DNA of 64,000 bases from positions 5,227,837-5,291,836 of the forward strand of contig NZ_KI912270.1 in the NCBI RefSeq assembly GCF_000243415.2. The letters are read 5' to 3'. This DNA comes from Mycolicibacterium tusciae JS617. Its GTDB lineage: Bacteria > Actinomycetota > Actinomycetes > Mycobacteriales > Mycobacteriaceae. Positions 1 to 64,000 of this stretch are shown one piece after another (positions within the stretch are counted from its first letter, which is position 1; every line of letters begins with the position of its first letter). The position numbers and the translations under genes are program-made. Under the pieces are notes generated by a model. The model had not been told where the DNA came from. It saw nothing but the letters and a program-made list of their open reading frames with translations, and made no database searches.

Positions 1-1378
1 TGCTGGTGAACGGCTCGAACTTCGAGTTCACCCACGACACGAGTTCACCGTACTCTCCGGATTTACGGTTCACGAGGTCGTTTTCGATCCACATGCGCAA
101 CCGCTCGTCGGATGCCGCCTTCGCCGCGCGCATCATGAACTTCGGGTCGTGCAGGGCGGCAGGGACATCGAGGATAGAGGCCTTGACCCCGTTGATCGCC
201 ACGAGGGCACGCAGGGCCATCGCCACCCGTTCGCGGAACCGCGGTCCCACGATGCCGGATTCCTTCTTGTCGAACAGATATTGGAACACCGCACATACTT
301 CGTCGATGGCGATCTCCAAGCGCCGACGGTCAGGTACCGCAAGGGGATTGACAGGAACCGGATTGTCCACGTCGCCACAACGGATGATCCAGGTCCGGTC
401 GACCGCCGAACCAGGAAGTTCTGCGATGATGCGGTCCACCAGATGGCCGTGCGGATCCAGAACCAACATGCCGTCCCCGGTGTCGGCGACGTGATGCGCC
501 AAGCCGGCTAGAAACGACGACTTTCCGGTACCGGTGCGGCCTAGAACGTGTACGTGCCGAAGTCGCTCGGACAACCCGAGACTCACCGGCACCCGCTTGC
601 CGGATACCGTTACCGCCGAACCGATCCGAATTGACTGCGTCGTCGCCGGGGATTCGCGCGTGGGATGGAGCGGCAGTGGTGCTGCCGTTCCGACATATGC
701 GCCTGGTATCGGGTCCTCGCCGGCGATCGGTACCGGAAAGGCCGTCGGCAGTTCATCGGCGGTGACCTGAAGTACCGACGCCCGGACGCCGGGTTCGGGG
801 GCGACTTCGAGGCCGGGAAACAATGCCCGCACCGCGGCGCGCAGCCGCAACGACGGCGTCACACCATCACAGATGACGGCCATATCGACATTCCAGCGTT
901 GACTCCCCGCGGCGAGCTGCTGATCGGCACTCAGCCGAATCCGGATCCCCACACCAACGTAGGGGCTCACCAACTCCACCAGTTCCGGTATCCCGCGGGC
1001 CCCTGCCGTCGCCCACACCGCGGAGCGCGTTGTGTTCGGTTCGTCCCGTCGAAATCCCAGTGGTGCCCTGCCCGAGGAAATCAGCGGCCAGACCGCGACC
1101 GACGTCGCCGAGTCGTTTTCCACGGCCGACACCTCGGCGATGGATTCCAGTACGGCGGCGGCTTCGCCGAGCAGGTTCTCGGTTACCGCGCCGGCTTCGA
1201 CGGCCAGTGCACCGGCCACGACACCATCGTGCCCAGTGGCTACCTGCAATTCGATGGTGGATCCGTCGACCTCCGCGGCCAACCGGCCGATGAGCAGTGG
1301 GAGTTCCGCTCGCAGCTCAAGAGCCCGGCGGTCATCGCACCGCCTGAATGCAGCCAGACAGATGGCGCGACGTTCCAC
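1..1378 (-). CDS. Conjugation-type ATPase (VirD4/HerA-like), 3' end outside window
   Basis: A reading frame stays open from a GTG at 1378 down to base 1 and runs off the window (459 codons visible). The GTG is preceded by an in-frame TGA and a purine-rich stretch, which sets the start. About 280 residues in is a Walker A motif, GRTGTGKSS, followed about 25 residues later by VLDPHGH, the Walker-B-like aspartate motif typical of HerA/VirD4/TraD-type DNA-pumping ATPases. The N-terminal 250 residues are alpha/beta with no motif I recognise. By family it would couple ATP hydrolysis to DNA or substrate transfer at the membrane. Mycobacterial plasmids of the pRAW type pair such ATPases with ESX genes, as seems the case here. 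The exact subfamily (coupling protein or HerA-like) cannot be fixed without the C-terminus. Confidence 0.75.
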   Translation of the reverse strand, partial: MERRAICLAAFRRCDDRRALELRAELPLLIGRLAAEVDGSTIELQVATGHDGVVAGALAVEAGAVTENLLGEAAAVLESIAEVSAVENDSATSVAVWPLISSGRAPLGFRRDEPNTTRSAVWATAGARGIPELVELVSPYVGVGIRIRLSADQQLAAGSQRWNVDMAVICDGVTPSLRLRAAVRALFPGLEVAPEPGVRASVLQVTADELPTAFPVPIAGEDPIPGAYVGTAAPLPLHPTRESPATTQSIRIGSAVTVSGKRVPVSLGLSERLRHVHVLGRTGTGKSSFLAGLAHHVADTGDGMLVLDPHGHLVDRIIAELPGSAVDRTWIIRCGDVDNPVPVNPLAVPDRRRLEIAIDEVCAVFQYLFDKKESGIVGPRFRERVAMALRALVAINGVKASILDVPAALHDPKFMMRAAKAASDERLRMWIENDLVNRKSGEYGELVSWVNSKFEPFTS

Positions 1379-1564
1379 GTATCACCTCGTTTCCGGTCCG
1401 TCATGCCGATCGGCTCGGACGGCTGAACCTAACACGCTGACGCGCGCTGCGAGGGGCGGATATTCCGCGATGAGGGTCGAATAGCCGATTGCGCGGACGG
1501 CACAGAGCAGCAAACATGGAGCCTCTGTATTGCAGCGCGACGCAGCCACGTTCTGAAAGGCACC

Positions 1565-2026
1565 ATGATCCAGTTAGACGACAACTTCCTGGCGGAAGTC
1601 GGCCTAGCCGACCTGGCGGCGGATGCTCGCCAAAGCTTGCTTCAACATGTCTATGAGGAACTCGAGTTACGGGTCGGGTCAGCCATGACCGATGGTCTTT
1701 CTGATAGCCAACTCATGGAGTTCGAGGCCATAATCGACCGCGACTACGAGCACATCGCGGCTTGGCTCGATGCCAACGCGCCCGACTTCCTCAACGACAT
1801 CGTCTATCAACGGATGGAACAGGCACTGCGCGACACGGCGGAGCAGGCAGACATCGTGTGCGAATACGCCTCCACCAAATGGCTGGAACTGAACCGGCCC
1901 GACTATCAGATGATCACCGAAGCGGTATTTGAGGAGCTGAAATCTGAGCTGCGTCGCAAGAGCGCCCGACTCCTTGAACAAGGCGTGAACAGGGGTATCG
2001 AACACCATCGAGTCGGCCGGCATTGA
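1565..2026 (+). CDS. DUF5663-like small acidic protein
   Basis: Encodes 153 residues; ATG preceded by GAAAGG. The first half (LDDNFLAEVGLADL...LQHVYEELELRVG...GLSDSQLMEFEAII) resembles the DUF5663 helical domain: a short acidic start, a conserved VYEELELRVG-like helix, and a GLSDxQLxEFE helix. The second half repeats similar helical, acidic spacing. There are no cysteines suggestive of metal binding, no signal peptide and no membrane segment. It is divergent from the ATPase gene upstream, so it may share a regulatory region with it. Function unknown; the domain assignment is from memory of the family pattern. Confidence 0.6.
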   Translation: MIQLDDNFLAEVGLADLAADARQSLLQHVYEELELRVGSAMTDGLSDSQLMEFEAIIDRDYEHIAAWLDANAPDFLNDIVYQRMEQALRDTAEQADIVCEYASTKWLELNRPDYQMITEAVFEELKSELRRKSARLLEQGVNRGIEHHRVGRH

Positions 2027-2321
2027 CAAGTTATCGGAACAGCCGAGCGTCCCCGTTTAGGGCAGGCCGGCAACGGACTCACCAGCCACCTGCGTCGGCA
2101 AAATGCTGTGCACCAACAACTTCAAGTTCGCACTAGGGAAACCCCTAGACTAGTGGCGCTGCGCTGGCGGATGGCCGCCATGGTCTTCCCGAACGACCCA
2201 TCTGGGAGCCGCAACCATGGCCTGAATCCCGACTCGTGGAATTCCACGACAGACATCTCGGTTCGCCAAGCGGCTAGACGGAGCGATCACGCGCACCGCC
2301 ATCGCCTGGCCGCCAACGAAA
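2027..2321. other. Intergenic, no gene seen
   Basis: Between the DUF5663-like gene and the 3' end of the minus-strand gene. The short open frame on the plus strand here (from 2108) has an unconvincing composition. No clear terminator or repeat was found. Confidence 0.4.
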
Positions 2322-3033
2322 TCACCTGTAGCGCAATATCTGCCAGTTCATGAGGCCTTCGGAGGTGAAGGTGGCAGCTTCGTGGTCATCAAGAGCCATC
2401 ATTGCCGCTACCCCGTGTTCGAGCCGGCGATCGATGATGCGAGTGCATCCGATGTCCAAAGTCAATCGGCCAGCCTCCGGTGTCAGGAACGGCGCATCGT
2501 CGGACGCCACGAATTCGGCACCCGGATCCCGTACCTCGGCCGCATCGAGCGGCGGCCATGAGTGCCTGCTGAAGGTGTGATTCGACACCGACCGGCCGGT
2601 GTCCGAAGCGTTCCGAATCCCACGACAACCCGTCGTCGGCTGCCGTAATCGAGTAGGTGGTCGTGCGAGACGCGCCAGCGCGGCCGACTATCGCCACAAC
2701 CACGATCTCCTCCACCCATCCCTTGGCGAGCCCATTGTGCTGAAGGCGTACAGCGTCAGCCTCGCCGCGTTGCCAGGGCTGCCCGGTCACCGGATTCACC
2801 TCCGCGGCCGGAACAACGCCCTCGAACGTCAGAGCCAGGAAGTCGGCGCTGTAGCCACTGGCGGCCAACTCCGCCTGTGCGAGCAACTGTGAGACATCGT
2901 TGGATTCGACCAACGCGATAAGCCGACCCCCACGAATCACGATCAGGAGCGGATCGGTGTCCCCGTTCGCGAGTTCCTTGCGGTGCCGGACGAATCCATC
3001 CACCGACGCGAAGACGTCATCCATCGTCATCAC
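2322..3033 (-). pseudogene. Uncharacterised protein, probably frameshifted
   Basis: The first frame, starting MMTMDDVFASVDGFV at 3033, reads plausible globular protein for about 150 residues (LIVIRGGRLIALVE, ALTFEGVVPA). It then becomes Arg/Gly/His-rich junk and ends at 2389. Another frame, open from 2588 to 2322, reads as good protein (WPPLDAAEVRDPGAEF, GRLTLDIGCTRIID, ending NWQILRYR). A frame change at about 2560-2610 would join them into one protein of about 237 residues. Its start overlaps the stop of the upstream gene by 4 bases, so the two are translationally coupled. No family recognised. The shift could be real or an assembly error; two separate short genes are a weaker alternative. 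Confidence 0.5.
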
Positions 3034-4523
3034 ACTCGTTTCGGCTTCGGTGTGACCAGACCGGGATCATCGGACCGCAAGAGCCGGTACCACTGCTCAT
3101 CGATCCACCAAAAGCATGGACCGGTTTCGGGCTCCGGGAGATAACCAAGACGACGCAGTCGCGCTGTGGCTGCCGACAATTCATCCGCGGACACTCGCGA
3201 TACCTCGAGCAGACCCCGAACTCGGTCCCACTCGATCGGACAGGGGAAGTGATCGCTGATCAATCGGAAGCCAGCGTGATCGATCGCCTGGGCCAAGAAG
3301 TAGGCCGCGAGCTCTGGCTGCGCCAGAGCGACGTATGCGTCGGCCACCTGCAAGGCGCATCGGCCTTCGAGTGGTCCGCGGAACTCGTACTTGTCGTAGC
3401 CACGCTTCAGGATCAGCACGCGTGCAGCCGGATCTGGCTCCGCGGTGGCCAGAATCCACGCCGCCGCCTTCGGTAGGTACCACGAGTCGACCTCGTCCCT
3501 GTCCGCTTCGGCCGCCCACTGGGACGCGAGATGCGCGCACACCTGCGCGCTACGCACTGATTCGACGCCATCGCCGAGCACATAGTGGATCACCGAAGCG
3601 AGGGCATGCAGCTCGATGTGCAACCTGCCTCTGAGCTCCCTTGCGCGGCGGTAGCTGTCGGTATCGAGGGGAGGGACCGCGGTGTCTAGTTGGGCCATAC
3701 CGAGCAATGACCGCGCGATGGCGGCATGCAGCCCGGCCGCGGCGTTAGCCGCCGCATACATCACGGAAGCGTCATCGCCGTCATCCAGAATCTGCTCGCG
3801 GTGCGCCTCGAGAGCTCCCATCAGTTCCGGCCAGCACCCCGAGTCGGCGTCCAGGCCTCGCGCCATCTCCAGTAGAAGCCTGTGAGCATCGGCGCTGAAG
3901 CCGGATGCGAATGCAAGGGCACGGGCATCGTCACCCTCGTCGAGAAACCGGTGCACCAATGTCGTGGCGATGGAGCGCCGGTGGGAGAACTGATCGCCCG
4001 CCAGTTCGGCTGAGGTGGAGAGAGTTTCGAGCAGCAGCGCCGTCGGCAAACGATCATCGATGCCTCGCGCGGCGGCCATCCCGACCCGTTCCACCTGTAG
4101 GTCGCCGGGTGAGACCTGGACGAAATCAACCAACTGCCCTGCCCAGTGGTCACGGAAGGCCCGCGCAAACGCCGGATCGACGCCCGGGTGGCGCGGCAGT
4201 TGCAGATCTCCGCGCAGCCAGATCTGCGTGTTGAGCACGATCGCCACAAGCACTTGCGCGGCAGCCTGCTCGCGGGGCCACGGGCCGTCAGCCCAATCGT
4301 CGAACGCTCCGCTCTCCAGCAGCCGCCGGTGCAGTTCCGCGGCGGTCGTCACCCTGTCGCCGTCATCCGAGCCGGTGTCGAACGGGTAGAGCTCGCAGAC
4401 GACGGCCCGATCGCAGAGTTCGTCGATTGTCAGCGCACCGCGCTTGTACTGCAGCAGCGGACGAGCCAGACCGCCCAGATCGATTCCGTACTCCGCATCA
4501 ACCAATTCGACTTCCTCTCGCAT
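3030..4523 (-). CDS. Uncharacterised helical-repeat protein, 497 aa
   Basis: A 497-residue, Ala/Leu/Asp-rich, mostly helical protein without signal peptide or transmembrane segment. Repeated helix pairs in the middle and C-terminal half (ALQVADAYVALAQPELAAYFLAQA is one) look like a TPR-like solenoid. I recognise no catalytic motif. It sits in a minus-strand run with the ESX-associated genes upstream and overlaps the next gene by ATGA, so an accessory or chaperone-like role in that operon is possible but is inference only. Confidence 0.6.
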   Translation of the reverse strand: MREEVELVDAEYGIDLGGLARPLLQYKRGALTIDELCDRAVVCELYPFDTGSDDGDRVTTAAELHRRLLESGAFDDWADGPWPREQAAAQVLVAIVLNTQIWLRGDLQLPRHPGVDPAFARAFRDHWAGQLVDFVQVSPGDLQVERVGMAAARGIDDRLPTALLLETLSTSAELAGDQFSHRRSIATTLVHRFLDEGDDARALAFASGFSADAHRLLLEMARGLDADSGCWPELMGALEAHREQILDDGDDASVMYAAANAAAGLHAAIARSLLGMAQLDTAVPPLDTDSYRRARELRGRLHIELHALASVIHYVLGDGVESVRSAQVCAHLASQWAAEADRDEVDSWYLPKAAAWILATAEPDPAARVLILKRGYDKYEFRGPLEGRCALQVADAYVALAQPELAAYFLAQAIDHAGFRLISDHFPCPIEWDRVRGLLEVSRVSADELSAATARLRRLGYLPEPETGPCFWWIDEQWYRLLRSDDPGLVTPKPKRV

Positions 4524-4573
4524 TGCCGGGTGAGCCTAAGCTAGATGGCGGCGCTCCTGCGCAACCACCACCA

Positions 4574-5671
4574 CTACGGATTGGTGACGTCCTGGAAGAT
4601 CGCGGCCGCCGGACCCAACTTGCTTTGGATCTCGTCGAGATAGGCACGTCGTCCGTTCTCGTAGGCCAGTTCGGCGGACTCCTCACCCGGCCTCTGCTGC
4701 AGCCAGAAGATCGACTTCCAGATATCCGGGGAAGCCGGTCCCCCTCGCGCTCCCAGGCGGTCGAAGAACTGCTCGATTACCGCGTTCGGGTTGCCGCGAC
4801 TCCTGTAGGACGAGTCCTGCTGAAAGATGCTCTCCCACTGACCATTTGCACTTATCGCCTTCGGGCGGAGATCGCTTTCCTGCAGCGCTGTCGACAGAAT
4901 CGCGACCGTTTGGCGAGGCGAATAGCCACGCCTGAGGGCCTCGTGGACTATCACCGCCGCGACCTCACGACGAGTTGAATCCGCAGAGAGTCGACCAAGT
5001 GGGGATCCGGAACGCCCCACCGTGTTCAATCTGCGAGTGACCGGAGCGAGGCGAGACAGCCCGGTCCGCATGCGTCCCCCGGCTGGGCCGAGCCCGGAAA
5101 GCTCGCCGACGCCCACGCCGCCACCGATCCTCGGCAGGACGGCAGACGCTGCCGCCGGCGCCACAGCGCGGTAGGCCATCACCACCTGCCGCAGCCGCGT
5201 CGCTAGCAAATGGTTCTGAGCCTTGGTCGAAGCGATCTGACGCTGCATCGCCGCTAGCCGATCATCCATACTCGACACCAGCATCTTCACTCCCGGCGGC
5301 GTATCAGTGGCCGGGGCTAACGCCGCGGCGGCTGCCGCCGCAGTGGTGCGAACTCCGGTGGCACCCGCCCGGCCGGACTCCCCCTCCGACGCACCCTGAG
5401 CCGCGACGGTCTTCGCCTGCTCATCCAACCCGGTCACTGCATCCCAACTGCGCCGATAGTCGTTGCCAGCCGCCTCAGTGCCCGAACCGAGCTGAGAAAC
5501 CTGTGGCGCAGCCGGTGTCCCGGGGCCTATCACGCCTGCACCGCCAGGGCTTGGCACGAACGTCGGAAACAAGGCCTGCCCAGCGCCGAGTACCCGATCG
5601 ACCTGCGCCAGATAGGCACCGACACCGCCCACCTGCACACGGTATGTCGCCGTCGCCAGCGTTAACCACAC
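4574..5671 (-). CDS. ESX-associated protein with C-terminal lysozyme-like domain
   Basis: 365 residues from a GTG at 5671, 24 bases after the EspK-like gene. The N-terminal 140 residues are Ala/Gly-rich and helical, like mycobacterial ESX substrates; a coiled segment follows (about 125-165). The C-terminal 130 residues match the lysozyme/transglycosylase-like domain of mycobacteriophage LysA proteins: an AAVIVHEALRRGYSPRQTVA helix, then ALQESDLRP with the probable catalytic Glu in QES, and a FQQDSSY motif. It probably hydrolyses peptidoglycan, perhaps to let a transfer or ESX apparatus through the wall. There is no Sec signal, so export would have to be through the ESX route. Domain call moderately sure; start codon uncertain. 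Confidence 0.65.
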   Translation of the reverse strand: MWLTLATATYRVQVGGVGAYLAQVDRVLGAGQALFPTFVPSPGGAGVIGPGTPAAPQVSQLGSGTEAAGNDYRRSWDAVTGLDEQAKTVAAQGASEGESGRAGATGVRTTAAAAAAALAPATDTPPGVKMLVSSMDDRLAAMQRQIASTKAQNHLLATRLRQVVMAYRAVAPAAASAVLPRIGGGVGVGELSGLGPAGGRMRTGLSRLAPVTRRLNTVGRSGSPLGRLSADSTRREVAAVIVHEALRRGYSPRQTVAILSTALQESDLRPKAISANGQWESIFQQDSSYRSRGNPNAVIEQFFDRLGARGGPASPDIWKSIFWLQQRPGEESAELAYENGRRAYLDEIQSKLGPAAAIFQDVTNP

Positions 5672-5695
5672 CGCAAGCCGTGAGCGGTGCCGCCG

Positions 5696-8122
5696 TCAAG
5701 ACAGATCAGGGACGGAAACTCCGGCCATGATCGCGGCGTAGACGATGTCGGCGGGTCCGTGTTCCTGCCAGCACAGGAGCGATTCGAGGCGTCGGCAATG
5801 GGCGAACTCCTGTTGGTAGGCCACCAACTGGCGGGGTTCTTCGACACCCATTAGGCCCGGGCGCTGAGAACCGGCCATCAGCCGGTCAGTCTCATACTCG
5901 GCGCGCAATGTCGCCCATTCCCCCGTTGATGGCCAACGCGCCGCGATGAGCGCGCGAGCAACCGATTGAGCGACGGCGGATATGTCCGAGCCGGAGAACA
6001 CAACCAGTTGGGTCACTTGGCGGGCGTACTCCTCCGCTTGCCCACCTTCCAAACGTGTGAGCGCCTGGTAAAGGCCTGGAGCAATCGTCTCGAGGCGATG
6101 TGATCGGCCGCGGGTCAACGTCGCCGAGTCGGCGTCCGATGGCCCACCCGAAGGTGCGACTGCGATTGCTACTTCGTTTGTCGCGGAACGCACTTCGAGA
6201 GAATCCTGGGTCCAGGTAGTGGCGATCGCCGAGAGCGCCTCACCGCGCGCCCGAACCGCTCTCAGCACGGTCTCGGCAGGGTTGAACCAACCGAACCAGC
6301 GCTCGTCGAAGTCAGGATCAAATCGGGCCGCCAACGGCATCGACCGAGGCACGAACACCCCGCTCGGCATGTAACCCGCACCTTCGTTGCTGGTGATCCA
6401 CAGCTCGGGAAGCCCTGATGCTCCGCGGGCAACCGCAACAGCCCATTCGAGTCCCGGGTAGACGCCACTCGAGGCGGCGGCCAGGTCGGCTACGACTGTG
6501 CGCGCGGTTTCAAGGTCCGTCATCGACAGCCCGCGGCCAACCTGACGAGTTTGAGACACCTCTCGGACACCCGGAATGAAGCTCGGGGCCGCGGGTGTTC
6601 CGCTGCCACCCGTTACTTGCGGCGGCGCAGAAGATGGGAACGTCGCCGCGGCGCTTCCTCCCCCGGCCCCACCGACAGCCGACGGCGGCAGAACCGAACC
6701 GTATGACGTCAACGGCGCGCTGGCGGCAACGCCAGGGGCAGCGGTGGGCGACCCAACGGTGGTTGTCGGCGCGCTCGCAGAAGGGGCGGTGGCCGCTGCT
6801 GGTGCCGCCGAAAGGGGCGAGGCCGACTGCGTAGCCGCTATCGGCCCTGCTGGAGTCTGCGGGACCGGCATCTGACCTGCGGCGCCACCGCTGGTCGAAA
6901 TGCCGCCGGACGGCGGAATCGCTCCAGTGGCAGCAGTTCCCGTCGCGAGGCCCCGCCCAAATTCGACACCCAGAGGGTTCGGCAGCGAATTGCTCGAGGC
7001 GCCTCCAGTGCCCCCGGGCCCCAGTCCAGGTGTTCCCGGCGATGCCACCTTTGCTCCGCCAACAAGCCCTTGCAGCGATCCGGCAGCCCCGCTACCCATG
7101 CCGCTCAGTGGCGAAGTGGAGCCACTGCCGCCGATCGACGGCGTCGCCGGCATTGAAGGTAGTGACGGCTTGATCGGGTTGCCCAACTTCGCATCGGGCA
7201 TTGTCGGTGCATTTCCACGGCCAACAATTCCCGGGCTCAGCACGTCGCTGGCGGATCCGGCCGGAGACAATTCCGCGTTGCTCGTCGCTCCCCCCTGGTC
7301 GGTGAAGCTGTTGCCTCGGCCCGCGCCCGCCGCGGCATGCTCGTGACCGTCGCGCTTGTCACCTGCTTCCTCCGCATCGCCTCGCTCGCTGGAAGGGGCA
7401 TTTCCGCGTCCGCCTGACTGCGTCGCGGGAGAATCCGGCAGGGGTCCGAATTTGTTTGTGAGAAAGCTGGTTTCGTCGGCGACCTGACCTCTGAGCTGGT
7501 CCGCATATCCTTCGATGAGGCCTCGATACTTCGGCAGGATGACACTACCTATGACAGCTGTGGGTATTCCACCAGGGGCTCTGAGGTAGTCCTCGATCTC
7601 TCGATGTGCTTGGTCGTGCGCATCACGCATATCACGCTTCGCGCGACTGATGTGCCCAGCGAGTCGGCCCTGAACCGCAGCCACACCACCAAGAACCTCG
7701 ATCAGATCCTCGTGCGCTGACTGCTCCCCGATGTAGTGGACATAGGCCGCTTCTGCACCGTCCCCCGAAATCCAGGATTCCGAAAAGACCTGATCTGAAA
7801 CATTCTTCGCCTGCTCGGAGGCTGTCCGGTGACGGTCGCACAGTCGGTACAGGTCCTGCCCGGCGTCGATAAGGGCGTTCTCCGACTCGCTGGGCCAGAC
7901 CTCAGGCCCGATCAACGCGTTGGTGTATAGGCCAGTCGGCTTGGGAATGTCACCTCCGCCGGGCATCCCATGACCGGACAGGAACCCGTCGGGGTCAGGC
8001 TTGGCAGCGGCAAAGACGTTCAACAGTTTGGCTGCCTCGGCATTCGCCCGCGCTGATGCCGGCTTCGTGGCTTCACCCGCGTCGACTACCGCCGAGCCAC
8101 CGGGATTCCCTACCGCAGGCAT
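5696..8122 (-). CDS. EspK-like ESX secretion-associated protein
   Basis: 808 residues with the three-part build of M. tuberculosis EspK. Residues about 60-260 form a helical domain opening IPKPTGLYTNALIG, with a WxG-like turn (SWISGDGAEAA). Residues about 260-540 are a low-complexity Gly/Ala/Pro/Ser linker. The C-terminal 270 residues are an alpha/beta region (LEWAVAVARG, LWITSNEGAGYMPSGVFVP) like the EspK C-terminal DUF5631/DUF5632 pair. EspK is a cytosolic adaptor or chaperone for ESX-1 substrates; a plasmid-borne relative suggests a plasmid ESX system whose core genes lie outside the window. The start overlaps the preceding gene's stop at 8122. The family link is from architecture and short motifs, not an alignment. 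Confidence 0.75.
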   Translation of the reverse strand: MPAVGNPGGSAVVDAGEATKPASARANAEAAKLLNVFAAAKPDPDGFLSGHGMPGGGDIPKPTGLYTNALIGPEVWPSESENALIDAGQDLYRLCDRHRTASEQAKNVSDQVFSESWISGDGAEAAYVHYIGEQSAHEDLIEVLGGVAAVQGRLAGHISRAKRDMRDAHDQAHREIEDYLRAPGGIPTAVIGSVILPKYRGLIEGYADQLRGQVADETSFLTNKFGPLPDSPATQSGGRGNAPSSERGDAEEAGDKRDGHEHAAAGAGRGNSFTDQGGATSNAELSPAGSASDVLSPGIVGRGNAPTMPDAKLGNPIKPSLPSMPATPSIGGSGSTSPLSGMGSGAAGSLQGLVGGAKVASPGTPGLGPGGTGGASSNSLPNPLGVEFGRGLATGTAATGAIPPSGGISTSGGAAGQMPVPQTPAGPIAATQSASPLSAAPAAATAPSASAPTTTVGSPTAAPGVAASAPLTSYGSVLPPSAVGGAGGGSAAATFPSSAPPQVTGGSGTPAAPSFIPGVREVSQTRQVGRGLSMTDLETARTVVADLAAASSGVYPGLEWAVAVARGASGLPELWITSNEGAGYMPSGVFVPRSMPLAARFDPDFDERWFGWFNPAETVLRAVRARGEALSAIATTWTQDSLEVRSATNEVAIAVAPSGGPSDADSATLTRGRSHRLETIAPGLYQALTRLEGGQAEEYARQVTQLVVFSGSDISAVAQSVARALIAARWPSTGEWATLRAEYETDRLMAGSQRPGLMGVEEPRQLVAYQQEFAHCRRLESLLCWQEHGPADIVYAAIMAGVSVPDLS

Positions 8123-8736
8123 CAGCGAGGCAAGCCGCAGGCGTCCGCCAGCGCGTAGGTGGCTTCGTTCGCCGATGCCGTCAGGTTGTTGATGTCCTCG
8201 ACGGAAGCGGCGCCCAAGGCGGCGTTCATCTGGTCGAGGTTCGCATCGATGTAGTTGCGGGCCGCGCTGGCAATCTCATTGGGCGCTTTCGTCATTGCAC
8301 TCTCGACGGCCACAGTTCCGGTGAGCTTGCGCAACAGAAGGGGAGCATTGGGATCGCCGTTGATGCGCAAGCCTCCTTGCCCCTCCTGACCCTTCGTCGA
8401 GGCGTCGAACACCGAGCAGAGATGCTGTTTTGCCGTGGTCTGCTCGTCGGCGCTGTACTGCTGCCCGGGCGCCACCGTGAACGGGGGTTCCGCGCCAGTA
8501 GTCGCAGGAGTGGTCGAACGCGCGATTGCGTAGGTGATGGCAGCGGTAGCCGCGATGGCAGCGATGACCAGTAGAACCGCTACGACCGCAATCGGCCACA
8601 GCCGCGGGCGCCGAGCCGACTCAGAATACCGAGAAGGTGGTGTTGGCTGCGGCGAACCACCAGGCGGATACGGCGTCCCGGGCTGAGCGGGAGCTGGACC
8701 TGTCGATGCGTGTTGGGCGAAGGGTGTACTCGCCAC
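8122..8736 (-). CDS. Pro-rich single-pass membrane protein of ESX locus
   Basis: 204 residues from a GTG at 8736, behind an AAAGGGG ribosome site. The layout is typical of mycobacterial ESX-neighbour membrane proteins: a Pro/Gly/Ser-rich cytosolic N-terminus (1-45), one transmembrane helix (about 46-70), and an extracytoplasmic helical domain of about 130 residues. That domain has a conserved-looking Cys pair (HLCSVF and ADACGLPR) that could form a disulfide. It directly precedes and overlaps the EspK-like gene, so it is co-transcribed with it. Biochemical role unknown. Confidence 0.7.
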   Translation of the reverse strand: MASTPFAQHASTGPAPAQPGTPYPPGGSPQPTPPSRYSESARRPRLWPIAVVAVLLVIAAIAATAAITYAIARSTTPATTGAEPPFTVAPGQQYSADEQTTAKQHLCSVFDASTKGQEGQGGLRINGDPNAPLLLRKLTGTVAVESAMTKAPNEIASAARNYIDANLDQMNAALGAASVEDINNLTASANEATYALADACGLPR

Positions 8737-8758
8737 CGTCGGCCCCTTTCGTCGTCCG

Positions 8759-9028
8759 CTACGTCGTTAACGCGGTTGCGTTCGCACCTTCGGTTGCCTC
8801 GTACGAGGCAACGCTGTCCACGGCTGCGCGAGCACCACCGGCAACACGAGTACCCACTATCGCCAGACGCCCCGCAACCAGACCCGCCCCGAGAGCATTG
8901 GTGGCCGCGACGTAGTTGCCTACCGGCAAGGTCACTTCTCCAGCCGCGATCGCCTCCGCACGACTGGCGGCTTCGCTCGCCAGACCATCAGCGGTAGCGG
9001 TCGTATCAATCTCCGTTTTCGCCGCCAT
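8759..9028 (-). CDS. Small Ala-rich ESX-type protein, 89 aa
   Basis: A longer open frame covers this stretch, but only the part from the ATG at 9028 reads as protein (MAAKTEIDTTATADGLAS...GANATALTT). It is 89 residues, Ala-rich and helical, with no Cys and no membrane segment. Size, composition and position upstream of the Pro-rich membrane protein fit a small secreted ESX partner (EspC/EspF-like in size), but no WxG motif is present and homology is not shown. Confidence 0.55.
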   Translation of the reverse strand: MAAKTEIDTTATADGLASEAASRAEAIAAGEVTLPVGNYVAATNALGAGLVAGRLAIVGTRVAGGARAAVDSVASYEATEGANATALTT

Positions 9029-9105
9029 AGGTCTCGATGCTACCGGCGCATTCCGCCCGGCACACCGTCCAAACTGCGACAAATTAGGAGGGCTTCCGCT
9101 GCCGG

Positions 9106-9783
9106 TCAGACCAAGAGCGAGGCAAGGCGGGGATCGTGTTCCCACCCCTCGCCCAGCACGGCCGTGGCTGTCCACAAGCACAGCACCGGTACCGGAGCTC
9201 CAACAATCCGTAGCGGGTCGGAGCCGTCGTCGAATGCCAAGGCCAGCGACCACCGGGCCAGATCGGGGTAGAACTCGGTGACGGTGCTGTACCAATAACT
9301 TTCGAGTCCGTGCCGGCCTTCGATGATCAGCCGGAGGGTCGTCGCCCAGAGATGAGCGGGCTGATCGTCGCGCCAGCGCACTTCGGCGCGCCGGCGAGCT
9401 GCGACCTTGCGGCGGTAGTTGAACACTTCGTTTATCGCCAGCGCCCCGACCATTACCGCGGGCCGGCCGAGCATGACGAGTTCGTTGCGGTTGTAACGGG
9501 CGTCGCCGCCGTACATGCGGCTCGCAGTCACGTCGGCTTCCAGGATCGCTTCCTCGCCTTCGACGAGAATGGGTCCGTAGATGTCGACGCCGACCGGCTC
9601 CAACCCAGCGGCAAATCGAGCGGCACTGACGCGTGCGTACCGCCACCACCACTTCCACGCGTCCGTGTCACGCAGAAGCTGTGCATCTGCGCTGTTCACG
9701 TACCGTGAGCGATCGCCTGCGGGCTCGGGCGCCGCCCGACTTGGGCACTGCCCGTTTAGGCGTCCATCCCAATCCATGCGCAC
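9106..9783 (-). CDS. Uncharacterised protein, possible PH/GRAM-like fold
   Basis: 225 residues from a GTG at 9783; an ATG two codons later at 9777 is equally possible. A central stretch (GEEAILEADVTASRMYGG, then RNELVMLGRPAVMVGA and VNYRRK-like basic residues) looks like the beta-rich GRAM/PH-type domains common in actinobacteria. It is rich in Trp and has no signal peptide. It lies 77 bases upstream of the small ESX-type gene in the same orientation. Function unknown. Confidence 0.55.
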   Translation of the reverse strand: MRMDWDGRLNGQCPSRAAPEPAGDRSRYVNSADAQLLRDTDAWKWWWRYARVSAARFAAGLEPVGVDIYGPILVEGEEAILEADVTASRMYGGDARYNRNELVMLGRPAVMVGALAINEVFNYRRKVAARRRAEVRWRDDQPAHLWATTLRLIIEGRHGLESYWYSTVTEFYPDLARWSLALAFDDGSDPLRIVGAPVPVLCLWTATAVLGEGWEHDPRLASLLV

Positions 9784-9924
9784 AGTATCGGTAGGCGCGA
9801 AGACCCCTAGCCATACCCGTGGCTTTTGAGGTTCTCGAGATGCATTCCGCTGATTCGTCCGCCGAGTCCGTTCGGCCTAACCGCTTTTCGCGCAGCACAT
9901 GTCACTTGATTCGAGCAGGCGCAT

Positions 9925-10443
9925 CTAGGTTTCTGTGCCCCAAGGCCGTCGGAGCGCCACGAGCAGCTCGATCGCCTCCCCTCGTTCTTGCTCTTCAAGC
10001 CAGGGCATCATCCGCACGATCCCCTCCTCGGCCTCACGGGCTGCGCGGTCCAAATCGTCAAGGAGCGCTTGGCGCGCCTCCCCGTCGATCCCGCTCTGGT
10101 GAGCCGACAGCGTTGCCCGCATTGAAAGAACCTGGCGCGCCAGAGCGTATCGGTCACCGACTCCTGGAGCCACCGCCGCTGTGTCATCCCCCTGAGCGAG
10201 CTTGTTCTGCTTCGGGGTTGCGACACCGCCGGCTAGTACAGCCTCGACACTCCCCGGCTCCCACTCCAGAGCGGTTTCCAGGCCGATCCGGACCCGCGAC
10301 CATAGCTTGCCGGGCCGGCGGTTGCGTTCAATATCCCGGAGCCGCTCTACAGAAATCCCCGCGGCCGCAGCAGCCGCCTCCTGCGTCAGGCCCAACTCTT
10401 TGCGGCGGCCCCGGACGGCGACACCGAGCTGTTCCCACGACAT
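9925..10443 (-). CDS. XRE-family HTH regulator
   Basis: A Cro/C1-type helix-turn-helix fills residues about 5-55: WEQLGVAVRGRRKELGLTQ, then AAAAAGISVERLRDIE as the recognition pair. A helical C-terminal region of about 110 residues, rich in Arg/Glu, probably dimerises. An alternative ATG at 10455 would add four residues and is preceded by CAGG; I keep 10443 because homologues usually start close to the HTH. It is divergent from the WhiB gene at 10748 across a 300-base region with repeated ACCGGTAA-type motifs, so it probably controls both genes. Confidence 0.8.
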   Translation of the reverse strand: MSWEQLGVAVRGRRKELGLTQEAAAAAAGISVERLRDIERNRRPGKLWSRVRIGLETALEWEPGSVEAVLAGGVATPKQNKLAQGDDTAAVAPGVGDRYALARQVLSMRATLSAHQSGIDGEARQALLDDLDRAAREAEEGIVRMMPWLEEQERGEAIELLVALRRPWGTET

Positions 10444-10455
10444 AGTGCACAACAT

Positions 10456-10747
10456 TTTGCCTGAAATACCGGCAAAACACGCCCGTTGAACCGGTAAAAC
10501 TCAGCTCAATCTGGCATCTCAACGATGAACCTACGGACTCGATCAGCGGCGAGGCATCATCTCGCTCACACCCAACCGCCCTGCAAGGCGTCGCAGCTGG
10601 ACCAGAGCCGGTAATAAATCCGCGGTCGCTGAACCATTGAACAGCTCGGATTCAGTTCGAGGTAGACAAAACCGGCAACTTACTGCTAAAGTTACCGGTT
10701 ACCACCGTTGATTACCGGTCGGGGCCGTCACGGAAGGACGAAACGGC
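10456..10747. promoter_or_regulatory. Divergent regulatory region with repeated CCGGTAA-type motifs
   Basis: Between the XRE and WhiB genes. TACCGGCAAAAC (10467-10478) and AACCGGTAAAAC (10489-10500) are direct repeats exactly 22 bases apart, two helical turns. Related sites: AGCCGGTAATAA (10606-10617), AAACCGGCAACTT (10669-10681), GTTACCGGTTACC (10691-10703) and ATTACCGGT (10711-10719). The first site also sits in a TTTTGCC/GGCAAAA inverted repeat. Likely operators for the XRE protein. Confidence 0.6.
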
Positions 10748-11179
10748 ATGACAAAGACTCAAAAGACTCCGGCAGATGCCCGAATCGCCGACTTCGAGCA
10801 GGCGATCGGCGTGCGGCTGTACCAAACCGAAGCCGTCACTCCGTGCCAAACCGTTGATCCGCGACGATCCCCCAGCGGGCGATACCTGTGGTTCTCACCG
10901 TTCAAGGACAAGGTCCACGCGGTGCGGGCGTGTCAGGAATGCCCGTTCATCGGCCGGTGTGGGTACAACGCGGTTGCCGGCCGTGAGACCCACGGTGTGT
11001 GGGGCGGCGTCGCGCTGCCGGGCATTCACGGTCATGTCGAGGATCTCGAAGCGGCCTACGTCGTGCTTCTGCGTCAGTTCAAACGCCGCATGCCCATCGA
11101 ACTTCCCAACCTTGCAGAACCGCCGATGCCATCAACCTCGGTGCGTCGTCGCCGTAACGGTGACCCTGCTGCTGCATGA
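10748..11179 (+). CDS. WhiB-family iron-sulfur regulator
   Basis: 143 residues with four WhiB cysteines: Cys33, then Cys62-x2-Cys65-x5-Cys71, followed by the GVWGG turn at 83-87. These ligate a 4Fe-4S cluster in the family and the GVWGG turn contacts sigma factor. The Arg-rich tail (VRRRRNG) would bind DNA. The N-terminal 30 residues are longer than in WhiB1-type proteins. The start has GGAAGGACG upstream. Paired with a divergent XRE gene, as is the second WhiB gene at 31684. Confidence 0.85.
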   Translation: MTKTQKTPADARIADFEQAIGVRLYQTEAVTPCQTVDPRRSPSGRYLWFSPFKDKVHAVRACQECPFIGRCGYNAVAGRETHGVWGGVALPGIHGHVEDLEAAYVVLLRQFKRRMPIELPNLAEPPMPSTSVRRRRNGDPAAA

Positions 11180-11318
11180 CGGTTGAAGTAATGCCGTCGG
11201 TGCCGGCCTCTGTAGTTGTTCATCGCGCATCCGCGAAGGGCCCTGGTTAGCCATAGTTCTTGGGAGACTGCAACTTTCAACCGACTCAATTCCCAGTTGC
11301 CTGGGACTAATCAAGGAG

Positions 11319-11687
11319 TCACGAGTCGGGTTCCGGTGGCTCGACGTAGGGTTCGGGCAAGGCATTGGGATCGAATCGCGGGTCTCCGGGCGCGAGGTAC
11401 TTGGCCAGCAGGCCATCCATTTGTTCCAGGACCTGCGCGCGGGTCTGACGCAGTACCGTCGTGACGATCTGCTCGAGTTCGACATTGGTATAGGCGGTCA
11501 ACGCCTCCGGCGCGATGTCGAGATCGACCAAGGAGCCGTTGCTGTCGAAACGAGCGCGTACCGCGTCGTGTTGGCGCGGCACGGTTATCTCCTCCACTGC
11601 CTGTAGAAACGCCTTATTGCGTGCGCGCAGATGCGCGAGCGAAGCCTCTACTTGAGCTAGGTACTCGTCGTCGCTCAACGATGGCAT
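11319..11687 (-). CDS. YbaB/EbfC-like protein of ESX locus
   Basis: 122 residues. Helix, then beta hairpin (VRARFDSNGSLVDLDI), then helix (VELEQIVTTVLRQTRAQVLEQMDGLL) is the YbaB/EbfC nucleoid-protein pattern, and mycobacterial ESX loci often carry such a gene beside a secreted Gly/Pro-rich protein. It lies 6 bases downstream of the truncated ESX-type gene, so both came from one operon whose promoter has been displaced by the IS21 insertion. It may bind DNA or act as an ESX accessory factor. Confidence 0.65.
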   Translation of the reverse strand: MPSLSDDEYLAQVEASLAHLRARNKAFLQAVEEITVPRQHDAVRARFDSNGSLVDLDIAPEALTAYTNVELEQIVTTVLRQTRAQVLEQMDGLLAKYLAPGDPRFDPNALPEPYVEPPEPDS

Positions 11688-11693
11688 GGCTCG

Positions 11694-12560
11694 CTACTCC
11701 TCTGTGCCCGAACGTGATTCACGAGCTTCGCGCCGACCTTTGACCGGCTCGCTGTTGGGCGGAGTCGGTAGATGCAGTCGCTTTTCCGGGTACAGGCGTC
11801 GGTCGTCCTCGCCGTTGGGGCTTCCGCGGCCCGAACCCATCACCGGCGGCGGCATCATCGCGCCCATCGGCATGCCGACACCGGGTGAGCTTGCGACGGT
11901 CGGTGACGTCCCCGCGCTGCTGTAGGTCGGTGCGGCGACGGCTGGCGCCGCAGCGGCCGACGCCGGCGCTGAGGCCAGCGGACCTGCAGGCGCAGACGCC
12001 GGCTCGGTATCGCCCGGGACCGACCCGCCGCCCGCATCTCCAACACCTGAGCCGTCCCAACCGTCGCCTCCACCGATTCCATCGACAGCGGGATCGAGCC
12101 CATTTGCGTTCTGCGCCTGCAGCGCCGATGTTGCGGACATCGCCTGTCCCGCTCCCTGCAATAGACCTCCGGCCAGTTGGCCACCGGTCTGCTGCAGCTT
12201 CTCCCCCACGCCGCTCAATGCTCCGAGCAATGCGCCAGCAGCCCCGGCGACGGCACCGAGAACTGCCGGCAAGACGGTCTGCATCAGCTCGTCGGGCGTC
12301 TGCGACGGTGCTCCCGACGCTGCTCCGTCTTCGGGCGAGCCGGCCGTGTTCTCGTCGGCGCCGCCGACAGCACCCTGGCTGTGATCGGCACCCTCCGCGG
12401 CAGCCTCGGACACAGCCGAGGTGGGAGGCAGGTGCGTGGCATGGAGCAGCGCGCCGTTCGAGTACGTGTTGAACCCTTGCACCGCATGCTGATTCGCTGC
12501 GGATAGTTCGGTCTGCAGCTTCGTGACCATCGCCGTGTACCGGCCTTGGCTGGCGGTGAC
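11694..12560 (-). pseudogene. ESX-type secreted protein, 5' end lost to IS21 insertion
   Basis: The frame is open from 11694 up to the IS21 end at about 12560 and continues in phase upstream of the first ATG (12530) as VTASQGRYTAMVTKLQTEL. This reads like the helical N-terminal domain of mycobacterial ESX substrates, with a GFNTYSNGA motif soon after. The rest is Gly/Ala/Pro/Ser-rich, with a helical Gly-zipper stretch (PAVLGAVAGAAGALLGALSG) and a basic, charged tail. The true start and first residues are missing, so the product is probably inactive, unless ATG 12530 gives a shorter protein. Confidence 0.65.
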
Positions 12561-12708
12561 AGTCTGATTCGGGACCAGTGTGACGGTCTGATTCGGGACC
12601 CACCCGGGCTTCGGCGTGGCGTCGTGACGGCTTGATCTGGACCCACTTCCGTGGCGTCAGGAGGACCCGCATCCAGCGGTCCTCGCGGCACCGGAAGTGG
12701 GTTTCGGG

Positions 12709-14427
12709 ATGAGGGTGCGTGTGGAACTGTTCGCTGCGATCCGTCGGGACGCCCGGGTCGAGGGCATGTCGATCCGAGCGCTCGCACGCAAGCACCAAGT
12801 CGGACGCGGCACCGTTCGCCGGGCCCTCACGTCCGCGGAACCACCGCCGCGGAAGACCCCGGTGCGTTCCTCGCCCCGGTTGGATCCGTTCAAGTCGGCC
12901 ATCGACGACATGCTCCGCGCCGACCTTGAGGCGCCGCGGAAGCAACGGCACACCGCCCGCCGGATCCACGTCCGCCTCATCGAGGAACACGACGCCATTG
13001 AGGTGTCGTACTCGACGGTTCGCGACTACGTCCGCATCCGCCGCACGCAGATCGGCCTCGAAGCTGGCCGCCGGGTCGAAGTCATGATCCCCCAGGAGCA
13101 CGCGCCAGGCGCAGAAGCAGAAGTCGACTTCGGCGAGCTCTACGTCATCCTGGCCGGGGTGAAGACGAAGGTCTTCCTCTTCACATTCAGGTTGAGTTAC
13201 TCCGGGAAGGCGGTGCACCGGATCTACGCCACCCAAGGCCAAGAGGCGTTCCTCGAGGGCCACATCGCCGCGTTCAACGAGATCGGCGGCATCCCCGCCC
13301 GGCACGTCCGGTACGACAACCTCACCGCCGCAGTCACCCGGGTCGTCAACGCGCGCGGTCGTGAGCGGGTAGAGAACGACCGCTGGGTGCTGTTCCGCTC
13401 TCACTTCGGGTTCGACGCGTTCTACTGCCAGCCGGGCATCGCCGGGGCACATGAGAAGGGCGGTGTGGAAGGCGACGTCGGCCGGTTCCGCCGCCAGCAC
13501 CTCGTGCCCATGCCCGTCGTCGACTCGCTCGACGAGCTGAACGAGAAGGTCCGTGCCTTGGACGCCGCCGACGACCGCCGACGGATCTCGTCGCGGATCC
13601 GGACCGTCGGCGAGGACTTCGCGACCGAACGCGAGAACCTCGCGCCGCTCCCGGTCGAGGGGTTCGACCCCGGGCTGATGCTGAACCCGATGGTCGACCG
13701 CTCCGCGATGATCACCGTCCGCATGGCCCGGTACTCCGTCCCGGCGCGGTTCATCCACCGCCGCGTCCGCGTCTCCTTGCGCGCATCCGAGGTCGTCGTG
13801 TTCGACGGCCGACTCCAGATCGCCCGGCACGCCCGCGTCATCACAAGGGGTGGCCAGTCGGTGAACCTCGACCACTACCTCGAGGTGCTCAAGGGTAAGC
13901 CGGGCGCATTGCCAGGCTCCACCGCGTTGGCGCAGGCCCGCGAATCGGGGGCGTTCACGCCTGCGCATGAGGCGTTCTGGGCGAACGCCCGCAGGCGGCT
14001 CGGGGATGCGGTCGGCACCCGGGAACTGATCGACGTGCTCCTACTGCACCGCGCCATGGCCGCCGACGAAGTCGAAGCCGGGCTGCTCGCCGCAGTGAGC
14101 GTCGGTGCAGTCTCAGCTGATGTGGTCGCGGTCGAAGCACGCCTGCACACCACCCTCGCAGCGCCCACCGGGGCCAGTTCAGACCGTCATCCCGTTGCGC
14201 AGCCCAGCGATGGCGAACGACGAGATGGCGACGCCAAGCGCAGCCGGAAGGTCGTGTCCCTCACCGAACGCCTGCTGCTCGACCCGGCCGCGGTCATCGC
14301 CGGCCTCCCGCCCGACACCCGGCCGCTGCCGTCGATGGAGAAATACCAGCAACTGCTCGGCCGCCGCACCGGCACCGACCACCACCCCGACCCGATGAGT
14401 CCCGATGAGAGCGGAGCACCCCGATGA
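12709..14427 (+). CDS. istA: IS21-family transposase IstA
   Basis: 572 residues from ATG 12709; a GTG four codons earlier is the alternative. Near the start is an HTH (MSIRALARKHQVGRGTVRRAL). The DDE integrase core follows: AEVDFGELYV gives the first Asp, RYDNLTAAV the second, and AHEKGGVEGDVGRFRR the Glu. The C-terminal third carries the basic mu-type region (MARYSVPARFIHRRVRVSL). Its stop overlaps istB by ATGA, giving coupled expression as usual in IS21. Length is normal for the family; it looks intact. Confidence 0.9.
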   Translation: MRVRVELFAAIRRDARVEGMSIRALARKHQVGRGTVRRALTSAEPPPRKTPVRSSPRLDPFKSAIDDMLRADLEAPRKQRHTARRIHVRLIEEHDAIEVSYSTVRDYVRIRRTQIGLEAGRRVEVMIPQEHAPGAEAEVDFGELYVILAGVKTKVFLFTFRLSYSGKAVHRIYATQGQEAFLEGHIAAFNEIGGIPARHVRYDNLTAAVTRVVNARGRERVENDRWVLFRSHFGFDAFYCQPGIAGAHEKGGVEGDVGRFRRQHLVPMPVVDSLDELNEKVRALDAADDRRRISSRIRTVGEDFATERENLAPLPVEGFDPGLMLNPMVDRSAMITVRMARYSVPARFIHRRVRVSLRASEVVVFDGRLQIARHARVITRGGQSVNLDHYLEVLKGKPGALPGSTALAQARESGAFTPAHEAFWANARRRLGDAVGTRELIDVLLLHRAMAADEVEAGLLAAVSVGAVSADVVAVEARLHTTLAAPTGASSDRHPVAQPSDGERRDGDAKRSRKVVSLTERLLLDPAAVIAGLPPDTRPLPSMEKYQQLLGRRTGTDHHPDPMSPDESGAPR

Positions 14428-15233
14428 GCACAGTCACCAGCGTGACCACCACCTTGCGCCGCCGCCGCGGCCTGACCGAGGAAGCCGCCGTAGCGGCGGT
14501 CGACCAGGCCTGCCGGAGGCTCCGGCTCCCGACCATGCGGGCCCTGCTTGGCGACGCGGTCGCGGCGGCGAACAAGGACCAGTTGACCTACACCGGATTC
14601 CTCGCCGAGCTGCTCCTGGCCGAGTGCGACGACCGCGACCGTCGGTCCACCATCCGGCGCGTGAACGGCGCCGGGTTCCCGCGGAGCAAGTTCCTCGCGG
14701 ACTTCGACTTCGACGCCAACTCGAACATCAACCCCGCCACCATCCACCAGTTGGCCACCGGCGAGTGGGTGCGGAAGGGCCAGCCGCTGTGCCTGATCGG
14801 GGATTCCGGCACCGGCAAGTCTCACCTGCTCATCGGCATGGGGACCGCAGCCGCGGAAAAGGGATTCCGGGTAAAGTACACCCTCGCCACGAGGCTGGTG
14901 AACGAGCTTGTAGAAGCAGCCGATGAGAAGCAGTTGGCCCGCACGATCGCTCGTTACGGCCGCGTCGACCTGCTCTGCATTGACGAGCTCGGCTACATGG
15001 AACTGGACCGCCGCGGCGCCGAACTCCTCTTCCAGGTCCTCACCGAGCGAGAGGAGAAGAACAGCGTGGCAATCGCGTCCAACGAGGGCTTCGCCGGCTG
15101 GACCAAGACCTTCACGGACCCGCGCCTGTGCGCGGCCATCGTCGACCGCCTCACCTTCGGCGGCAACATCATCGAAACTGGTACCGACTCCTACCGGCTG
15201 GCGTCGACCCGGTCAGGGAACGCGTCGCGGTGA
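14424..15233 (+). CDS. istB: IS21-family helper ATPase IstB
   Basis: 269 residues, AAA+ DnaC-like. Walker A is LIGDSGTGKSHLLIGM (about residues 127-142) and Walker B is LLCIDELGYME. A sensor-like FGGNIIETGTDSYRL motif lies near the C-terminus. It assists IstA in target selection. Full length. The last 20 or so residues closely match the C-terminus of the P-type ATPase encoded at 22514-24493, both as protein and as DNA. Confidence 0.9.
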   Translation: MSTVTSVTTTLRRRRGLTEEAAVAAVDQACRRLRLPTMRALLGDAVAAANKDQLTYTGFLAELLLAECDDRDRRSTIRRVNGAGFPRSKFLADFDFDANSNINPATIHQLATGEWVRKGQPLCLIGDSGTGKSHLLIGMGTAAAEKGFRVKYTLATRLVNELVEAADEKQLARTIARYGRVDLLCIDELGYMELDRRGAELLFQVLTEREEKNSVAIASNEGFAGWTKTFTDPRLCAAIVDRLTFGGNIIETGTDSYRLASTRSGNASR

Positions 15234-15281
15234 CGCAATCAACCGAGCCTGTTTCGTGCGCACGCCGCACCCGGTGGGCTG

Positions 15282-15766
15282 TCACTGCGTGCTGTCCCGC
15301 GTGGTCATCGGGCGCCCCCGAAGGATCCGGCGGCGTCGCTGGAGAACCCCGAGCGCCAGCACTACCAGCGCAGACGCGGCAGCGAGCGCGCCGATGAGTG
15401 TCGCCCGTGTCTGGATCCAGCTGGAGACCACCGCGGAGACGTCAGTGAGTCCGCCACCACGGCCCGCGGCGACCGGGGCGTCGCTGGTGGCCGCCGGGTA
15501 CCAGTACCAGGCCAGATAGGCGCCGGTGAGCAGCAGGACGACAGCGGTGACCCGTGGGCCATGGCGGGCCAATCGCGCGACGTGGCGGGTGAGTCCGCTG
15601 CCTGCCGCGGCGGTGGCCAGGGCGAGCAGCAGCAGGACGGTCGCCGAGCCAGCAGCGTAGACACCGAAGACGAGCAGGAGCCCGGCATAGCTGTAGGTGG
15701 CCTGCGCCTGCGCGATGACCGCGAGGATCACCCCGAACGTGCACGACAGCGAAGCCAGCGCGTAGC
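15282..15766 (-). pseudogene. ccdA: ccdA of mer operon, 3' half (split by IS256 copy A)
   Basis: Encodes the second half of a CcdA/DsbD-type membrane thiol transporter. It begins RYALASLSCTFGVILAVI with the second CcdA cysteine in a transmembrane helix; more helices and a periplasmic loop follow. Rejoined with 17239-17641 after removing one IS copy and one 9-base target duplicate, the gene is an exact 293-codon frame (292 residues). The target duplication GCGCGTAGC is at 15758-15766 and 17239-17247. The half gene lacks a start of its own. Confidence 0.85.
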
Positions 15767-17238
15767 GAGCAATGATCAGAACCTGTGGATGACCCTCGGT
15801 GGGGCGGCATGAAAGTGGGCGCACCTTCCCGGGGATGATCTGAAGTCCAAGGTTCTCTGATCAAGACCGGCGTTGACGCGCTGGTTGGGAAGGTACGCCC
15901 ATGCTCACCGTAGTTCACGACACCGATGAGGCCAACGCCAATGACGGCGGTGGTCGGTCGTTGTTGGATGAGATCGTGCGCGACGGCGCCCGGCAGATGC
16001 TGGCCGCGGCGCTGAAGGCTGAGGTGGCCGCCTACATCGATGCCCACGCCGGTGAGCTCGATGAGAGCGGTCGCCGGCTGGTGGTCCGCAACGGCTCCCA
16101 CGCCGGGCGTGAGGTGTTGACCGCCGCGGGCGCGGTGGCGGTGACCGCGCCGCGGGTCAACGACAAGCGTATCGACGCCGATACCGGTGAGCGGCAGCGG
16201 TTTTCCTCGGCGATCCTGCCGGCGTGGGCGCGCAAGTCCCCGCAGATGACTGAGGTGCTGCCGCTGCTGTACCTGCACGGCCTGTCGACCAGTGACTTCG
16301 GGCCGGCCTTGGAGCAGTTCCTCGGGTCCAGTGCCGGGCTCTCGGCGACGACGATCACACGGCTGACCAGCCAGTGGCAGGAGGAGGCCAAGGCCTTCGG
16401 GGCCCGGGATCTGTCGGGCACTGACTTCGTCTACCTGTGGGTCGACGGCATTCACCTCAAGGTCCGCCTCGAGCAGGAGAAGCTGTGCCTGTTGGTGATG
16501 ATCGGGGTCCGCTCCGATGGCCGCAAGGAACTCGTCGCCCTGGCCGACGGGTATCGAGAATCGACCGAGTCGTGGGCCGATCTGCTGCGGTCGTGTCGCC
16601 GCCGCGGGATGATCGCCCCGGTGTTGGCCGTCGGTGACGGTGCACTGGGCTTTTGGAAGGCGATGCGCGAGGTGTTCCCGGCTACCCGCGAGCAGCGCTG
16701 CTGGTTTCACAAACAGGCCAATGTCCTTTCCTGCCTGCCCAAATCGGCGCAACCCGGTGCGGTCGCGGCGATGCGGGAGATCTACAACGCCGAGGACCTC
16801 GACCACGCGCAGGTCGCGATCAAGGCCTTCGAGATCGACTACGGCGCCAAGTACCCCAAGGCGGTCGCCAAGATCGTCGACGACGCCGACGTGCTGTTGG
16901 AGTTCTACAAATACCCAGCCGAACACTGGATCCACTTGCGCACCACGAATCCGATCGAATCAACCTTCGCCACCGTGCGATTGCGGACGAAGGTCACCAA
17001 GGGGCCGGGATCCCGCGCGGCCGGAATTGCCATGGCCTACAAGCTTATCGACGCCGCACAAGCCCGGTGGCGGGCAGTCAACGCACCCCACCTGGTCGCC
17101 CTCGTCCGTGCCGGCGCCGTCTTCCACAAAGGCAAGCTACTCGAACGCCCCGCCGACATCACACCGCCCGAGCCGGCCGAATCAACCGAAACGGAGGTCG
17201 CCTGAAACACCCCGATCCACAGGTATTGACAATTCCTC
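15767..17238 (+). mobile_element. IS256-family element, copy A (1472 bp)
   Basis: Ends GAGCAATGATCAGAACCTG and, inverted, GAGGAATTGTCAATACCTG (imperfect terminal repeats). Flanked by the 9-base duplication GCGCGTAGC. One transposase gene. Same length as copy B, with identical transposase translation, so recently moved. The transposase resembles the IS1245/IS1311 group of mycobacterial IS256 elements. Inserted in ccdA. Confidence 0.92.
15901..17205 (+). CDS. IS256-family transposase (copy A)
   Basis: 434 residues, full length. The DDE signature is YLWVDGIHLKVR (first Asp), VLAVGDGALGFWKAM (second Asp) and TTNPIESTFATVRLRT (Glu, with the family's NPIE context). A helical N-terminal region (SLLDEIVRDGARQMLAAAL) probably binds the terminal repeats. 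Intact and identical in sequence to copy B, so it is a possible source of the transposase that moved copy C, which is frameshifted. Confidence 0.93.
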   Translation: MLTVVHDTDEANANDGGGRSLLDEIVRDGARQMLAAALKAEVAAYIDAHAGELDESGRRLVVRNGSHAGREVLTAAGAVAVTAPRVNDKRIDADTGERQRFSSAILPAWARKSPQMTEVLPLLYLHGLSTSDFGPALEQFLGSSAGLSATTITRLTSQWQEEAKAFGARDLSGTDFVYLWVDGIHLKVRLEQEKLCLLVMIGVRSDGRKELVALADGYRESTESWADLLRSCRRRGMIAPVLAVGDGALGFWKAMREVFPATREQRCWFHKQANVLSCLPKSAQPGAVAAMREIYNAEDLDHAQVAIKAFEIDYGAKYPKAVAKIVDDADVLLEFYKYPAEHWIHLRTTNPIESTFATVRLRTKVTKGPGSRAAGIAMAYKLIDAAQARWRAVNAPHLVALVRAGAVFHKGKLLERPADITPPEPAESTETEVA

Positions 17239-17641
17239 GCGCGTAGCCGACCCCAAACGCAGCCATCCGGGCAGTGGGTGGGAGTCCCGCGGCTGCCCGG
17301 CCGGGGATCCGAGGCACCCGCACCGAGACCGAGCGTCCGGCTAGCATCCACAGGCCGAGAACCACCAGCAGGATGCCGACGGCCAGGCCAAGCGACGGCG
17401 CGGCGCGAATCAGCCCTCGGGCGCCGGCGCTGACTACCAGGCCAGCTGCCGCGAGGGTGCCGGCGAACCCCACCGCCAACACGAGACCGGCCCGCAGCGC
17501 CCGCAGCAGCCGCACCGGGACCGTTGAGGCATCGGTGTCGCCGAGGGTGTGGGTGATCCAGGCCGGGAGTAGCGCGAACCCGCACGGGTTCACGGGCGCG
17601 ACCATGCCGGCCGCGAAGGCGAGGGTGAGCAGTCCGCCCAT
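17239..17641 (-). pseudogene. ccdA: ccdA of mer operon, 5' half
   Basis: Starts ATG 17641, 4 bases after the redoxin lipoprotein gene. The first helix holds the CcdA signature APVNPCGFALLP with the first active cysteine, then two more transmembrane helices. It is cut after MAAFGVGYA by IS256 copy A and runs on into IS sequence. CcdA passes reducing equivalents from cytosol to extracytoplasmic thiol proteins, here most likely the neighbouring redoxin lipoprotein. An intact ccdA at 62921-63688 might compensate. Confidence 0.85.
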
Positions 17642-17644
17642 GGG

Positions 17645-18169
17645 TCAGGCTCCGGCCTTTGCCAGTTCGGCGGTGATCGTCGCGGCGTCGGGGTCGGTGG
17701 CGCGGAAGGTCACCGTGCCGTCGGCGTCGACGACGATCAGGGTGGACAGAGCGGCCACCTCGAATCGCCGGGAGAGTGCCGCGCCATCGTCGATTGCGGC
17801 CGGTACGTGTTCGGCGTCGACGGACTCCATGAAGTCGCCGATCAGGGCCTTGGATTCGCCGGGGTCCATGTCGACGGCGAGGAAGCTTGCCACGGTGCCG
17901 GCGTTCTCGGCGGTGGTGGCGGCCTCGCCGAGGGACCGGACGCCGTTGACGCATTCGCCGCACCCGACGGAGAAGAAGAACACCGCGGTGGGCTTCCCGT
18001 TGGCGGGCAGGCTGATCTGCTGGCCATCGACGCTGGTCACGGTGGCGGGTGAACCGGAACCGGCGGTCGCGGGGTCGGCACTGTTGCCGCAGGCGGTCAG
18101 GGTCAGCGATCCGGCGGCGAGTACGGCGGCGATCGAGAGCGCGGCGTGGTGGCGGCGGGTGATTCTCAT
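17645..18169 (-). CDS. Thioredoxin-like lipoprotein (redoxin) of mer operon
   Basis: 174 residues from ATG 18169; upstream open frame is Arg/His-rich noise. A signal peptide ends in the lipobox LTAC, so it is anchored outside the membrane. The mature part is a TlpA/redoxin fold: AVFFFSVGCGECVNGV holds a CGEC active site, and LSTLIVVDADGTVTF the later strands. It probably reduces thiols or delivers metal ligands outside the membrane, recharged by the adjacent CcdA. Such redoxin-CcdA pairs accompany mer genes in actinobacteria. Its start overlaps the upstream gene's stop by 4 bases. Confidence 0.8.
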   Translation of the reverse strand: MRITRRHHAALSIAAVLAAGSLTLTACGNSADPATAGSGSPATVTSVDGQQISLPANGKPTAVFFFSVGCGECVNGVRSLGEAATTAENAGTVASFLAVDMDPGESKALIGDFMESVDAEHVPAAIDDGAALSRRFEVAALSTLIVVDADGTVTFRATDPDAATITAELAKAGA

Positions 18170-18471
18170 CGGTTCTGCTCGTCCTTCGGGTCGACGTTTT
18201 CGTTGGTGGGCATGGGCGGGCAGCAGCCGTGGCCGGCGGTGCCGCCGCCGCGGCGGGAGATGGCAATCAGCGCGAGGATCGCCAGGGCGATCCCGGCGCC
18301 GATGACCCACGGGTTGCGGAGGAACGCGCCGATACCGGCGATCGCGCCACCGGCGATGAGGATGGGGAGCAGGGCGCAACAGGCGACCATGAGCAGCGCG
18401 GCGCCGGCTCCGAGGAGCAGGCCGCTGCCTCCCGGGCGATCGTCGTGGTTGGACATCATCGGTGTTCTCAT
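18166..18471 (-). CDS. Small mercury transport-type membrane protein (MerT/MerH-like)
   Basis: 101 residues from ATG 18471; ATG 18459 (MMSNHDD) is possible. Two transmembrane helices; the first contains vicinal cysteines, VACCALLPILI, as in MerT-type Hg(II) importers. A second Cys pair, GHGCCPPMP, sits in the cytosolic tail. The design fits handing Hg(II) from membrane to MerA. In mycobacteria the comparable protein is MerH; I cannot separate MerT-like from MerH by reading. Lies between merB and the redoxin gene in the operon. Confidence 0.7.
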   Translation of the reverse strand: MRTPMMSNHDDRPGGSGLLLGAGAALLMVACCALLPILIAGGAIAGIGAFLRNPWVIGAGIALAILALIAISRRGGGTAGHGCCPPMPTNENVDPKDEQNR

Positions 18472-18490
18472 TCCCTTCAGTGGGTATGGG

Positions 18491-19150
18491 TCAGCAGCAG
18501 CTGTGGCTGTCGTCGGCCGCGGCGGGCGCCTGGAGGCGGTTGAGCAGGCCGGTGGCGAGGGCGGCCCCGATCCGGCACGCCTCGGCCACCGGGACCACCT
18601 CCGCGCCGGGGTGCTCGGCCAGCCAGCCCGCGGCGTCCTCGGGGGAGGTGAAGTAGTGCACCTGGTTGCAGAAGGAGGAACGGATCGAGGTGATCTGCTC
18701 CGGGTTCACCAGCGACACCACCGCGGTGGGCGGATCGACGCTGGTTGCACCTTCTGTGGGGTCGACGTTGACCCGAACCGGCTCGCCGCTGACCGGGGAG
18801 GCCGACTCCACCTTTGCCGGGCGGTCCAGCAGGGCGGGGAAGATCAGCGTGTCCAGCGCACACCAGGTGTAGAGCTCCTCACCGGCCACGGTGAACCGGT
18901 GCGGGGTGGGGCGCAGGGTGAGGCCCTGGCCGATGATCCGGCCCTGATCGTCGTACTCGGTGTCCGGCACCGCCGCGAGACCGCGCCGTACGTCATCGAG
19001 GGTGCGGCTCGCAGCCGCGGCGAGTTGCTCGACGGTGACGGGGTCGCCGTCGACGAGCAGCCGCAGCAGCGGGATCAGCAGGCCGGCGTCAAGGCCGGTC
19101 TCCTCGGGTCGGGTGAGTCGTTGGGGCAGTTGGGTGCTGAGGTCCGACAT
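18491..19150 (-). CDS. merB: Organomercurial lyase MerB
   Basis: 219 residues. Catalytic residues are present: Cys97 and Asp100 in YTWCALDTLIFPALL and Cys161 in SSFCNQVHYFTS, matching Cys96/Asp99/Cys159 of the R831b enzyme. The N-terminal winged-helix segment is present. It cleaves the C-Hg bond of organomercurials, releasing Hg(II) for MerA. The tail SHSCC may help transfer Hg(II). Second gene of the mer operon, 37 bases after merA. Confidence 0.93.
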   Translation of the reverse strand: MSDLSTQLPQRLTRPEETGLDAGLLIPLLRLLVDGDPVTVEQLAAAASRTLDDVRRGLAAVPDTEYDDQGRIIGQGLTLRPTPHRFTVAGEELYTWCALDTLIFPALLDRPAKVESASPVSGEPVRVNVDPTEGATSVDPPTAVVSLVNPEQITSIRSSFCNQVHYFTSPEDAAGWLAEHPGAEVVPVAEACRIGAALATGLLNRLQAPAAADDSHSCC

Positions 19151-19187
19151 CGCGGATGCCTCCTTCGTTGAGTGGGGTGGGTGCGGG

Positions 19188-20612
19188 TCAGGCGCAGCAG
19201 GAGAGCTTGGAGACGTCGGTGGTGAAGGCCTTCGCGACGATCCGGATGCCCTCGGTCATGGTCAGGTAAGGCGCCCAGGCGTCGGCGACCTCGGCGATGG
19301 TCTTGCCGATGATGTGGACGCCCGCGGCGGCCAGTTCGCCGGCGTCCTTGGCGACCGCGGTCAGGCCGAGGATCTCGCCGGTGTCGGCGTTGGCGACCAT
19401 CTTGATGAAGCCGCGGGTGTCCCGGTTGACCAGCGTTCGCGGCACGTATTCCAGCGGGAGCACCCGGCAGTCGCAGCGGATCCCGGCCGCGAGGACTTGG
19501 GCCTCAGTCATCCCGACTGCGCCGATCGCGGGACTGGTGAACGTGACCCGGGGCAGCCGCATGTAGTCCACCGACCGCTCGGCGTCGGTGAAGGCGTTCT
19601 CGGCGACCACGGTGCCGTGGTGGGCGGCGACATAGACGAACTCGGGGTGCCCGGTCACGTCACCGGCCGCCCAGATCCGCGGGTTGGAGGACTGCAGCTG
19701 GTCGGTGACCACGATCTCGCCGACCTCGCCAGTCTTCACCTCGACCGCGTCGAGGTTGAGCCCGTCGGTCACCGGTCGGCGGCCGAGAGCGACCAGAACC
19801 TCGTCGGCGCGGAACTCCTGCGCGCCACCGGAGACGTCCGCGGTCACCACCACCTGGCCGGTGGCGGCGTCGCGGGTCACGCGGGTCGGGACCGCTCGGC
19901 GGACCACCCGGATGCCCTCATCGGCGAAGACCTCCTGCAGCGCCTTGGAGACCTCCGACTCCTCCTTCGACGCGAGCCGGGACCGAACCAGCAGGGTCAC
20001 CGTCGACCCGAGCCGGGCGAACAGCTGCGCCTGCTCCAGGGCCACGTAGCCACCACCGAGCACCAGCAGCGAGTCGGGGACCTCGGTCAACTCCATCGCC
20101 GTAGTCGAGGTCAGGTACCCGGCCTCCTCCAACCCTTGGATCGGCGGGGCCCAGGGACGGGACCCGGTGGCCACCAGGTACTGCGCTGCCTCGATGGTCT
20201 CGACGCTGCCATCCGCCGCGGCGACCTCGAGCAGGGGCGAATCCGGAGTGCCGGCGAACGCGGCGTTGCCGCGGCGGACCTGCCAACCGTAGGAGTCGGC
20301 GACGTCGACGTACTTCTCACCCCGCAGGGCCTCGACGAGATCCTGCTTTCCGCCGATCAGGGCCGGCATGTCCACCGCGCCCGCGACGCTGGCGATGCCC
20401 GGGAACCGGGTCGGCGCGTCCGCGGCCACGTGCCGGGCCTCCGCGGCTGCGATCAGTGCCTTCGACGGCACGCAGCCGGTGTTCACACACGTGCCGCCGA
20501 ACGTGCCACGCTCGACCATCACCACCGACTTGCCCAGAGAGGTCGCACGAATGGCCGCCGCGAACGCACCGCCGCCGGATCCGATGATCGCGAGGTCGTA
20601 CCTGGTCTGCAT
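19188..20612 (-). CDS. merA: Mercuric reductase MerA
   Basis: 474 residues; pyridine nucleotide-disulfide oxidoreductase. FAD-binding IIGSGGGAFAAA at 9-20, redox pair Cys42/Cys47 in GGTCVNTGCVPSK, NAD(P)-binding LVLGGGYVALEQAQ, and the MerA C-terminal Cys pair in KLSCCA, which receives Hg(II). It lacks the N-terminal HMA domain found in Tn501-type MerA, as is common in actinobacteria. Start ATG 20612 follows GGAGG. First gene after the MerR-controlled promoter. Reduces Hg(II) to Hg(0) in the cytosol with NADPH. Confidence 0.95.
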   Translation of the reverse strand: MQTRYDLAIIGSGGGAFAAAIRATSLGKSVVMVERGTFGGTCVNTGCVPSKALIAAAEARHVAADAPTRFPGIASVAGAVDMPALIGGKQDLVEALRGEKYVDVADSYGWQVRRGNAAFAGTPDSPLLEVAAADGSVETIEAAQYLVATGSRPWAPPIQGLEEAGYLTSTTAMELTEVPDSLLVLGGGYVALEQAQLFARLGSTVTLLVRSRLASKEESEVSKALQEVFADEGIRVVRRAVPTRVTRDAATGQVVVTADVSGGAQEFRADEVLVALGRRPVTDGLNLDAVEVKTGEVGEIVVTDQLQSSNPRIWAAGDVTGHPEFVYVAAHHGTVVAENAFTDAERSVDYMRLPRVTFTSPAIGAVGMTEAQVLAAGIRCDCRVLPLEYVPRTLVNRDTRGFIKMVANADTGEILGLTAVAKDAGELAAAGVHIIGKTIAEVADAWAPYLTMTEGIRIVAKAFTTDVSKLSCCA

Positions 20613-20654
20613 CCCGATTCCTCCCAGAACTGTTGGGAAACGCTCCTGATGCAG

Positions 20655-20688
20655 CGATACTGGACCTTCCAGTAAAGGGGAAGGTCAA
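20655..20688 (-). promoter_or_regulatory. MerR-type mer promoter/operator
   Basis: A perfect dyad GACCTTCC-AGTAAAGG-GGAAGGTC (20663-20686) lies between merA and merR. Read on the minus strand, TTGACC (-35) and CAGTAT (-10) are separated by about 20 bases, with the dyad filling the spacer. The over-long spacer is the hallmark of MerR-activated promoters. It drives merA and probably merR in opposite directions. Confidence 0.85.
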
Positions 20689-20717
20689 GCGAGACCTGCG
20701 ACACGATGGAGGCCGGG

Positions 20718-21107
20718 ATGCGGATCGGAGAACTCGCCGAGGCGGCAGGCACGACCACCAAGACTCTGCGGTTCTACGAAGAGCAAGGGCTGCTGCCCCC
20801 GGCCGAACGCACACCGGCCGGCTACCGCGACTACACCCCCGACGCGGTCAGCCGGATCGACTTCGTCCACCGCGGCCAAGCGGCCGGGCTCACCCTCGCC
20901 CAGATCAAGCAGATCCTCGACATCCGCGACCACGGCCAAGCTCCCTGCGGCCACGTACGTGACCTGCTGGACGCGCGCCTTGCCGACATCGACGCGCAGA
21001 TCGCCGACCTCACAACACTTCGCGACAACGTGGCTGCGCTCCGCGACGATGCAGCCCTCCCAGAGCCCGAAACCTGTAGCCCCGATCAGGTCTGCAGATA
21101 CCTATAG
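20718..21107 (+). CDS. merR: MerR-family Hg(II)-responsive regulator
   Basis: 129 residues. ATG 20718 is chosen over ATG 20706 because GGAGG sits 5 bases before it. HTH at 1-40 (MRIGELAEAAGTTTKTLRFY), MerR-typical EEQGLLPPAERT wing, then a long dimerisation helix. Cys77, Cys120 and Cys126 match the positions of the three Hg(II) ligands of MerR (Cys82/117/126). Expected to repress and, with Hg(II), activate the promoter at 20655-20688. Confidence 0.9.
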   Translation: MRIGELAEAAGTTTKTLRFYEEQGLLPPAERTPAGYRDYTPDAVSRIDFVHRGQAAGLTLAQIKQILDIRDHGQAPCGHVRDLLDARLADIDAQIADLTTLRDNVAALRDDAALPEPETCSPDQVCRYL

Positions 21108-21202
21108 CCCTCGCCACTCGGCAGTGACCACCGAGACCAAGGGCGTGATTAGCCGGTGCCAGGTGGGTCCCAGTCAGGCCGTCATCGTGGTCCCAGATCG
21201 GG

Positions 21203-21709
21203 TTGACACAGCCAATTCCGAACTTCCTGCCGCTGTTGGCCGAACGGTTCGCCCGCCAACGCCTGCACGCCCTGGCGAGAGTGGAAGGAAAGATCAGCGA
21301 CGGCAAACCGACCGTGTTGTTCCTGTGCACCCACAACGCCGGCCGCTCGCAGATGGCGCTGGGCTACTTCACCCACCTGGCCGGTGACCGGGCCGTCGCC
21401 TGGTCCGGTGGATCCGAACCCGGCAACGAGATCAACCCCGCCGCGATCGCTGCCATGCACGAAGTCGGTATCGACATCACTGGCGAATACCCCAAACCCT
21501 GGACCGACGAAATTGTGCAGGCGGCCGACGTCGTCATCACCATGGGCTGCGGGGACGCCTGCCCGATCTTCCCCGGGAAACGCTACGAGAACTGGGAACT
21601 GCCCGACCCCGCCGGCCAGGGCCTCGACGCCGTCCGCCCGATCCGCGACGACATCGAAGAACGCGTCCACCGTTTGTTGGCCGACCTGAACGTGCCCGTC
21701 ACCCGGTAG
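21203..21709 (+). CDS. arsC: Arsenate reductase, LMW-phosphatase type
   Basis: 168 residues; no ATG is available, so the start is put at TTG 21203, in line with homologue length. The P-loop VLFLCTHNAGRSQMA holds the nucleophilic Cys in CTHNAGRS. WELPDPAGQGLDAVR carries the general acid Asp in DPAG. A helical N-terminal extension (NFLPLLAERFARQRL) is typical of actinobacterial arsenate-mycothiol transferase types. Reduces As(V) to As(III), probably with mycothiol. No arsenite exporter is seen nearby, so a partner must be elsewhere. Confidence 0.82.
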   Translation: MTQPIPNFLPLLAERFARQRLHALARVEGKISDGKPTVLFLCTHNAGRSQMALGYFTHLAGDRAVAWSGGSEPGNEINPAAIAAMHEVGIDITGEYPKPWTDEIVQAADVVITMGCGDACPIFPGKRYENWELPDPAGQGLDAVRPIRDDIEERVHRLLADLNVPVTR

Positions 21710-21739
21710 CCGCGAAAACCTCAAGGGAACACACCGAAT

Positions 21740-22207
21740 ATGGCTGACACATCAGTGTTGTTCGTCTGCGTCAGTAACGCCGGAAAATCGGTCATGGCCG
21801 CCGGGCTCATGCGCCAGATCGCCGGACCGACCATCCACGTCAGCTCGGCGGGCACCCGCGCCAAGACCGCCGTCAACGACCTCTCGGTACAAGCCTTGGC
21901 AGAAGTCGGCGTCGACATCAGCGACCATCAGCCCGCCCAACTCACCGCGCAGATGCTCGACGACGCCGACCTGGTCGTCATCGTCGGCAGCCAAGCCCAC
22001 CTCGACGAGTACTGTCCCGGCGTCACCATCCAGCGGTGGGATACCGACGAACCCTCCTTGCGCGGCATCGACGGAATCGACCGCATGCGAATCATCCGCG
22101 ACGACATCACCACGCGCGTCCAGGCCTTGGCCGCCAACCTTTCCACCGCGATCACACCACCCACCGGCCAGCCATCCCGATCCAACGCGCGTATTGAGCG
22201 AAGCTAG
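21740..22207 (+). CDS. Second arsenate reductase-like LMW phosphatase protein
   Basis: 155 residues. The P-loop VLFVCVSNAGKSVMAAGLM is like mycothiol-dependent ArsC proteins of corynebacteria. The acid loop is RWDTDEPSLRG, with the DEP motif where others have DP. 30 bases after the first arsC gene, same strand, so likely the same transcript. It may act on arsenate together with ArsC or as a different phosphatase. The C-terminal 20 residues are low-complexity polar. Confidence 0.75.
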   Translation: MADTSVLFVCVSNAGKSVMAAGLMRQIAGPTIHVSSAGTRAKTAVNDLSVQALAEVGVDISDHQPAQLTAQMLDDADLVVIVGSQAHLDEYCPGVTIQRWDTDEPSLRGIDGIDRMRIIRDDITTRVQALAANLSTAITPPTGQPSRSNARIERS

Positions 22208-22211
22208 ATGT

Positions 22212-22475
22212 ATGCGTGTGGAACTTCTCACGAGCCCGGGATGTCCGAATGCGGCGGCGGCTCGGCGCTTGCTCGCCGAGTGTCTGTCTGAGGTTGATAT
22301 CGCTGAAGATGTGGTGGTGGAAAGGGTCGGTGGATATCCATCGCCAACAGTGCTCGTTGATGGTATGGATGTCATGAAGCCGGGCACTGAGCTGGCAGCT
22401 GATGCGTGCCGATTGGACCTTCCGACCAGGGATCGCGTGCTGGCGGCGCTTCGGAGTGCGACGCCGTTGACGTGA
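22212..22475 (+). CDS. Thioredoxin-fold small protein
   Basis: 87 residues from ATG 22212 (a GTG at 22194 would add six). Begins VELLTSPGCPNAAAARRLL: a strand, a single-Cys turn and a helix, as in glutaredoxin-like proteins. GGYPSPTVLVDG supplies the cis-Pro strand. Only one active-site Cys, so not a classic CxxC reductase. Overlaps the preceding gene's frame by a few bases if the upstream start is used. A link to metal or thiol handling is inferred from position only. Confidence 0.65.
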   Translation: MRVELLTSPGCPNAAAARRLLAECLSEVDIAEDVVVERVGGYPSPTVLVDGMDVMKPGTELAADACRLDLPTRDRVLAALRSATPLT

Positions 22476-22513
22476 TCGATCCGGGGTCTTACCCCGATGT
22501 TGCGGCCCCGAGT

Positions 22514-24493
22514 TCAGCTGGCTGCCGTGGTCTTCTGGTTGCGGGTGTGGGCCAGCCGGTGGGAGTCGGTTCCGGTTTCGATGATGGTGCCCCCGAGGGG
22601 CTTGGTGCGTCCGGCGCGCACGCCGTTGGCGATGACGACGATTTCGGCGAGTTCGTGCACCGCGACGACCGCGGCCAGCCCGAGGACACCGGTGAGGGCG
22701 AGCGGAATGAGCACCGTAATCAATGCCAGTGAGAGGCCGACGTTTTGCAGCATGATCCGCCTCGCGCGCCGCGCGTGGGCCAGTGCTTGGGTGAGGTGGC
22801 GCAGGTCTTCACCCATCAGCGCGACGTCGGCGGTTTCGATGGCCACGTCGGTGCCCATCGCGCCCATGGCGATACCCAAATCGGCAGTGGCCAGGGCCGG
22901 GGCGTCGTTGACGCCGTCACCGACCATGGCCGTCGAGGAACGTTGGCGCATTTGACCAATTAGCGCGGCTTTGTCTTCGGGCCGCAGATCGGCATGCACG
23001 ACCTCGATGCCCACCTGCTTGGCCAATGCGTGGGCGGTCGCTTGGTTGTCACCGGTGAGCATGGCCACCTGATACCCGCCGCGGCGCAGCTGGGCGACGA
23101 CGTGGGCGGCTTCGGGCCGCAGCTCATCGCGCACCGCGACTGCCCCGATGATCTGGTCGTTGTCTTCGATGAGCACGGCGGTGGCGCCGGCGGCCTGCAT
23201 GGCCGCGACCTGGCCGGCCAGCGGGCCGGGGTCAAGCCAGCCGGGGCGGCCCAGCCGCAATCGACGGCCATCCCGCGCGCCGGTCAACCCGGCACCGGTG
23301 ACCGCCTGCACGTCATCAGCCGGTTGCACGGGGCCCTGCGCGGCGGCGAGAATCGCTGCCGCGAGGGGGTGTTCGCTGCGGGCCTCCAACGCCGCCGCCA
23401 CATCCAGCACGTGCTCGCGGGTGGCGCCGTTGGTGGTGGCGACGTCGATGACGGTGGGTGCGTTGGCGGTCAGGGTGCCTGTCTTGTCCAGCGCGATCGT
23501 GCGGACCGCGCCCAGGGCTTCCAGCGCCGCCCCGCCCTTGACCAAGACACCGAGCTTGCTAGCCGCGCCGATCGCGGCGACCACCGTGACCGGCACCGAG
23601 ATCGCCAGCGCGCAAGGAGAGGCCGCCACCAACACCACCAGGGCACGTTCGATCCACACCAGCGGATCGCCCAACACGCTGCCGATGGCGGCGATGAGGA
23701 CCGCGGCGATCATGATCGCGGGGACCAGGGGTTTGGCGATGCGGTCGGCCAGGCGCTGGGCTTCGCCCTTGCGGGACTGCTCGGCCTCCACGATCGCCAC
23801 GATGCGGGCCAACGAGTTGTCAGCAGCAGTGGACGTGACCTCAACCTCCAGCACGCCGGTGCCGTTGATCGACCCGGCGAACACCTCATCACCGGGCCCG
23901 GCCTCTACCGGCACGGATTCGCCGGTGATGGCCGAAACATCCAGCGCCGTGCGCCCCGACACGATCGTGCCGTCGGTGGCGACGCGTTCGCCGGGCTTGA
24001 CCAGCATCCGGTCACCCACCGCCAACTCTGCTGGGGCGATGGTGGTTTCGGTACCGTCGCGGAGCACGGTGGCCTCATCGGGCACCAGCGACAACAACGC
24101 CCGCAGACCTCGGCGGGTGCGGGCGAGGGAGTATTCTTCGAGGCCCTCGCTGATGGAGAACAGGAACGCCAGCATGGCGGCCTCGCCGACCTCGCCGAGG
24201 ATCACCGCGCCGACCGCGGCGATCGTCATCAGCGTGCCGACCCCGATCTTGCCCTGCGCCAGCCGGCGCAGCGTCGAAGGCACGAACGTGTAGGCACCGA
24301 TCACCAAGGCGAGCGCATACAGGCCGATTTCGACCGCATGGGGGCCGCCGGACCAGCCGACCACATAGCCGGCCAAAAGCACCACGCCCGCCACCGCGGC
24401 GGCGCGCAGTTCGGTGATCTCCCAAAGCCGTTCGGGTTCCTGCTCGTCCTCGCCGGGGCGGTCGTCGCTGCCGCAGCCGCACGCCTCACTCAT
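22514..24493 (-). CDS. Heavy-metal P-type ATPase (Cd/Zn/Co class) with IstB-like tail
   Basis: 659 residues. Landmarks: TGES phosphatase loop (190-193), metal-binding SPC in a membrane helix (292-294), phosphorylation site DKTGT (336-340), the SEHPLAA signature, GDGVNDAPAL hinge, and HELAEIVVIANGVRAGR at the last helix. No N-terminal HMA domain; instead a short Cys-rich start, MSEACGCGSD. Exports divalent soft metals (Cd, Zn, Pb, Co). Its start overlaps the cmtR-like gene's stop by 4 bases, so it was regulated by that repressor. Odd: after GRTKPLGG the last 25 residues (TIIETGTDSHRLAHTR and on) match the C-terminus of IstB, not the ATPase family. Confidence 0.9.
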   Translation of the reverse strand: MSEACGCGSDDRPGEDEQEPERLWEITELRAAAVAGVVLLAGYVVGWSGGPHAVEIGLYALALVIGAYTFVPSTLRRLAQGKIGVGTLMTIAAVGAVILGEVGEAAMLAFLFSISEGLEEYSLARTRRGLRALLSLVPDEATVLRDGTETTIAPAELAVGDRMLVKPGERVATDGTIVSGRTALDVSAITGESVPVEAGPGDEVFAGSINGTGVLEVEVTSTAADNSLARIVAIVEAEQSRKGEAQRLADRIAKPLVPAIMIAAVLIAAIGSVLGDPLVWIERALVVLVAASPCALAISVPVTVVAAIGAASKLGVLVKGGAALEALGAVRTIALDKTGTLTANAPTVIDVATTNGATREHVLDVAAALEARSEHPLAAAILAAAQGPVQPADDVQAVTGAGLTGARDGRRLRLGRPGWLDPGPLAGQVAAMQAAGATAVLIEDNDQIIGAVAVRDELRPEAAHVVAQLRRGGYQVAMLTGDNQATAHALAKQVGIEVVHADLRPEDKAALIGQMRQRSSTAMVGDGVNDAPALATADLGIAMGAMGTDVAIETADVALMGEDLRHLTQALAHARRARRIMLQNVGLSLALITVLIPLALTGVLGLAAVVAVHELAEIVVIANGVRAGRTKPLGGTIIETGTDSHRLAHTRNQKTTAAS

Positions 24494-24768
24494 CGCCCAA
24501 CCTTCTTCCGCTCAGTCGGGTGGCCGTAGTTGGGGCACAACGCCACCGCGTTGCCGGTGGCCTCCAAGACAGCTTCGGCGGCCCGCAACATGTCCAGTAG
24601 TTCCGGGCGGGCCAGCCGATACACCGAGGCGCGGCCCTGCGGCCGGAAATCCACCAGCCCGCAGTCGCGCAGGCACGCCAGATGCGCCGACACCGTCGAC
24701 TGCGCCAACCCCAACTCGCCGGTCAGATCCACCACCCGCGCCTCACCGACCGCCAGCCGGCGCAGGAT
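24490..24768 (-). pseudogene. CmtR-like ArsR/SmtB repressor, 3' half (split by IS3)
   Basis: Encodes the winged-helix part: VVDLTGELGLAQSTVSAHL is the HTH, and LACLRDCGLV holds the Cys-x3-Cys pair that CmtR uses for Cd/Pb. A third Cys near the end (AVALCPNYG) matches CmtR Cys102. Rejoining with 26067-26162, with one copy of the 3-base target GAT removed, gives an exact 124-codon gene (123 residues). A GTG at 24735 could start a truncated protein missing helix 1 and 2, but this is unlikely to repress normally. Confidence 0.85.
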
Positions 24769-24832
24769 TGGCGTGCCCTCTGTTCTCCGGACTGCGGACC
24801 AAATAGGGTCCGACTGGAAAGGATGAACGGCA

Positions 24833-25123
24833 TTGGCGAAGAAATATCAGAAGTTCTCACCGGAGTTTCGGGAGGAAACGGCCCGACTGGTGGTGGACGG
24901 GCAGAAGTCCATCGCCGAGGTCGCGCGCGAACACGGGCTCAGTGATACCACTGTCGGCAACTGGGTTCGGAAGTATCGAGAAACGCATGCCACCGACGAG
25001 CCGCCGCTGGAATTATCTGAACGTGCTCGGCTGCGTGAATTGGAACGCGAGAACCGAGAAATGGCGATGGAACTCGCCTTCTTAAAAAAAGCAGCAGCGT
25101 ACTTCGCGAAGGAGCCACGGTGA
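24833..25123 (+). CDS. IS3-family OrfA
   Basis: 96 residues from a TTG-type start. HTH of the transposase-8 type: RLVVDGQKSIAEVAREHGLS then DTTVGNWVRKY. A leucine-rich coiled segment (RLRELERENREMAMELAFLKK) follows for multimerisation. Ends 3 bases into orfB. It binds the terminal repeats; a frameshift gives the OrfAB transposase. Confidence 0.9.
   Translation: MAKKYQKFSPEFREETARLVVDGQKSIAEVAREHGLSDTTVGNWVRKYRETHATDEPPLELSERARLRELERENREMAMELAFLKKAAAYFAKEPR
25084..25091 (+). promoter_or_regulatory. A7G programmed -1 frameshift site
   Basis: Seven A then G inside the codons for LKK of OrfA. Slipping back one base leads into the frame of OrfB (SSSVLREGATVSQKY), the usual IS3 way of making the fused OrfAB transposase. 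Confidence 0.8.
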
Positions 25124-26025
25124 GCCAGAAATACGCGTTCATCGCCGCGGAGCACGCTGACGGTGCCACCTTTGCGGGCATGGCTCCCACGATCGTGCAG
25201 ATGCTGAAATGGCTGGGGGTGTCGAAATCGGGGTTCTACGAGTGGTGGGGCCGGCCGGCGAGTGCGGCGATGTGCCGCCGCGAGGAACTCAAGCTCAAGA
25301 TCGCCGCACTGTTCACGTCTTTCGGCGCCGTGTACGGGTATCGGCGCATCCACGCCGAGTTGGTCCGCGCCGGTGAACGGGTAGGCCCAGAGTTGGTGCG
25401 CACACTGATGCGCGAGTTGAATCTCGTTGCACTGCAACCGAAACCTTACAAGCGGACCACTATCGCCGGCGAGTCCGCCACCGCGGTGCCTGATCTGGTG
25501 GCCCGTGACTTCACCGCGGATCGGCCCGGGGTGAAGCTGGTCGGTGACATCACCTATATCCGGACCTGGGCTGGGTGGCTGTATTTGGCGACCGTGATCG
25601 ACTGCTTCAACAAAGAAGTGATCGGTTACGCGATGGCCGATCACATGCGTACCGAGCTGGTCACCGGCGCCCTGGAGATGGCTGCCCGCAACCACGCCCT
25701 GGAACCGGGATGCATTATGCACACCGACCGCGGGACGCAATACACCTCGACCGATTACGCCATTAAAATCGCCGACCTTGATATGAGAGCCTCGCTGGGG
25801 CGGACCGGAATATGTTGGGATAACGCGCTCGCAGAATCATTCTTTGCAGCCCTGAAAAATGAACGTGTGCACCACATGGTGTATCCGACGCGGAAGAAAG
25901 CAAGAGCTGATATTGCCCGCTATATCGAACTGTTCTATAATCGGCGCAGACTTCACTCCGCGTTGGGCTACCGCACGCCGCATGAAGTCCGCATCGAATA
26001 CATGAATTCACAGCTCGCGGCATAA
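25120..26025 (+). CDS. IS3-family OrfB (DDE transposase domain)
   Basis: 301 residues from GTG 25120. An HTH_21-like segment (FGAVYGYRRIHAEL) is followed by the rve core: GDITYIRTWAGWLYLATVID gives the first Asp, MHTDRGTQY the second, and DNALAESFFAALKNE the Glu, with the family's final SALGYRTPHEV. All catalytic residues present, so the element looks functional. Expressed mainly as a -1 frameshift fusion with OrfA. Confidence 0.92.
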   Translation: MSQKYAFIAAEHADGATFAGMAPTIVQMLKWLGVSKSGFYEWWGRPASAAMCRREELKLKIAALFTSFGAVYGYRRIHAELVRAGERVGPELVRTLMRELNLVALQPKPYKRTTIAGESATAVPDLVARDFTADRPGVKLVGDITYIRTWAGWLYLATVIDCFNKEVIGYAMADHMRTELVTGALEMAARNHALEPGCIMHTDRGTQYTSTDYAIKIADLDMRASLGRTGICWDNALAESFFAALKNERVHHMVYPTRKKARADIARYIELFYNRRRLHSALGYRTPHEVRIEYMNSQLAA

Positions 26026-26066
26026 TTCCCGCGAAATCCGCAGTCCTAAAAGCGCGGAGCAGGCCA

Positions 26067-26162
26067 GATCGCCAACCGGGTGCCATCCGAGAGGCTGTGA
26101 AACAACGCCGTCGCCGCATCCACATTCCCGCACATCGCGGGATCGACCGAACCACTTTTCAT
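26067..26162 (-). pseudogene. CmtR-like repressor, 5' half
   Basis: 32 codons from ATG 26162: MKSGSVDPAMCGNVDAATAL then HSLSDGTRLAI, the first two helices of ArsR/SmtB proteins. Cys11 near the N-terminus may also bind metal. The frame meets the IS3 end, reads WPAPRF and stops. The promoter of the repressor-ATPase operon should lie between here and the divergent gene at 26279, now separated from the ATPase by the IS. Confidence 0.85.
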
Positions 26163-26278
26163 CGCCACACGACGATGATAGCGTCCAACACTATTGATCG
26201 GTCAACCCCGCCAACATCGATACAACCCGATGGATGAGGACGCAGGGCGGGGACGGGCCGACCGGGAAGGAGCAGGCG
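26163..26278. promoter_or_regulatory. Divergent promoter region of metal locus
   Basis: 116 bases between the split repressor (minus) and the methyltransferase cluster (plus). Contains ATAG/CTAT and TTGATCGGTCAA-like imperfect dyads near 26178-26205, which could be ArsR-type operators; I cannot place -10/-35 boxes with confidence. Confidence 0.35.
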
Positions 26279-26917
26279 ATGGCACTGACTGCACTGGGCC
26301 TGTTCGCGATGTTGATGCTGGTGATCGGGGCCTGTCGGCGCCGGATCCAGCTGGCCCGCATCGGCGACAGCGGCAACCGGCGGGGTTGGCGGCCCGACGG
26401 CACCCTGGAATGGTGGGCGCTCGCGCTCGCCGACGTGGGCTATCTGCTGGTCGGCGTCGGCGCCCCAGCGGCGGCCCTGGCCGGGCTCGCCCCACTGCGT
26501 TTCGCCGACCATCTGCTGGTTCATGCGACTGGGATCGCGGTTGCGGTGGTGGGCATCGGGCTGACCTTGCAGGCCCAGCTGGGGTTGGGGGCCTCGTGGC
26601 GGATCGGGGTTGATGAGACCGAACGCACCGAGCTGGTCACCGGCGGCCCGTTCGCGATTGTGCGCAACCCGATCTTCACCACACTGCTGCTCACCCTGAC
26701 CGGCCTGACGCTGATGGTGCCCAACCCGATAGCGATCGCCGGCCTGCTGATCGCGATCGCCGGCATCCAGCTGCAGGTGCGCGAAGTGGAAGAGCCCTAC
26801 CTGCGCCGCGTCCACGGCCACACCTACCGCGACTACACCACCCGAGTGGGGCGCTTCCTACCGTGGCTCGGCCGCACCAGAGATGAGACCAATGATGCTG
26901 CCCGACACTACACCTGA
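26279..26917 (+). CDS. ICMT-like membrane methyltransferase (1)
   Basis: 212 residues from ATG 26279, preceded by AAGGAG; an ATG at 26234 lacks a ribosome site. Four or five transmembrane helices. The C-terminal half carries the isoprenylcysteine carboxyl methyltransferase/PEMT-type signature: SWRIGVDETERTELVTGGPF, VRNPIFTTLL, then VEEPYLRRVHGHTYRDYTTR and GRFLPWLG, which bind SAM at the membrane face. Actinobacteria do not prenylate proteins as eukaryotes do, so the substrate is unknown (a thiol, lipid or metal/metalloid is possible). About half of its residues recur in the paralogue at 28980. First gene of a six-gene run. Confidence 0.8.
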   Translation: MALTALGLFAMLMLVIGACRRRIQLARIGDSGNRRGWRPDGTLEWWALALADVGYLLVGVGAPAAALAGLAPLRFADHLLVHATGIAVAVVGIGLTLQAQLGLGASWRIGVDETERTELVTGGPFAIVRNPIFTTLLLTLTGLTLMVPNPIAIAGLLIAIAGIQLQVREVEEPYLRRVHGHTYRDYTTRVGRFLPWLGRTRDETNDAARHYT

Positions 26918-27596
26918 CTTCGACACGGTCGAGGCGACGGCGGCGTTTGTCGACCTGGCCGGCTACAGCATCCTCACCGAAATCTGCGGCGACCACGAAG
27001 CCGCCCAGCTCGCCGCGCGGCTTGCCGACCTGGCACAGGCTGCACTACAACCGGGCGTGAGGCTGGTGAAGACGATCGGGGACGCGGTCATGTTGACCGC
27101 CGACACACCCACCCAGATGCTGGCCACCCTCACCGACCTGGCAGAGCAGGTCGCCGGCGAGGACGGGTTCCTGGCGCTGCGCGCCGGAATCCATCACGGA
27201 CCCGTCATCGCCCGCGGCGGCGACGTGTTCGGCCACACCGTCAACATCGCCGCCCGCATCACCGCACTCGCCGGGGCCGGCCACGCCGTGATCACCGACC
27301 CGATCGCGGCTGCCGCTACCCGACAAGGCCTGTCCACCCCAGCGATCGGTGCTCCGCCGCTGCGCAGCATCACCACCCCGATTCCGCTACACACGCTGGC
27401 CCTGACCGAGGCCCGCTACCCCCGCGACCCGGTCTGCGGCATGCGGATCAACCCGGAAACCGCCCGGGCGCGACGCCGCTACCAGGACCGGGATTGGTGG
27501 TTCTGCTCGACCGACTGCGCCCACCAATTCACCACCACCCCAAGCACTTACACATCGACACTCCCGGTCACCGCCAGTGAACGGCAGCCGACATGA
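26883..27596 (+). CDS. Class III nucleotidyl cyclase fused to a YHS domain
   Basis: 237 residues; overlaps the ICMT gene by 35 bases. Residues about 20-160 are a class III cyclase domain: AAFVDLAGYS (first metal Asp24), KTIGDAVM (Lys63, second metal Asp67), and GHTVNIAARITA (the N-x3-R transition-state motif). Residues about 178-222 are a YHS metal-binding domain: DPVCGMRINPETA then WFCSTDCAHQF, with three Cys and a His. The YHS motif occurs in copper/heavy-metal proteins and P-type ATPases. The fusion suggests cyclic nucleotide synthesis controlled by metal. This pairing is unusual. Confidence 0.82.
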   Translation: MRPMMLPDTTPDFDTVEATAAFVDLAGYSILTEICGDHEAAQLAARLADLAQAALQPGVRLVKTIGDAVMLTADTPTQMLATLTDLAEQVAGEDGFLALRAGIHHGPVIARGGDVFGHTVNIAARITALAGAGHAVITDPIAAAATRQGLSTPAIGAPPLRSITTPIPLHTLALTEARYPRDPVCGMRINPETARARRRYQDRDWWFCSTDCAHQFTTTPSTYTSTLPVTASERQPT

Positions 27597-28237
27597 GCCG
27601 CCCCTGGGGCCGCAACCGGCTCAAATTCGCCCTGGCCGGACCGCTGTTCGAAGCCGGCAACCGGTTCATCCCCGGCCGACCCCATGACCGGCTCGCCCAG
27701 CTCGTCGCCGACCAGAAACCGAAACGAGTGCTCGAACTGTGCGGCGGCACCGGCTACGCCGCCCGCCTGCTCGCCCGCAAATCCCCGAGCACACGAGTGG
27801 ATTGCCTCGACATCTCCCCGGAAATGCTGGCCGTCGGCCGCCGCTACCTCACCCGCGCCGGGATCGGTACCGTGGCGCTGCATGAAGGTGACGCCGCCGC
27901 ACTGCCGTTCGGCAATGACACCTTCGACGTGGTGATGAGCGTGTTCGGCTGGCACGAACTGCCCACCGACATCCGCCACCGCGCCATCGACGAAGCCATC
28001 CGCGTTCTACGTCTCGCCGGCCAGGTCATCGCCATCGACCTCGACCCACCACCCACCGCCCGCACCATCTTCGAGACCTACATGCGGCTCGCCGAACGAC
28101 CCCACGCCCGCGACGTCCTGGGCACCGGCCTGGCCGACGCATTCACCGCACACGGACTGGCCGTCACCACCCATCTGCCCGCGCGCAGCTGGGCCGCCCC
28201 GTTCCAGATCGTCCACGCCCACAAAAGAGGTATCTGA
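27593..28237 (+). CDS. Class I SAM-dependent methyltransferase (1)
   Basis: 214 residues, ATGA overlap with the cyclase gene. Motif I is VLELCGGTGYAARLLA, the motif II acid is in VDCLDISPEML, and LHEGDAAALPFGNDTFDVVM is the family's motif III/IV. Related to UbiE/PMT-type small-molecule methyltransferases. The N-terminal segment (KFALAGPLFEAGNRF) may sit on the membrane. Substrate unknown. Confidence 0.85.
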   Translation: MSRPWGRNRLKFALAGPLFEAGNRFIPGRPHDRLAQLVADQKPKRVLELCGGTGYAARLLARKSPSTRVDCLDISPEMLAVGRRYLTRAGIGTVALHEGDAAALPFGNDTFDVVMSVFGWHELPTDIRHRAIDEAIRVLRLAGQVIAIDLDPPPTARTIFETYMRLAERPHARDVLGTGLADAFTAHGLAVTTHLPARSWAAPFQIVHAHKRGI

Positions 28238-28900
28238 ATGGCGCGCACCAGCCGCATCCTGCTCACCGCGTTCGTCATCGCCGCCATGGCGATCGGGGCG
28301 CTGGTCTACCTGTCAGTGCGCGACCGCGACTCGACCACCACGGCACAGCCCGATACCGGCGAGGCCGGGCAGGTGGTGCGCGAGAACAGCCACCGACTCA
28401 ACACGGTGCCCGACAGCACGGTGACGTTCGTGGAGTTTCTCGACTTCGAATGCGAGGGCTGCCGCGCGGTCTACCCAGAGATCGAAAAAGCGCGGGCCGA
28501 ATACGGCGACCGGGTGAATTTCGTGATCCGCTACTTCCCGCTGCAAGCCCACGTCAACGCCGAGCGGGCCGCCCGCGCGGTGGAAGCCGCCGCCCAGCAA
28601 GGCCAACTGGAGGCGATGTATCGCAAAATGTATGACACCCAAGCCCAGTGGGGTGAAAAGCAAACCCCAGCCGATGACGTATTCCGCGGATTCGCAACAG
28701 AACTCGGCCTGGACATGGCCGAGTTCGACGCGGCCTACGCCAATCCCGCCACCCTCGAACGCATCCAACTCGACATGGCCGACGGCCGCGCCTTGGGCGT
28801 GCAGGGCACCCCGACCTTCTTCCTCAACGACACCCGCATCCAGCCACACAGCTATGAAGACCTAGCCCAGGCCTTCGATCAAGCGCTCGCCGAGAACTAG
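28238..28900 (+). CDS. Membrane-anchored DsbA-like thiol oxidoreductase
   Basis: 220 residues, starting directly after the previous stop. An N-terminal transmembrane anchor (7-26) is followed by a thioredoxin_4/DsbA fold outside the membrane. Active site is FLDFECEGCRAVYPE, with Cys72-Glu-Gly-Cys75. The cis-Pro loop is GVQGTPTFFLN. Mycobacterial DsbA-like proteins introduce disulfides in secreted proteins; next to metal genes it may instead handle thiol-bound metal. Confidence 0.85.
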   Translation: MARTSRILLTAFVIAAMAIGALVYLSVRDRDSTTTAQPDTGEAGQVVRENSHRLNTVPDSTVTFVEFLDFECEGCRAVYPEIEKARAEYGDRVNFVIRYFPLQAHVNAERAARAVEAAAQQGQLEAMYRKMYDTQAQWGEKQTPADDVFRGFATELGLDMAEFDAAYANPATLERIQLDMADGRALGVQGTPTFFLNDTRIQPHSYEDLAQAFDQALAEN

Positions 28901-28979
28901 GCGCGGCCTGCCGCATCCATCGGCTTGACCGCCCCTCTCCACATCGACACTCATCTCAGTCCGGCCAGGAGGTTCACCC

Positions 28980-29591
28980 ATGCCCGCCACCGCGCTCGTT
29001 CTCTACCTGGTCTTTGCCGTCTTAGGGTTCGGCTGGCGCAGCTGGACCCAGCACCGCCGCACCGGCTCGACCGGGTTTCGCGGCATCCACGGCCGGCCTG
29101 GCTCGCTGGAATGGTTCGCCGGCGCCGGATTCATCGCTGCCATCCTCGCCGGGGCGGCCGCACCGCTGCTGCAACTGCTCGGCATCCTCACCCCGATCGC
29201 GCTCCTGCAGGCGCCGTGGATTCAGGTGGGCGGGACGGTGCTGGCGGTGGCGGGTATCGCGGCCACCCTCTACGCCCAGCGCGACATGGGCGAGTCCTGG
29301 CGGATTGGCGTCGACCCCAGTGAGACCACCACATTGGTGCTCCGTGGTGTGTTCGGGCTGGTGCGCAACCCCATCTTCACCGCGATGCTGATCTTCGCCG
29401 CCGGCATCACCCTGATGACCCCCAACCCGCTCGCCCTGGTCGCGTTCGTCGTGCTGCTGGCCACCATCGAGCTGCAGGTCCGCGTCGTCGAAGAGCCCTA
29501 TCTCAACGCTATCCACGGCCAGGCCTACCGGGACTACTGTGAGACGGTCGGCCGGTTTGTTCCCCACATCGGACGCACCCGAATCGTCTGA
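28980..29591 (+). CDS. ICMT-like membrane methyltransferase (2)
   Basis: 203 residues, paralogue of the protein at 26279. Same signature: ESWRIGVDPSETTTLVLRG, LVRNPIFTAMLIF, VVEEPYLNAIHGQAYRDYCE and GRFVPHIGR. About four transmembrane helices. Two copies in one operon suggest either two substrates or a heteromer. 79 bases after the DsbA-like gene; AGGAGG lies close upstream of the ATG. Confidence 0.82.
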   Translation: MPATALVLYLVFAVLGFGWRSWTQHRRTGSTGFRGIHGRPGSLEWFAGAGFIAAILAGAAAPLLQLLGILTPIALLQAPWIQVGGTVLAVAGIAATLYAQRDMGESWRIGVDPSETTTLVLRGVFGLVRNPIFTAMLIFAAGITLMTPNPLALVAFVVLLATIELQVRVVEEPYLNAIHGQAYRDYCETVGRFVPHIGRTRIV

Positions 29592-29617
29592 CTGGCCGAC
29601 TCGAATCGAGGTGAACC

Positions 29618-30247
29618 ATGGCCACCGGTGATCGCACCGCCCGATGGAACCGATACTGGGACAAGAAATCCCGTACCTACGACCGCGAAATCGGATTCTT
29701 TGACCGCCACCTGTTCGGCGACTCCCGCCAATGGGTCTGCAGCCAAGCGGCCGGCACCACCCTGGAAGTCGCCGTCGGCACCGGCCTCAACCTCGAGTTC
29801 TACCCCGACACCGTCACGCTGACCGGGATCGACTGGAGCGAACAGATGCTCGACCTGGCTCGTCAACGTGCCGCCGACCTCGGCCACCCCGCCACGCTGC
29901 AACAAGCCGACGCCCACCACCTACCGTTCGACGACGCCACCTTCGACACCGTCGTCTGCACCTTCGGGCTCTGCGCCATCCCCGACCACACCAAAGCCCT
30001 CAACGAAATGACCCGCGTCCTGCGCCCCGGCGGACAACTCATCCTGGTCGATCACATCCGCAGCAGCGTCGCCCCCGCCCGAGCCGTGCAACGCTTCCTC
30101 GAACTGTTCACCGTTCCCCTCGGCGGCGAACACTTCCTGCGCCGCCCCCTCAACCACATCCGCAACGACCCCAACCTCGACATCGAACGCGTCGAACGCT
30201 TCAAACTCGGCCTCGTCGAACGCCTCACCGCCCGCAAAACCACGTAA
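29618..30247 (+). CDS. Class I SAM-dependent methyltransferase (2)
   Basis: 209 residues; GAGGTG before ATG. Motif I is TLEVAVGTGLNLEFYP, followed by TLTGIDWSEQMLDLAR, then LPFDDATFDTVVCTFGLC and LRPGGQLILVDH, typical of UbiE/PmtA-like enzymes. Last gene of the six-gene run. Possible substrate classes are lipids, quinones or metalloids; nothing in the sequence decides. Confidence 0.85.
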   Translation: MATGDRTARWNRYWDKKSRTYDREIGFFDRHLFGDSRQWVCSQAAGTTLEVAVGTGLNLEFYPDTVTLTGIDWSEQMLDLARQRAADLGHPATLQQADAHHLPFDDATFDTVVCTFGLCAIPDHTKALNEMTRVLRPGGQLILVDHIRSSVAPARAVQRFLELFTVPLGGEHFLRRPLNHIRNDPNLDIERVERFKLGLVERLTARKTT

Positions 30248-30362
30248 CCCGACGCGAACTCACCGACCATCCAGCTAGAGCTGTCCCACATCAACAGCTC
30301 AGCCGCGCCCTCGAAGGCTCCAAAGACTCCGACTGATGACCGGCCCCGGTGAACCGGATTGA

Positions 30363-30680
30363 CTAGTGCAGATAAGTCCGCCCATACCGATCCCGCGCGT
30401 CCTGGCTCGGATCGCCCACCAGTACCACTCGCTTGTTCAGCAACGTAGCCTCGGCGAACTCAGTCGCCTCAGCGCCCCAACACTGAGCAGGCGGCTTAGT
30501 CTCCGGAGTATTGATCCCTAGAACCCGCACGCGCAGTCGGCCACGCCCGTCGTCGCGCACATCGAGGGTGTCACCATCGACCACACGCAACACCACAGCG
30601 GAACCAGACTCCGCAGAGACCGGGGCACACCCGGCCAACGCGGCGACACCGAACAACAGGGCGAGCAGTCCTGGACGCAT
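30363..30680 (-). pseudogene. Thermonuclease-family lipoprotein, C-terminally truncated
   Basis: 105 residues from ATG 30680 (an in-frame start 9 codons upstream is less likely). Signal peptide with lipobox LAGC. The TNase (SNc) domain begins LRVVDGDTLDVR and VRVLGINTPETKP (metal Asp and catalytic Arg), then GAEATEFAEATLLNKRVVL and DRYGRTY. The fold normally runs about 40 residues further, so the C-terminal strand and helix are missing. The frame ends at 30363 beside unannotated bases, suggesting a deletion or an old insertion end. Confidence 0.65.
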
Positions 30681-30739
30681 ACAACCATTTTCGCGCAGCA
30701 GACACACGCCACATGCACAAAAATGCGGCCTGGCGGTCT

Positions 30740-31522
30740 CTAGTGGTCTGAATCCAGGTCCTGGATGAGTGCTTCGATGCGCGCGGCCTTCTCCGCATCG
30801 TCAACCGCTGCGCCGTTCTCCACCGCCACGACGAGCTCATCCGGCAACCCGCTGATCGCCGCGACCTCACTCGCAGTCAGATTGGTGCGATGACGCGCAG
30901 CGTAGAGCCTCTGACCCAGCGTTGCGGCCGGATGCTCGCTAGTGCGCAGCATCAGCTCGTCGTAGCGGCGCCGAATCACGCCGAGCGCCTTGACCACCTC
31001 CACTGCTGACCCGCGGCTATGCCGTACCGCCCGGGCTCCTATCTGTTCCAACTTGCGCAGATCGGCCAGAATCACCGAGGCGTGATCGACGAACTCTGGT
31101 GCATCGGCCGGCGGCAGATCGGCGATAGCTTGATCAAAACGAATGAGCGCTGGCTGGACCGCATCAGCCACCAACGACGCCAAAAATTCGCCATCGGCGC
31201 TGTCTGCGCTGCCAGTGCCCATGAAAGCCTCTGCCGGTTCGCCGTCGCGGATACGCGCTATCGTTCCCGCCGGCCACTGCAATATTTCTTCGAGCACGTG
31301 TCTAGTGCGTTCACGCGGCCAGGTGCGCCCCTTCTCGAAGCGGATCAGCGCAGTCGCGTTGATGATCCCCTCACGGGCGAGCTGGCGCTGAGAGATCCCG
31401 AGTTCGCGCCGCCGAGCTGCGACGGTCGCGCCGGCACGAGCAATGCCAGGGTCCGGTGCGCCGTCTTCCACGGCGTCAGTGTAACCAGCAGGTATCGGCC
31501 GATCGGGATATCGCACCCGCAA
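30740..31522 (-). CDS. Regulator with two XRE-like HTH domains
   Basis: 260 residues. An N-terminal Cro/C1 HTH spans about 30-80 (GATVAARRRELGISQRQLAR then IINATALIRFEKGRTWP). A second HTH-like unit lies near the C-terminus (LYAARHRTNLTASEVAAISG then LPDELVVAVENG). The middle is helical. Divergent from the WhiB gene at 31684, repeating the arrangement at 9925-11179. The operator is probably the GTATTGCA dyad between them. Confidence 0.8.
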   Translation of the reverse strand: MRVRYPDRPIPAGYTDAVEDGAPDPGIARAGATVAARRRELGISQRQLAREGIINATALIRFEKGRTWPRERTRHVLEEILQWPAGTIARIRDGEPAEAFMGTGSADSADGEFLASLVADAVQPALIRFDQAIADLPPADAPEFVDHASVILADLRKLEQIGARAVRHSRGSAVEVVKALGVIRRRYDELMLRTSEHPAATLGQRLYAARHRTNLTASEVAAISGLPDELVVAVENGAAVDDAEKAARIEALIQDLDSDH

Positions 31523-31602
31523 AAGGAGTCATCGGTGGCGGCGCAGGTGCTTGCGTTCTAGATTTCCCTGGTTTGTGGCCGCTATCTCTCCTGGGTGTGC
31601 GT

Positions 31603-31634
31603 TGCAATACGATGAAAGTATTGCACTGCGATAC
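31603..31634. promoter_or_regulatory. Operator-like dyad TGCAATAC-N7-GTATTGCA
   Basis: Perfect 8-base arms at 31603-31610 and 31618-31625, and a third half-site GCGATAC at 31628-31634, in the region between the XRE and WhiB genes. Likely bound by the XRE protein to control both genes. Confidence 0.65.
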
Positions 31635-31683
31635 TTTAGTGCTAGAGTCCAGATCATTCGATAGCTCAGTGGGAGGAGCTTCA

Positions 31684-31980
31684 GTGACCGTGACACTCGA
31701 ACGACCGGTAATCCGCAGCAGCAATGCACAGCCCTGCGTCTCAGACCCCGACAGGTGGGCGGCCGGCGGCAACGACCCCGAACTCAAGACCCTCTGCCGG
31801 GGCTGCCCCCGACGCTGGCAATGCGCCAAGGATGCCCTCGACACGCCGGGCGCCGAAGGCATGTGGTCCGGGGTGCACCTGCCCAAAGAGGGACGCGGCC
31901 GCAAGTTCGCGCTGCGCCAACTGCGCTCCTTGGCCGCTCACGGCGGTTTCGACGTTGCAGAAGATCTCGACGACGAATAG
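31684..31980 (+). CDS. WhiB-family regulator (second copy)
   Basis: 98 residues from GTG 31684, with GGGAGG 7 bases upstream; longer in-frame extension lacks a ribosome site. Cluster ligands Cys18, Cys38-x2-Cys41-x5-Cys47; the turn is EGMWSGV, a variant of GVWGG. Basic C-terminal tail (LPKEGRGRKFALRQLR). Only distantly similar to the WhiB at 10748, so not a recent duplicate. Confidence 0.85.
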   Translation: MTVTLERPVIRSSNAQPCVSDPDRWAAGGNDPELKTLCRGCPRRWQCAKDALDTPGAEGMWSGVHLPKEGRGRKFALRQLRSLAAHGGFDVAEDLDDE

Positions 31981-32031
31981 GTCCGGCGGGCGGCCATCCT
32001 CATGGATAACCCCCGCGAGGGACGAAACACA

Positions 32032-32667
32032 ATGCGCCAGAACATCATTGCGATCCTCAGCGCGGCCGACGAGCCACTGAGTACCGCACAGGTCTACGCG
32101 GCCCTGGCTCAATGCCTCACCACCAGCAGCGTTCGCCGGCATCCCGCCACTCACGAACGTGTCTACCGACAACTCCTCAGCCTCCAGCGCAACGGCACCG
32201 TGCAGCGCACCTCCAAACACGGCCGGCACGTCTGCTGGTCAATGGCAACCGGCCAACGGCTGGCTGTGCCCGTCGCGTCGAACGGCCCCAGTGACATAAC
32301 AGGCCTGCAGCCGGCAGCCCAGGAATGCGGCGCCGGCAGGGATCACCCAACGGCATCACCTGCAAGAGCGCTCGATGTGAGCGGTCGCATCGCAGTGCGG
32401 ACATCCGACGAAACGGTGACCATGACTTATGGCCGGCCCGGTATCGACCGCTGCCGTGCTGTGATCGGGCAGCACGGATACACCACCATGCTGCGTGTGC
32501 AGCTCAACTACAACGCCCTCACAGCCGACGATATCGAAGCTGTCGAGCGCGCTATCGCCGAAATCGCCTGTCGAATGGTCCGTCTCGCGGCGGCGCAACG
32601 TCACGCCAACAGCCCTTTGTTCGGAGTCGCGCACGTCATAGAGAACCTCAACCGGCGGCGGCTATGA
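32032..32667 (+). CDS. Winged-helix-type protein of unknown function
   Basis: 211 residues from ATG 32032 (ATG 32002 would add ten). The first 70 residues look like a winged HTH: IIAILSAADEPLSTAQVYAAL, ERVYRQLLSLQRNGTVQRT, SKHGRHVCWSM. The C-terminal half is a separate alpha/beta region (TTMLRVQLNYNALTADDIEA). Probably DNA-binding; commonly such genes sit near WhiB and Rep genes on actinobacterial plasmids. Confidence 0.55.
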   Translation: MRQNIIAILSAADEPLSTAQVYAALAQCLTTSSVRRHPATHERVYRQLLSLQRNGTVQRTSKHGRHVCWSMATGQRLAVPVASNGPSDITGLQPAAQECGAGRDHPTASPARALDVSGRIAVRTSDETVTMTYGRPGIDRCRAVIGQHGYTTMLRVQLNYNALTADDIEAVERAIAEIACRMVRLAAAQRHANSPLFGVAHVIENLNRRRL

Positions 32668-33095
32668 CCACCCCCAAGGAGTCCGCCAATTCGACGATCG
32701 TCTGACCATGGTTGACGCAGAGCCCGAGCCAGTGACCCGGCACTGTCTGCGGCTGGCCGTGCACCCCTACTCCAGAGTCTCCCAACGGATTCGCCACCTA
32801 CGGGGCGATAGCGGTGCCTTGTCGGGCAGTCAGTATCTGGCTACTCGCGCCCCGAGCTGCCGCCTCCGTGGACTCCAAGCCAAGGAGGTATCCCCACACA
32901 CCAGCGACTAACGCCGCTACCTGGCCACGACCACCACCAGTGGCGACCAGGTTGCCGCACATGACATTTGAACAACGCGAGAGCCTCAGAAACGGCGAAA
33001 CCCCCGGAGTACCAGTCCGAGGGTGAACGCCATCTGAAGTTATCCGAGTTACCAGGCTCGGCTCGTGCTCTCGCCCCTATCCCTAGGGAGCTGTC
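32668..33095. other. Intergenic upstream of rep, no gene seen
   Basis: 428 bases. Short open frames on both strands have implausible composition. Likely holds the rep promoter; no strong repeat recognised apart from scattered GTTACC/CCGAG words. Confidence 0.4.
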
Positions 33096-33721
33096 GTGCA
33101 AGACACCTCTCACGGTAGCGCACGCCCGCGTGGAGCACCAGTCGTTGCGCACCGTGAACGCAGATTGGCGGGACCAGAAAAGGTTGACCGCGGGTACCGC
33201 GGAACGAGCAAAACCAGGCCGCGACGCGGCACCGCCCGTACCCGCTCATGCCGGCAACGACAGGCCAGCCAGACCTCGTCGGCAGCAACGCAGCACTTCC
33301 TGCACCAGTTATCCCACGAGGTAGCCGGCCGCACACCAACAGCGATTCACCTCGAACTCGACGAAGATACCTACGCCGGCGTGCCATGCTGGCTGTCCGG
33401 CGAACAACGATGGGCCCGCGTCGCGGTCCCCATCGCCTACCTCAGCCACTACGACACCAAAGTCCGCCCCGCGATGCCGAGCAACCCCATCTCATTGCGC
33501 GCCCTCGTACGTGTCGCTGAGGCACGAGCCCGCTACGCGGACTGGACAACCGGGCGCAATAGCCGGCCAACCAATGCGCGGCTTGCCCGCGATACCGGTC
33601 TGTCCGTACGCACCGTGCAGCGGGCCGACACCACTCTGCGGTTGTTGGGCTTGGCCACGGAGGTCCTGCGGGGTAGGCAGCGTACCCGTGCAGAGCGGTT
33701 CGCGTCCTGGCGCGTCGGGGA
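33096..33721 (+). pseudogene. Rep-like plasmid replication protein, 5' part (split by IS256 copy B)
   Basis: Starts GTG 33096 after AGGGAG. After a basic leader, recognisable from IHLELDEDTYAGVPCWL. An HTH-bearing part reads YADWTTGRNSRPTNARLARD then TGLSVRTVQRADTTLRLLG, the pattern of mycobacterial plasmid Rep proteins. Cut after RFASWRVG. Joined with 35203-35902 the gene is in frame, 442 codons. Target duplication CGTCGGGGA is at 33713-33721 and 35194-35202. If this is the replicon's initiator, its loss must be covered by the primase-type Rep at 38963. Confidence 0.75.
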
Positions 33722-35193
33722 GAGCAATGATCAGAACCTGTGGATGACCCTCGGTGGGGCGGCATGAAAGTGGGCGCACCTTCCCGGGGATGATCTGAAG
33801 TCCAAGGTTCTCTGATCAAGACCGGCGTTGACGCGCTGGTTGGGAAGGTACGCCCATGCTCACCGTAGTTCACGACACCGATGAGGCCAACGCCAATGAC
33901 GGCGGTGGTCGGTCGTTGTTGGATGAGATCGTGCGCGACGGCGCCCGGCAGATGCTGGCCGCGGCGCTGAAGGCTGAGGTGGCCGCCTACATCGATGCCC
34001 ACGCCGGTGAGCTCGATGAGAGCGGTCGCCGGCTGGTGGTCCGCAACGGCTCCCACGCCGGGCGTGAGGTGTTGACCGCCGCGGGCGCGGTGGCGGTGAC
34101 CGCGCCGCGGGTCAACGACAAGCGTATCGACGCCGATACCGGTGAGCGGCAGCGGTTTTCCTCGGCGATCCTGCCGGCGTGGGCGCGCAAGTCCCCGCAG
34201 ATGACTGAGGTGCTGCCGCTGCTGTACCTGCACGGCCTGTCGACCAGTGACTTCGGGCCGGCCTTGGAGCAGTTCCTCGGGTCCAGTGCCGGGCTCTCGG
34301 CGACGACGATCACACGGCTGACCAGCCAGTGGCAGGAGGAGGCCAAGGCCTTCGGGGCCCGGGATCTGTCGGGCACTGACTTCGTCTACCTGTGGGTCGA
34401 CGGCATTCACCTCAAGGTCCGCCTCGAGCAGGAGAAGCTGTGCCTGTTGGTGATGATCGGGGTCCGCTCCGATGGCCGCAAGGAACTCGTCGCCCTGGCC
34501 GACGGGTATCGAGAATCGACCGAGTCGTGGGCCGATCTGCTGCGGTCGTGTCGCCGCCGCGGGATGATCGCCCCGGTGTTGGCCGTCGGTGACGGTGCAC
34601 TGGGCTTTTGGAAGGCGATGCGCGAGGTGTTCCCGGCTACCCGCGAGCAGCGCTGCTGGTTTCACAAACAGGCCAATGTCCTTTCCTGCCTGCCCAAATC
34701 GGCGCAACCCGGTGCGGTCGCGGCGATGCGGGAGATCTACAACGCCGAGGACCTCGACCACGCGCAGGTCGCGATCAAGGCCTTCGAGATCGACTACGGC
34801 GCCAAGTACCCCAAGGCGGTCGCCAAGATCGTCGACGACGCCGACGTGCTGTTGGAGTTCTACAAATACCCAGCCGAACACTGGATCCACTTGCGCACCA
34901 CGAATCCGATCGAATCAACCTTCGCCACCGTGCGATTGCGGACGAAGGTCACCAAGGGGCCGGGATCCCGCGCGGCCGGAATTGCCATGGCCTACAAGCT
35001 TATCGACGCCGCACAAGCCCGGTGGCGGGCAGTCAACGCACCCCACCTGGTCGCCCTCGTCCGTGCCGGCGCCGTCTTCCACAAAGGCAAGCTACTCGAA
35101 CGCCCCGCCGACATCACACCGCCCGAGCCGGCCGAATCAACCGAAACGGAGGTCGCCTGAAACACCCCGATCCACAGGTATTGACAATTCCTC
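33722..35193 (+). mobile_element. IS256-family element, copy B (1472 bp)
   Basis: Same ends and length as copy A; 9-base duplication CGTCGGGGA on both sides. Inserted in the rep-like gene. Confidence 0.92.
33856..35160 (+). CDS. IS256-family transposase (copy B)
   Basis: 434 residues, same translation as the transposase at 15901, with the complete D-D-E set (VDGIHL, VGDGAL, NPIEST). Intact. Confidence 0.93.
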   Translation: MLTVVHDTDEANANDGGGRSLLDEIVRDGARQMLAAALKAEVAAYIDAHAGELDESGRRLVVRNGSHAGREVLTAAGAVAVTAPRVNDKRIDADTGERQRFSSAILPAWARKSPQMTEVLPLLYLHGLSTSDFGPALEQFLGSSAGLSATTITRLTSQWQEEAKAFGARDLSGTDFVYLWVDGIHLKVRLEQEKLCLLVMIGVRSDGRKELVALADGYRESTESWADLLRSCRRRGMIAPVLAVGDGALGFWKAMREVFPATREQRCWFHKQANVLSCLPKSAQPGAVAAMREIYNAEDLDHAQVAIKAFEIDYGAKYPKAVAKIVDDADVLLEFYKYPAEHWIHLRTTNPIESTFATVRLRTKVTKGPGSRAAGIAMAYKLIDAAQARWRAVNAPHLVALVRAGAVFHKGKLLERPADITPPEPAESTETEVA

Positions 35194-35902
35194 CGTCGGG
35201 GATCGTCACCGCGGTTGGGCATCAGTGTGGGCGCTGCATCACGCGCCGGTCCTACCCCTGTCACCCCACCCCCGTAAGGGGTCTCTTTTAAGTTCTTATC
35301 TCTTGATCTCTAGTAAAAAAGTTGTATCCAGCTGCGCCGGGGGCCATACGGCCCACACAAGAGGCGGCGCTCCGCGCCCAGCATCGACAAAGGAGATCCG
35401 CCGGCGACGACCAGAAATTGCCCCAACGCCACGCGTGGCCTACTTGTTGGCTTGTGACTGGCTCCGTGACGAACGAACACCGCGGTGGGCGCGTCAACAC
35501 TCCCCCAAGGCATGGGCAAGGATTCTGGCCGCGCTGGCGGCTCACCGCTGGACAGCCGACGATCTCAACCAGCTGCTCGCCGATTGGCAAGGCACCGGCG
35601 GGCACTGGATGCCCGAGAGACCGTACAAGCCCATCGGATTGGTCCGCTCAATCATCGCCTGGCACCTGGCGCACAACGGACTAGACGACCGACCCGCGGC
35701 CGCCGAAACCGCACGCCTAGCCGCAGAGCGCGCCCGCCAGACTCGTGCACGCGCAGCGTTTGAGGCAGAGCGCGCCGAGAATCGTCGCGCCCGCGAGGAA
35801 GGCCGCCGAGCGGTCGGTGGGCCCGGCCACACAGCGGCGTTCGCTGAACTGCGACGGCTCCAACGCAATCGCGCCGCCCGCCGGCCCGGTGATGGCCACT
35901 GA
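35194..35902 (+). pseudogene. Rep-like plasmid replication protein, 3' part
   Basis: Continues the 33096 frame. DRHRGWASVWALHHAP is the usual segment after the Rep HTH. A locally AT-rich stretch (about 35285-35330) codes a Ser/Lys-rich linker. The C-terminal domain reads RTPRWARQHSPKAWARILAAL then WTADDLNQLLADWQGTGGHW and PYKPIGLVRSIIAWHL. A long Ala/Arg/Glu helix ends the protein (ERARQTRARAAFEAERA). The AT-rich patch inside rep is a possible replication origin, as in some plasmids, but this is a guess. Confidence 0.72.
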
Positions 35903-35928
35903 GCCTGGCGGGCGAGCGGAGATCGCTC

Positions 35929-36704
35929 CTAGCCAGCGCTGACGTCGGCGAATTGCTCTGCGGCCGTGAGGATACGAGTCACCGTCGTGTGGTGAACTTC
36001 GTGCCGGCGGCCAATAGTGCTCGGTGGGGTGCCAGCCTCGCTCTCGGCCAGGATCTTGGCAACCAGATCCGGATCTTTGGACGTCACTCCCTCGCGCACC
36101 ATCGACTCAGCCACCGGCCACCACCGATCAGCACGAGCACGGCTTTTGGTGGTCGAGTCATCGTCGGTCGTGGGCACGGATTCAGGACGGATCTGCACCG
36201 GAATACGCCCCGCCGCCGGCACCGCGGACAGCGCCCGTTCCGGAGCCTTCTGTGGCATTGGAGCATTCGGTGGCGCAGATTGTTCGGCCGAAAGAGTCAC
36301 CGCCGGTCCTGTACCGGTCTCGTTCCTGGCCGGCGAGTCAAGACGCGCTGCCACGGCGGGTGCCCCTGAGGGCATTGGAACTCTATCTGCGGCAGTTCGC
36401 GGTGCCGCCGCAGGCTTGATCGCCGAGTGGGAACCGTCATGCGCATACTGCGTAGTCGGCAACAACGTTTCCTCAGACCGTAGAGGTTGCATGCCTGCCT
36501 TCATGCGCGCCGCCACAGGGGCAGTCAGCACCAGGCCGCGGGTAGCGCCAAATACGGACAGATCGATGACAAGAGGTGCCACCCAAGCCATCTCGGCCGG
36601 GATACCCATTTCGACCGTGAACCCGTAGATCCCAAACGCCGACCAACCGAAAGCTCCGACAGTCACCCCCCACACCACGACAGACAGAATCTTGTCGCGC
36701 GCAG
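35929..36704 (-). pseudogene. DUF2637 protein, 3' part (split by IS256 copy C)
   Basis: Continues the membrane region (VVVWGVTVGAFGWSAFGIYG then VAPLVIDLSVFGATRGLVL) typical of DUF2637 proteins of actinobacterial plasmids. A long Pro/Ala-rich linker follows, and a C-terminal HTH (GTPPSTIGRRHEVHHTTVTRIL). Joined with 38179-38455 it is a 348-codon gene in frame. Target duplication CGCGCGCAG is at 36696-36704 and 38179-38187. The combination suggests a membrane-tethered DNA-binding protein, perhaps for plasmid transfer or maintenance. Confidence 0.78.
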
Positions 36705-38178
36705 GAGCAATGATCAGAACCTGTGGATGACCCTCGGTGGGGCGGCATGAAAGTGGGCGCACCTTCCCGGGGATGATCTGAAGTCCAAGGTTCTCTGATC
36801 AAGACCGGCGTTGACGCGCTGGTTGGGAAGGTACGCCCATGCTCACCGTAGTTCACGACACCGATGAGGCCAACGCCAATGACGGCGGTGGTCGGTCGTT
36901 GTTGGATGAGATCGTGCGCGACGGCGCCCGGCAGATGCTGGCCGCGGCGCTGAAGGCTGAGGTGGCCGCCTACATCGATGCCCACGCCGGTGAGCTCGAT
37001 GAGAGCGGTCGCCGGCTGGTGGTCCGCAACGGCTCCCACGCCGGGCGTGAGGTGTTGACCGCCGCGGGCGCGGTGGCGGTGACCGCGCCGCGGGTCAACG
37101 ACAAGCGTATCGACGCCGATACCGGTGAGCGGCAGCGGTTTTCCTCGGCGATCCTGCCGGCGTGGGCGCGCAAGTCCCCGCAGATGACTGAGGTGCTGCC
37201 GCTGCTGTACCTGCACGGCCTGTCGACCAGTGACTTCGGGCCGGCCTTGGAGCAGTTCCTCGGGTCCAGTGCCGGGCTCTCGGCGACGACGATCACACGG
37301 CTGACCAGCCAGTGGCAGGAGGAGGCCAAGGCCTTCGGGGCCCGGGATCTGTCGGGCACTGACTTCGTCTACCTGTGGGTCGACGGCATTCACCTCAAGG
37401 TCCGCCTCGAGCAGGAGAAGCTGTGCCTGTTGGTGATGATCGGGGTCCGCTCCGATGGCCGCAAGGAACTCGTCGCCCTGGCCGACGGGTATCGAGAATC
37501 GACCGAGTCGTGGGCCGATCTGCTGCGGTCGTGTCGCCGCCGCGGGGATGATCGCCCCGGTGTTGGCCGTCGGTGACGGTGCACTGGGCTTTTGGAAGGC
37601 GATGCGCGAGGTGTTCCCGGCTACCCGCGAGCAGCGCTGCTGGTTTCACAAACAGGCCAATGTCCTTTCCTGCCTGCCCAAATCGGCGCAACCCGGTGCG
37701 GTCGCGGCGATGCGGGAGATCTACAACGCCGAGGACCTCGACCACGCGCAGGTCGCGATCAAGGCCTTCGAGATCGACTACGGCGCCAAGTACCCCAAGG
37801 CGGTCGCCAAGATCGTCGACGACGCCGACGTGCTGTTGGAGTTCTACAAATACCCAGCCGAACACTGGATCCACTTGCGCACCACGAATCCGATCGAATC
37901 AACCTTCGCCACCGTGCGATTGCGGACGAAGGTCACCAAGGGGCCGGGGATCCCGCGCGGCCGGAATTGCCATGGCCTACAAGCTTATCGACGCCGCACA
38001 AGCCCGGTGGCGGGCAGTCAACGCACCCCACCTGGTCGCCCTCGTCCGTGCCGGCGCCGTCTTCCACAAAGGCAAGCTACTCGAACGCCCCGCCGACATC
38101 ACACCGCCCGAGCCGGCCGAATCAACCGAAACGGAGGTCGCCTGAAACACCCCGATCCACAGGTATTGACAATTCCTC
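36705..38178 (+). mobile_element. IS256-family element, copy C (1474 bp, two extra G)
   Basis: Same ends as copies A and B, 9-base duplication CGCGCGCAG. Two bases longer because GGG is GGGG at 37544-37547 and at 37946-37949. Inserted in the DUF2637 gene. Confidence 0.9.
36839..38145 (+). pseudogene. IS256-family transposase (copy C), two +1 frameshifts
   Basis: Reads like copies A/B to about residue 235, then leaves frame at the first GGGG; the middle third (MIAPVLAVGDGALGFWKAM onward) is in the next frame, and the last 60 residues in the third frame after the second GGGG. No single product has the full D-D-E set. The element can still be moved by the transposase of copy A or B. Because both changes are one G added to a G run, a consensus error is a real alternative. 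Confidence 0.88.
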
Positions 38179-38455
38179 CGCGCGCAGCGCGATCGAGCAT
38201 CCGCGCCAGTGTGGGCAGGCCATGGATCGCGAGCATTAGCAGCGCAGGTGGTGCCGATGCCCAGCCGATGGCCATCCACCGACTGCCTTCGGTCGGCAGT
38301 TCCAACCATGCGTGGCCCACGTTGCCGGCGACCGACAATGCCGTGGCGACACTCAGCCAGAACCATAGGAAACGGCGATCTGCGCGCATCGTCGACCAGG
38401 CGGCCTTCTCCGCTGCGCTGCGCTGGGGCACGGTGTCGTCAGGAGAGCGACTCAT
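38179..38455 (-). pseudogene. DUF2637 protein, 5' part
   Basis: Starts ATG 38455. Basic leader then transmembrane segment FLWFWLSVATALSVAGNVGH and a second one (IGWASAPPALLMLAIHGLP), the conserved opening of DUF2637 proteins. Runs into IS256 copy C after MLDRAAR. Confidence 0.78.
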
Positions 38456-38962
38456 GACACCGACCCTATGACTCGTGCGCTGGGTCTTCGTGCACGATTT
38501 TGGCCGCTACGCCACACACTCCTGATAGTGCAACTAGGAAGCCGGCCCGTTCGCAGTACTGCATTTTTGTGGCCGGCATTAGGCGTGTCTGGTCGGTTAA
38601 ACCGACCACTTCATGTCAAACTCGACCGCAACACGAGAACCAGGAGGAGCGTCGACCACATTGGCCACACGGCACACCTGTCGCCACGAGCGTGACGCCG
38701 GCCCCTAAAACTCGAAATCCCCGCCGTATCGACGGGGAATCCGAGATGTGAACTGAAGGGCCAACTTCAGTTCACGGAGCCACCACAACCGCATTTTCCA
38801 CGACCGATTTTGGGGCCGACGCTGCGCTTCTCAGGGCACAGCGACGGGCTCCAGGATAAAGGACGCCCATGTGAGCCGCAATAGCGCACTCAGCGCTGCG
38901 CGCATTCACCGCAGCCGAGACATCAATAATGCTGGCCGCCAACTGGACTCGGTGGCACAGCC
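38456..38962. other. Intergenic region with stem-loops upstream of primase-type rep
   Basis: 507 bases without a gene. Three strong inverted repeats: TGGTCGGTT-A-AACCGACCA (38590-38608), a near-perfect TCCCCG...CGGGGA hairpin (38718-38738), and GTGAACTGAAG-GGCCAA-CTTCAGTTCAC (38748-38775, 11-base arms). No T-run follows them, so regulatory or origin structure is as likely as a terminator. Confidence 0.6.
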
Positions 38963-40918
38963 ATGACCATGACGGCTGATGCCCACGCGCAGACACACCA
39001 AGCAAGTGGACCGGCGCCAGAGCTCGTATGGAAACGACTCGCACGTCTCGTGGCAGCTCCGGGGCGCTCCCGAATGCGAGTGTGCAGCAGAGACACTGGC
39101 AAGTTCAGCGAAACGACCAAGCGCACCGATCGGCTTCCTTCCCGGCCGGCTGCGGTCTACTTGTACAGCCGCCGCCGAACCCAAATACTCTGGCTCGACT
39201 TCGATGCCAAACGCTACGGGCGCGCAGCCGTCGAGGCCGACATGGCCGCGGCGACCTCATGGCTGACCCAATGCGGGGGCGCGATCATTGCAGACAGATC
39301 CACTAGCGGCGGCGGCCACCTCCTGTGTCCGCTCGCAATAGGCACCTCAGCGTCACTTGACGAAATGGTGCCCTTGGTCCGACTCCTAGCAGCTCGTCTC
39401 CCCACTCTCGACATCACTCCCAACACCAACGCCGAGACAGGTTGCATGACCCCGCCGGGCAGTCCCTGCCGCGAAGGCGGCTATCGCCAGCTAGTCGGCT
39501 CGCTTGATGACGCGATCGCAACACTGACGACGCGATCACAGCCCGACCTGTTGCCCCGGCTGTACATGCTGCTCGGCGCACTCAAGTCGCGTGGTCCCAG
39601 CACCCCCTATGCCGCAACCCCAACGGCCGGCAGCCGCGCCGACTACCTTCACGGCGAAGGCGAGACACAAACCATCGCTGCTGCGTATGTACGCAGCGAT
39701 CCCCTGCCCGCCGACGTCGAGGCCTACGCCACCCGTGCCGTCGTGACGCCCGCGCGCCCGACTTGGCAGTCCAACCATGAAGCCCGCATGGCTGTCGTCA
39801 CCCAGGCCATAGCGCGAGGCCACAGCCTGGCCACGCTCCGCGACATGATCAGCACCGGGGGTCCGTGGGAACACGGACTTGGCAGTGCCTACCGCCGCTA
39901 TCAGCACCGGGCCGAGGACGCTCTCGCCCGCGACATCGACAAAGCAACTAGCTGGCTGATCGACAACGTCTTAAAATCCTCACCCCCGCGGCACAAGAAT
40001 AAGTACTCACCGGGGGGGCACAGGGGGTACCGGGGGCCACAGCCTTTGCGGGCGTGGCTGGCAAACGCAATGGCCTGGGCAGACGGTGAGTTCACCGGCA
40101 AGCGGTACCGATGGACAGTTCACGCAGTACTGCAGACCGTCGCTTTCCACGCCCTAGTGGCCGGGGAACAACGATCGGGTGTGTGGCTGGTAGGTGTGGG
40201 CGGCCGGACGCTGTCGTTGGGCGCCGGGCTACTCAGCGAGGACACAATGTGGCGCGTGCTGGCCGACCTACGGGAGCGTCCTGGCTCGCCACTGATCCTT
40301 GTACGAAAGCACATCGCAACAGAGCCTGACGTCTACGCGCTGACCACGCAAAACAAGATTCAAACCATGGCGGGGCGTGCCGAGCGTGTGCGCATTGAAC
40401 CGGTCCACGACGCATGGGTGGTGCTTGGTCACCATCTCCGACGTATCTATGAACTCGTCGCATACCACGGCATGACGAGGCGTGCGGATCTGTACGCTGC
40501 TGCTGCCCTGCCCCGCGCCACAGCGGACACGATGATTACCGACCTGCGGGTAGCAGGCCTCATCGCCGTCACGGGCCGTGGCACGGTGGCGGCGGGAACT
40601 CACAGCCTCGATGACATAGCGAACCGCCACCACCTCCATGAAACAAGGCAGGAACGGTTGGCGAAGCACCGTGAGGAGCGCGCCGCCTGGCGAACCTGGC
40701 TCCTTGAGCGTGCACGACAGCGAGATCTGACTCAGATCGGCGGCACTCCCCCACCATCATTGGACGCTGGCCAAGAAGTCGCGGACGACGCTGAGCACGC
40801 TGCATGGCTGGAGTCAGTGATGGCCACTGGCCCACCACATTACGACCCCGGAGCCGATGATCTCGATGCCATCGAGCTCATCGCGGAATTACTGGGCGGC
40901 CGTATCGTGGCCGCATAG
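38963..40918 (+). CDS. Primase-polymerase (AEP)-type plasmid replication protein
   Basis: 651 residues. Residues about 65-125 carry AEP primase motifs: ILWLDFDAKRYG (metal Asp79/Asp81) and STSGGGHLLCPL (motif II). Later come a helical PriCT-like part and a winged-helix region (RRADLYAAAALPRATADTMI then RVAGLIAVTGRGTV). Such proteins start replication on several actinobacterial circular and linear plasmids. Its intactness beside the interrupted rep makes it the likely active replication protein. Start could be either of two ATGs (38963, 38969). Confidence 0.72.
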   Translation: MTMTADAHAQTHQASGPAPELVWKRLARLVAAPGRSRMRVCSRDTGKFSETTKRTDRLPSRPAAVYLYSRRRTQILWLDFDAKRYGRAAVEADMAAATSWLTQCGGAIIADRSTSGGGHLLCPLAIGTSASLDEMVPLVRLLAARLPTLDITPNTNAETGCMTPPGSPCREGGYRQLVGSLDDAIATLTTRSQPDLLPRLYMLLGALKSRGPSTPYAATPTAGSRADYLHGEGETQTIAAAYVRSDPLPADVEAYATRAVVTPARPTWQSNHEARMAVVTQAIARGHSLATLRDMISTGGPWEHGLGSAYRRYQHRAEDALARDIDKATSWLIDNVLKSSPPRHKNKYSPGGHRGYRGPQPLRAWLANAMAWADGEFTGKRYRWTVHAVLQTVAFHALVAGEQRSGVWLVGVGGRTLSLGAGLLSEDTMWRVLADLRERPGSPLILVRKHIATEPDVYALTTQNKIQTMAGRAERVRIEPVHDAWVVLGHHLRRIYELVAYHGMTRRADLYAAAALPRATADTMITDLRVAGLIAVTGRGTVAAGTHSLDDIANRHHLHETRQERLAKHREERAAWRTWLLERARQRDLTQIGGTPPPSLDAGQEVADDAEHAAWLESVMATGPPHYDPGADDLDAIELIAELLGGRIVAA

Positions 40919-40925
40919 CCTGAAG

Positions 40926-41189
40926 TTACGAAGCTCTCGCGTGCGAGTCTTGCTGTTGCGAGTCAAGGTCTTGGCAGAATTCCCGCGCCTGCTCAATCAA
41001 AGCGTCGACGGCCGGCGCGATCATCTCGGCGATCGCCGTACCATTCGCCTCAGCGAACCTCTTTAACACTGCGTGGTCGTCTGTGGTCACCCGCCGCGCG
41101 ACCATCTTCGGGGAGGCGCGCACTTCCCGGCGTTGCCAATCAGGCCGATGCCGACGGCCCGAGGTAGCCGTCGTGGACGTCTCCGCCAT
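40926..41189 (-). CDS. Small basic protein, possible plasmid maintenance factor
   Basis: 87 residues. A basic N-terminal half (RRHRPDWQRREVRASPKMVA) then a helical part (HAVLKRFAEANGTAIAEMIAP, AVDALIEQAREFC). The layout resembles small DNA-binding copy-control or partition proteins with a ribbon-helix-helix or helical dimer domain. Convergent with the primase-type gene, divergent from the HTH gene at 41435. No family name can be given. Confidence 0.55.
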   Translation of the reverse strand: MAETSTTATSGRRHRPDWQRREVRASPKMVARRVTTDDHAVLKRFAEANGTAIAEMIAPAVDALIEQAREFCQDLDSQQQDSHARAS

Positions 41190-41337
41190 ATCCAGCTCCG
41201 ATCATGTTGAGCCGTGCCGCCATGCACACAGCGTCTGCCTGCAGAAATGTCGGAATAACCGACATCGATATAGTAGCGGTCGACCAGTGCAGCGTTGGCT
41301 AACCCGGTCCCGCGTGTCCGATGTCGATAGATGTAGG

Positions 41338-41403
41338 TAATACCGCCAAAAGGCCTGTTCAGTACCGTCATCGTTGGGCCATAGGGGCGGTATAGTAGTT
41401 CCA
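41338..41403. promoter_or_regulatory. ATACCGCC / GGCGGTAT inverted repeat in divergent region
   Basis: ATACCGCC (41340-41347) and GGCGGTAT (41396-41403) face each other 48 bases apart, with a partial TACCGTC between. The same TACCGCC word forms a tighter dyad at 45243-45271 downstream of the partition genes, hinting at a shared binding protein. Confidence 0.5.
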
Positions 41404-41434
41404 TTCATGCGTGATCAGCGTTAGAGGGGTGGAA

Positions 41435-42031
41435 ATGGGCACTTCCCAACCCCCGCATGCTGGTCGCCCGACCATCTCCCTGGCCCAAGCGGCCAAACTT
41501 CTCGGCAAAGACTGGCGAACCGTTAAACGGATGGTCGAGGCTGGTCAACTCGACGGAGGGTCGACGCTCGCCGGCCAACGGCCCACCTACTACGTCTACG
41601 CCGACCAGGTCGCATCCTCCAGCCGCGCGTCCGCTACCTCCGACTCGCGCGAGCTCTTGGAAGCCATCGCTGGGCTTGAGCGCGATCTAGAGCAAGCCCG
41701 TGCCGCCGAAGCTCGGGCCCGCAACGATGAAGCTCAAGCACGTGCGTCCGCCGCCGCCGCCGAGGAAGTCAATAGAATCCTCCGCGCCAACCAATCAATC
41801 CTCCTCAACGCCGTTCAGGACTTTCAACAAGCAAGTGATGGCGCCGCCGCACTGATCGACGACTACCGCGCACTTACCGATCGACACTGGGCCGTCGCCG
41901 GGCAGTATCGAGATTCCGCCAATAGCTTCGCGAAAGCAGCCAGCAACTACCAGGACATCCTGGGCCAATTACTCACCCCAGACGACATCAGCGCACTAGC
42001 TCCGCCCGATCCGCCTCCCCACCGCACATAG
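41435..42031 (+). CDS. HTH protein with coiled coil
   Basis: 198 residues from ATG 41435 (in-frame start at 41411 has no ribosome site). Residues 15-60 form an excisionase/MerR-like HTH: ISLAQAAKLLGKDWRTVKRM then VEAGQLDGG. Residues 70-130 are a long charged coiled coil (LERDLEQARAAEARARNDEA). The shape resembles plasmid KfrA-type or partition helper proteins. Followed by the iteron-bearing non-coding region. Confidence 0.65.
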   Translation: MGTSQPPHAGRPTISLAQAAKLLGKDWRTVKRMVEAGQLDGGSTLAGQRPTYYVYADQVASSSRASATSDSRELLEAIAGLERDLEQARAAEARARNDEAQARASAAAAEEVNRILRANQSILLNAVQDFQQASDGAAALIDDYRALTDRHWAVAGQYRDSANSFAKAASNYQDILGQLLTPDDISALAPPDPPPHRT

Positions 42032-43493
42032 GCGCCTGGCCGACGATTTCCCCGCCGGCCCGAAAAGGCTCGGCCCCGCAGAACAGCGGCGCGGCCCGTC
42101 GGCGTTGCCCGCACTGAAGTGGGAAAACCGTCCACGCGCGGCGCAGGGCCACGAACGCCGCGCCGACTAGGTGGCTACGGCTAAAAGCACTTCAGGTGAC
42201 TCAGCGTCCACTACAGCCGGCACAGCGGCCGCGTAGTCCTATGTGCCTACGTACGGTTCGCGCATAACGCCTAGTCAGAGCGTATTAGGGCAGCAACGGC
42301 GTCCAAACGTTCCTGTGGCGATCAAACCGGCGTCGCCGTCTTATGCACAATCCCGAGCGCTATATTGCGCCGTGCACGCGCTAGAGCAGGCAGCCGCACC
42401 CGTAGCTTCACGTTGTCCGTCATCCCTCATGCTGTAGGTCATTCAGCGGCGCTCCAGATGATTTAACAAATGGCGCGACCAATTTGCTAGCGCGCGGTGG
42501 GTAATGCTGTTGCCCGTGCAACCGACACAGCGTGGATAACCACCGTTACACATGCACGCGCGCACCTAATGTGCGCTGCAACGTACGCAGTCTTTCACAA
42601 CGCTAGTAGGCCAATTGCGAGCAGTGTCTACTCCTAGGTCGGTCAACACGGTGACGTCGATGCAATGGGTGGCATCCGGTAGGGAGTTGCTCGGTCGGCG
42701 CTGCGCCAAATCTGTGCCTGTGCACCGCTGCTTGTCTGACAATCTATCGGGTTTCCGATGGTGGCAGGCACTCGTTGTGACATGGCGCTTTGAGGCTACA
42801 TGCAGACCTGGGCAAAAGCGGCGGGCAGGGCGCGTGTGCGTGTTTGGTTGAGCAGTCGTGATCAGGCGAGTGTGCGTGCGTCGATCTATGCACAGGCTAT
42901 GGCATTGGCTCAGGCCTGGGTGGTGGCGTCGGTGGTGGTGGTAACTATGGCAGATGAGCGGGCAGCATGCCTGGCAATGTCGCGGGCTGCTTGTCAGGCA
43001 ACTGGTCAGGCGGTGAGTCAGGTGGTGAGTCAGGTGGTGGTGCCAGCCTCGTGCAAAGCGTTGCGGCGAGCTGGTGGTTGTGTCTCGACGCAGGCTGCAG
43101 GGCATGCAGCTGCTGCCGGTGTTACCAGTGCGCAGGCTGAGATCTGCGACGCAAGTGGACCGCACGTAGTTGCCTGCACTGGATGGAATGCGTGTAGCGC
43201 TGGTGCGGGTGTCGAGTGGCGCATAGCCTGCATCGGAGTGGTCGGTGACGGCCGGACTTGTGCTGCGTGCACCGCCACAGCGCACGTAATCAGCCAGGTG
43301 TGTTGCACCGTTTAGGGGTGTGCTGCGCGGCGCATCCAGTGTCACAGTTAGGTCACCGTTGCACGCTCGGCGTGGCGTGACGGTGCGTGTCGCGCGCGGC
43401 TCACTAGACTCTGCTGACCATGAACCGCAATACACGCGCGGACCGCGCGCCTGGTGGCGCGTGGCGCGCAAGCGAGCAGGCCAGGGGGCTTTC
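42032..43493. other. Non-coding region upstream of parA (candidate origin/centromere)
   Basis: About 1.46 kb. Open frames on both strands give Cys/His/Thr-rich or Ala/Val/Cys-rich peptides that do not look like proteins. The plus strand is strongly G/T-rich at about 42780-43310. Contains the 12-base iterons at 42993-43040 and several GCGCGC/GTGCGTG words near 42540-42600 and 43380-43470. Confidence 0.6.
42993..43040 (+). repeat. Four 12-base direct repeats (GTCAGG iterons)
   Basis: GTCAGG recurs exactly every 12 bases at 42993, 43005, 43017 and 43029. Units: GTCAGGCAACTG, GTCAGGCGGTGA, GTCAGGTGGTGA, GTCAGGTGGTGG. Iteron arrays of this kind serve as Rep-binding origins or partition centromeres. 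Confidence 0.7.
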
Positions 43494-44465
43494 ATGACCG
43501 AAAGCGTAACCGCCTGGACTGCTCCCATACCGACAATCGACTGGGCGCGCCTCGGTCATGTGTACGCAGTCGCAAACGGAAAAGGTGGCGTCGGCAAGAC
43601 CACAACCACGGCCAATCTCGGGGCGCTCGTCGCCTCCGACGGGGCCCCGACCCTCATAATTGACCTCAATGGGCAAGGCAACATCGCGCACATCCTAGGG
43701 TTCGCCAATACCGACCTTGACGACCATGGTCGCGGTCTGTTCAGTGCCATTACCGGCGGGGCCGCGTTGGCTCCTGTCAAAGGCGTGCGAGAAAATTTAG
43801 ACGTGGTGCCGGGCGGTCCGTTTGTGCGTCGGATCGGCGCAGCAGTGGCCGGCGACATGATGTCCCAGGAAACCGTGCCGGCAGTTCTTCTATCCCTGGC
43901 GGACGGTCTTCAGCGGATCGCGCACCGCTATCAGCTCATAATCATCGATACGCCGCCAGAGAATCCCCTGCTGTTAGAGATTGCACTATGCGCAGCTCGC
44001 TTCATCGTCGTGCCGATGAAGACTGAGCTGATGTCCCAATTCGGACTCCGCGAGTTGGCCGGCGAGATCCGCAGGATGCGCGAGTTCAACGAGTTCCTCA
44101 CGCTGCTGGGTGTGTTTGCGTTCGCATCGGGAACATCAGCCACGAAGGTGCGTAAGGAGATGAACGACCAAGTGACGCGCGACCTCGGAGCGCAGAGCGA
44201 CGTGATGATGTCGTCGTTCATCCGGCACTCCGAAGCCGTTGCGAATGACATGACCAAGTACGGCCGTGTCGCCCACGAGCTGGAACAAGAGATCGCCAAC
44301 AACCCTAAGTACTGGGAGTTGCGCAGCGGCACAGCGAAGAGCACAGCCGTAGTTAGTAGCACGTCCAAGCCGGTAGCCCGCGACTTCGCCAAGCTGGCGA
44401 AGGAAATGCTGACTCGCGCCGGGGCGCGACGTGCCGAGATGATCGAGCAAGGAGTATGGCCATGA
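43494..44465 (+). CDS. parA: ParA-type partition ATPase
   Basis: 323 residues from ATG 43494, with AGGGGG upstream. Deviant Walker A GKGGVGKTTTTANL (residues 29-42), Walker A' IIDLNGQGNIAHI, Walker B LIIIDTPPENP. It segregates the plasmid together with the DNA-binding partner encoded next. No N-terminal HTH, so closest to the ParA Ib/soj-like size group. A long open extension upstream (from 43320) is Arg-rich noise. Confidence 0.87.
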   Translation: MTESVTAWTAPIPTIDWARLGHVYAVANGKGGVGKTTTTANLGALVASDGAPTLIIDLNGQGNIAHILGFANTDLDDHGRGLFSAITGGAALAPVKGVRENLDVVPGGPFVRRIGAAVAGDMMSQETVPAVLLSLADGLQRIAHRYQLIIIDTPPENPLLLEIALCAARFIVVPMKTELMSQFGLRELAGEIRRMREFNEFLTLLGVFAFASGTSATKVRKEMNDQVTRDLGAQSDVMMSSFIRHSEAVANDMTKYGRVAHELEQEIANNPKYWELRSGTAKSTAVVSSTSKPVARDFAKLAKEMLTRAGARRAEMIEQGVWP

Positions 44466-45058
44466 GCGGCAAGTTGAAGCAGCAAGACATCCCCGCAGAA
44501 GACCTCTCGGACCTGGGCGCCCCTGCGCCCCGCGGTTCCGGACTCAGCGAGCTACTCGGTGCTGCCACACCAACGGCTCGGCGTCAGCCGGTCCCGGAAG
44601 CCCGCGCCGAAGCCGTCGAGGCAGTGCGTGAGGATGATTCGGTTGCGCCAGCTCGCCCGACTCGGATTACGCGTCAGTCGAGTACGCGCTCGCGCACCCG
44701 GCCAACCTCGGCGGTGTACGTAAGCCAGGGGGTCAAACAGCGGTTCGAGGACTACCGACACAAGGCCAAGAAGACCAACCTTCAGGTCGTGCTGGACGCG
44801 ATAACCGCCAAGCATGAAGACCTTCACGACATCATCAAGAAGTCCGCGGTCAGTACCGCTCCCGTCGGCTCCCTGTTCCCCGCAGACCCATCTGCGGTGC
44901 GCTACTTGGGCGGGGGGAGCGTGCAGATCGGGTTCAGTCCCACGCCCGAACAGGAAAGCGTGCTCGACAGCATTGGGCAGGATCTTGGCTTCACCACACG
45001 GAGTACATGGATTGCCCCAGTCCTGAACGCCTTTCTCCCTGGCCGAAAGGACACCTAG
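44462..45058 (+). CDS. ParB-like DNA-binding partition partner
   Basis: 198 residues from ATG 44462 (ATGA overlap with parA; AAGGAG 7 bases upstream fits this start rather than ATG 44456). The N-terminal 75 residues are disordered, Arg/Pro/Ser-rich, as in proteins that stimulate ParA. Residues 80-125 (AVYVSQGVKQRFEDYRHKAK then TNLQVVLDAITAKHEDL) look like a ribbon-helix-helix-type DNA-binding unit. C-terminal part is of unknown fold. Not a classic ParB/KorB; likely analogous to small type Ib ParB/ParG-like partners. Confidence 0.65.
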   Translation: MSGKLKQQDIPAEDLSDLGAPAPRGSGLSELLGAATPTARRQPVPEARAEAVEAVREDDSVAPARPTRITRQSSTRSRTRPTSAVYVSQGVKQRFEDYRHKAKKTNLQVVLDAITAKHEDLHDIIKKSAVSTAPVGSLFPADPSAVRYLGGGSVQIGFSPTPEQESVLDSIGQDLGFTTRSTWIAPVLNAFLPGRKDT

Positions 45059-45242
45059 ACCGGACGGAGCTCGCGGCACCGTCGTCGGTAAACGACAGTT
45101 GCGACGTCTGGCAAGCCCGTGATGGGGCCGAAGGAGGCCGCCTGATTCGCCCGGTGGGGTAGGGGAGTGAGTGTGTCACCGCCCCGTTTCGCTAGCCGAC
45201 TACTAGATGCCCGGCCCTGACGGCAGCGAGAGCGGTTGAGGA

Positions 45243-45271
45243 CGTACCGCCAACCGGGAATGGGCGGTACG
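45243..45271. repeat. CGTACCGCC-N11-GGCGGTACG inverted repeat
   Basis: Perfect 9-base arms (45243-45251 and 45263-45271) just downstream of the parB-like gene and just after the end of the RES toxin gene. Could be a parS site, a bidirectional terminator (no T-run) or an operator; the same core word lies at 41340-41403. Confidence 0.6.
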
Positions 45272-45274
45272 CCG

Positions 45275-45979
45275 TCATCCGCGCCGACATAACGCGCAGT
45301 CACTTTCTGGCAGGGTCGTCACGCTAATGCGGCGCTTGCGCATGTCGACCTGGAAGCGCCCGAAGATCCCGGGATGATCGAGGGCGTAATCCTGCTGGCG
45401 TCCCGCGTTGTCACACACGAGTTCGACGGAGTCGTCGCAATCCCACAGTGCAAGTGACGTTCCGAAGTTGTAGGCGGTGCGATAACGCACCCCGCGCACG
45501 GTGGGGCCAGCCGGCTGGTCTTCGAAGATGGCACGCGCCCACTGCTGGGTGAGGGCGCGCGCTTCGTTGCCGTCGGCGAGGGTAGGTAATGCTCCGATCG
45601 CCATTGCTGCCCCTGCTTTGGTGAGGTCGAACACGGGCAGCGGCGAGGTAGGTGCCAGTATCGACACGCGGTAGCGGGGGCAAATCGCTGCGATGCCAGC
45701 TTCACCGAACACCTCGCTGGCCGAGGTGGCTAGATCAGCTCCGACGTACAGGACCCGCCGATTCTCGGAGTCCAGTTGTGGGGGAGTGGCGGCATGGTGG
45801 TGGTCGAGTCGATAGAGCGGACCGAACTGCCGGAACGTCATCCCGTCAGGGGTGTGGGTGCCGCGGTGGTAGACGCGACACCACCGCCAACGGGCCGCGT
45901 CGGGGCGCGGTGCCCAGGTCCAGCGGAACCCGGCAGCTCGGGGTAGCGGACGTTGCGGTGGGTCGAGCTGTTTCACCAT
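45275..45979 (-). CDS. RES-domain toxin
   Basis: 234 residues. RES fold signatures: WCRVYHRGTHTPDG, TFRQFGPLYRLDHHH, RVLYVGADLATSASEVFGEA and CPRYRVSILAPTSPLPVFDL. RES toxins such as MbcT degrade NAD+ and are neutralised by the upstream Xre-type antitoxin. Start overlaps the antitoxin's stop, so translation is coupled. Ends in a Cys-containing tail (SDCALCRRG). Confidence 0.8.
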   Translation of the reverse strand: MVKQLDPPQRPLPRAAGFRWTWAPRPDAARWRWCRVYHRGTHTPDGMTFRQFGPLYRLDHHHAATPPQLDSENRRVLYVGADLATSASEVFGEAGIAAICPRYRVSILAPTSPLPVFDLTKAGAAMAIGALPTLADGNEARALTQQWARAIFEDQPAGPTVRGVRYRTAYNFGTSLALWDCDDSVELVCDNAGRQQDYALDHPGIFGRFQVDMRKRRISVTTLPESDCALCRRG

Positions 45980-46695
45980 GCGGCAGCGGTCAAGGCCTGG
46001 GCAAGGGCGATCACCGGTTCGCTGCCGCGTCGCGACATCACCTCGCGCGCCGAGCGGCCCCCGAACTCGGGCTGTTCGCGCTGCATCCAGGCCGACAGAC
46101 TGACCACCCCCCCGGGGAACACGGACTGCAGCCGATCCAGGTCGGGCAGGATGCCGGACGGGTCATCGGAATCGAACTGCCACATGGGCAGGCGCCATTC
46201 CCTACCCACCTTGAGCCCGACCAGCTTGCCAGCGGCGAGCTTGGCAGTGATGCTCTGGGGGGCCACGCCCAGCAGCTGCGCAGCGTCGTCGCGGCTGAGG
46301 CTTTCGATCGAAAGTTGCCGACGTGCCGCGAACTGGTCTTGCAGGTCGGCGAATGCTGCTTTGGACACCGCCACCGAATCGGGAGCAGGCCCCCACAGCG
46401 CCACATCGAGTCCGTCGTCGGGATCGGTCTGAACGGCCGCGCGCAAGCGCTCCAACTCGGTGTCTGCGGCCGCGTGGACCACCGCCGTAACTGCCGCGCG
46501 CAGTTCACGGCGGTCATCGCCACCGTCCGGTGCGTCGATGAGAACGTCGAAAGGCACTGAGGCGATCGCCAATCCGGCGTTGCGCAGGGCGCGCTCCAAC
46601 GGACCACGCTCGGCGCCTCCGACCGGCAAACCCTCGGGAATGCGGTCGCTAGGCTCATCCGCGGCCGCCGGTTCGAGAACAAAAAGCTCGGTCAT
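45973..46695 (-). CDS. Xre/MbcA-like antitoxin for RES toxin
   Basis: 240 residues from ATG 46695, with GAGGAGG upstream; a longer open frame exists but lacks a ribosome site. Residues about 135-185 form an excisionase-like HTH (SRDDAAQLLGVAPQSITAKL, VGREWRLPMWQF). The C-terminal 50 residues (GGVVSLSAWMQREQPEFGG then RSAREVMSRRGSEPVIALAQ) are the Xre/MbcA/ParS toxin-binding domain. The N-terminal 120 residues are helical and acidic. Should bind the RES toxin and its own promoter. Confidence 0.78.
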   Translation of the reverse strand: MTELFVLEPAAADEPSDRIPEGLPVGGAERGPLERALRNAGLAIASVPFDVLIDAPDGGDDRRELRAAVTAVVHAAADTELERLRAAVQTDPDDGLDVALWGPAPDSVAVSKAAFADLQDQFAARRQLSIESLSRDDAAQLLGVAPQSITAKLAAGKLVGLKVGREWRLPMWQFDSDDPSGILPDLDRLQSVFPGGVVSLSAWMQREQPEFGGRSAREVMSRRGSEPVIALAQALTAAAW

Positions 46696-46955
46696 AACAA
46701 CCTCCTCTATGCAGGATATGCAACCTAAGAAGGATCCGCCACTATTCCTGGCCGAATACTTCAAACGACCCATGCCGGAAGCGGCGCGTCGACCGGGCTG
46801 GGGATCAGCGAACACGCATATCCAGCTAGTCCGAATGTAGCGCCAGCATCGCGGGGTATTCGCGGCCGCTATCGGAGTGACGCCGTGGCTGCTCCCCGGC
46901 GGGGGGAGCGTAATGATCACAAGCGAATCGAACACATGAGCGAATTCGAGACTAG

Positions 46956-46965
46956 AATGATCATT
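46956..46965. promoter_or_regulatory. AATGATCATT palindrome at start of small gene
   Basis: Perfect 10-base palindrome one base upstream of ATG 46967, over the place of the ribosome site; a partial copy AATGATCA lies at about 46911. May be an operator blocking translation or transcription. Confidence 0.45.
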
Positions 46966-46966
46966 C

Positions 46967-47140
46967 ATGGGGCAGCTGAGGCGGACACCGCAAGGCTGGG
47001 CCGAGCCCGGACCGCCAGCCCTCTGCCCACAAGGCCACCGACTCCGCGGCCCGCAGCGCGTCCTGGTCGGCACGCAGCAGTGCGCGGCCTGCTCCAACCG
47101 CGGCAGTGGAATCCACCGCTCATATACGTGCCGCCACTGA
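46967..47140 (+). CDS. Small zinc-ribbon-like protein, 57 aa
   Basis: 57 residues, too short for most gene finders. LRRTPQGWAEPGPPALCPQGH opens it (first Cys at 20, His at 24), then a Cys-x2-Cys pair (QQCAACS, residues 39/42) and HRSYTCRH near the end (Cys55, His57), giving enough ligands for one zinc. The last residues look cut; homologues, as I recall the pattern, continue with a further Cys. No strong ribosome site because of the palindrome. Moderately sure it is a real gene. Confidence 0.5.
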   Translation: MGQLRRTPQGWAEPGPPALCPQGHRLRGPQRVLVGTQQCAACSNRGSGIHRSYTCRH

Positions 47141-47294
47141 GCGGAATTGCATTTGTTGCAACAGTTCGGCGCTCGTTAGAGCGTCGTTGTCCCTGGTGAA
47201 ATCCCGTCCCGTTAGGCGAGGTGACATCGATGCGCTCGCCTCAACTGCGCGTCTTCCTCTATCGCATCATTGTTGCATCTGCTACAACAAGGGT

Positions 47295-48227
47295 GTGGGT
47301 GTTGATCTGCCGGGTTCTGCGGCGTTGTCGTTGGTGTCGAAGGTCGCGTCGTTGGATCCGCAGGAGGCGGTGTTTCGGGCGATGATGGCGGGCTGGTCGG
47401 ATCAGCAGCGGGCGCGGGTGTGCTTGCCGCCGACGATCCTCGCGCGAGCGAGTGTGGTTCGGCGGTTCGGCGATTTCACCGGGACCCATCCCTGGCAGTG
47501 GACCGCTGAGGACGCTGACGCGTTCTTCTCATCGATGAGGTCGGGTTCATCGCCGAAGGCGGTTTCGACGCTACGCGGGTATCAGAACGCGTTGCGATTG
47601 TTCTGCGATTTCATCACCGACCGCCGATACGGGTGGGCCGCACTGTGCCTGGAGCGGTTCGGGCAGCCGCCTGCTCAGATCTTGCACGACTGGAACACCG
47701 TGACACATGTCACCGAGTTCGAAGGCAGAGCCGGTCGGCGTCCGCTGAGTTTCGACGAGGTGCAGGAGTTGTTCGACGCAGCTGACGGGTTGGTCGAGGC
47801 CGCGCGTAGTCGTCACCGCAAGGGCAGTTTGTCGGCGTTGCGAGACGCCGCCATGCTAAAGACGGTGTACGCGTATGGACTTCGCCGCCAAGAGGTGGTG
47901 GGCCTCGACATCGTCGATCTGCGATCGAATCCGAAGGTTCCGGCGTACGGCCGCTTTGGTGGGTTGTTCGTCCGCCATGGCAAGGGGTCGCATGGCGACG
48001 CGCCGAAGCGTCGCACGGTGTTGACCGTTCCGGAAATGGATTGGATCGTCGGCGTCCTGGAGCACTACGTCGCCGAGGTACGGCCGTGTTTTCAGCCCGG
48101 CCGCCATCCCGGCTTGTGGATCACTGAACGTCAGGGGCGCTTGTCCAAGCGCAGCGCCAACGAGGCGTTCACCGCGGCACGGGATGCGGCCGGCTTGCCC
48201 AAGGAACTCGATTTGCACTCGCTGCGC
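47295..48227 (+). pseudogene. Tyrosine integrase, 5' part (split at HxxR motif)
   Basis: Start put at GTG 47295 (upstream open frame is Cys/Arg-rich). N-terminal SAM-like domain (GWSDQQRARVCLPPTILARA, WQWTAEDADAFFSSM). Catalytic domain opens with the first Arg box MLKTVYAYGLRRQEVVGLDI and continues to LWITERQGRLSKRSANEAF and LDLHSLR. The next codons belong to the inserted element (frame ends FVPA at 48245). The missing end, with His, LGH box and catalytic Tyr, is at 54339-54518; joining at 48227/54339 gives LHSLRHTYVTHL and a 370-residue integrase. Confidence 0.85.
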
Positions 48228-48290
48228 CGCTTTGTCCCCGCTTAGTTCCCGTGTTGCGATAAGCCGGGAAGGGGCTGGTGGCCTTGGTGT

Positions 48291-49805
48291 TTGGCGGTTG
48301 CGTCGAGTCGTGTGGTGTTTCTAGCCTGTTCGCTTGTGATCCTGAGCTTCTTCTCGTCGCAAGGCTGGCGGTCCTGGGATGTCGAGCACCGGCCGGTGAT
48401 TCCGGAGGGGATGCCGGTGCTAATCGATGACGACCTGCTGTTCGAGGACGGCCTCGGGGCGCCGCGATCGGTGTCGGTGGCGAACCGGTGGCTGCGGCTG
48501 CTTCCGGCCAGCGGGGCGCCGGCGCCGAGTTCGTGGGAGAACTACGCGCGGGCAGTCAAGGAGTGGACGGAGTTCCTCGCTGAGCACGGGATCGGGTTGT
48601 TCGACACCCGCGACCGGCTCAAGGCCGGGCTGAGCCGGTATGCCGAGCACCGCGCGGCCGGGCCAATTTCGGCGAGGTTCGCTGCGACCACGTGGTCGCA
48701 GCACATGAGCATCCTGTCGCTGTTCTACCGGTGGGCGATCGACGAAGGAGTTGCCGCTGCCGAGCCGTTCACCTACCGGTCGGCGCGGGCGGTCTTCGCC
48801 GGCACCGGCCGCGATGTCCGGGTGAATCTGGCGTCGCGCCGCACCCCGAAACCACACGTGACCATCAAGTATCTGGAGCCGGACTTCACCGACCTGTTCC
48901 GCAAAGGGTTACGCGGTTTGGCACCGGATGGCAACCGCGACAGCGGGTTCGCGGGCCGGGAGATGACCCGCAACGCCGCGATCGGGGATCTGGCGTTGGC
49001 GACCGGGTTGCGGTTGGGCGAGTTCACCCATCTGCTGCCGTGGGAGGTTCCGGCGCTGCCGCTGGCGCCGACGGCGATTCCGATCCCGTTTCCGGTGCCG
49101 GCGGGAATCACCAAGGGCCGCAAGTTCCGCACTACCTGGATCTCTTACGACGCCCTGGCCGGGCTGCACGACTACCTGGAGCTTGACCGCGCGGCCGTCA
49201 CCGAAGGGTCGGCCTGGCGACCGCCGCGACGGTGGGGTGAACCGCTGCTGGTGAGCGACCCGGATGCGCGGGGTGGCCGGGTCAACGGTGTTCGCCGGTC
49301 GTGGGAGTCGCTGACCCCGGCCGAGCGGCGTCGGCTGGTGGCACCGAAGGGCGGGTCGTGCCTGCTGGCGGTGAAAGCCGATGGTGGCCCGTTCACGGCG
49401 TGGGCGACGGTGTTCGAGCGCACCGCCGACCGGATCCGCGCGAGGTTCGAGCCACGGTTCCCGCATGTTCACCCGCACCGGCTGCGGCATTCGTTCTCGA
49501 TGCAGACCTTGGAATATTTGGTGACCGGCTACTACCGGCAGGCGGCAAAGCTGGTGCGCGACACCGACGCCGACGCGGCGCTGGTGTTCTACCTGACCAA
49601 GGCCGATCCGCTGCTGGTGCTGCGGGACCTGTTGGGTCACTCGACGGTGTTGACCACGGAAAAGTATCTGAAACGCCTTGATACGACCCGGATTTACCGG
49701 CAAGCCTACGAAACCGCCGGCGTGGAATCCGGACTCGTCGGCGAGGACGCCGCGCAGCGGGAATCCGACGCCGAATTCCACGACGACGCCGAGGAGGTGT
49801 TGTGA
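48291..49805 (+). CDS. Tyrosine recombinase 1 of trio (TnpA/RitA-like)
   Basis: Up to 504 residues; the first 35 look unlike protein, and the likely start is GTG 48396 or ATG 48411 (GMPVLIDDDLLFEDG, with GGAGG just before). Core-binding domain: PSSWENYARAVKEWTEFLAE. Catalytic boxes: LALATGLRLGEFTHLL (Arg I), HVHPHRLRHSFSMQTLEYLV (HxxR), LRDLLGHSTVLTTEKYLKRL (LGH box with probable Tyr in EKYL). All four key residues present, so probably the active enzyme of the trio. Confidence 0.85.
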   Translation: MAVASSRVVFLACSLVILSFFSSQGWRSWDVEHRPVIPEGMPVLIDDDLLFEDGLGAPRSVSVANRWLRLLPASGAPAPSSWENYARAVKEWTEFLAEHGIGLFDTRDRLKAGLSRYAEHRAAGPISARFAATTWSQHMSILSLFYRWAIDEGVAAAEPFTYRSARAVFAGTGRDVRVNLASRRTPKPHVTIKYLEPDFTDLFRKGLRGLAPDGNRDSGFAGREMTRNAAIGDLALATGLRLGEFTHLLPWEVPALPLAPTAIPIPFPVPAGITKGRKFRTTWISYDALAGLHDYLELDRAAVTEGSAWRPPRRWGEPLLVSDPDARGGRVNGVRRSWESLTPAERRRLVAPKGGSCLLAVKADGGPFTAWATVFERTADRIRARFEPRFPHVHPHRLRHSFSMQTLEYLVTGYYRQAAKLVRDTDADAALVFYLTKADPLLVLRDLLGHSTVLTTEKYLKRLDTTRIYRQAYETAGVESGLVGEDAAQRESDAEFHDDAEEVL

Positions 49806-51530
49806 TGCCGACGATGGTTGTTGACACTCCGCTCGGTCTGAGCTGCGTGTTCAGTGACGGCAGCAGAGCCGAATTCGACCTTACGGGGTCGCCGAACCCC
49901 AGGTTGGCGCGCGATCTGGCCGTCGGTTTGGTGGAGCTGATACACCCCCACGGCAGTGCCGATACCGCTGGCACGGTCGGCCACTACGTGCGTGGGTTGC
50001 ACAGGATGGTGCGAGCGCTCGCCGATCAGGGGTTCACCGGCGGCATCGCCGATCTGCGGCGCGGGGCAGTTGGCGCAGTTCTGGATGGCGGGCCCGAACT
50101 GGTTGGAGGCGCTGACTCGGTCCTTGGTGGAGGGTTACGCGCGATCCGGCGGCCGTGTCGGCGACGGCGTGGTGGAACTGGCCGCCGGGCGGCACTTCAA
50201 CATTCAGCCGAATCGGCGGCCGTTGCCGCCCTACTCCGAGGCTGAATGGCAGCGACTTACCGCGGTCTGCCGACAGCAGGTCGATGACTCCTATGCCACG
50301 CATCGGCATGCGTTGGCGTCCGTTCCCGGAGGGCGGCATCCGGGCGCGGGCGCGTGGTCTCACCAGAACTTCTGCTGGTTGCTGGCGACGCACGGCCCTC
50401 TCGGCAGCTGCGAGGCCGCTGAGACGATTGGCATGTCTATCAACGTCTTCCGCCATCGAGGAGTCACCACTGTCTTCCACGAGGCTGCGCAAGCGATGTT
50501 CCCGCACCTCGAAGTCGTGGTCGCCTACCGGCTGCTGTTCGGGATCTACTCCGGCATCGTCCCGGACGGTATCGCCGACCTGGAGGTCGGAGACATCGAC
50601 TGGGCCGGGGATTCGACTGTTCTGCTGTCCTATGTCAAACGCCGCACCGCCGCCGAGAGCACCACCTTGCCGCGGCCAGCGGTGCGGTTGCTCGAGCAGT
50701 GGCTGGCGCACTCGGCGCTGCTGCGCCGCTTCGTGCCACCGGACGAGCGCACCACGCTGTGGTTGGGGATGAGCCAGCCCGGTTACTCCCGCCGCCTCGG
50801 CGAGGTGAACCGGTCGGCGACCGGGCGGTGGATGCAACGCCACAGCATCGTCGGCGACGACGGCGAGCCGCTGAAACTGCACCGGTCCCGCATCCGCACC
50901 ACGCACCACGCGATGCGAGACAAGAAGTCCTGGACCGGGAATGCGCGCGCCACGATCGACCCGAACCACACCCCGGCGGTCGAGGGCGACCACTACCTGT
51001 CGGCAACGACTCCCGGCCAACGCCACGCCGTCGAGACGATCATCGCCGACGCCCAGCACGACATCCTCCGCCGCGCACACCCACCGACCGTGATCACCGC
51101 GGAAGACGCCGCAGCACTCGTCGAGGGCTACCCGCAACTGCTGGCGGTGATGAAGCTCGACGAAGGCGTGCTCGCCGAGCTGGTCGGTGGCACGCGGGAT
51201 GTATTCACCGCGGCCTGCGCCGATCAGCTTTCCGGGCTGCACGGACCGGCCGGGAAACCATGCCCGGCACGTCCGTGGGTCTGCCTGCTTTGCCCGCTGG
51301 CGGTGTTCGCTCCCCGGCACGCGGTGAACCTGTTGCGGCTCAAGGCATTCTTCTCCCGCCAGTGGCAGCAGATGCCCGCCGCCCACTTCATGACCGTCTT
51401 CGGCCGCTACGCCGCCCGGATCGACCAGATCCTGGACCGCTTCGACCCCGCCGAACTCACCGCCGCAGCCACAAGAATCACCGACAGCGACAACGAAATC
51501 CCCTTGCGCCCGGAGGAACTCACCGCATGA
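49802..51530 (+). pseudogene. Recombinase 2 of trio, one +1 frameshift
   Basis: Begins ATG 49802/49805 (ATGA overlap). Reads well to GIADLRRG, then a GGGG at 50063-50066 shifts the frame; dropping one G gives GQLAQFWMAGPNWLEALTRS and continuous protein to 51530, about 575 residues. Integrase-like core, but box I is degenerate (GIYSGIVPDGIADL lacks the usual Arg); a HRSRIRTTHHAM segment may be box II and GDHYLSA the Tyr region. A Cys cluster (CPARPWVCLLCPLAV) near the C-terminus is typical of this subunit. The frameshift may be a consensus error. Confidence 0.75.
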
Positions 51531-53731
51531 CAAGCACAATCGCGACCACGGCACCCGGCACACCCCCACGGTCCCCGTTCACCGGCGCCGACATCTGCCG
51601 CGAAGCCGGGCTCACGCTGCCAGACCGCACCTCACGACCGGTGTTCGACGACGACCTGTGGGATTTCACCGACGTCGTCGGGCTCCCGGTCCAGATGGCC
51701 CTCTACCGGCGGCGATTCGACTTCACCACCATCACCGACCCACGTTGGCGGCTGGTCGTCAAGGAGCTGATCCTGGCGCTGCTTGCCCCGAACCATGATG
51801 CCGTGGTTCGGCTGCCGCGCGCCTACCGCACCGCACTGCATCTGACCAGCTGCTACAGCCGACTCTACGAGGCCGGGACGTTCTTCGGCTGGCTCGACCG
51901 GCGGGGAATCACTGCCCTCACCGAAGTCGATACCCGCCTCTGCGAGGACTACCTGGGATTCCGACGCTATGTCACCGACTCCGACGGCACCGTCGTGGGC
52001 GAGCAGAGCCCCGGCCTCCGGCGCGCTGCCGCGCAGATGATCGTCGACCTGGTCGACTACCGTGACCTGTTCACCACCGACCGGGTTCCGGCCGATCTGC
52101 GTCCTTGGGGCGGCGCGACAGCGTCAGCGGTCGCCGAAATGCCTTCTGGTCGTGAGGGAAACAAGACGCCGGCCGTCCCTGCCGAAGTGCTGCAGCCGAT
52201 GCTCGCCGCGGCCTTGCACCTGGTGCAGACCCTCGGCCCACACGTTGTCGAGCTGCACGAGCAGATCCGCCACATCGACCGCATTTGGGCTACGAAGGCA
52301 CCGGGCCTTCGTCATGGCTCGTCGGCGATGATCAGCGACATCAACAAACTGCTGGCCGACCACAGGGTGACCAACACGCCTCTGCCGATGCTCGAAGACC
52401 ACGATGTCAGACGCCGACTCACGGCTGGCTGGGACGCGAACAACCCGCTGCTGCCGGTCTCCACCGGAGCCCTGGCCCGGCAGGCCGGATACGTCCAGTT
52501 TTGGGCGAAATGGATGCCCGCGCTGCGCAAACCGCTGATCGACACCCTCCACACTGTCGGAGTCGAGAAGGTTTTCGCCCGCAACGCCGCACAGGCACCG
52601 ACCGCCGACGACTCAGCCCTGTTGCCCTGGACACTGCCACTGCACCGATCCGAAGCGGTCGCCCTGATCGGCATCACCCGCACCGCGGCCATCGTGGTCC
52701 TGGCCGCCGCGTCCGGAATGCGGGCCAGCGAGCTGATGGAACTGCGGGTCGGCTGCTGCCGCCCGGTCGAGGAACCGATACCCGGTCTGAAGCGCTACCG
52801 CGTCGCCAGCAAGATCATCAAAGGCCAGGGCCTGGGTGGCACCGACGACGAATGGGTCGTCATCGAACCGGTCCACCGCGCAATCGAGCTCATCGAACAG
52901 CTCCATGACGACCCCCACGAGGGCGCTCTTCTGCTGTCCCGGTTCAGCTTCCGGGTCCGTTACCTATGGTTTCGCGCCTGGGTGAACTCCCCGGCCGGGG
53001 CCCGCCTCGGACTCGCCCCGATCCCCGACGAACCAGTAGCACTGCGGATGCTGAGGCGCACGGTTGCGTTGGAGATGGCTTACCGGCCCGGCGGTGTTCT
53101 CGCAGCAAAACTGCACCTCAAACATATCGCTGCCGCCACTACAGAAGGCTATGCGGCTCGACCGGGCGGTGCTCAAGCGGAGTTGCTGGCCGAAGTCAAC
53201 AAGCTCGAGGCCGACCACAAACTCCAGCTCGTGCTGGCCGAGTTCCGCAACTACCAGCAAGGAATCCTGCCCGCCGGGCCCGGTGCCCGCAACCTGACCG
53301 AATTCTTCGCCAGCATCGACACCGACCTCGACACCGAAGCGATTGCGGCGCCCAAGATCCAGCGCAACGACCGCGACATCCTCAACCTGCTGTCCAAACG
53401 CGCGAAGGCACTGCATCTCGGCCCGGCGAACTATTGCTGGTTCACCGATCCCTCGCGCGCACTCTGCCTGAAACTCGCCGGCACCCCGACCTCGGACCGC
53501 CCGATGATCGGCATGTGTGACTCCGCGCGCTGTCCGCAGGCCACCCACCACCAGCACCACCGGCCCATCTGGGCCGAGCACGCCGAACTCACCAAGACCC
53601 TCCTCGGCCAACTCGGCAAAACCCGCACCACCGAACACACCCGACTACAGACCGACTACGACCGCGCCGTCCGGGTCATCACCAGCATCGACACAGCCAC
53701 CGGGACCGGCGCAACCGAGGAGCAAGCATGA
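51527..53731 (+). CDS. Recombinase 3 of trio
   Basis: 734 residues from ATG 51527 (ATGA overlap); the frame is open far upstream but that part is antisense-like Arg-rich noise. Box I Arg in LAAASGMRASELMELRVG, box II in ALRMLRRTVALEM (His replaced), LGH-like HLKHIAAATTEGYAA with the probable Tyr. A C-terminal Cys/His region (MCDSARCPQATHHQHHR) may bind zinc. Such large subunits act with the other two in Tn554/RIT-type transposition. Confidence 0.82.
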   Translation: MTSTIATTAPGTPPRSPFTGADICREAGLTLPDRTSRPVFDDDLWDFTDVVGLPVQMALYRRRFDFTTITDPRWRLVVKELILALLAPNHDAVVRLPRAYRTALHLTSCYSRLYEAGTFFGWLDRRGITALTEVDTRLCEDYLGFRRYVTDSDGTVVGEQSPGLRRAAAQMIVDLVDYRDLFTTDRVPADLRPWGGATASAVAEMPSGREGNKTPAVPAEVLQPMLAAALHLVQTLGPHVVELHEQIRHIDRIWATKAPGLRHGSSAMISDINKLLADHRVTNTPLPMLEDHDVRRRLTAGWDANNPLLPVSTGALARQAGYVQFWAKWMPALRKPLIDTLHTVGVEKVFARNAAQAPTADDSALLPWTLPLHRSEAVALIGITRTAAIVVLAAASGMRASELMELRVGCCRPVEEPIPGLKRYRVASKIIKGQGLGGTDDEWVVIEPVHRAIELIEQLHDDPHEGALLLSRFSFRVRYLWFRAWVNSPAGARLGLAPIPDEPVALRMLRRTVALEMAYRPGGVLAAKLHLKHIAAATTEGYAARPGGAQAELLAEVNKLEADHKLQLVLAEFRNYQQGILPAGPGARNLTEFFASIDTDLDTEAIAAPKIQRNDRDILNLLSKRAKALHLGPANYCWFTDPSRALCLKLAGTPTSDRPMIGMCDSARCPQATHHQHHRPIWAEHAELTKTLLGQLGKTRTTEHTRLQTDYDRAVRVITSIDTATGTGATEEQA

Positions 53732-54195
53732 GAATCACTGCCGCCCAACGCATCCACAACGAGAACTGCATCCGCGCCGCCATGGACCGGCTGCTGCGCG
53801 GCGAGATCCCGCCCGGCGGCAGCTGCGATATCAAGACCCTCGCACTCGAGGCCGGGGTCGACCGCACGGCGTTCTACGGCACCCGGCCCTACGCGCACCT
53901 ACGCACCGAATTCGAGCACCGACTCCAGCAATTGCAAGAGGCGGGAGAAACCCCGGACCCGAAAGTCGCTCAGATCGAACGCCTCAAAGCAGAGGTTGAC
54001 AAGCTCAAAACCAACCTCGCCCAATCCAATTCCACAATCCAGGACCTCACCGACTTCCGGAGCCAGGCCCTGGCCCGCATCGCTGCCCAACACGACGAGA
54101 TCCTTCGACTCCGCGCCGCCGACAACCCGGCAGCAGCCGTCACCTGCCTCCAGAGTCGCCCGAAACCCCGGCAGAAAGTAATCGGACCATGCTGA
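53728..54195 (+). CDS. DUF6262/TnpC-like accessory protein
   Basis: 155 residues, ATGA overlap. N-terminal TetR-like HTH segment: CDIKTLALEAGVDRTAFYG. Then a coiled coil (IERLKAEVDKLKTNLAQSNS...ILRLRAA). Equivalent to TnpC of Tn554, which modulates insertion. The end falls 143 bases before the element's right end. Confidence 0.8.
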   Translation: MRITAAQRIHNENCIRAAMDRLLRGEIPPGGSCDIKTLALEAGVDRTAFYGTRPYAHLRTEFEHRLQQLQEAGETPDPKVAQIERLKAEVDKLKTNLAQSNSTIQDLTDFRSQALARIAAQHDEILRLRAADNPAAAVTCLQSRPKPRQKVIGPC

Positions 54196-54338
54196 CCCCG
54201 TCGGCAGTGACGTCCATCACAAACGATTTGGGTTTATCGCCACACGATCGGCAATCAGCGTCACGAACTACGCGCCGAGAATCGGCCACGTCAAACGCAA
54301 CACGAACCCAACCGCACACGACCACTGCGGAGACAAGA

Positions 54339-54518
54339 CACACCTACGTCACACATCTCACCGAGTTCGACTACCCAGAGCGCTTCGTGCAAGACCAAGT
54401 CGGACATGCCTACGCCAGTACCACCTCGATCTACAGCCACGTGTCCGACGAGTACCGCAACCGCCTGCTGCGCGCGGCGCTCACCAAACGTGGCGTCATC
54501 ACCGAAGGTGAACCATGA
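54339..54518 (+). pseudogene. Tyrosine integrase, 3' part
   Basis: HTYVTHLTEFDYPERFVQDQ then VGHAYASTTSIYSHVSDEYR: the final His, the GH box and the catalytic Tyr (SIY or nearby) of the integrase split at 48227. 59 residues, without its own start. Its stop overlaps the start of the XRE gene by 4 bases, so the original order was integrase-XRE-zinc-ribbon recombinase. Confidence 0.85.
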
Positions 54519-54841
54519 TCCGAAAGATGGGCTGCCAGTGGCACCTTCGCACACTGATGGCGCAGCAGGGGATGTTTCAAACCACGGAGCTCGTGCCGCT
54601 GCTGGCCGAGCGTGGCGTCGTGCTGTCCCGCGAACAGGTCTTCCGTTTGGTGACTCAGCCTCCGCAGCGGCTCTCGATGGACGTTCTGGCGGCGTTGTGC
54701 GACATCCTCGACTGCACACCCAACGATTTGGTTGAGATCACCGTGGTCAATGCCGCAGCCAAGAAGGTCGCCGGTGGGGCCGCCCCGTCGCCGCCGACGG
54801 TCCGGCGCACCACGGTGCGCCGCCCGGACCACACTCGGTGA
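54515..54841 (+). CDS. XRE-family HTH protein of integrase cluster
   Basis: 108 residues. HTH: WHLRTLMAQQGMFQTTELVP, LAERGVVLSREQVFRLVTQP, LSMDVLAALCDILDCTPNDL, the pattern of phage Cro/C1-like proteins. Overlaps both neighbours by ATGA. Probably regulates or assists the integrase and the zinc-ribbon recombinase. Confidence 0.8.
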   Translation: MIRKMGCQWHLRTLMAQQGMFQTTELVPLLAERGVVLSREQVFRLVTQPPQRLSMDVLAALCDILDCTPNDLVEITVVNAAAKKVAGGAAPSPPTVRRTTVRRPDHTR

Positions 54842-57075
54842 AGGGTTCGGCGGACTTTCGGCCCGACGCGTGGGCCCGGGTCACCGCCCGCCTGGTCGCC
54901 GACATCGACGGCCTGTCCGTCGAGGCGGCCGAGCGCCTGCTCACCGATGCCCGCGTGAACCGCCCCAAGACGCTCAACGCCGTCGACTGCTACCTGGCAA
55001 TCACGCCCGGCGGCGTGTGCGACCCAGACTCCGCGTGCCCCCGCGGCATGATGCGATTGAGCCACATCCTGCTCGCCGCCGGATACACCACGGTTCACCC
55101 ACCGCAGTGCACTCAGTGCGGCCAGCGCTCGGCACTGACCAATGTCGGCCCGTCCGGGCGAATTTGCGAACACTGCCTTCGAGCCAACCGCCCCACAGTT
55201 CTCTGCGCGCGCTGCGGGAAGCCAGCTCTGCACCGACGCAATTCCGCCGACGGCGTAGTCTGCTCGAACTGTTATAGCCGGGACCCCTCTTCGAAAGCGC
55301 CATGCCACCGGTGCGGGCGGGTGGGGCACCGTCGGCGTCGCCTCCCTTGCGGAGGCGTGCTCTGTCCAGCGTGCGCTCCCAGGCCCCAACACACCTGCGT
55401 CGAGTGCGGCAAAGACCGACCCGCGCAATCCATCACCGAGAACGGGCCGATCTGTAGCACCTGCTACAGCCGAATCAACATGTCGTGGAGCTGTGCCGCC
55501 TGCGGCGCGCTCCGCCGAAGGAAATCCGGCGGCAACGTCGGTCCACATATTTGTGGGATCTGCCGACGCGCACTACGCAACGACGTCCAGAAGGCCTCGA
55601 CGCGGACAGCGCTACCCGCGTCGCGGCCACCCAGAGTTGCCCCGATCTGCGTCTTCTGCCGGCGGCAACGCCCGATAATGAACCGATGGCCAGCAGGCCC
55701 GGTTTGCAAGGTGTGCGCCAAGCGGGCGCGGTCTTACCCGGGGATCTGCGGGACGTGTCAGCAGTCTGCGGTCCTCATCGGACTCAACGACCATGGTGGG
55801 CGGATCTGCGGACCGTGTGCAGGCGCCTCGCTCGATTACCGTTGCCGCAATTGCGGGCAGGCCGGCATGCACGCCAACGGTCGGTGCAGCCGCTGCGTCA
55901 CCGCCCAGCTCCTTGATGCCGCCTTGGGTGGCCACGACGGCCAGATACCTGACCAGTTGCGGCCGCTGGCCGACGCGTTGGCCGCCGCACCCGATCCTCG
56001 CAGCGTTGCCGTCTGGCTCGCCCGAAGCGACGCCGCGCGACTACTGAGAACCCTTGCCGAATGCGGAGAAACGGTCACCCACGACCTTCTCGACGCCTTG
56101 CCGCCCGGACGGCAGGTCAACTACATCCGCGAAATCCTGGTCCGCACATCGGTATTGCCGATGCGCAACGAGCGTCTCGAGCGACTCGAGCCGTGGCTGG
56201 ATCGCTACCTCGCCGACCAGCCAGCCGACCACACCCTGATGGTCCGCAACTACGCCGTCTGGTATCTCCTGCATCGTGCCAGGCGAAGCCCCCGACCGTT
56301 GGTCACGGCAGGGGCGGCTCGTATCCGGCGCAGAGTGCGCGTCGCTCTCGAGTTCCTCACCTGGTGTGACGCCCGTGGGAGGTCCCTGACCGACATCGAT
56401 CAGGGCGACGTGGACACCTGGCTGGCCACCGGAGACTGGCGCCGGCCAGAAGTGCGACCGTTTCTGCACTGGACGACCCAACGCCGCATCACTGGCGCCG
56501 TCTCCGCGCCGGCACCCAAGCCCGCTCCACCGTCGGTCTTCATCGACGAAGCAACGCACCTCGAACAATTGCACCGCTGCCTGCACGACGACGGTATCGA
56601 CGTCGATCTGCGCGCCGCGGGCGCCCTCATCCTGCTCTACGGCATAGCCACCTGGCGAGTGCTCAACCTACGACGAAACCAGGTACATACGCGTGACGGC
56701 GAGACCTTCCTGGTCCTGCGCGACCACGAACTGCTGCTGCCACCCCAGCTGGCCGACCTGATGGCTCAATTACCGCGCTCCACACGACGATCCACATTGC
56801 CGGACTCCGACGCCTCGGATCGGCTGCTGTTTCCCGGCCGAACTCCCGATCGACCCGTCGACACCGGCGGATTCGGCAAGCGACTCAAACGCAGCGGCCT
56901 GACCATCCGAGCCGGCAAGAACACCGCCCTGCTCGGGCTGGCCGCCGAACTTCCCGCAGCCGTTCTCGCCGACCTGCTCGCCATCGACGTCGGCACTGCC
57001 ACCCGGTGGGCCACCTACGCCAAGACCGAATGGAACGACTACATCGCAGCACGAACCTCCGGCGACAACGGGTAA
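54838..57075 (+). CDS. Multi-zinc-ribbon protein with degenerate tyrosine recombinase domain
   Basis: 745 residues from GTG 54838. Residues about 85-370 hold some ten Cys-x2-Cys knuckles (CTQCGQRS, CARCGKPA, CHRCGRVG, CVECGKDR, CAACGALR, CVFCRRQR, CGTCQQSA, CRNCGQAG), i.e. a string of zinc ribbons. The C-terminal 350 residues resemble a tyrosine recombinase fold (FLTWCDARGRSLTDIDQGDV as core-binding; LILLYGIATWRVLNLRRNQV as box I). HxxR and the Tyr are not clear, so catalysis is doubtful. Co-occurs with an integrase and an XRE protein in actinobacterial mobile DNA. Confidence 0.78.
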   Translation: MKGSADFRPDAWARVTARLVADIDGLSVEAAERLLTDARVNRPKTLNAVDCYLAITPGGVCDPDSACPRGMMRLSHILLAAGYTTVHPPQCTQCGQRSALTNVGPSGRICEHCLRANRPTVLCARCGKPALHRRNSADGVVCSNCYSRDPSSKAPCHRCGRVGHRRRRLPCGGVLCPACAPRPQHTCVECGKDRPAQSITENGPICSTCYSRINMSWSCAACGALRRRKSGGNVGPHICGICRRALRNDVQKASTRTALPASRPPRVAPICVFCRRQRPIMNRWPAGPVCKVCAKRARSYPGICGTCQQSAVLIGLNDHGGRICGPCAGASLDYRCRNCGQAGMHANGRCSRCVTAQLLDAALGGHDGQIPDQLRPLADALAAAPDPRSVAVWLARSDAARLLRTLAECGETVTHDLLDALPPGRQVNYIREILVRTSVLPMRNERLERLEPWLDRYLADQPADHTLMVRNYAVWYLLHRARRSPRPLVTAGAARIRRRVRVALEFLTWCDARGRSLTDIDQGDVDTWLATGDWRRPEVRPFLHWTTQRRITGAVSAPAPKPAPPSVFIDEATHLEQLHRCLHDDGIDVDLRAAGALILLYGIATWRVLNLRRNQVHTRDGETFLVLRDHELLLPPQLADLMAQLPRSTRRSTLPDSDASDRLLFPGRTPDRPVDTGGFGKRLKRSGLTIRAGKNTALLGLAAELPAAVLADLLAIDVGTATRWATYAKTEWNDYIAARTSGDNG

Positions 57076-57513
57076 GAGCCATCCGCTGGCGACTCGGATG
57101 GTCAGCCGATGCGGGGTTCGGCGGCAAATAAGAGGCTCGAAGCCCACTCTGGTAACACTCCCACCGCTGTGAACGGTGCGGACTCTGGTTGCCGGCCGAG
57201 GCGAGATTTGTCTGGCCCGTGCCTTGGGGGACACGAAACCGGCCACGGCAAACTAGGCCCATCGGCACTGCCGCAGCCGGTACCTTCGGCCGGGTGCCGA
57301 AACTATGGCAGTCTGCACCCCCAACGACTCAAACGGCTGTGATATCGCCCGCGACCGCCTTCAACGTCGCCCTCCACGCGCAACGTGAGTGTTTGCTGCG
57401 TTGCACCGTTGCTTTCCGGGCGCGTGAGGTAATCGCGCGACCCAATCGGTCGAATTCCTCACTCCATCTGGCGTTGTCGGTGCGAGCCAGCCCAGCCGCC
57501 TGACTCTCAGGGC
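57076..57513. other. Intergenic between recombinase cluster and IS1081-like element
   Basis: 438 bases; no gene supported. A stretch at about 57130-57175 resembles the T-arm end of a tRNA on the minus strand but the stem does not pair. The 11-base direct repeat ACTCTCAGGGC begins at 57503. Confidence 0.45.
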
Positions 57514-57557
57514 GGTCAAGTCCCGGGAAGTGGTGTAGTGCTGCGTGATCCGGTGGG

Positions 57558-57789
57558 TTAGGCGGTGAGGGCAGGCATGTCATCGGCTCCTATTTCGGGG
57601 TTGTCGTTGCTGATGGTGGTCAGGCGGCATCGGGCGAGGACGTCGAGGCCGAGGTAGCGGCGGCCTTCGGCCCATTCGTCGTTCTGTTCGGCCAGCACGG
57701 CACCGACGAGGCGGACGATGGCGTCGCGGTTGGGGAAGATCCCGACGGCGTCGGTGCGGCGGCGGATCTCTTTGTTGAGGCGTTCCTGG
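57558..57789 (-). pseudogene. IS1081-like transposase, 3' part
   Basis: [54 protein letters not shown]: the C-terminal end of IS1081-type transposases, starting with the catalytic Glu just after NNPQ. Not visible as a gene by itself as it has no start. Joined with 61762-62777 it makes 416 codons, i.e. 415 residues, the length of IS1081 transposase. Confidence 0.88.
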
Positions 57790-57886
57790 GTTATCTGTAG
57801 TCCGGCGGTCGGGCAGGGTTGTGACCTGCTGGTTTGCGGTGTGGACGGTGTCCGCGACGTGCTCTTGGCGCTCGGTTGTCGCCCAG

Positions 57887-58315
57887 TCAGCAGGGGTCGA
57901 TTGTTATCGAATCGCGATCTCGGGCGGGTCGCTTGTGGGTGTCGTCGCGGGCTTGTCCGAGAGCATGGGCGAGTTGGTGGCGCAGTCGCTGATTCTGTTC
58001 GGCGAGTTCACGGTTGCGGCGAAGTGCGACGTCGAGGCGCTGGCGCAGGGAGTCTTCCCTGGCGCGTTGCCGGGCTGGCGGAGCCTGGTCGTGTTGCGGG
58101 CGGCGTAGCGCACGGATGCGGTTGATCTCGTCTTTGAGGTCGGGCTGGGTGTAGAGCCAGGACCGGGAGACACCGGCGTGTTCGGCGACGGCTTCGAAGC
58201 TGATCTTGGTTCCGGCGCGGTCGAGTTCGTGCAAGGCGGCGATAGCTTTTGCGCGGGTGAGCTCGTGACGCTGCTTGGCTGCGGTGACGATGTGAATGCT
58301 GTTGTCAGCTCGCAT
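57887..58315 (-). CDS. tnpC: TnpC-like protein (DUF6262)
   Basis: 142 residues. HTH-like [20 protein letters not shown] after a helical N-terminus ([19 protein letters not shown]). C-terminal coiled coil ([20 protein letters not shown]). Overlaps the end of tnpB by 11 bases. Same family as the protein at 53728. Confidence 0.85.
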
Positions 58316-60530
58316 GTTCGGCTGCCGTCGGATCGGTGGGAGTGTCGAGCGAGGTGATGATGGCGTCGAGGTTGCCCAAAACCTGGCGGTTCATCTCGGC
58401 CAGCCGTTTGTGTCCGCGAGCTTCTGCTGCTGTGATCAGTTGCAGTGTCTGCTTGCGTTGGGTCCGATGTTGCGGCAGGAATTCCTGGGTGGTGAGGAAC
58501 ATGGGGCAAGTCAGGCAGGCGTTGGCGTGTGGGCAGCTCTGTTGGACGGGCAGACCGCAGTAGCCGTTGGGTAGGGCTTGGGTGGCGCGACCGAGGCGTT
58601 GTTTGGCCCAAGCGGCGTCGGCCATCGGTCCGTCTGGGTCGAGGTTGACCTCACGCCCGTGGCTGTCGACTTTGCGGGCGGCTTCCCAGGCTCGGCGGAC
58701 GGTGGTGTCGTGCAGGCGAGCGTAGTGGGCGGTCATCTGCGGTGAGTCGTGGTCGAGGATGTGGCGCACGACCTCTTGCGGAACGTCGCGGTTGATCAGG
58801 CGGGTGCCGAGCGTGTGGCGCCACTGGTGCGGCGTCAAATGCACCCGCCGGTTGTGCTCGTCGCGGATGTCGCAGGCTGCGAGCCATCGGTGCATCGCCT
58901 CGCGGTAGGTCGGGATCCCCAGGGGGACTTGGCCGTCGATGTTCTTGGTGGGGCGCGGGAACAGCAGTCCAGTGCCGCCGGGCCAGCGTTCGGAGACGAG
59001 TCGGCGTTGGTGGCCGATCATGTCGACGAGGTCTGGGGCGATCGGAACAAGGGCGTCCCGCTTCATCTTGTGGTTGAAGTAGCGCAGATAGGGTGCCCCG
59101 TCGGCGTCTGTGGTGACGCAGTCGCCGCGCAATCGCAGGGCGTCGGTGATCCGGAGCCCGCAACGCATCAGGATGACGGTGATCAGTCGATAGGCAGGGT
59201 TGTTGAACTGGTCGAGGTTGTCGTGGTGTTCGAGCTGGGTCATGACGTGTTCGGCCAACGCTCTGGGCAGGTGTTCGCCGCGCTTGGGGTGGTCCTCGGC
59301 GAAGAACATCGCAGTGTCGGGAAGTCCTGTGGCCCAGCAATGTTGGCGGATCGCGGCAAAGAACCCATTGAGCAGGCCGATGTGGGCGCCTCGGCGCTGT
59401 GGGCTGTATTCCTGGTTCAGGTGCGCGAGGTAGCGTTCGAGCAGTTCCCGGTCGATCCGGCTGATGTCGTCGATGTCGACGTCAGCGAGAAATCGTCCGA
59501 ATCGGGCGATGGCCAGCAGCGGGCGTCCACCGCCTGCTTCGAGGTTGAGTCCGCGTGAGAGGCGCAGCCGGATCCATCGTTTGGCCGGCTCTCTGAGCCA
59601 GGGTTGCGGGATGCGGTCGAACCGCAGTGTGTAGTGGCCTTCGTAGCCGAGCCGGTGCATCCGCCAGACGTCGCGTGGGTATTCGGCTTCCCAACCTCCG
59701 GCCTCGGCCAAGTCCAGCATGGTGAGGTGGGCATAGAGCAGCAAGCCGCGAGATCTCGTGTCGTTGAGTAGCACGGCTGAGCGTTGCCGCCATTGGTCGG
59801 CGTCGAAGTCGAGCAGCGAGGTGGTGGCGGTGTCTATCAGTAGTCGGACCACCCTGGCGACAACGGCCGGCGTCAGCTTGCCGCGTCGGTCGTCGTGGCG
59901 TTGCTGCAGTACGTACTGCATCTCCAGTTTGAGCTGCGGCGTGAGCATCCCGAGCTGAATCGTCTCGTTTGCCGGTGTGTCGTTGGATTCGAATCTTGCG
60001 ACGAACTCGTCGATATCGTTGCGGTCGTTCGCTTTCCAAGTGTTGGTGTGGGAATGGCATAGCGGCGACTTGGCCTGCGGCCATAACGAGCAGTGCCCGA
60101 TCTGGCAGGTCGCGCCGGGCCGGGGCTGTTTCACCGGCAGCGGATCACGTAACCACGAGGTCAGGGGCGGTCGCCCGGCGCGTTCCCACCGTTGCGCGTG
60201 CAGCTGACACAATCCGCGGCGAGCCGACCCGTAACCGCAGCCGTCGACCCGACATGCCTGGTTGGGGCGATGTTTGCGCCAACGCGGGTCGGTCGAGGCA
60301 GTGAACTCTTCGAGGTCGGGGCGGCCCGCGTTGGCCCATCGCTGGTGGTGACCTTGACAGAGGCCATGGCCACGGGCGCTGCGTCCGCAGTCGGTGACGC
60401 GGCAGGACCCTCCACCGAATACGGCGTCGTCCGAGGCGAACTCCAATGCGTCGCTGCGGAATTCGGCGCGAACACCGGCTATGAGCAGGCCCAGCAGGCC
60501 CGGCGTTGAGTTGGGCTCCAGGGCGGTCAT
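58305..60530 (-). CDS. tnpB: TnpB-like large tyrosine recombinase
   Basis: 741 residues from ATG 60530 (ATGA overlap with tnpA). The N-terminal third has three Cys-rich repeats: CRVTDCGRSARGHGLCQGH, CRVDGCGYGSARRGLCQLH and CQIGHCSLWP...CHSH, each able to bind zinc. The catalytic domain has VILMRCGLRITDALRLRGD (box I), VHLTPHQWRHTLGTRLINRD (HxxR), VRHILDHDSPQMTAHYARLH (box III and Tyr). A last Cys cluster (SCPHANACLTCPMF) follows. Full set of catalytic residues. Confidence 0.88.
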   Translation of the reverse strand: MTALEPNSTPGLLGLLIAGVRAEFRSDALEFASDDAVFGGGSCRVTDCGRSARGHGLCQGHHQRWANAGRPDLEEFTASTDPRWRKHRPNQACRVDGCGYGSARRGLCQLHAQRWERAGRPPLTSWLRDPLPVKQPRPGATCQIGHCSLWPQAKSPLCHSHTNTWKANDRNDIDEFVARFESNDTPANETIQLGMLTPQLKLEMQYVLQQRHDDRRGKLTPAVVARVVRLLIDTATTSLLDFDADQWRQRSAVLLNDTRSRGLLLYAHLTMLDLAEAGGWEAEYPRDVWRMHRLGYEGHYTLRFDRIPQPWLREPAKRWIRLRLSRGLNLEAGGGRPLLAIARFGRFLADVDIDDISRIDRELLERYLAHLNQEYSPQRRGAHIGLLNGFFAAIRQHCWATGLPDTAMFFAEDHPKRGEHLPRALAEHVMTQLEHHDNLDQFNNPAYRLITVILMRCGLRITDALRLRGDCVTTDADGAPYLRYFNHKMKRDALVPIAPDLVDMIGHQRRLVSERWPGGTGLLFPRPTKNIDGQVPLGIPTYREAMHRWLAACDIRDEHNRRVHLTPHQWRHTLGTRLINRDVPQEVVRHILDHDSPQMTAHYARLHDTTVRRAWEAARKVDSHGREVNLDPDGPMADAAWAKQRLGRATQALPNGYCGLPVQQSCPHANACLTCPMFLTTQEFLPQHRTQRKQTLQLITAAEARGHKRLAEMNRQVLGNLDAIITSLDTPTDPTAAEHAS

Positions 60531-61636
60531 AGGTTCACCTGGGCCTTTCCGATGAACCAGCCCGCGTGCTCCATCGCCTTGCGGGCGTCCTCCACGTTCA
60601 GATGCCCGTATGTCGCGGCGGTGACGGTGACATTGGCGTGGCCGAGCAGCTTGGCCACGACCTCCAATCCGATCCCGTCGCGCAGCATCCTGGTCGCTGC
60701 GGTGTGGCGCAGCCAATGCGGGTCGAAGTCGATGTCCGTGCGCCGGCGCAAACGGCGGACCAGGTCGTAGACCGCGCTATAGGTCAACGGATGGCCGTGT
60801 GGCCGCCCCCAGAGGTTGACGAAAACGTAGTCGCTGTCGAGGTCGCCGTATTCAGCGTGAAGGTAATCGGCATACAACCGAATCAGTTCCGCGCTCACCG
60901 GAACGGTCCGGACCGTCAACGATTTGGCGCGGGCTCGGTTGTCGCTGTCACGCCGACAAACTGTGATCTGCCGATCAGCGGCGGCGATGTCGCTGTGACG
61001 CAGCCCCAGCGCCTCACCGATGCGCATCCCGGTGTCATAGAGCAGCGCCAACAGGAACCGATCCCGCAACCGGTCACACGCGTCCAGCAGTGTTTGGATC
61101 TCGCCGGGGATCAGCACTCGCGGCAGCTTCTTCGGCGCCTTCAACGACACTGTTCGCCGGGGTAGCGGCATGTGCTTGCTGATGTGGTGCAGAAACGGCT
61201 TCCAACCGCCTCTCGACCCTCCGATCTGCCAGGTCGTCAGCAGCTCGCCGACCTCGATCCCGTCGCGAACGGCGTGCAGATAGAACGCCGCCAACGCCGA
61301 CAGCTTCCGGTTCACCGTTGACTCGCCGCAGTGATGCTCCACCGAGGGCAGCACGGCGATCGCGCCCTGCCGCAGCGCCGTGGGCAGCCGCAGCCAGGCG
61401 ACGAACGCGCCGATATCCTCCAGACTCACCGACCGCCAGTCCAGGCCGCACCCGCCCAGGAACGTGAACCAGTCCTTCAGATCATGGGCATAGGCCTTGA
61501 TCGTGTTCGGCGACCGCTCTATGTCGGTCAAATACTTCAGATACCGCTCCACCGGTGCCACCGGCACACCGTCCTCGCCGAGGACGGTGAACGATTCACG
61601 CGACGAGAGCGGTGAAACCACCTTCACAACAAGCAC
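60527..61636 (-). CDS. tnpA: TnpA-like tyrosine recombinase
   Basis: 369 residues (Tn554 TnpA is about 361). Core-binding domain LKYLTDIERSPNTIKAYAHD. Catalytic boxes: LLYDTGMRIGEALGLRHSDI (Arg I), DPHWLRHTAATRMLRDG (HxxR), AKLLGHANVTVTAATYGHLN (GH and Tyr). Complete, so the element may be active. Starts 110-120 bases inside the right end. Confidence 0.92.
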   Translation of the reverse strand: MLVVKVVSPLSSRESFTVLGEDGVPVAPVERYLKYLTDIERSPNTIKAYAHDLKDWFTFLGGCGLDWRSVSLEDIGAFVAWLRLPTALRQGAIAVLPSVEHHCGESTVNRKLSALAAFYLHAVRDGIEVGELLTTWQIGGSRGGWKPFLHHISKHMPLPRRTVSLKAPKKLPRVLIPGEIQTLLDACDRLRDRFLLALLYDTGMRIGEALGLRHSDIAAADRQITVCRRDSDNRARAKSLTVRTVPVSAELIRLYADYLHAEYGDLDSDYVFVNLWGRPHGHPLTYSAVYDLVRRLRRRTDIDFDPHWLRHTAATRMLRDGIGLEVVAKLLGHANVTVTAATYGHLNVEDARKAMEHAGWFIGKAQVNL

Positions 61637-61761
61637 ATCGATCCTCCAGGCTCTGCTTCATGGACGGCTGGAGATAACCACATCCAGAACGCAGAACCGA
61701 CCACTTCGAGACTTCGTGGTCCACATGAAAGACGCTCACCGCAGCACTACAGATAACGGCG

Positions 61762-62777
61762 GGGTTGTTGGACCAGATCTGGGTCCAGACGTCTTTGGGG
61801 AATGCGGTGAAGGCCAGGATGTCTTCGCGTGCAGCACTGAGGTGTTCGGCCACGGCGGGCAGTTTGTCGGTGACGTAGTCGATGAGCCGGTCGAATTGCG
61901 CGGCCACCGCGGGTGCGTCAGGTTGGTCATAGACGCTGTGCAGCATCGCTTTGACTGCCGGCCACATGCTCTTGGGGCAGATGCTCATCAGGTTGGCCGC
62001 GTAGTGGGTGCGACACCGCTGCCAGGCCGCTCCGGGCAGGTTGGCCGCGATCGCTTCGCGTAGGCCGGCGTGGGCGTCGCTGGTGACCAGTCGTACGCCG
62101 GCCAGCCCGCGGGCGACCAGGTCGGCGAAGAACTCGTTCCAGGCCGGGCCAGTCTCGCTGGTGACCACGCGCATGCCCAGGACTTCGCGGTGTCCGTCGC
62201 CGTTGACGCCGGTGGCCAGCAGCACGACCCCGTTGACCACCCGCCCGCCTTCGCGCACCTTCATCGTCAACGCGTCCGCGGCGACGAAGGTGAACGGGCC
62301 AGCGGAATCGAGGGGGCGGTGGCGGAACTGCTCGACGTGCTCGTCGAGGTCGGTGGCCATGCGGCTGACCTGCGATTTGCTTAGCGAATCGATGCCCAGG
62401 GTCTTGACCAGCTTGTCCATCCGCCGCGTGGAGACGCCGGCCAGGTAGCAGTCGGCCACAACGGTGATCAGCGCTGATTCGGCCCGCTTGCGGCGTTCGA
62501 GCAGCCAGTCGGGAAAGTAGGTTCCCGTGCGCAGCTTGGGAACTGCGACATCGATGGTGCCCACCCGGGTGTCCAGGCCGCGGTGACGGTAGCCGTTGCG
62601 CTGCGCTCGCCGTCCCGGTGTGGGCTGGCCCCATTCGGCGCCCACGACGGCATCAGCATCCGCCGACAGCAGGGCGTTGATCACGGTCTGCAGCAGTGAG
62701 CGCATCAAATCTGGCGAGGCTTCGGAGAGGGCCTCGCCAAGAAGGCCTGCAGGGTCGACAATGTGGGGTGCGGTCAT
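61762..62777 (-). pseudogene. IS1081-like transposase, 5' part
   Basis: Starts ATG 62777 behind GGAGCAT; a longer frame to 62855 lacks a ribosome site. Reads GLLGEALSEASPDLMRSLLQ, NGYRHRGLDTRVGTIDVAVP, FTFVAADALTMKVREGG (first Asp), LVTSDAHAGLREAI (second Asp), and ends at QIWSNNP, just before the catalytic Glu. From there it reads into the transposon (AVICSAAVSVF) to 61596. High similarity of motifs to IS1081. Confidence 0.88.
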
Positions 62778-62920
62778 CGTGATGCTCCTCGAGGATTCTG
62801 TGGAAGGTTGACTCGAAGGATCACGCGGTGGCCGCTTTACGTCCATCACCGACACGATGACGAACCCAGCAACCGCGCTACACCACTATGCGGGACTCAA
62901 CTCTCAGGGCAAAGTTGGTG

Positions 62921-63688
62921 TCATATCGGCAGCGTGGTGTTGGTGACGAAGGTGTCACGGACCCAAGAGATGAATTCGTTCCACAGCCCGCTCACCAGCG
63001 CTAGTCCCACGGCGACCAGCAGTACACCGCCGAAGATCTGGATTTCCCTGGTATTTCGACGAAGCCACCCCATCGCGTGCACCGCGCGTGCAGATCCCAA
63101 CGCCAACAGGACAAAGGGAATGCCCAGACCTAGACAGTAGGCCACGACGAGGACTACCCCGCGGGCGATGGCCGATCCATTTGTGGCCGAGGACATCGCA
63201 ATCACGCCAGTGAGTGTGGGCCCCAGACACGGGGTCCAGCCCAGGCCGAACACCCCGCCCAGCAGCGGCGCACCCGCGATGGTCGACATCGACTTCGGGG
63301 TGAACCGGGCCTGGCGTTGCAGCGCGGGCACGAAGCCCATGAAGACCAGGCCCATCAGGATGGTGACGGCGCCGCCGATACGCTGCAGCAACACCTGATT
63401 GGTGATCACCGTCGCCGTTAGACCCAGGATCGCGATGGTGCCCATCAGGAACACCGCTGTGAAGCCGGCGATGAACAATCCAGCGGCCGCAGTTACTCGC
63501 AGCCGCGCACTTCGCGATGTCGATTGGCTTTGCTCGTCGACCCCGACGACCGCTGCAAGGTAGGACAGGTATCCCGGCACCAGGGGAATCACGCAGGGCG
63601 AGGCAAAAGACACCAATCCGGCCAATGCCGATACCAGCACCGCCAGCAGCACGTGCCCTGACATGGCGATCTCGGTGAATCCGTTCAT
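62921..63688 (-). CDS. ccdA: Cytochrome c biogenesis/thiol transport protein CcdA
   Basis: 255 residues; ATG 63688 or ATG 63664 (MSGHVLLA). Six transmembrane helices. Active Cys in LVSFASPCVIPLVPGYLSYL and GLGWTPCLGPTLTGVI. Moves electrons from cytosolic thioredoxin to extracytoplasmic thiol proteins. Differs clearly from the broken ccdA of the mer operon (NPCGFALLP type), so not a duplicate. IS1081-like element lies directly after its stop. Confidence 0.9.
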   Translation of the reverse strand: MNGFTEIAMSGHVLLAVLVSALAGLVSFASPCVIPLVPGYLSYLAAVVGVDEQSQSTSRSARLRVTAAAGLFIAGFTAVFLMGTIAILGLTATVITNQVLLQRIGGAVTILMGLVFMGFVPALQRQARFTPKSMSTIAGAPLLGGVFGLGWTPCLGPTLTGVIAMSSATNGSAIARGVVLVVAYCLGLGIPFVLLALGSARAVHAMGWLRRNTREIQIFGGVLLVAVGLALVSGLWNEFISWVRDTFVTNTTLPI

Positions 63689-64000
63689 CGGCGGCTGCGC
63701 ATTGCGACCGCTTCTGCACTCCAGCTACTGGGTCCGCCCACGCCCATCTGCATCATGTCATCACCTACGTATCTACTACAGAGGTTAGTACCATAGCTGG
63801 GAACGGTTTCGAGACGCTCACGCAACCCCTCGTTTGACGGGCGTGTAATGCGCAGATGCGGCTTCAGCCGTAGACCGTCTGCGCCGAAATCGTTGGTGAC
63901 TCAACGGCCATGCACAATACGGCAGCGCGTCATCCAAGCCGGGGGAGGTGTGTCGGTGCCTGTCCTGTCGCCACGACAGCCCATGGGCGACAACTCGGCA
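63689..64000. other. Right edge, no gene supported; BlaI-like dyad
   Basis: Upstream of ccdA. TACTA-N7-TAGTA at 63774-63790 inside CTACTACAGAGGTTAGTAC resembles the TACTACA/TGTAGTA operator of mycobacterial BlaI-type repressors. Otherwise nothing recognised up to the window end. Confidence 0.4.

Follow-up and report, generated by a model that had tools for sequence, protein, structure and literature searches.

Tyrosine-recombinase transposons of Mycolicibacterium tusciae located within active-site motifs of recombination genes from other mobile elements

Two transposons in a 64,000-nucleotide stretch of the Mycolicibacterium tusciae JS617 genome (the window) encode tyrosine recombinases and lie in active-site motifs of recombination genes belonging to other mobile elements, and these motifs are very probably their attachment sites, as predicted from where the copies lie. 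Element 1 splits a tyrosine-recombinase gene at its HxxR box, and element 2 splits an IS1081-like transposase gene of the IS256 family at the NNP/E codon, between PF00872 positions 337 and 338 (Table 1). Both locations agree with the original prediction, whose four element ends all fall within 4 bp of those found here. The HxxR and NxxE motifs and the tyrosine of these enzyme classes are catalytic.

Table 1. The two elements, their genes and their interrupted targets, with positions in the window.
Feature	Positions	Strand	Description
5' part of interrupted tyrosine-recombinase gene (element 1 target)	47106..48230	+	ends ..LDLHSLRR; PF00589 E 2.3e-07; uninterrupted homologue L231 99.7%
Element 1	48231..54337	+	6107 bp, four genes; ends from own-genome copies
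Tyrosine recombinase 1, 504 aa	48291..49805	+	PF02899 1.6e-06; PF00589 9.3e-06, under cut-off; HxxR and LGH..Y motifs by eye
524-aa protein in SE Tfp position	49956..51530	+	role inferred from gene order; no Pfam or NCBIfam family
Large 734-aa protein	51527..53731	+	no Pfam or NCBIfam family; motifs of a recombinase visible only by eye
155-aa small protein in TnpC/GinD/Srap position	53728..54195	+	no Pfam family; kept in relatives
3' part of interrupted tyrosine-recombinase gene	54338..54518	+	HTYVTHL..VGH..Y; PF00589 3.5e-09, profile 105-170
3' part of interrupted IS256-family transposase	57558..57789	-	PF00872 337-378
Right-hand core of element 2, seems to travel with the element	57785..57789	-	same in 6/7 own copies
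Element 2, tnpABC	57790..61757	-	3968 bp repeat to repeat; 12-bp perfect inverted repeats
Right terminal repeat of element 2	57790..57801	-	ACTACAGATAAC
tnpC, DUF6262	57887..58315	-	PF19776 7.7e-13
tnpB, long tyrosine recombinase, 746 aa	58305..60545	-	PF00589 1.1e-17; start uncertain
tnpA, tyrosine recombinase, 369 aa	60527..61636	-	PF00589 5.7e-37
Left terminal repeat of element 2	61746..61757	-	GTTATCTGTAGT
5' part of interrupted IS256-family transposase	61758..62855	-	ends ..IWSNNP(A); NF033543 3.4e-83; PF00872 to profile position 337

Uninterrupted homologues of both target genes occur in other genomes. When the integrase halves were searched separately against other genomes, they were contiguous in seven of the eight foreign loci used, meeting at 99.7%/98.3% identity in L231; three further fetched loci (L235-L237), in which matches end early, were left out of the 11. 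The transposase halves, likewise searched separately, were contiguous in 10 of 14 loci, the others being three in which the homologue is itself interrupted at the NNP/E codon (L246, L249 and L250) and one locus that is cut short (L245).

The ends of element 1 were set by alignment with the other copies in the same genome; in two of these the alignment runs on past the ends because their flanks are also alike. The termini carry an imperfect inverted repeat (TTTGTCCCC / GGAGACAAG). Matches to recombinase families in Pfam are confined to the first protein, while homologues of proteins 1 and 3 are annotated as site-specific integrases and those of proteins 2 and 4 as hypothetical; relatives keep the gene order, including the 734-aa and 155-aa genes. 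The original prediction regarded both elements as Tn554/RIT-like and DUF6262-associated. The tnpABC plan and PF19776-matching tnpC of element 2 suit the Tn554 likeness and the DUF6262 association; the small protein of element 1 gave no DUF6262 match in a Pfam profile search. A RIT element consists of three catalytic recombinases that are each 315-410 aa long and nothing more (PMC10214605), and this identity is ruled out for element 1 by proteins of 504, 524 and 734 aa and a 155-aa fourth gene. Element 1 is instead similar to GInt and SE elements in having four genes that end in a small TnpC-like one and in inserting site-specifically, and its second protein, without a recombinase match, is comparable to the SE Tfp, which lacks the catalytic motif (PMC10214605). 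This likeness is one of gene plan, and the HxxR boxes used by element 1 differ from the sites of GInts, found in ssb and transporter genes (PMC5385486), and of SEs, found in a few selected locations (PMC10214605).

Element 2 shares with Tn554 of Staphylococcus the tnpABC order and a donor-derived core, a trait of Tn554-related elements at one junction. The right-hand core is CCAGG in six of the seven own-genome copies, regardless of target, and GATCG in L127. Among the matches listed, TnpA aligns with plasmid proteins of Staphylococcus, Enterococcus and Bacillaceae at 33-39% identity over 91-99%, under labels that do not name Tn554. The Tn554 insertion site is radC. Tn554 uses a single unique site (PMC3414803), whereas the target genes of the element 2 group are mobile and differ by clade. 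Similar in plan are the actinobacterial Tn554-related transposons, which the section devoted to them by Van Houdt 2012 (PMC3414803) describes as having a short recombinase of ~350 aa, a long one of 611-828 aa and a TnpC-like third gene; element 2 likewise has two recombinases, one of them long, and TnpC/DUF6262, all in one direction, and the hosts given there (Mycobacterium, Streptomyces and Rhodococcus) are similar to its own. Where these transposons insert is left unnamed in that section, which only supposes that there are several similar attB sites; the sites here differ in being motifs within recombination genes that belong to other elements.

Each of the nine copies of element 1 found in the M. 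tusciae genome interrupts an HxxR box; the tyrosine-recombinase genes hit are of four kinds, and every right half starts at PF00589 position 105. The seven copies found of element 2 all occupy the NxxE codon, in several genes of the IS256 family, and split PF00872 at 337/338, one of them (L126) in reverse orientation. Although the 45 PF00872 and 73 PF00589 matches each cover <1% of the 7.3-Mb genome (summed from profile searches), they hold 7/7 and 9/9 copies, respectively, at one codon each, a clustering that exceeds chance. At least 17 IS256-family genes with the NxxE motif (7 TTNPIES, 9 TSNPVES and 1 STNCIES) remain intact without an insertion. Because all 16 copies found occupy active-site motifs of other elements, both elements likely home to these sequences, as judged from the sequence patterns. 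The same NNP/E codon is also hit by L214, an element that has two recombinases but different ends, with similar starts in L249 and L250; this represents convergence on that codon.

Five of the element 1 copies lie inside a 15.6-kb element that is itself present in five copies and sits in four different integrases, about one codon beyond their catalytic tyrosine. The nesting is thus three deep, element 1 occupying an HxxR box within the 15.6-kb element and the latter an integrase. The arrangement fits hitch-hiking, and five separate insertions are also possible; SNPs among the nine copies do not separate the two. Copying of one old insertion together with its host element may account for this subset, in which five copies share a left flank of 7.3-7.4 kb at 99.8-99.97%; on the right, four are alike over ~2.1 kb at 99.0-99.9%, and the fifth matches them over 1.5 kb at 96-97%. 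Element 2 copies L124 and L125 likewise lie in the same IS. Such co-inheritance is very improbable as the overall reading and is excluded as a general cause by the presence in a single genome of several target genes that are unrelated, by both orientations at one codon (L126), and by relatives of element 2 that are identical or nearly so in diverged flanks: elements 100% identical at the same codon in flanks only 66% alike (L038/L039), which indicates independent insertions, and elements of 98% and 96% identity versus flanks of 61% and 65% (L034/L044 and L067/L080). The sequence-specific targeting of conserved recombinase and transposase codons put forward in the original prediction is supported by these independent insertions. 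Overall that prediction is largely upheld, subject to corrections about motif type, distant relatives and the plan of element 1.

A survey of TnpA covered 81 element 2 loci (the window and the best 80 of 255 relatives by similarity), in 66 of which a candidate junction was found. Fifty of these junctions fall within conserved motifs of recombination genes that other elements carry; insertion at unrelated sites with no enrichment for recombinase genes, which would have spoken against targeting, was not the pattern among close relatives. Ten more, all from one TnpA group, lie at an intergenic motif (AACGACC / GACCGTTTCTGA), several adjoining ordinary genes, and six have no assigned target, none of the 66 being assignable to a housekeeping gene. 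Two of these six (L012 and L017) have a candidate left end within a long open frame, a transporter gene in L017; in L009, L012 and L017 the candidate left end, which lies ~2 kb upstream of tnpA, may have matched by chance. The three best named plasmid matches (M. riyadhense, M. dioxanotrophicus and M. intracellulare) are all at the IS256 NxxE. Breaks recur at PF00872 337/338 (5/5 pieces), at PF13700 position 47 (3/3) and at PF13701 351/353 in the two IS1380-class pieces with a match, the third (L051) having none; L051, both L024 pieces, L035 and the left piece of L059 were classed by motif without a Pfam match. In a bulk Pfam search, 33 of 47 junction peptides match recombination families, provided none matches two of them, against at most 12 such matches among the 25 families listed of 91 for 68 control peptides taken 2.5-4 kb away.

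Unspecific insertion, with only those in dispensable mobile genes persisting, would draw on the dispensability of such genes and their frequency near these elements, some control peptides being transposases; it is contradicted by the finding that, within a clade, exactly the same codon is hit repeatedly in genes that have diverged, and is very improbable. Relatives group into clades that each have a target motif of their own, and target type tracks the TnpA tree (12 changes versus at least 30 in 300 shuffles).

The proposal that targets are catalytic codons holds for HxxR and NxxE in the own genome; many motifs of relatives are conserved without being catalytic, including the Tn3 N-terminal domain, integrase FVQ/..VGH, IS5 GKKINGR and TniB. 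The target rule similarly applies to close relatives, while distant ones use other sites. Element 1 relatives L131, L084 and L136 are also at HxxR, and no HxxR motif was present in the left flank of eight more distant ones examined (five at ≤65% aa, three plasmids at 66-70% nt). Among DUF6262 loci outside the own genome, 11 of 23 have a candidate end: judging by motif, six of these fall in recombination genes, while one falls in a YedK-like gene and four have no assigned target. A brute-force search of DUF6262 loci for inverted repeats gave mainly noise in the output listed, and two results alone were retained from it, L223, which has IS5 on either side, and the IS3-like right half of L130; ends were found for none of L259, L260, L262 and L263. 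Scans of viral contigs with both recombinases gave no match. The IS3, IS110, YedK and serine-resolvase labels are presumed from motifs, that of the resolvase also from the record's annotation.

Insertions at the intergenic motif, in the YedK-like gene and beside a JAB-domain gene in two Bacillota relatives, together with the GInt sites, would also suit general specialists in conserved sequences, for which mobile genes merely offer the commonest motifs, with no adaptation to parasitise mobile elements. This account is possible but doubtful, given that the TnpA clade has shifted its targets between six or more families of recombination genes, that no candidate junction is assignable to a housekeeping gene (six lacking an assigned target), and that recombinase codons of the own genome also harbour recombinase-coding elements of three further kinds. 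A transposon radiation repeatedly retooled to signature codons of transposition enzymes, active-site codons included, which would make up a layer of dedicated hyperparasites with three levels of nesting in a single genome, is moderately probable. Its target list comprises IS256, IS5, IS1380, IS3, Tn3, TniB, and serine and tyrosine recombinases.

Under homing to recombinase motifs, the core bound by TnpA/TnpB (element 2) or by the element 1 recombinases would be short and consist of conserved codons, and a circular intermediate would be inserted there, core base pairs at one end coming from the donor as in Tn554-related elements and SEs. Conserved motifs of mobile recombinases may play the part that tRNA genes play for integrative elements: such landing sites would be dispensable, multi-copy, conserved and horizontally spread, so that a parasite tuned to them would find sites in many hosts and ride along. 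The split enzyme would be inactive, which would disable the invaded element except where a sibling enzyme substitutes for it in trans; hosts may in this way be silenced, and may lend the transposons their mobility, as the original prediction proposed. Tn5053-type res-site hunters are reported to target a site of other transposons as well (PMC7765201), aiming at resolution sites rather than enzyme codons. Helper-embedded PICIs are likewise reported to involve (PMC10111431) an integrase clade targeting another mobile element's genes, which are prophage late genes within a satellite biology unlike that of the elements here.

No earlier report of this targeting was found in the literature searched. 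The actinobacterial Tn554-like transposons, whose attachment sites were left open in 2012, gain a sharp, testable target rule, namely that attachment sites are signature codons of other elements' enzymes. If true, these transposons would be natural brakes on transposons, some 'broken' transposases and integrases in genomes would be explained, and closely related recombinases with differing, readable specificities would become available for studying how tyrosine recombinases change target.

The property common to these insertions is their position at conserved codons of recombination genes. The window spans C4:5227837-5291836 in a genome of 7.3 Mb. Within it, element 1, in which a Pfam search of the four genes gives recombinase matches for the first gene only, breaks a PF00589 gene (junction LDLHSLRR / HTYVTHL; a slash within a motif marks the insertion point). 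Element 2, whose nearest named TnpA match is that of M. pyrenivorans (Mycolicibacterium, 99% identity), breaks an IS256-family transposase (NF033543, 3.4e-83; IWSNNP / ERLNKE).

Elements, genes and adjoining features
Feature	Location	Strand	Size	Content	Target
Element 1	window 48231-54337	+		four genes: 504, 524, 734, 155 aa	
Element 2	window 57790-61757	minus		tnpA, tnpB, tnpC; perfect 12-bp inverted repeats at both ends	
Element 2 tnpA		minus	369 aa	PF00589	
Element 2 tnpB		minus	746 aa	PF00589	
Element 2 tnpC		minus		DUF6262	
Element at locus L214	L214 2406-5422, window's genome		3.0 kb	two recombinase domains; other ends: GTTAACCGG.. / ..CCGGATAA	IS256 NNP/E codon
Third element type	L215 2754-6491 and L216, both in the window's genome		3.7 kb	two recombinases	CVVHL motif in each of two distinct IS256-family genes
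Long zinc-ribbon-like protein	window 54838-57075			DZR_2 match, below family cut-off	
Long zinc-ribbon-like protein	L210 5630-8050				

Copies elsewhere in the same genome lie at the same kinds of motif. A DNA search with the left end of element 1 as query, scoring 40 of its 78 initial candidates, yielded nine copies (~100% identical), all in the HxxR box of a tyrosine-recombinase gene. Their targets comprise the window's gene, one common to five copies (..VVPYAYRH/SYAQRHAD..), one shared by L118 and L123 (LHSLRR/SYATHL) and that of L117 (PHDFRR/LFATDAV), and a separate genome-wide PF00589 search returned nine right halves, all starting at profile position 105. Element 2 is represented by seven near-identical TnpA copies (one split over two frames), and 7/7 break a transposase of the IS256 family at position 337/338 of the PF00872 profile, at NNPQ/ (window, L124, L125, L127), CSTNAI/ES (L128) or YTTNAI/ES (L129), with L126 inserted in reverse orientation. 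PF00872 and PF00589 have 45 and 73 matches in this genome, each covering less than 1% of it. The PF00872 matches include six IWSNNP-type genes, every one of them broken at the NNP/E codon, five by element 2 and one by the L214 element; at least 17 intact IS256-family genes of other subtypes carry NxxE without an insertion (7 TTNPIES, 9 TSNPVES, 1 STNCIES).

The relatives of element 2 were sampled as the best 80 of 255 loci from a TnpA scan of named genomes, plus the window. Candidate junctions are present in 66 of these 81 loci; the other 15 lack a usable one, owing to contig edges or N (L002, L003, L009-L011, L019, L020, L028, L029, L037, L062, L063, L070) or to an element end that was not found (L015, L021). 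The junctions fall at IS256 NxxE in either orientation (15/66), tyrosine recombinase FVQ/..VGH (12), IS5 GKKINGR/GRKRH (9), IS1380 (4), Tn3 (4; three at NRLGF/, one at a second motif), TniB (3), other DDE genes (2) and another integrase-like motif of only 25 aa (L049). A further 10 lie at an intergenic AACGACC motif like TCAGAAACGGTC/GACCGTTTCTGA (L013, L014, L016, L023, L030, L031, L032, L036, L043, L047); in L023 a resolvase gene directly follows the site. Six have no assigned target (L012, L017, L018, L054, L071, L076), among which the candidate left ends of L012 and L017 lie inside an open frame and may be chance matches.

Profile searches place these breaks at fixed positions: PF00872 at 337/338 in 5/5 pieces from different loci, PF13700 at position 47 in 3/3, and PF13701 at 351/353 in two of three IS1380 pieces scanned (L051 gave no match). 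Bulk Pfam analysis covered 47 of 50 junction peptides, the window being left out and L022 and L027 yielding no peptide under the selection rule. Matches were to PF00872 (10), PF00589 (10), DUF4096 (5), DUF4158 (3), DDE_Tnp_1 (3), TniB (2), DDE_Tnp_1_4 (2) and DDE_Tnp_1_6 (1), so that 33/47 fall in recombination families, provided that no peptide matches more than one of these families, DDE_Tnp_1 apart. The contrast with 68 control peptides 2.5-4 kb away is rough, as junction peptides were chosen by motif and controls by length; among the 25 of 91 control families listed were rve (4), rve_3 (3), Mu-transpos_C (2), PF00589 (2) and Tn3 (1), and the remaining 66 had one peptide each.

Less biased samples were also considered. 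DUF6262 matches occur at 33 places in 22 of 394 genomes of the class, the window's included; among the 23 loci outside the window's genome, no end was found in 12 and a candidate right end in 11. Six of these 11 lie, by motif, in recombination genes (two IS1380, and one each IS3-like, integrase, IS5 and IS110-like). Another is in a YedK-like host gene, and four have no assigned target (L146, L154, L155, L165). Among 12 plasmid relatives, six are in recombination genes, at IS256 NxxE (M. riyadhense, M. dioxanotrophicus, M. intracellulare), in a serine resolvase (Streptomyces), in TniB (Rhodococcus) or at integrase FVQ/ (Arthrobacter), and the ends of four could not be placed. The remaining two, from Bacillota, adjoin a JAB-domain gene, as would be expected for the radC site of Tn554. 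Separately, the right flanks of two TnpA relatives ~55% identical, L130 (window's genome, 5.31 Mb) and L221, resemble IS3 OrfA (RENAELKRAN/ and KNRELEETN/).

Closely similar elements can occupy dissimilar surroundings. The first 1200 nt of the L038 and L039 elements are identical, with 200-nt left flanks only 66% alike, and element versus flank likeness is 98 vs 61 for L034/L044, 96 vs 65 for L067/L080 and 92 vs 62 for L077/L078; in L005-L008, all in one IS256 subtype, flank likeness approximates element likeness. On a TnpA tree of 79 rows, 57 bearing a target label, the labels require 12 changes, compared with a minimum of 30 (mean 36.7) in 300 shuffles; target preference is therefore heritable and has switched several times.

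Three relatives of element 1 outside the window's genome also lie at HxxR: L131 (88% aa, HMLRH/), L084 (72% aa, HAFRH/) and L136 (73% nt, LHDLRH/), carried on a plasmid of Streptomyces chartreusis. No HxxR motif was seen in the left flank of eight others (L088 and L132-L135, 50-65% aa; plasmids L137, L138 and L139, 66-70% nt). Homologues of the interrupted integrase have both halves contiguous in 7/8 loci, one at 99.7%/98.3%, and those of the transposase in 10/14; of the other four, L246 is broken at the NNP/E codon by an element-2 relative, L249 and L250 (two other genomes) are broken at that codon by DNA beginning like the L214 element, and L245 is cut short. Long zinc-ribbon-like proteins adjoin interrupted recombinase genes in the window and L210, and are perhaps part of the host elements.

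A 15.6-kb multi-recombinase element, present in five copies in the window's genome, consists of ~7.37 kb, element 1 and then ~2.1 kb. In L119-L122, four copies with differing outer flanks, it ends about one codon beyond the catalytic tyrosine, each time in a different integrase gene (LNHYA/, LDLYG/, EAIYT/, GDIYG/) with a PF00589 match that stops at profile position 168-170; the fifth copy, L116, meets the end of its contig on the left, and its right flank differs. The insertions are thus nested: an integrase codon is occupied by an element that in turn carries a second one in a recombinase codon of its own. Element 1 may have ridden along with the 15.6-kb element, or the five copies may be five separate hits.

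CCAGG lies directly right of element 2 in six of seven copies in this genome despite their differing target genes (GATCG in L127), and the left-hand core varies with the target. These cores resemble the footprint rule for SEs and Tn554-related elements, set out in PMC10214605, by which the target's six bases are kept on the intA side and the donor's at the far side.

As a recognition signal, the conserved DNA is the most parsimonious choice. Catalytic codons are frequent targets, perhaps because conservation peaks there, but the sites in the Tn3 N-terminal domain, in TniB and at FVQ/ have no catalytic role. The split enzymes would be expected to lose function, and we infer that the parasite gains safe, multi-copy, horizontally spread landing sites. 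No report of targeting of recombinase or transposase codons was found in open-licence papers in PMC. The actinobacterial Tn554-related class was defined in a 2012 paper (PMC3414803) whose section on it left the attachment sites open.
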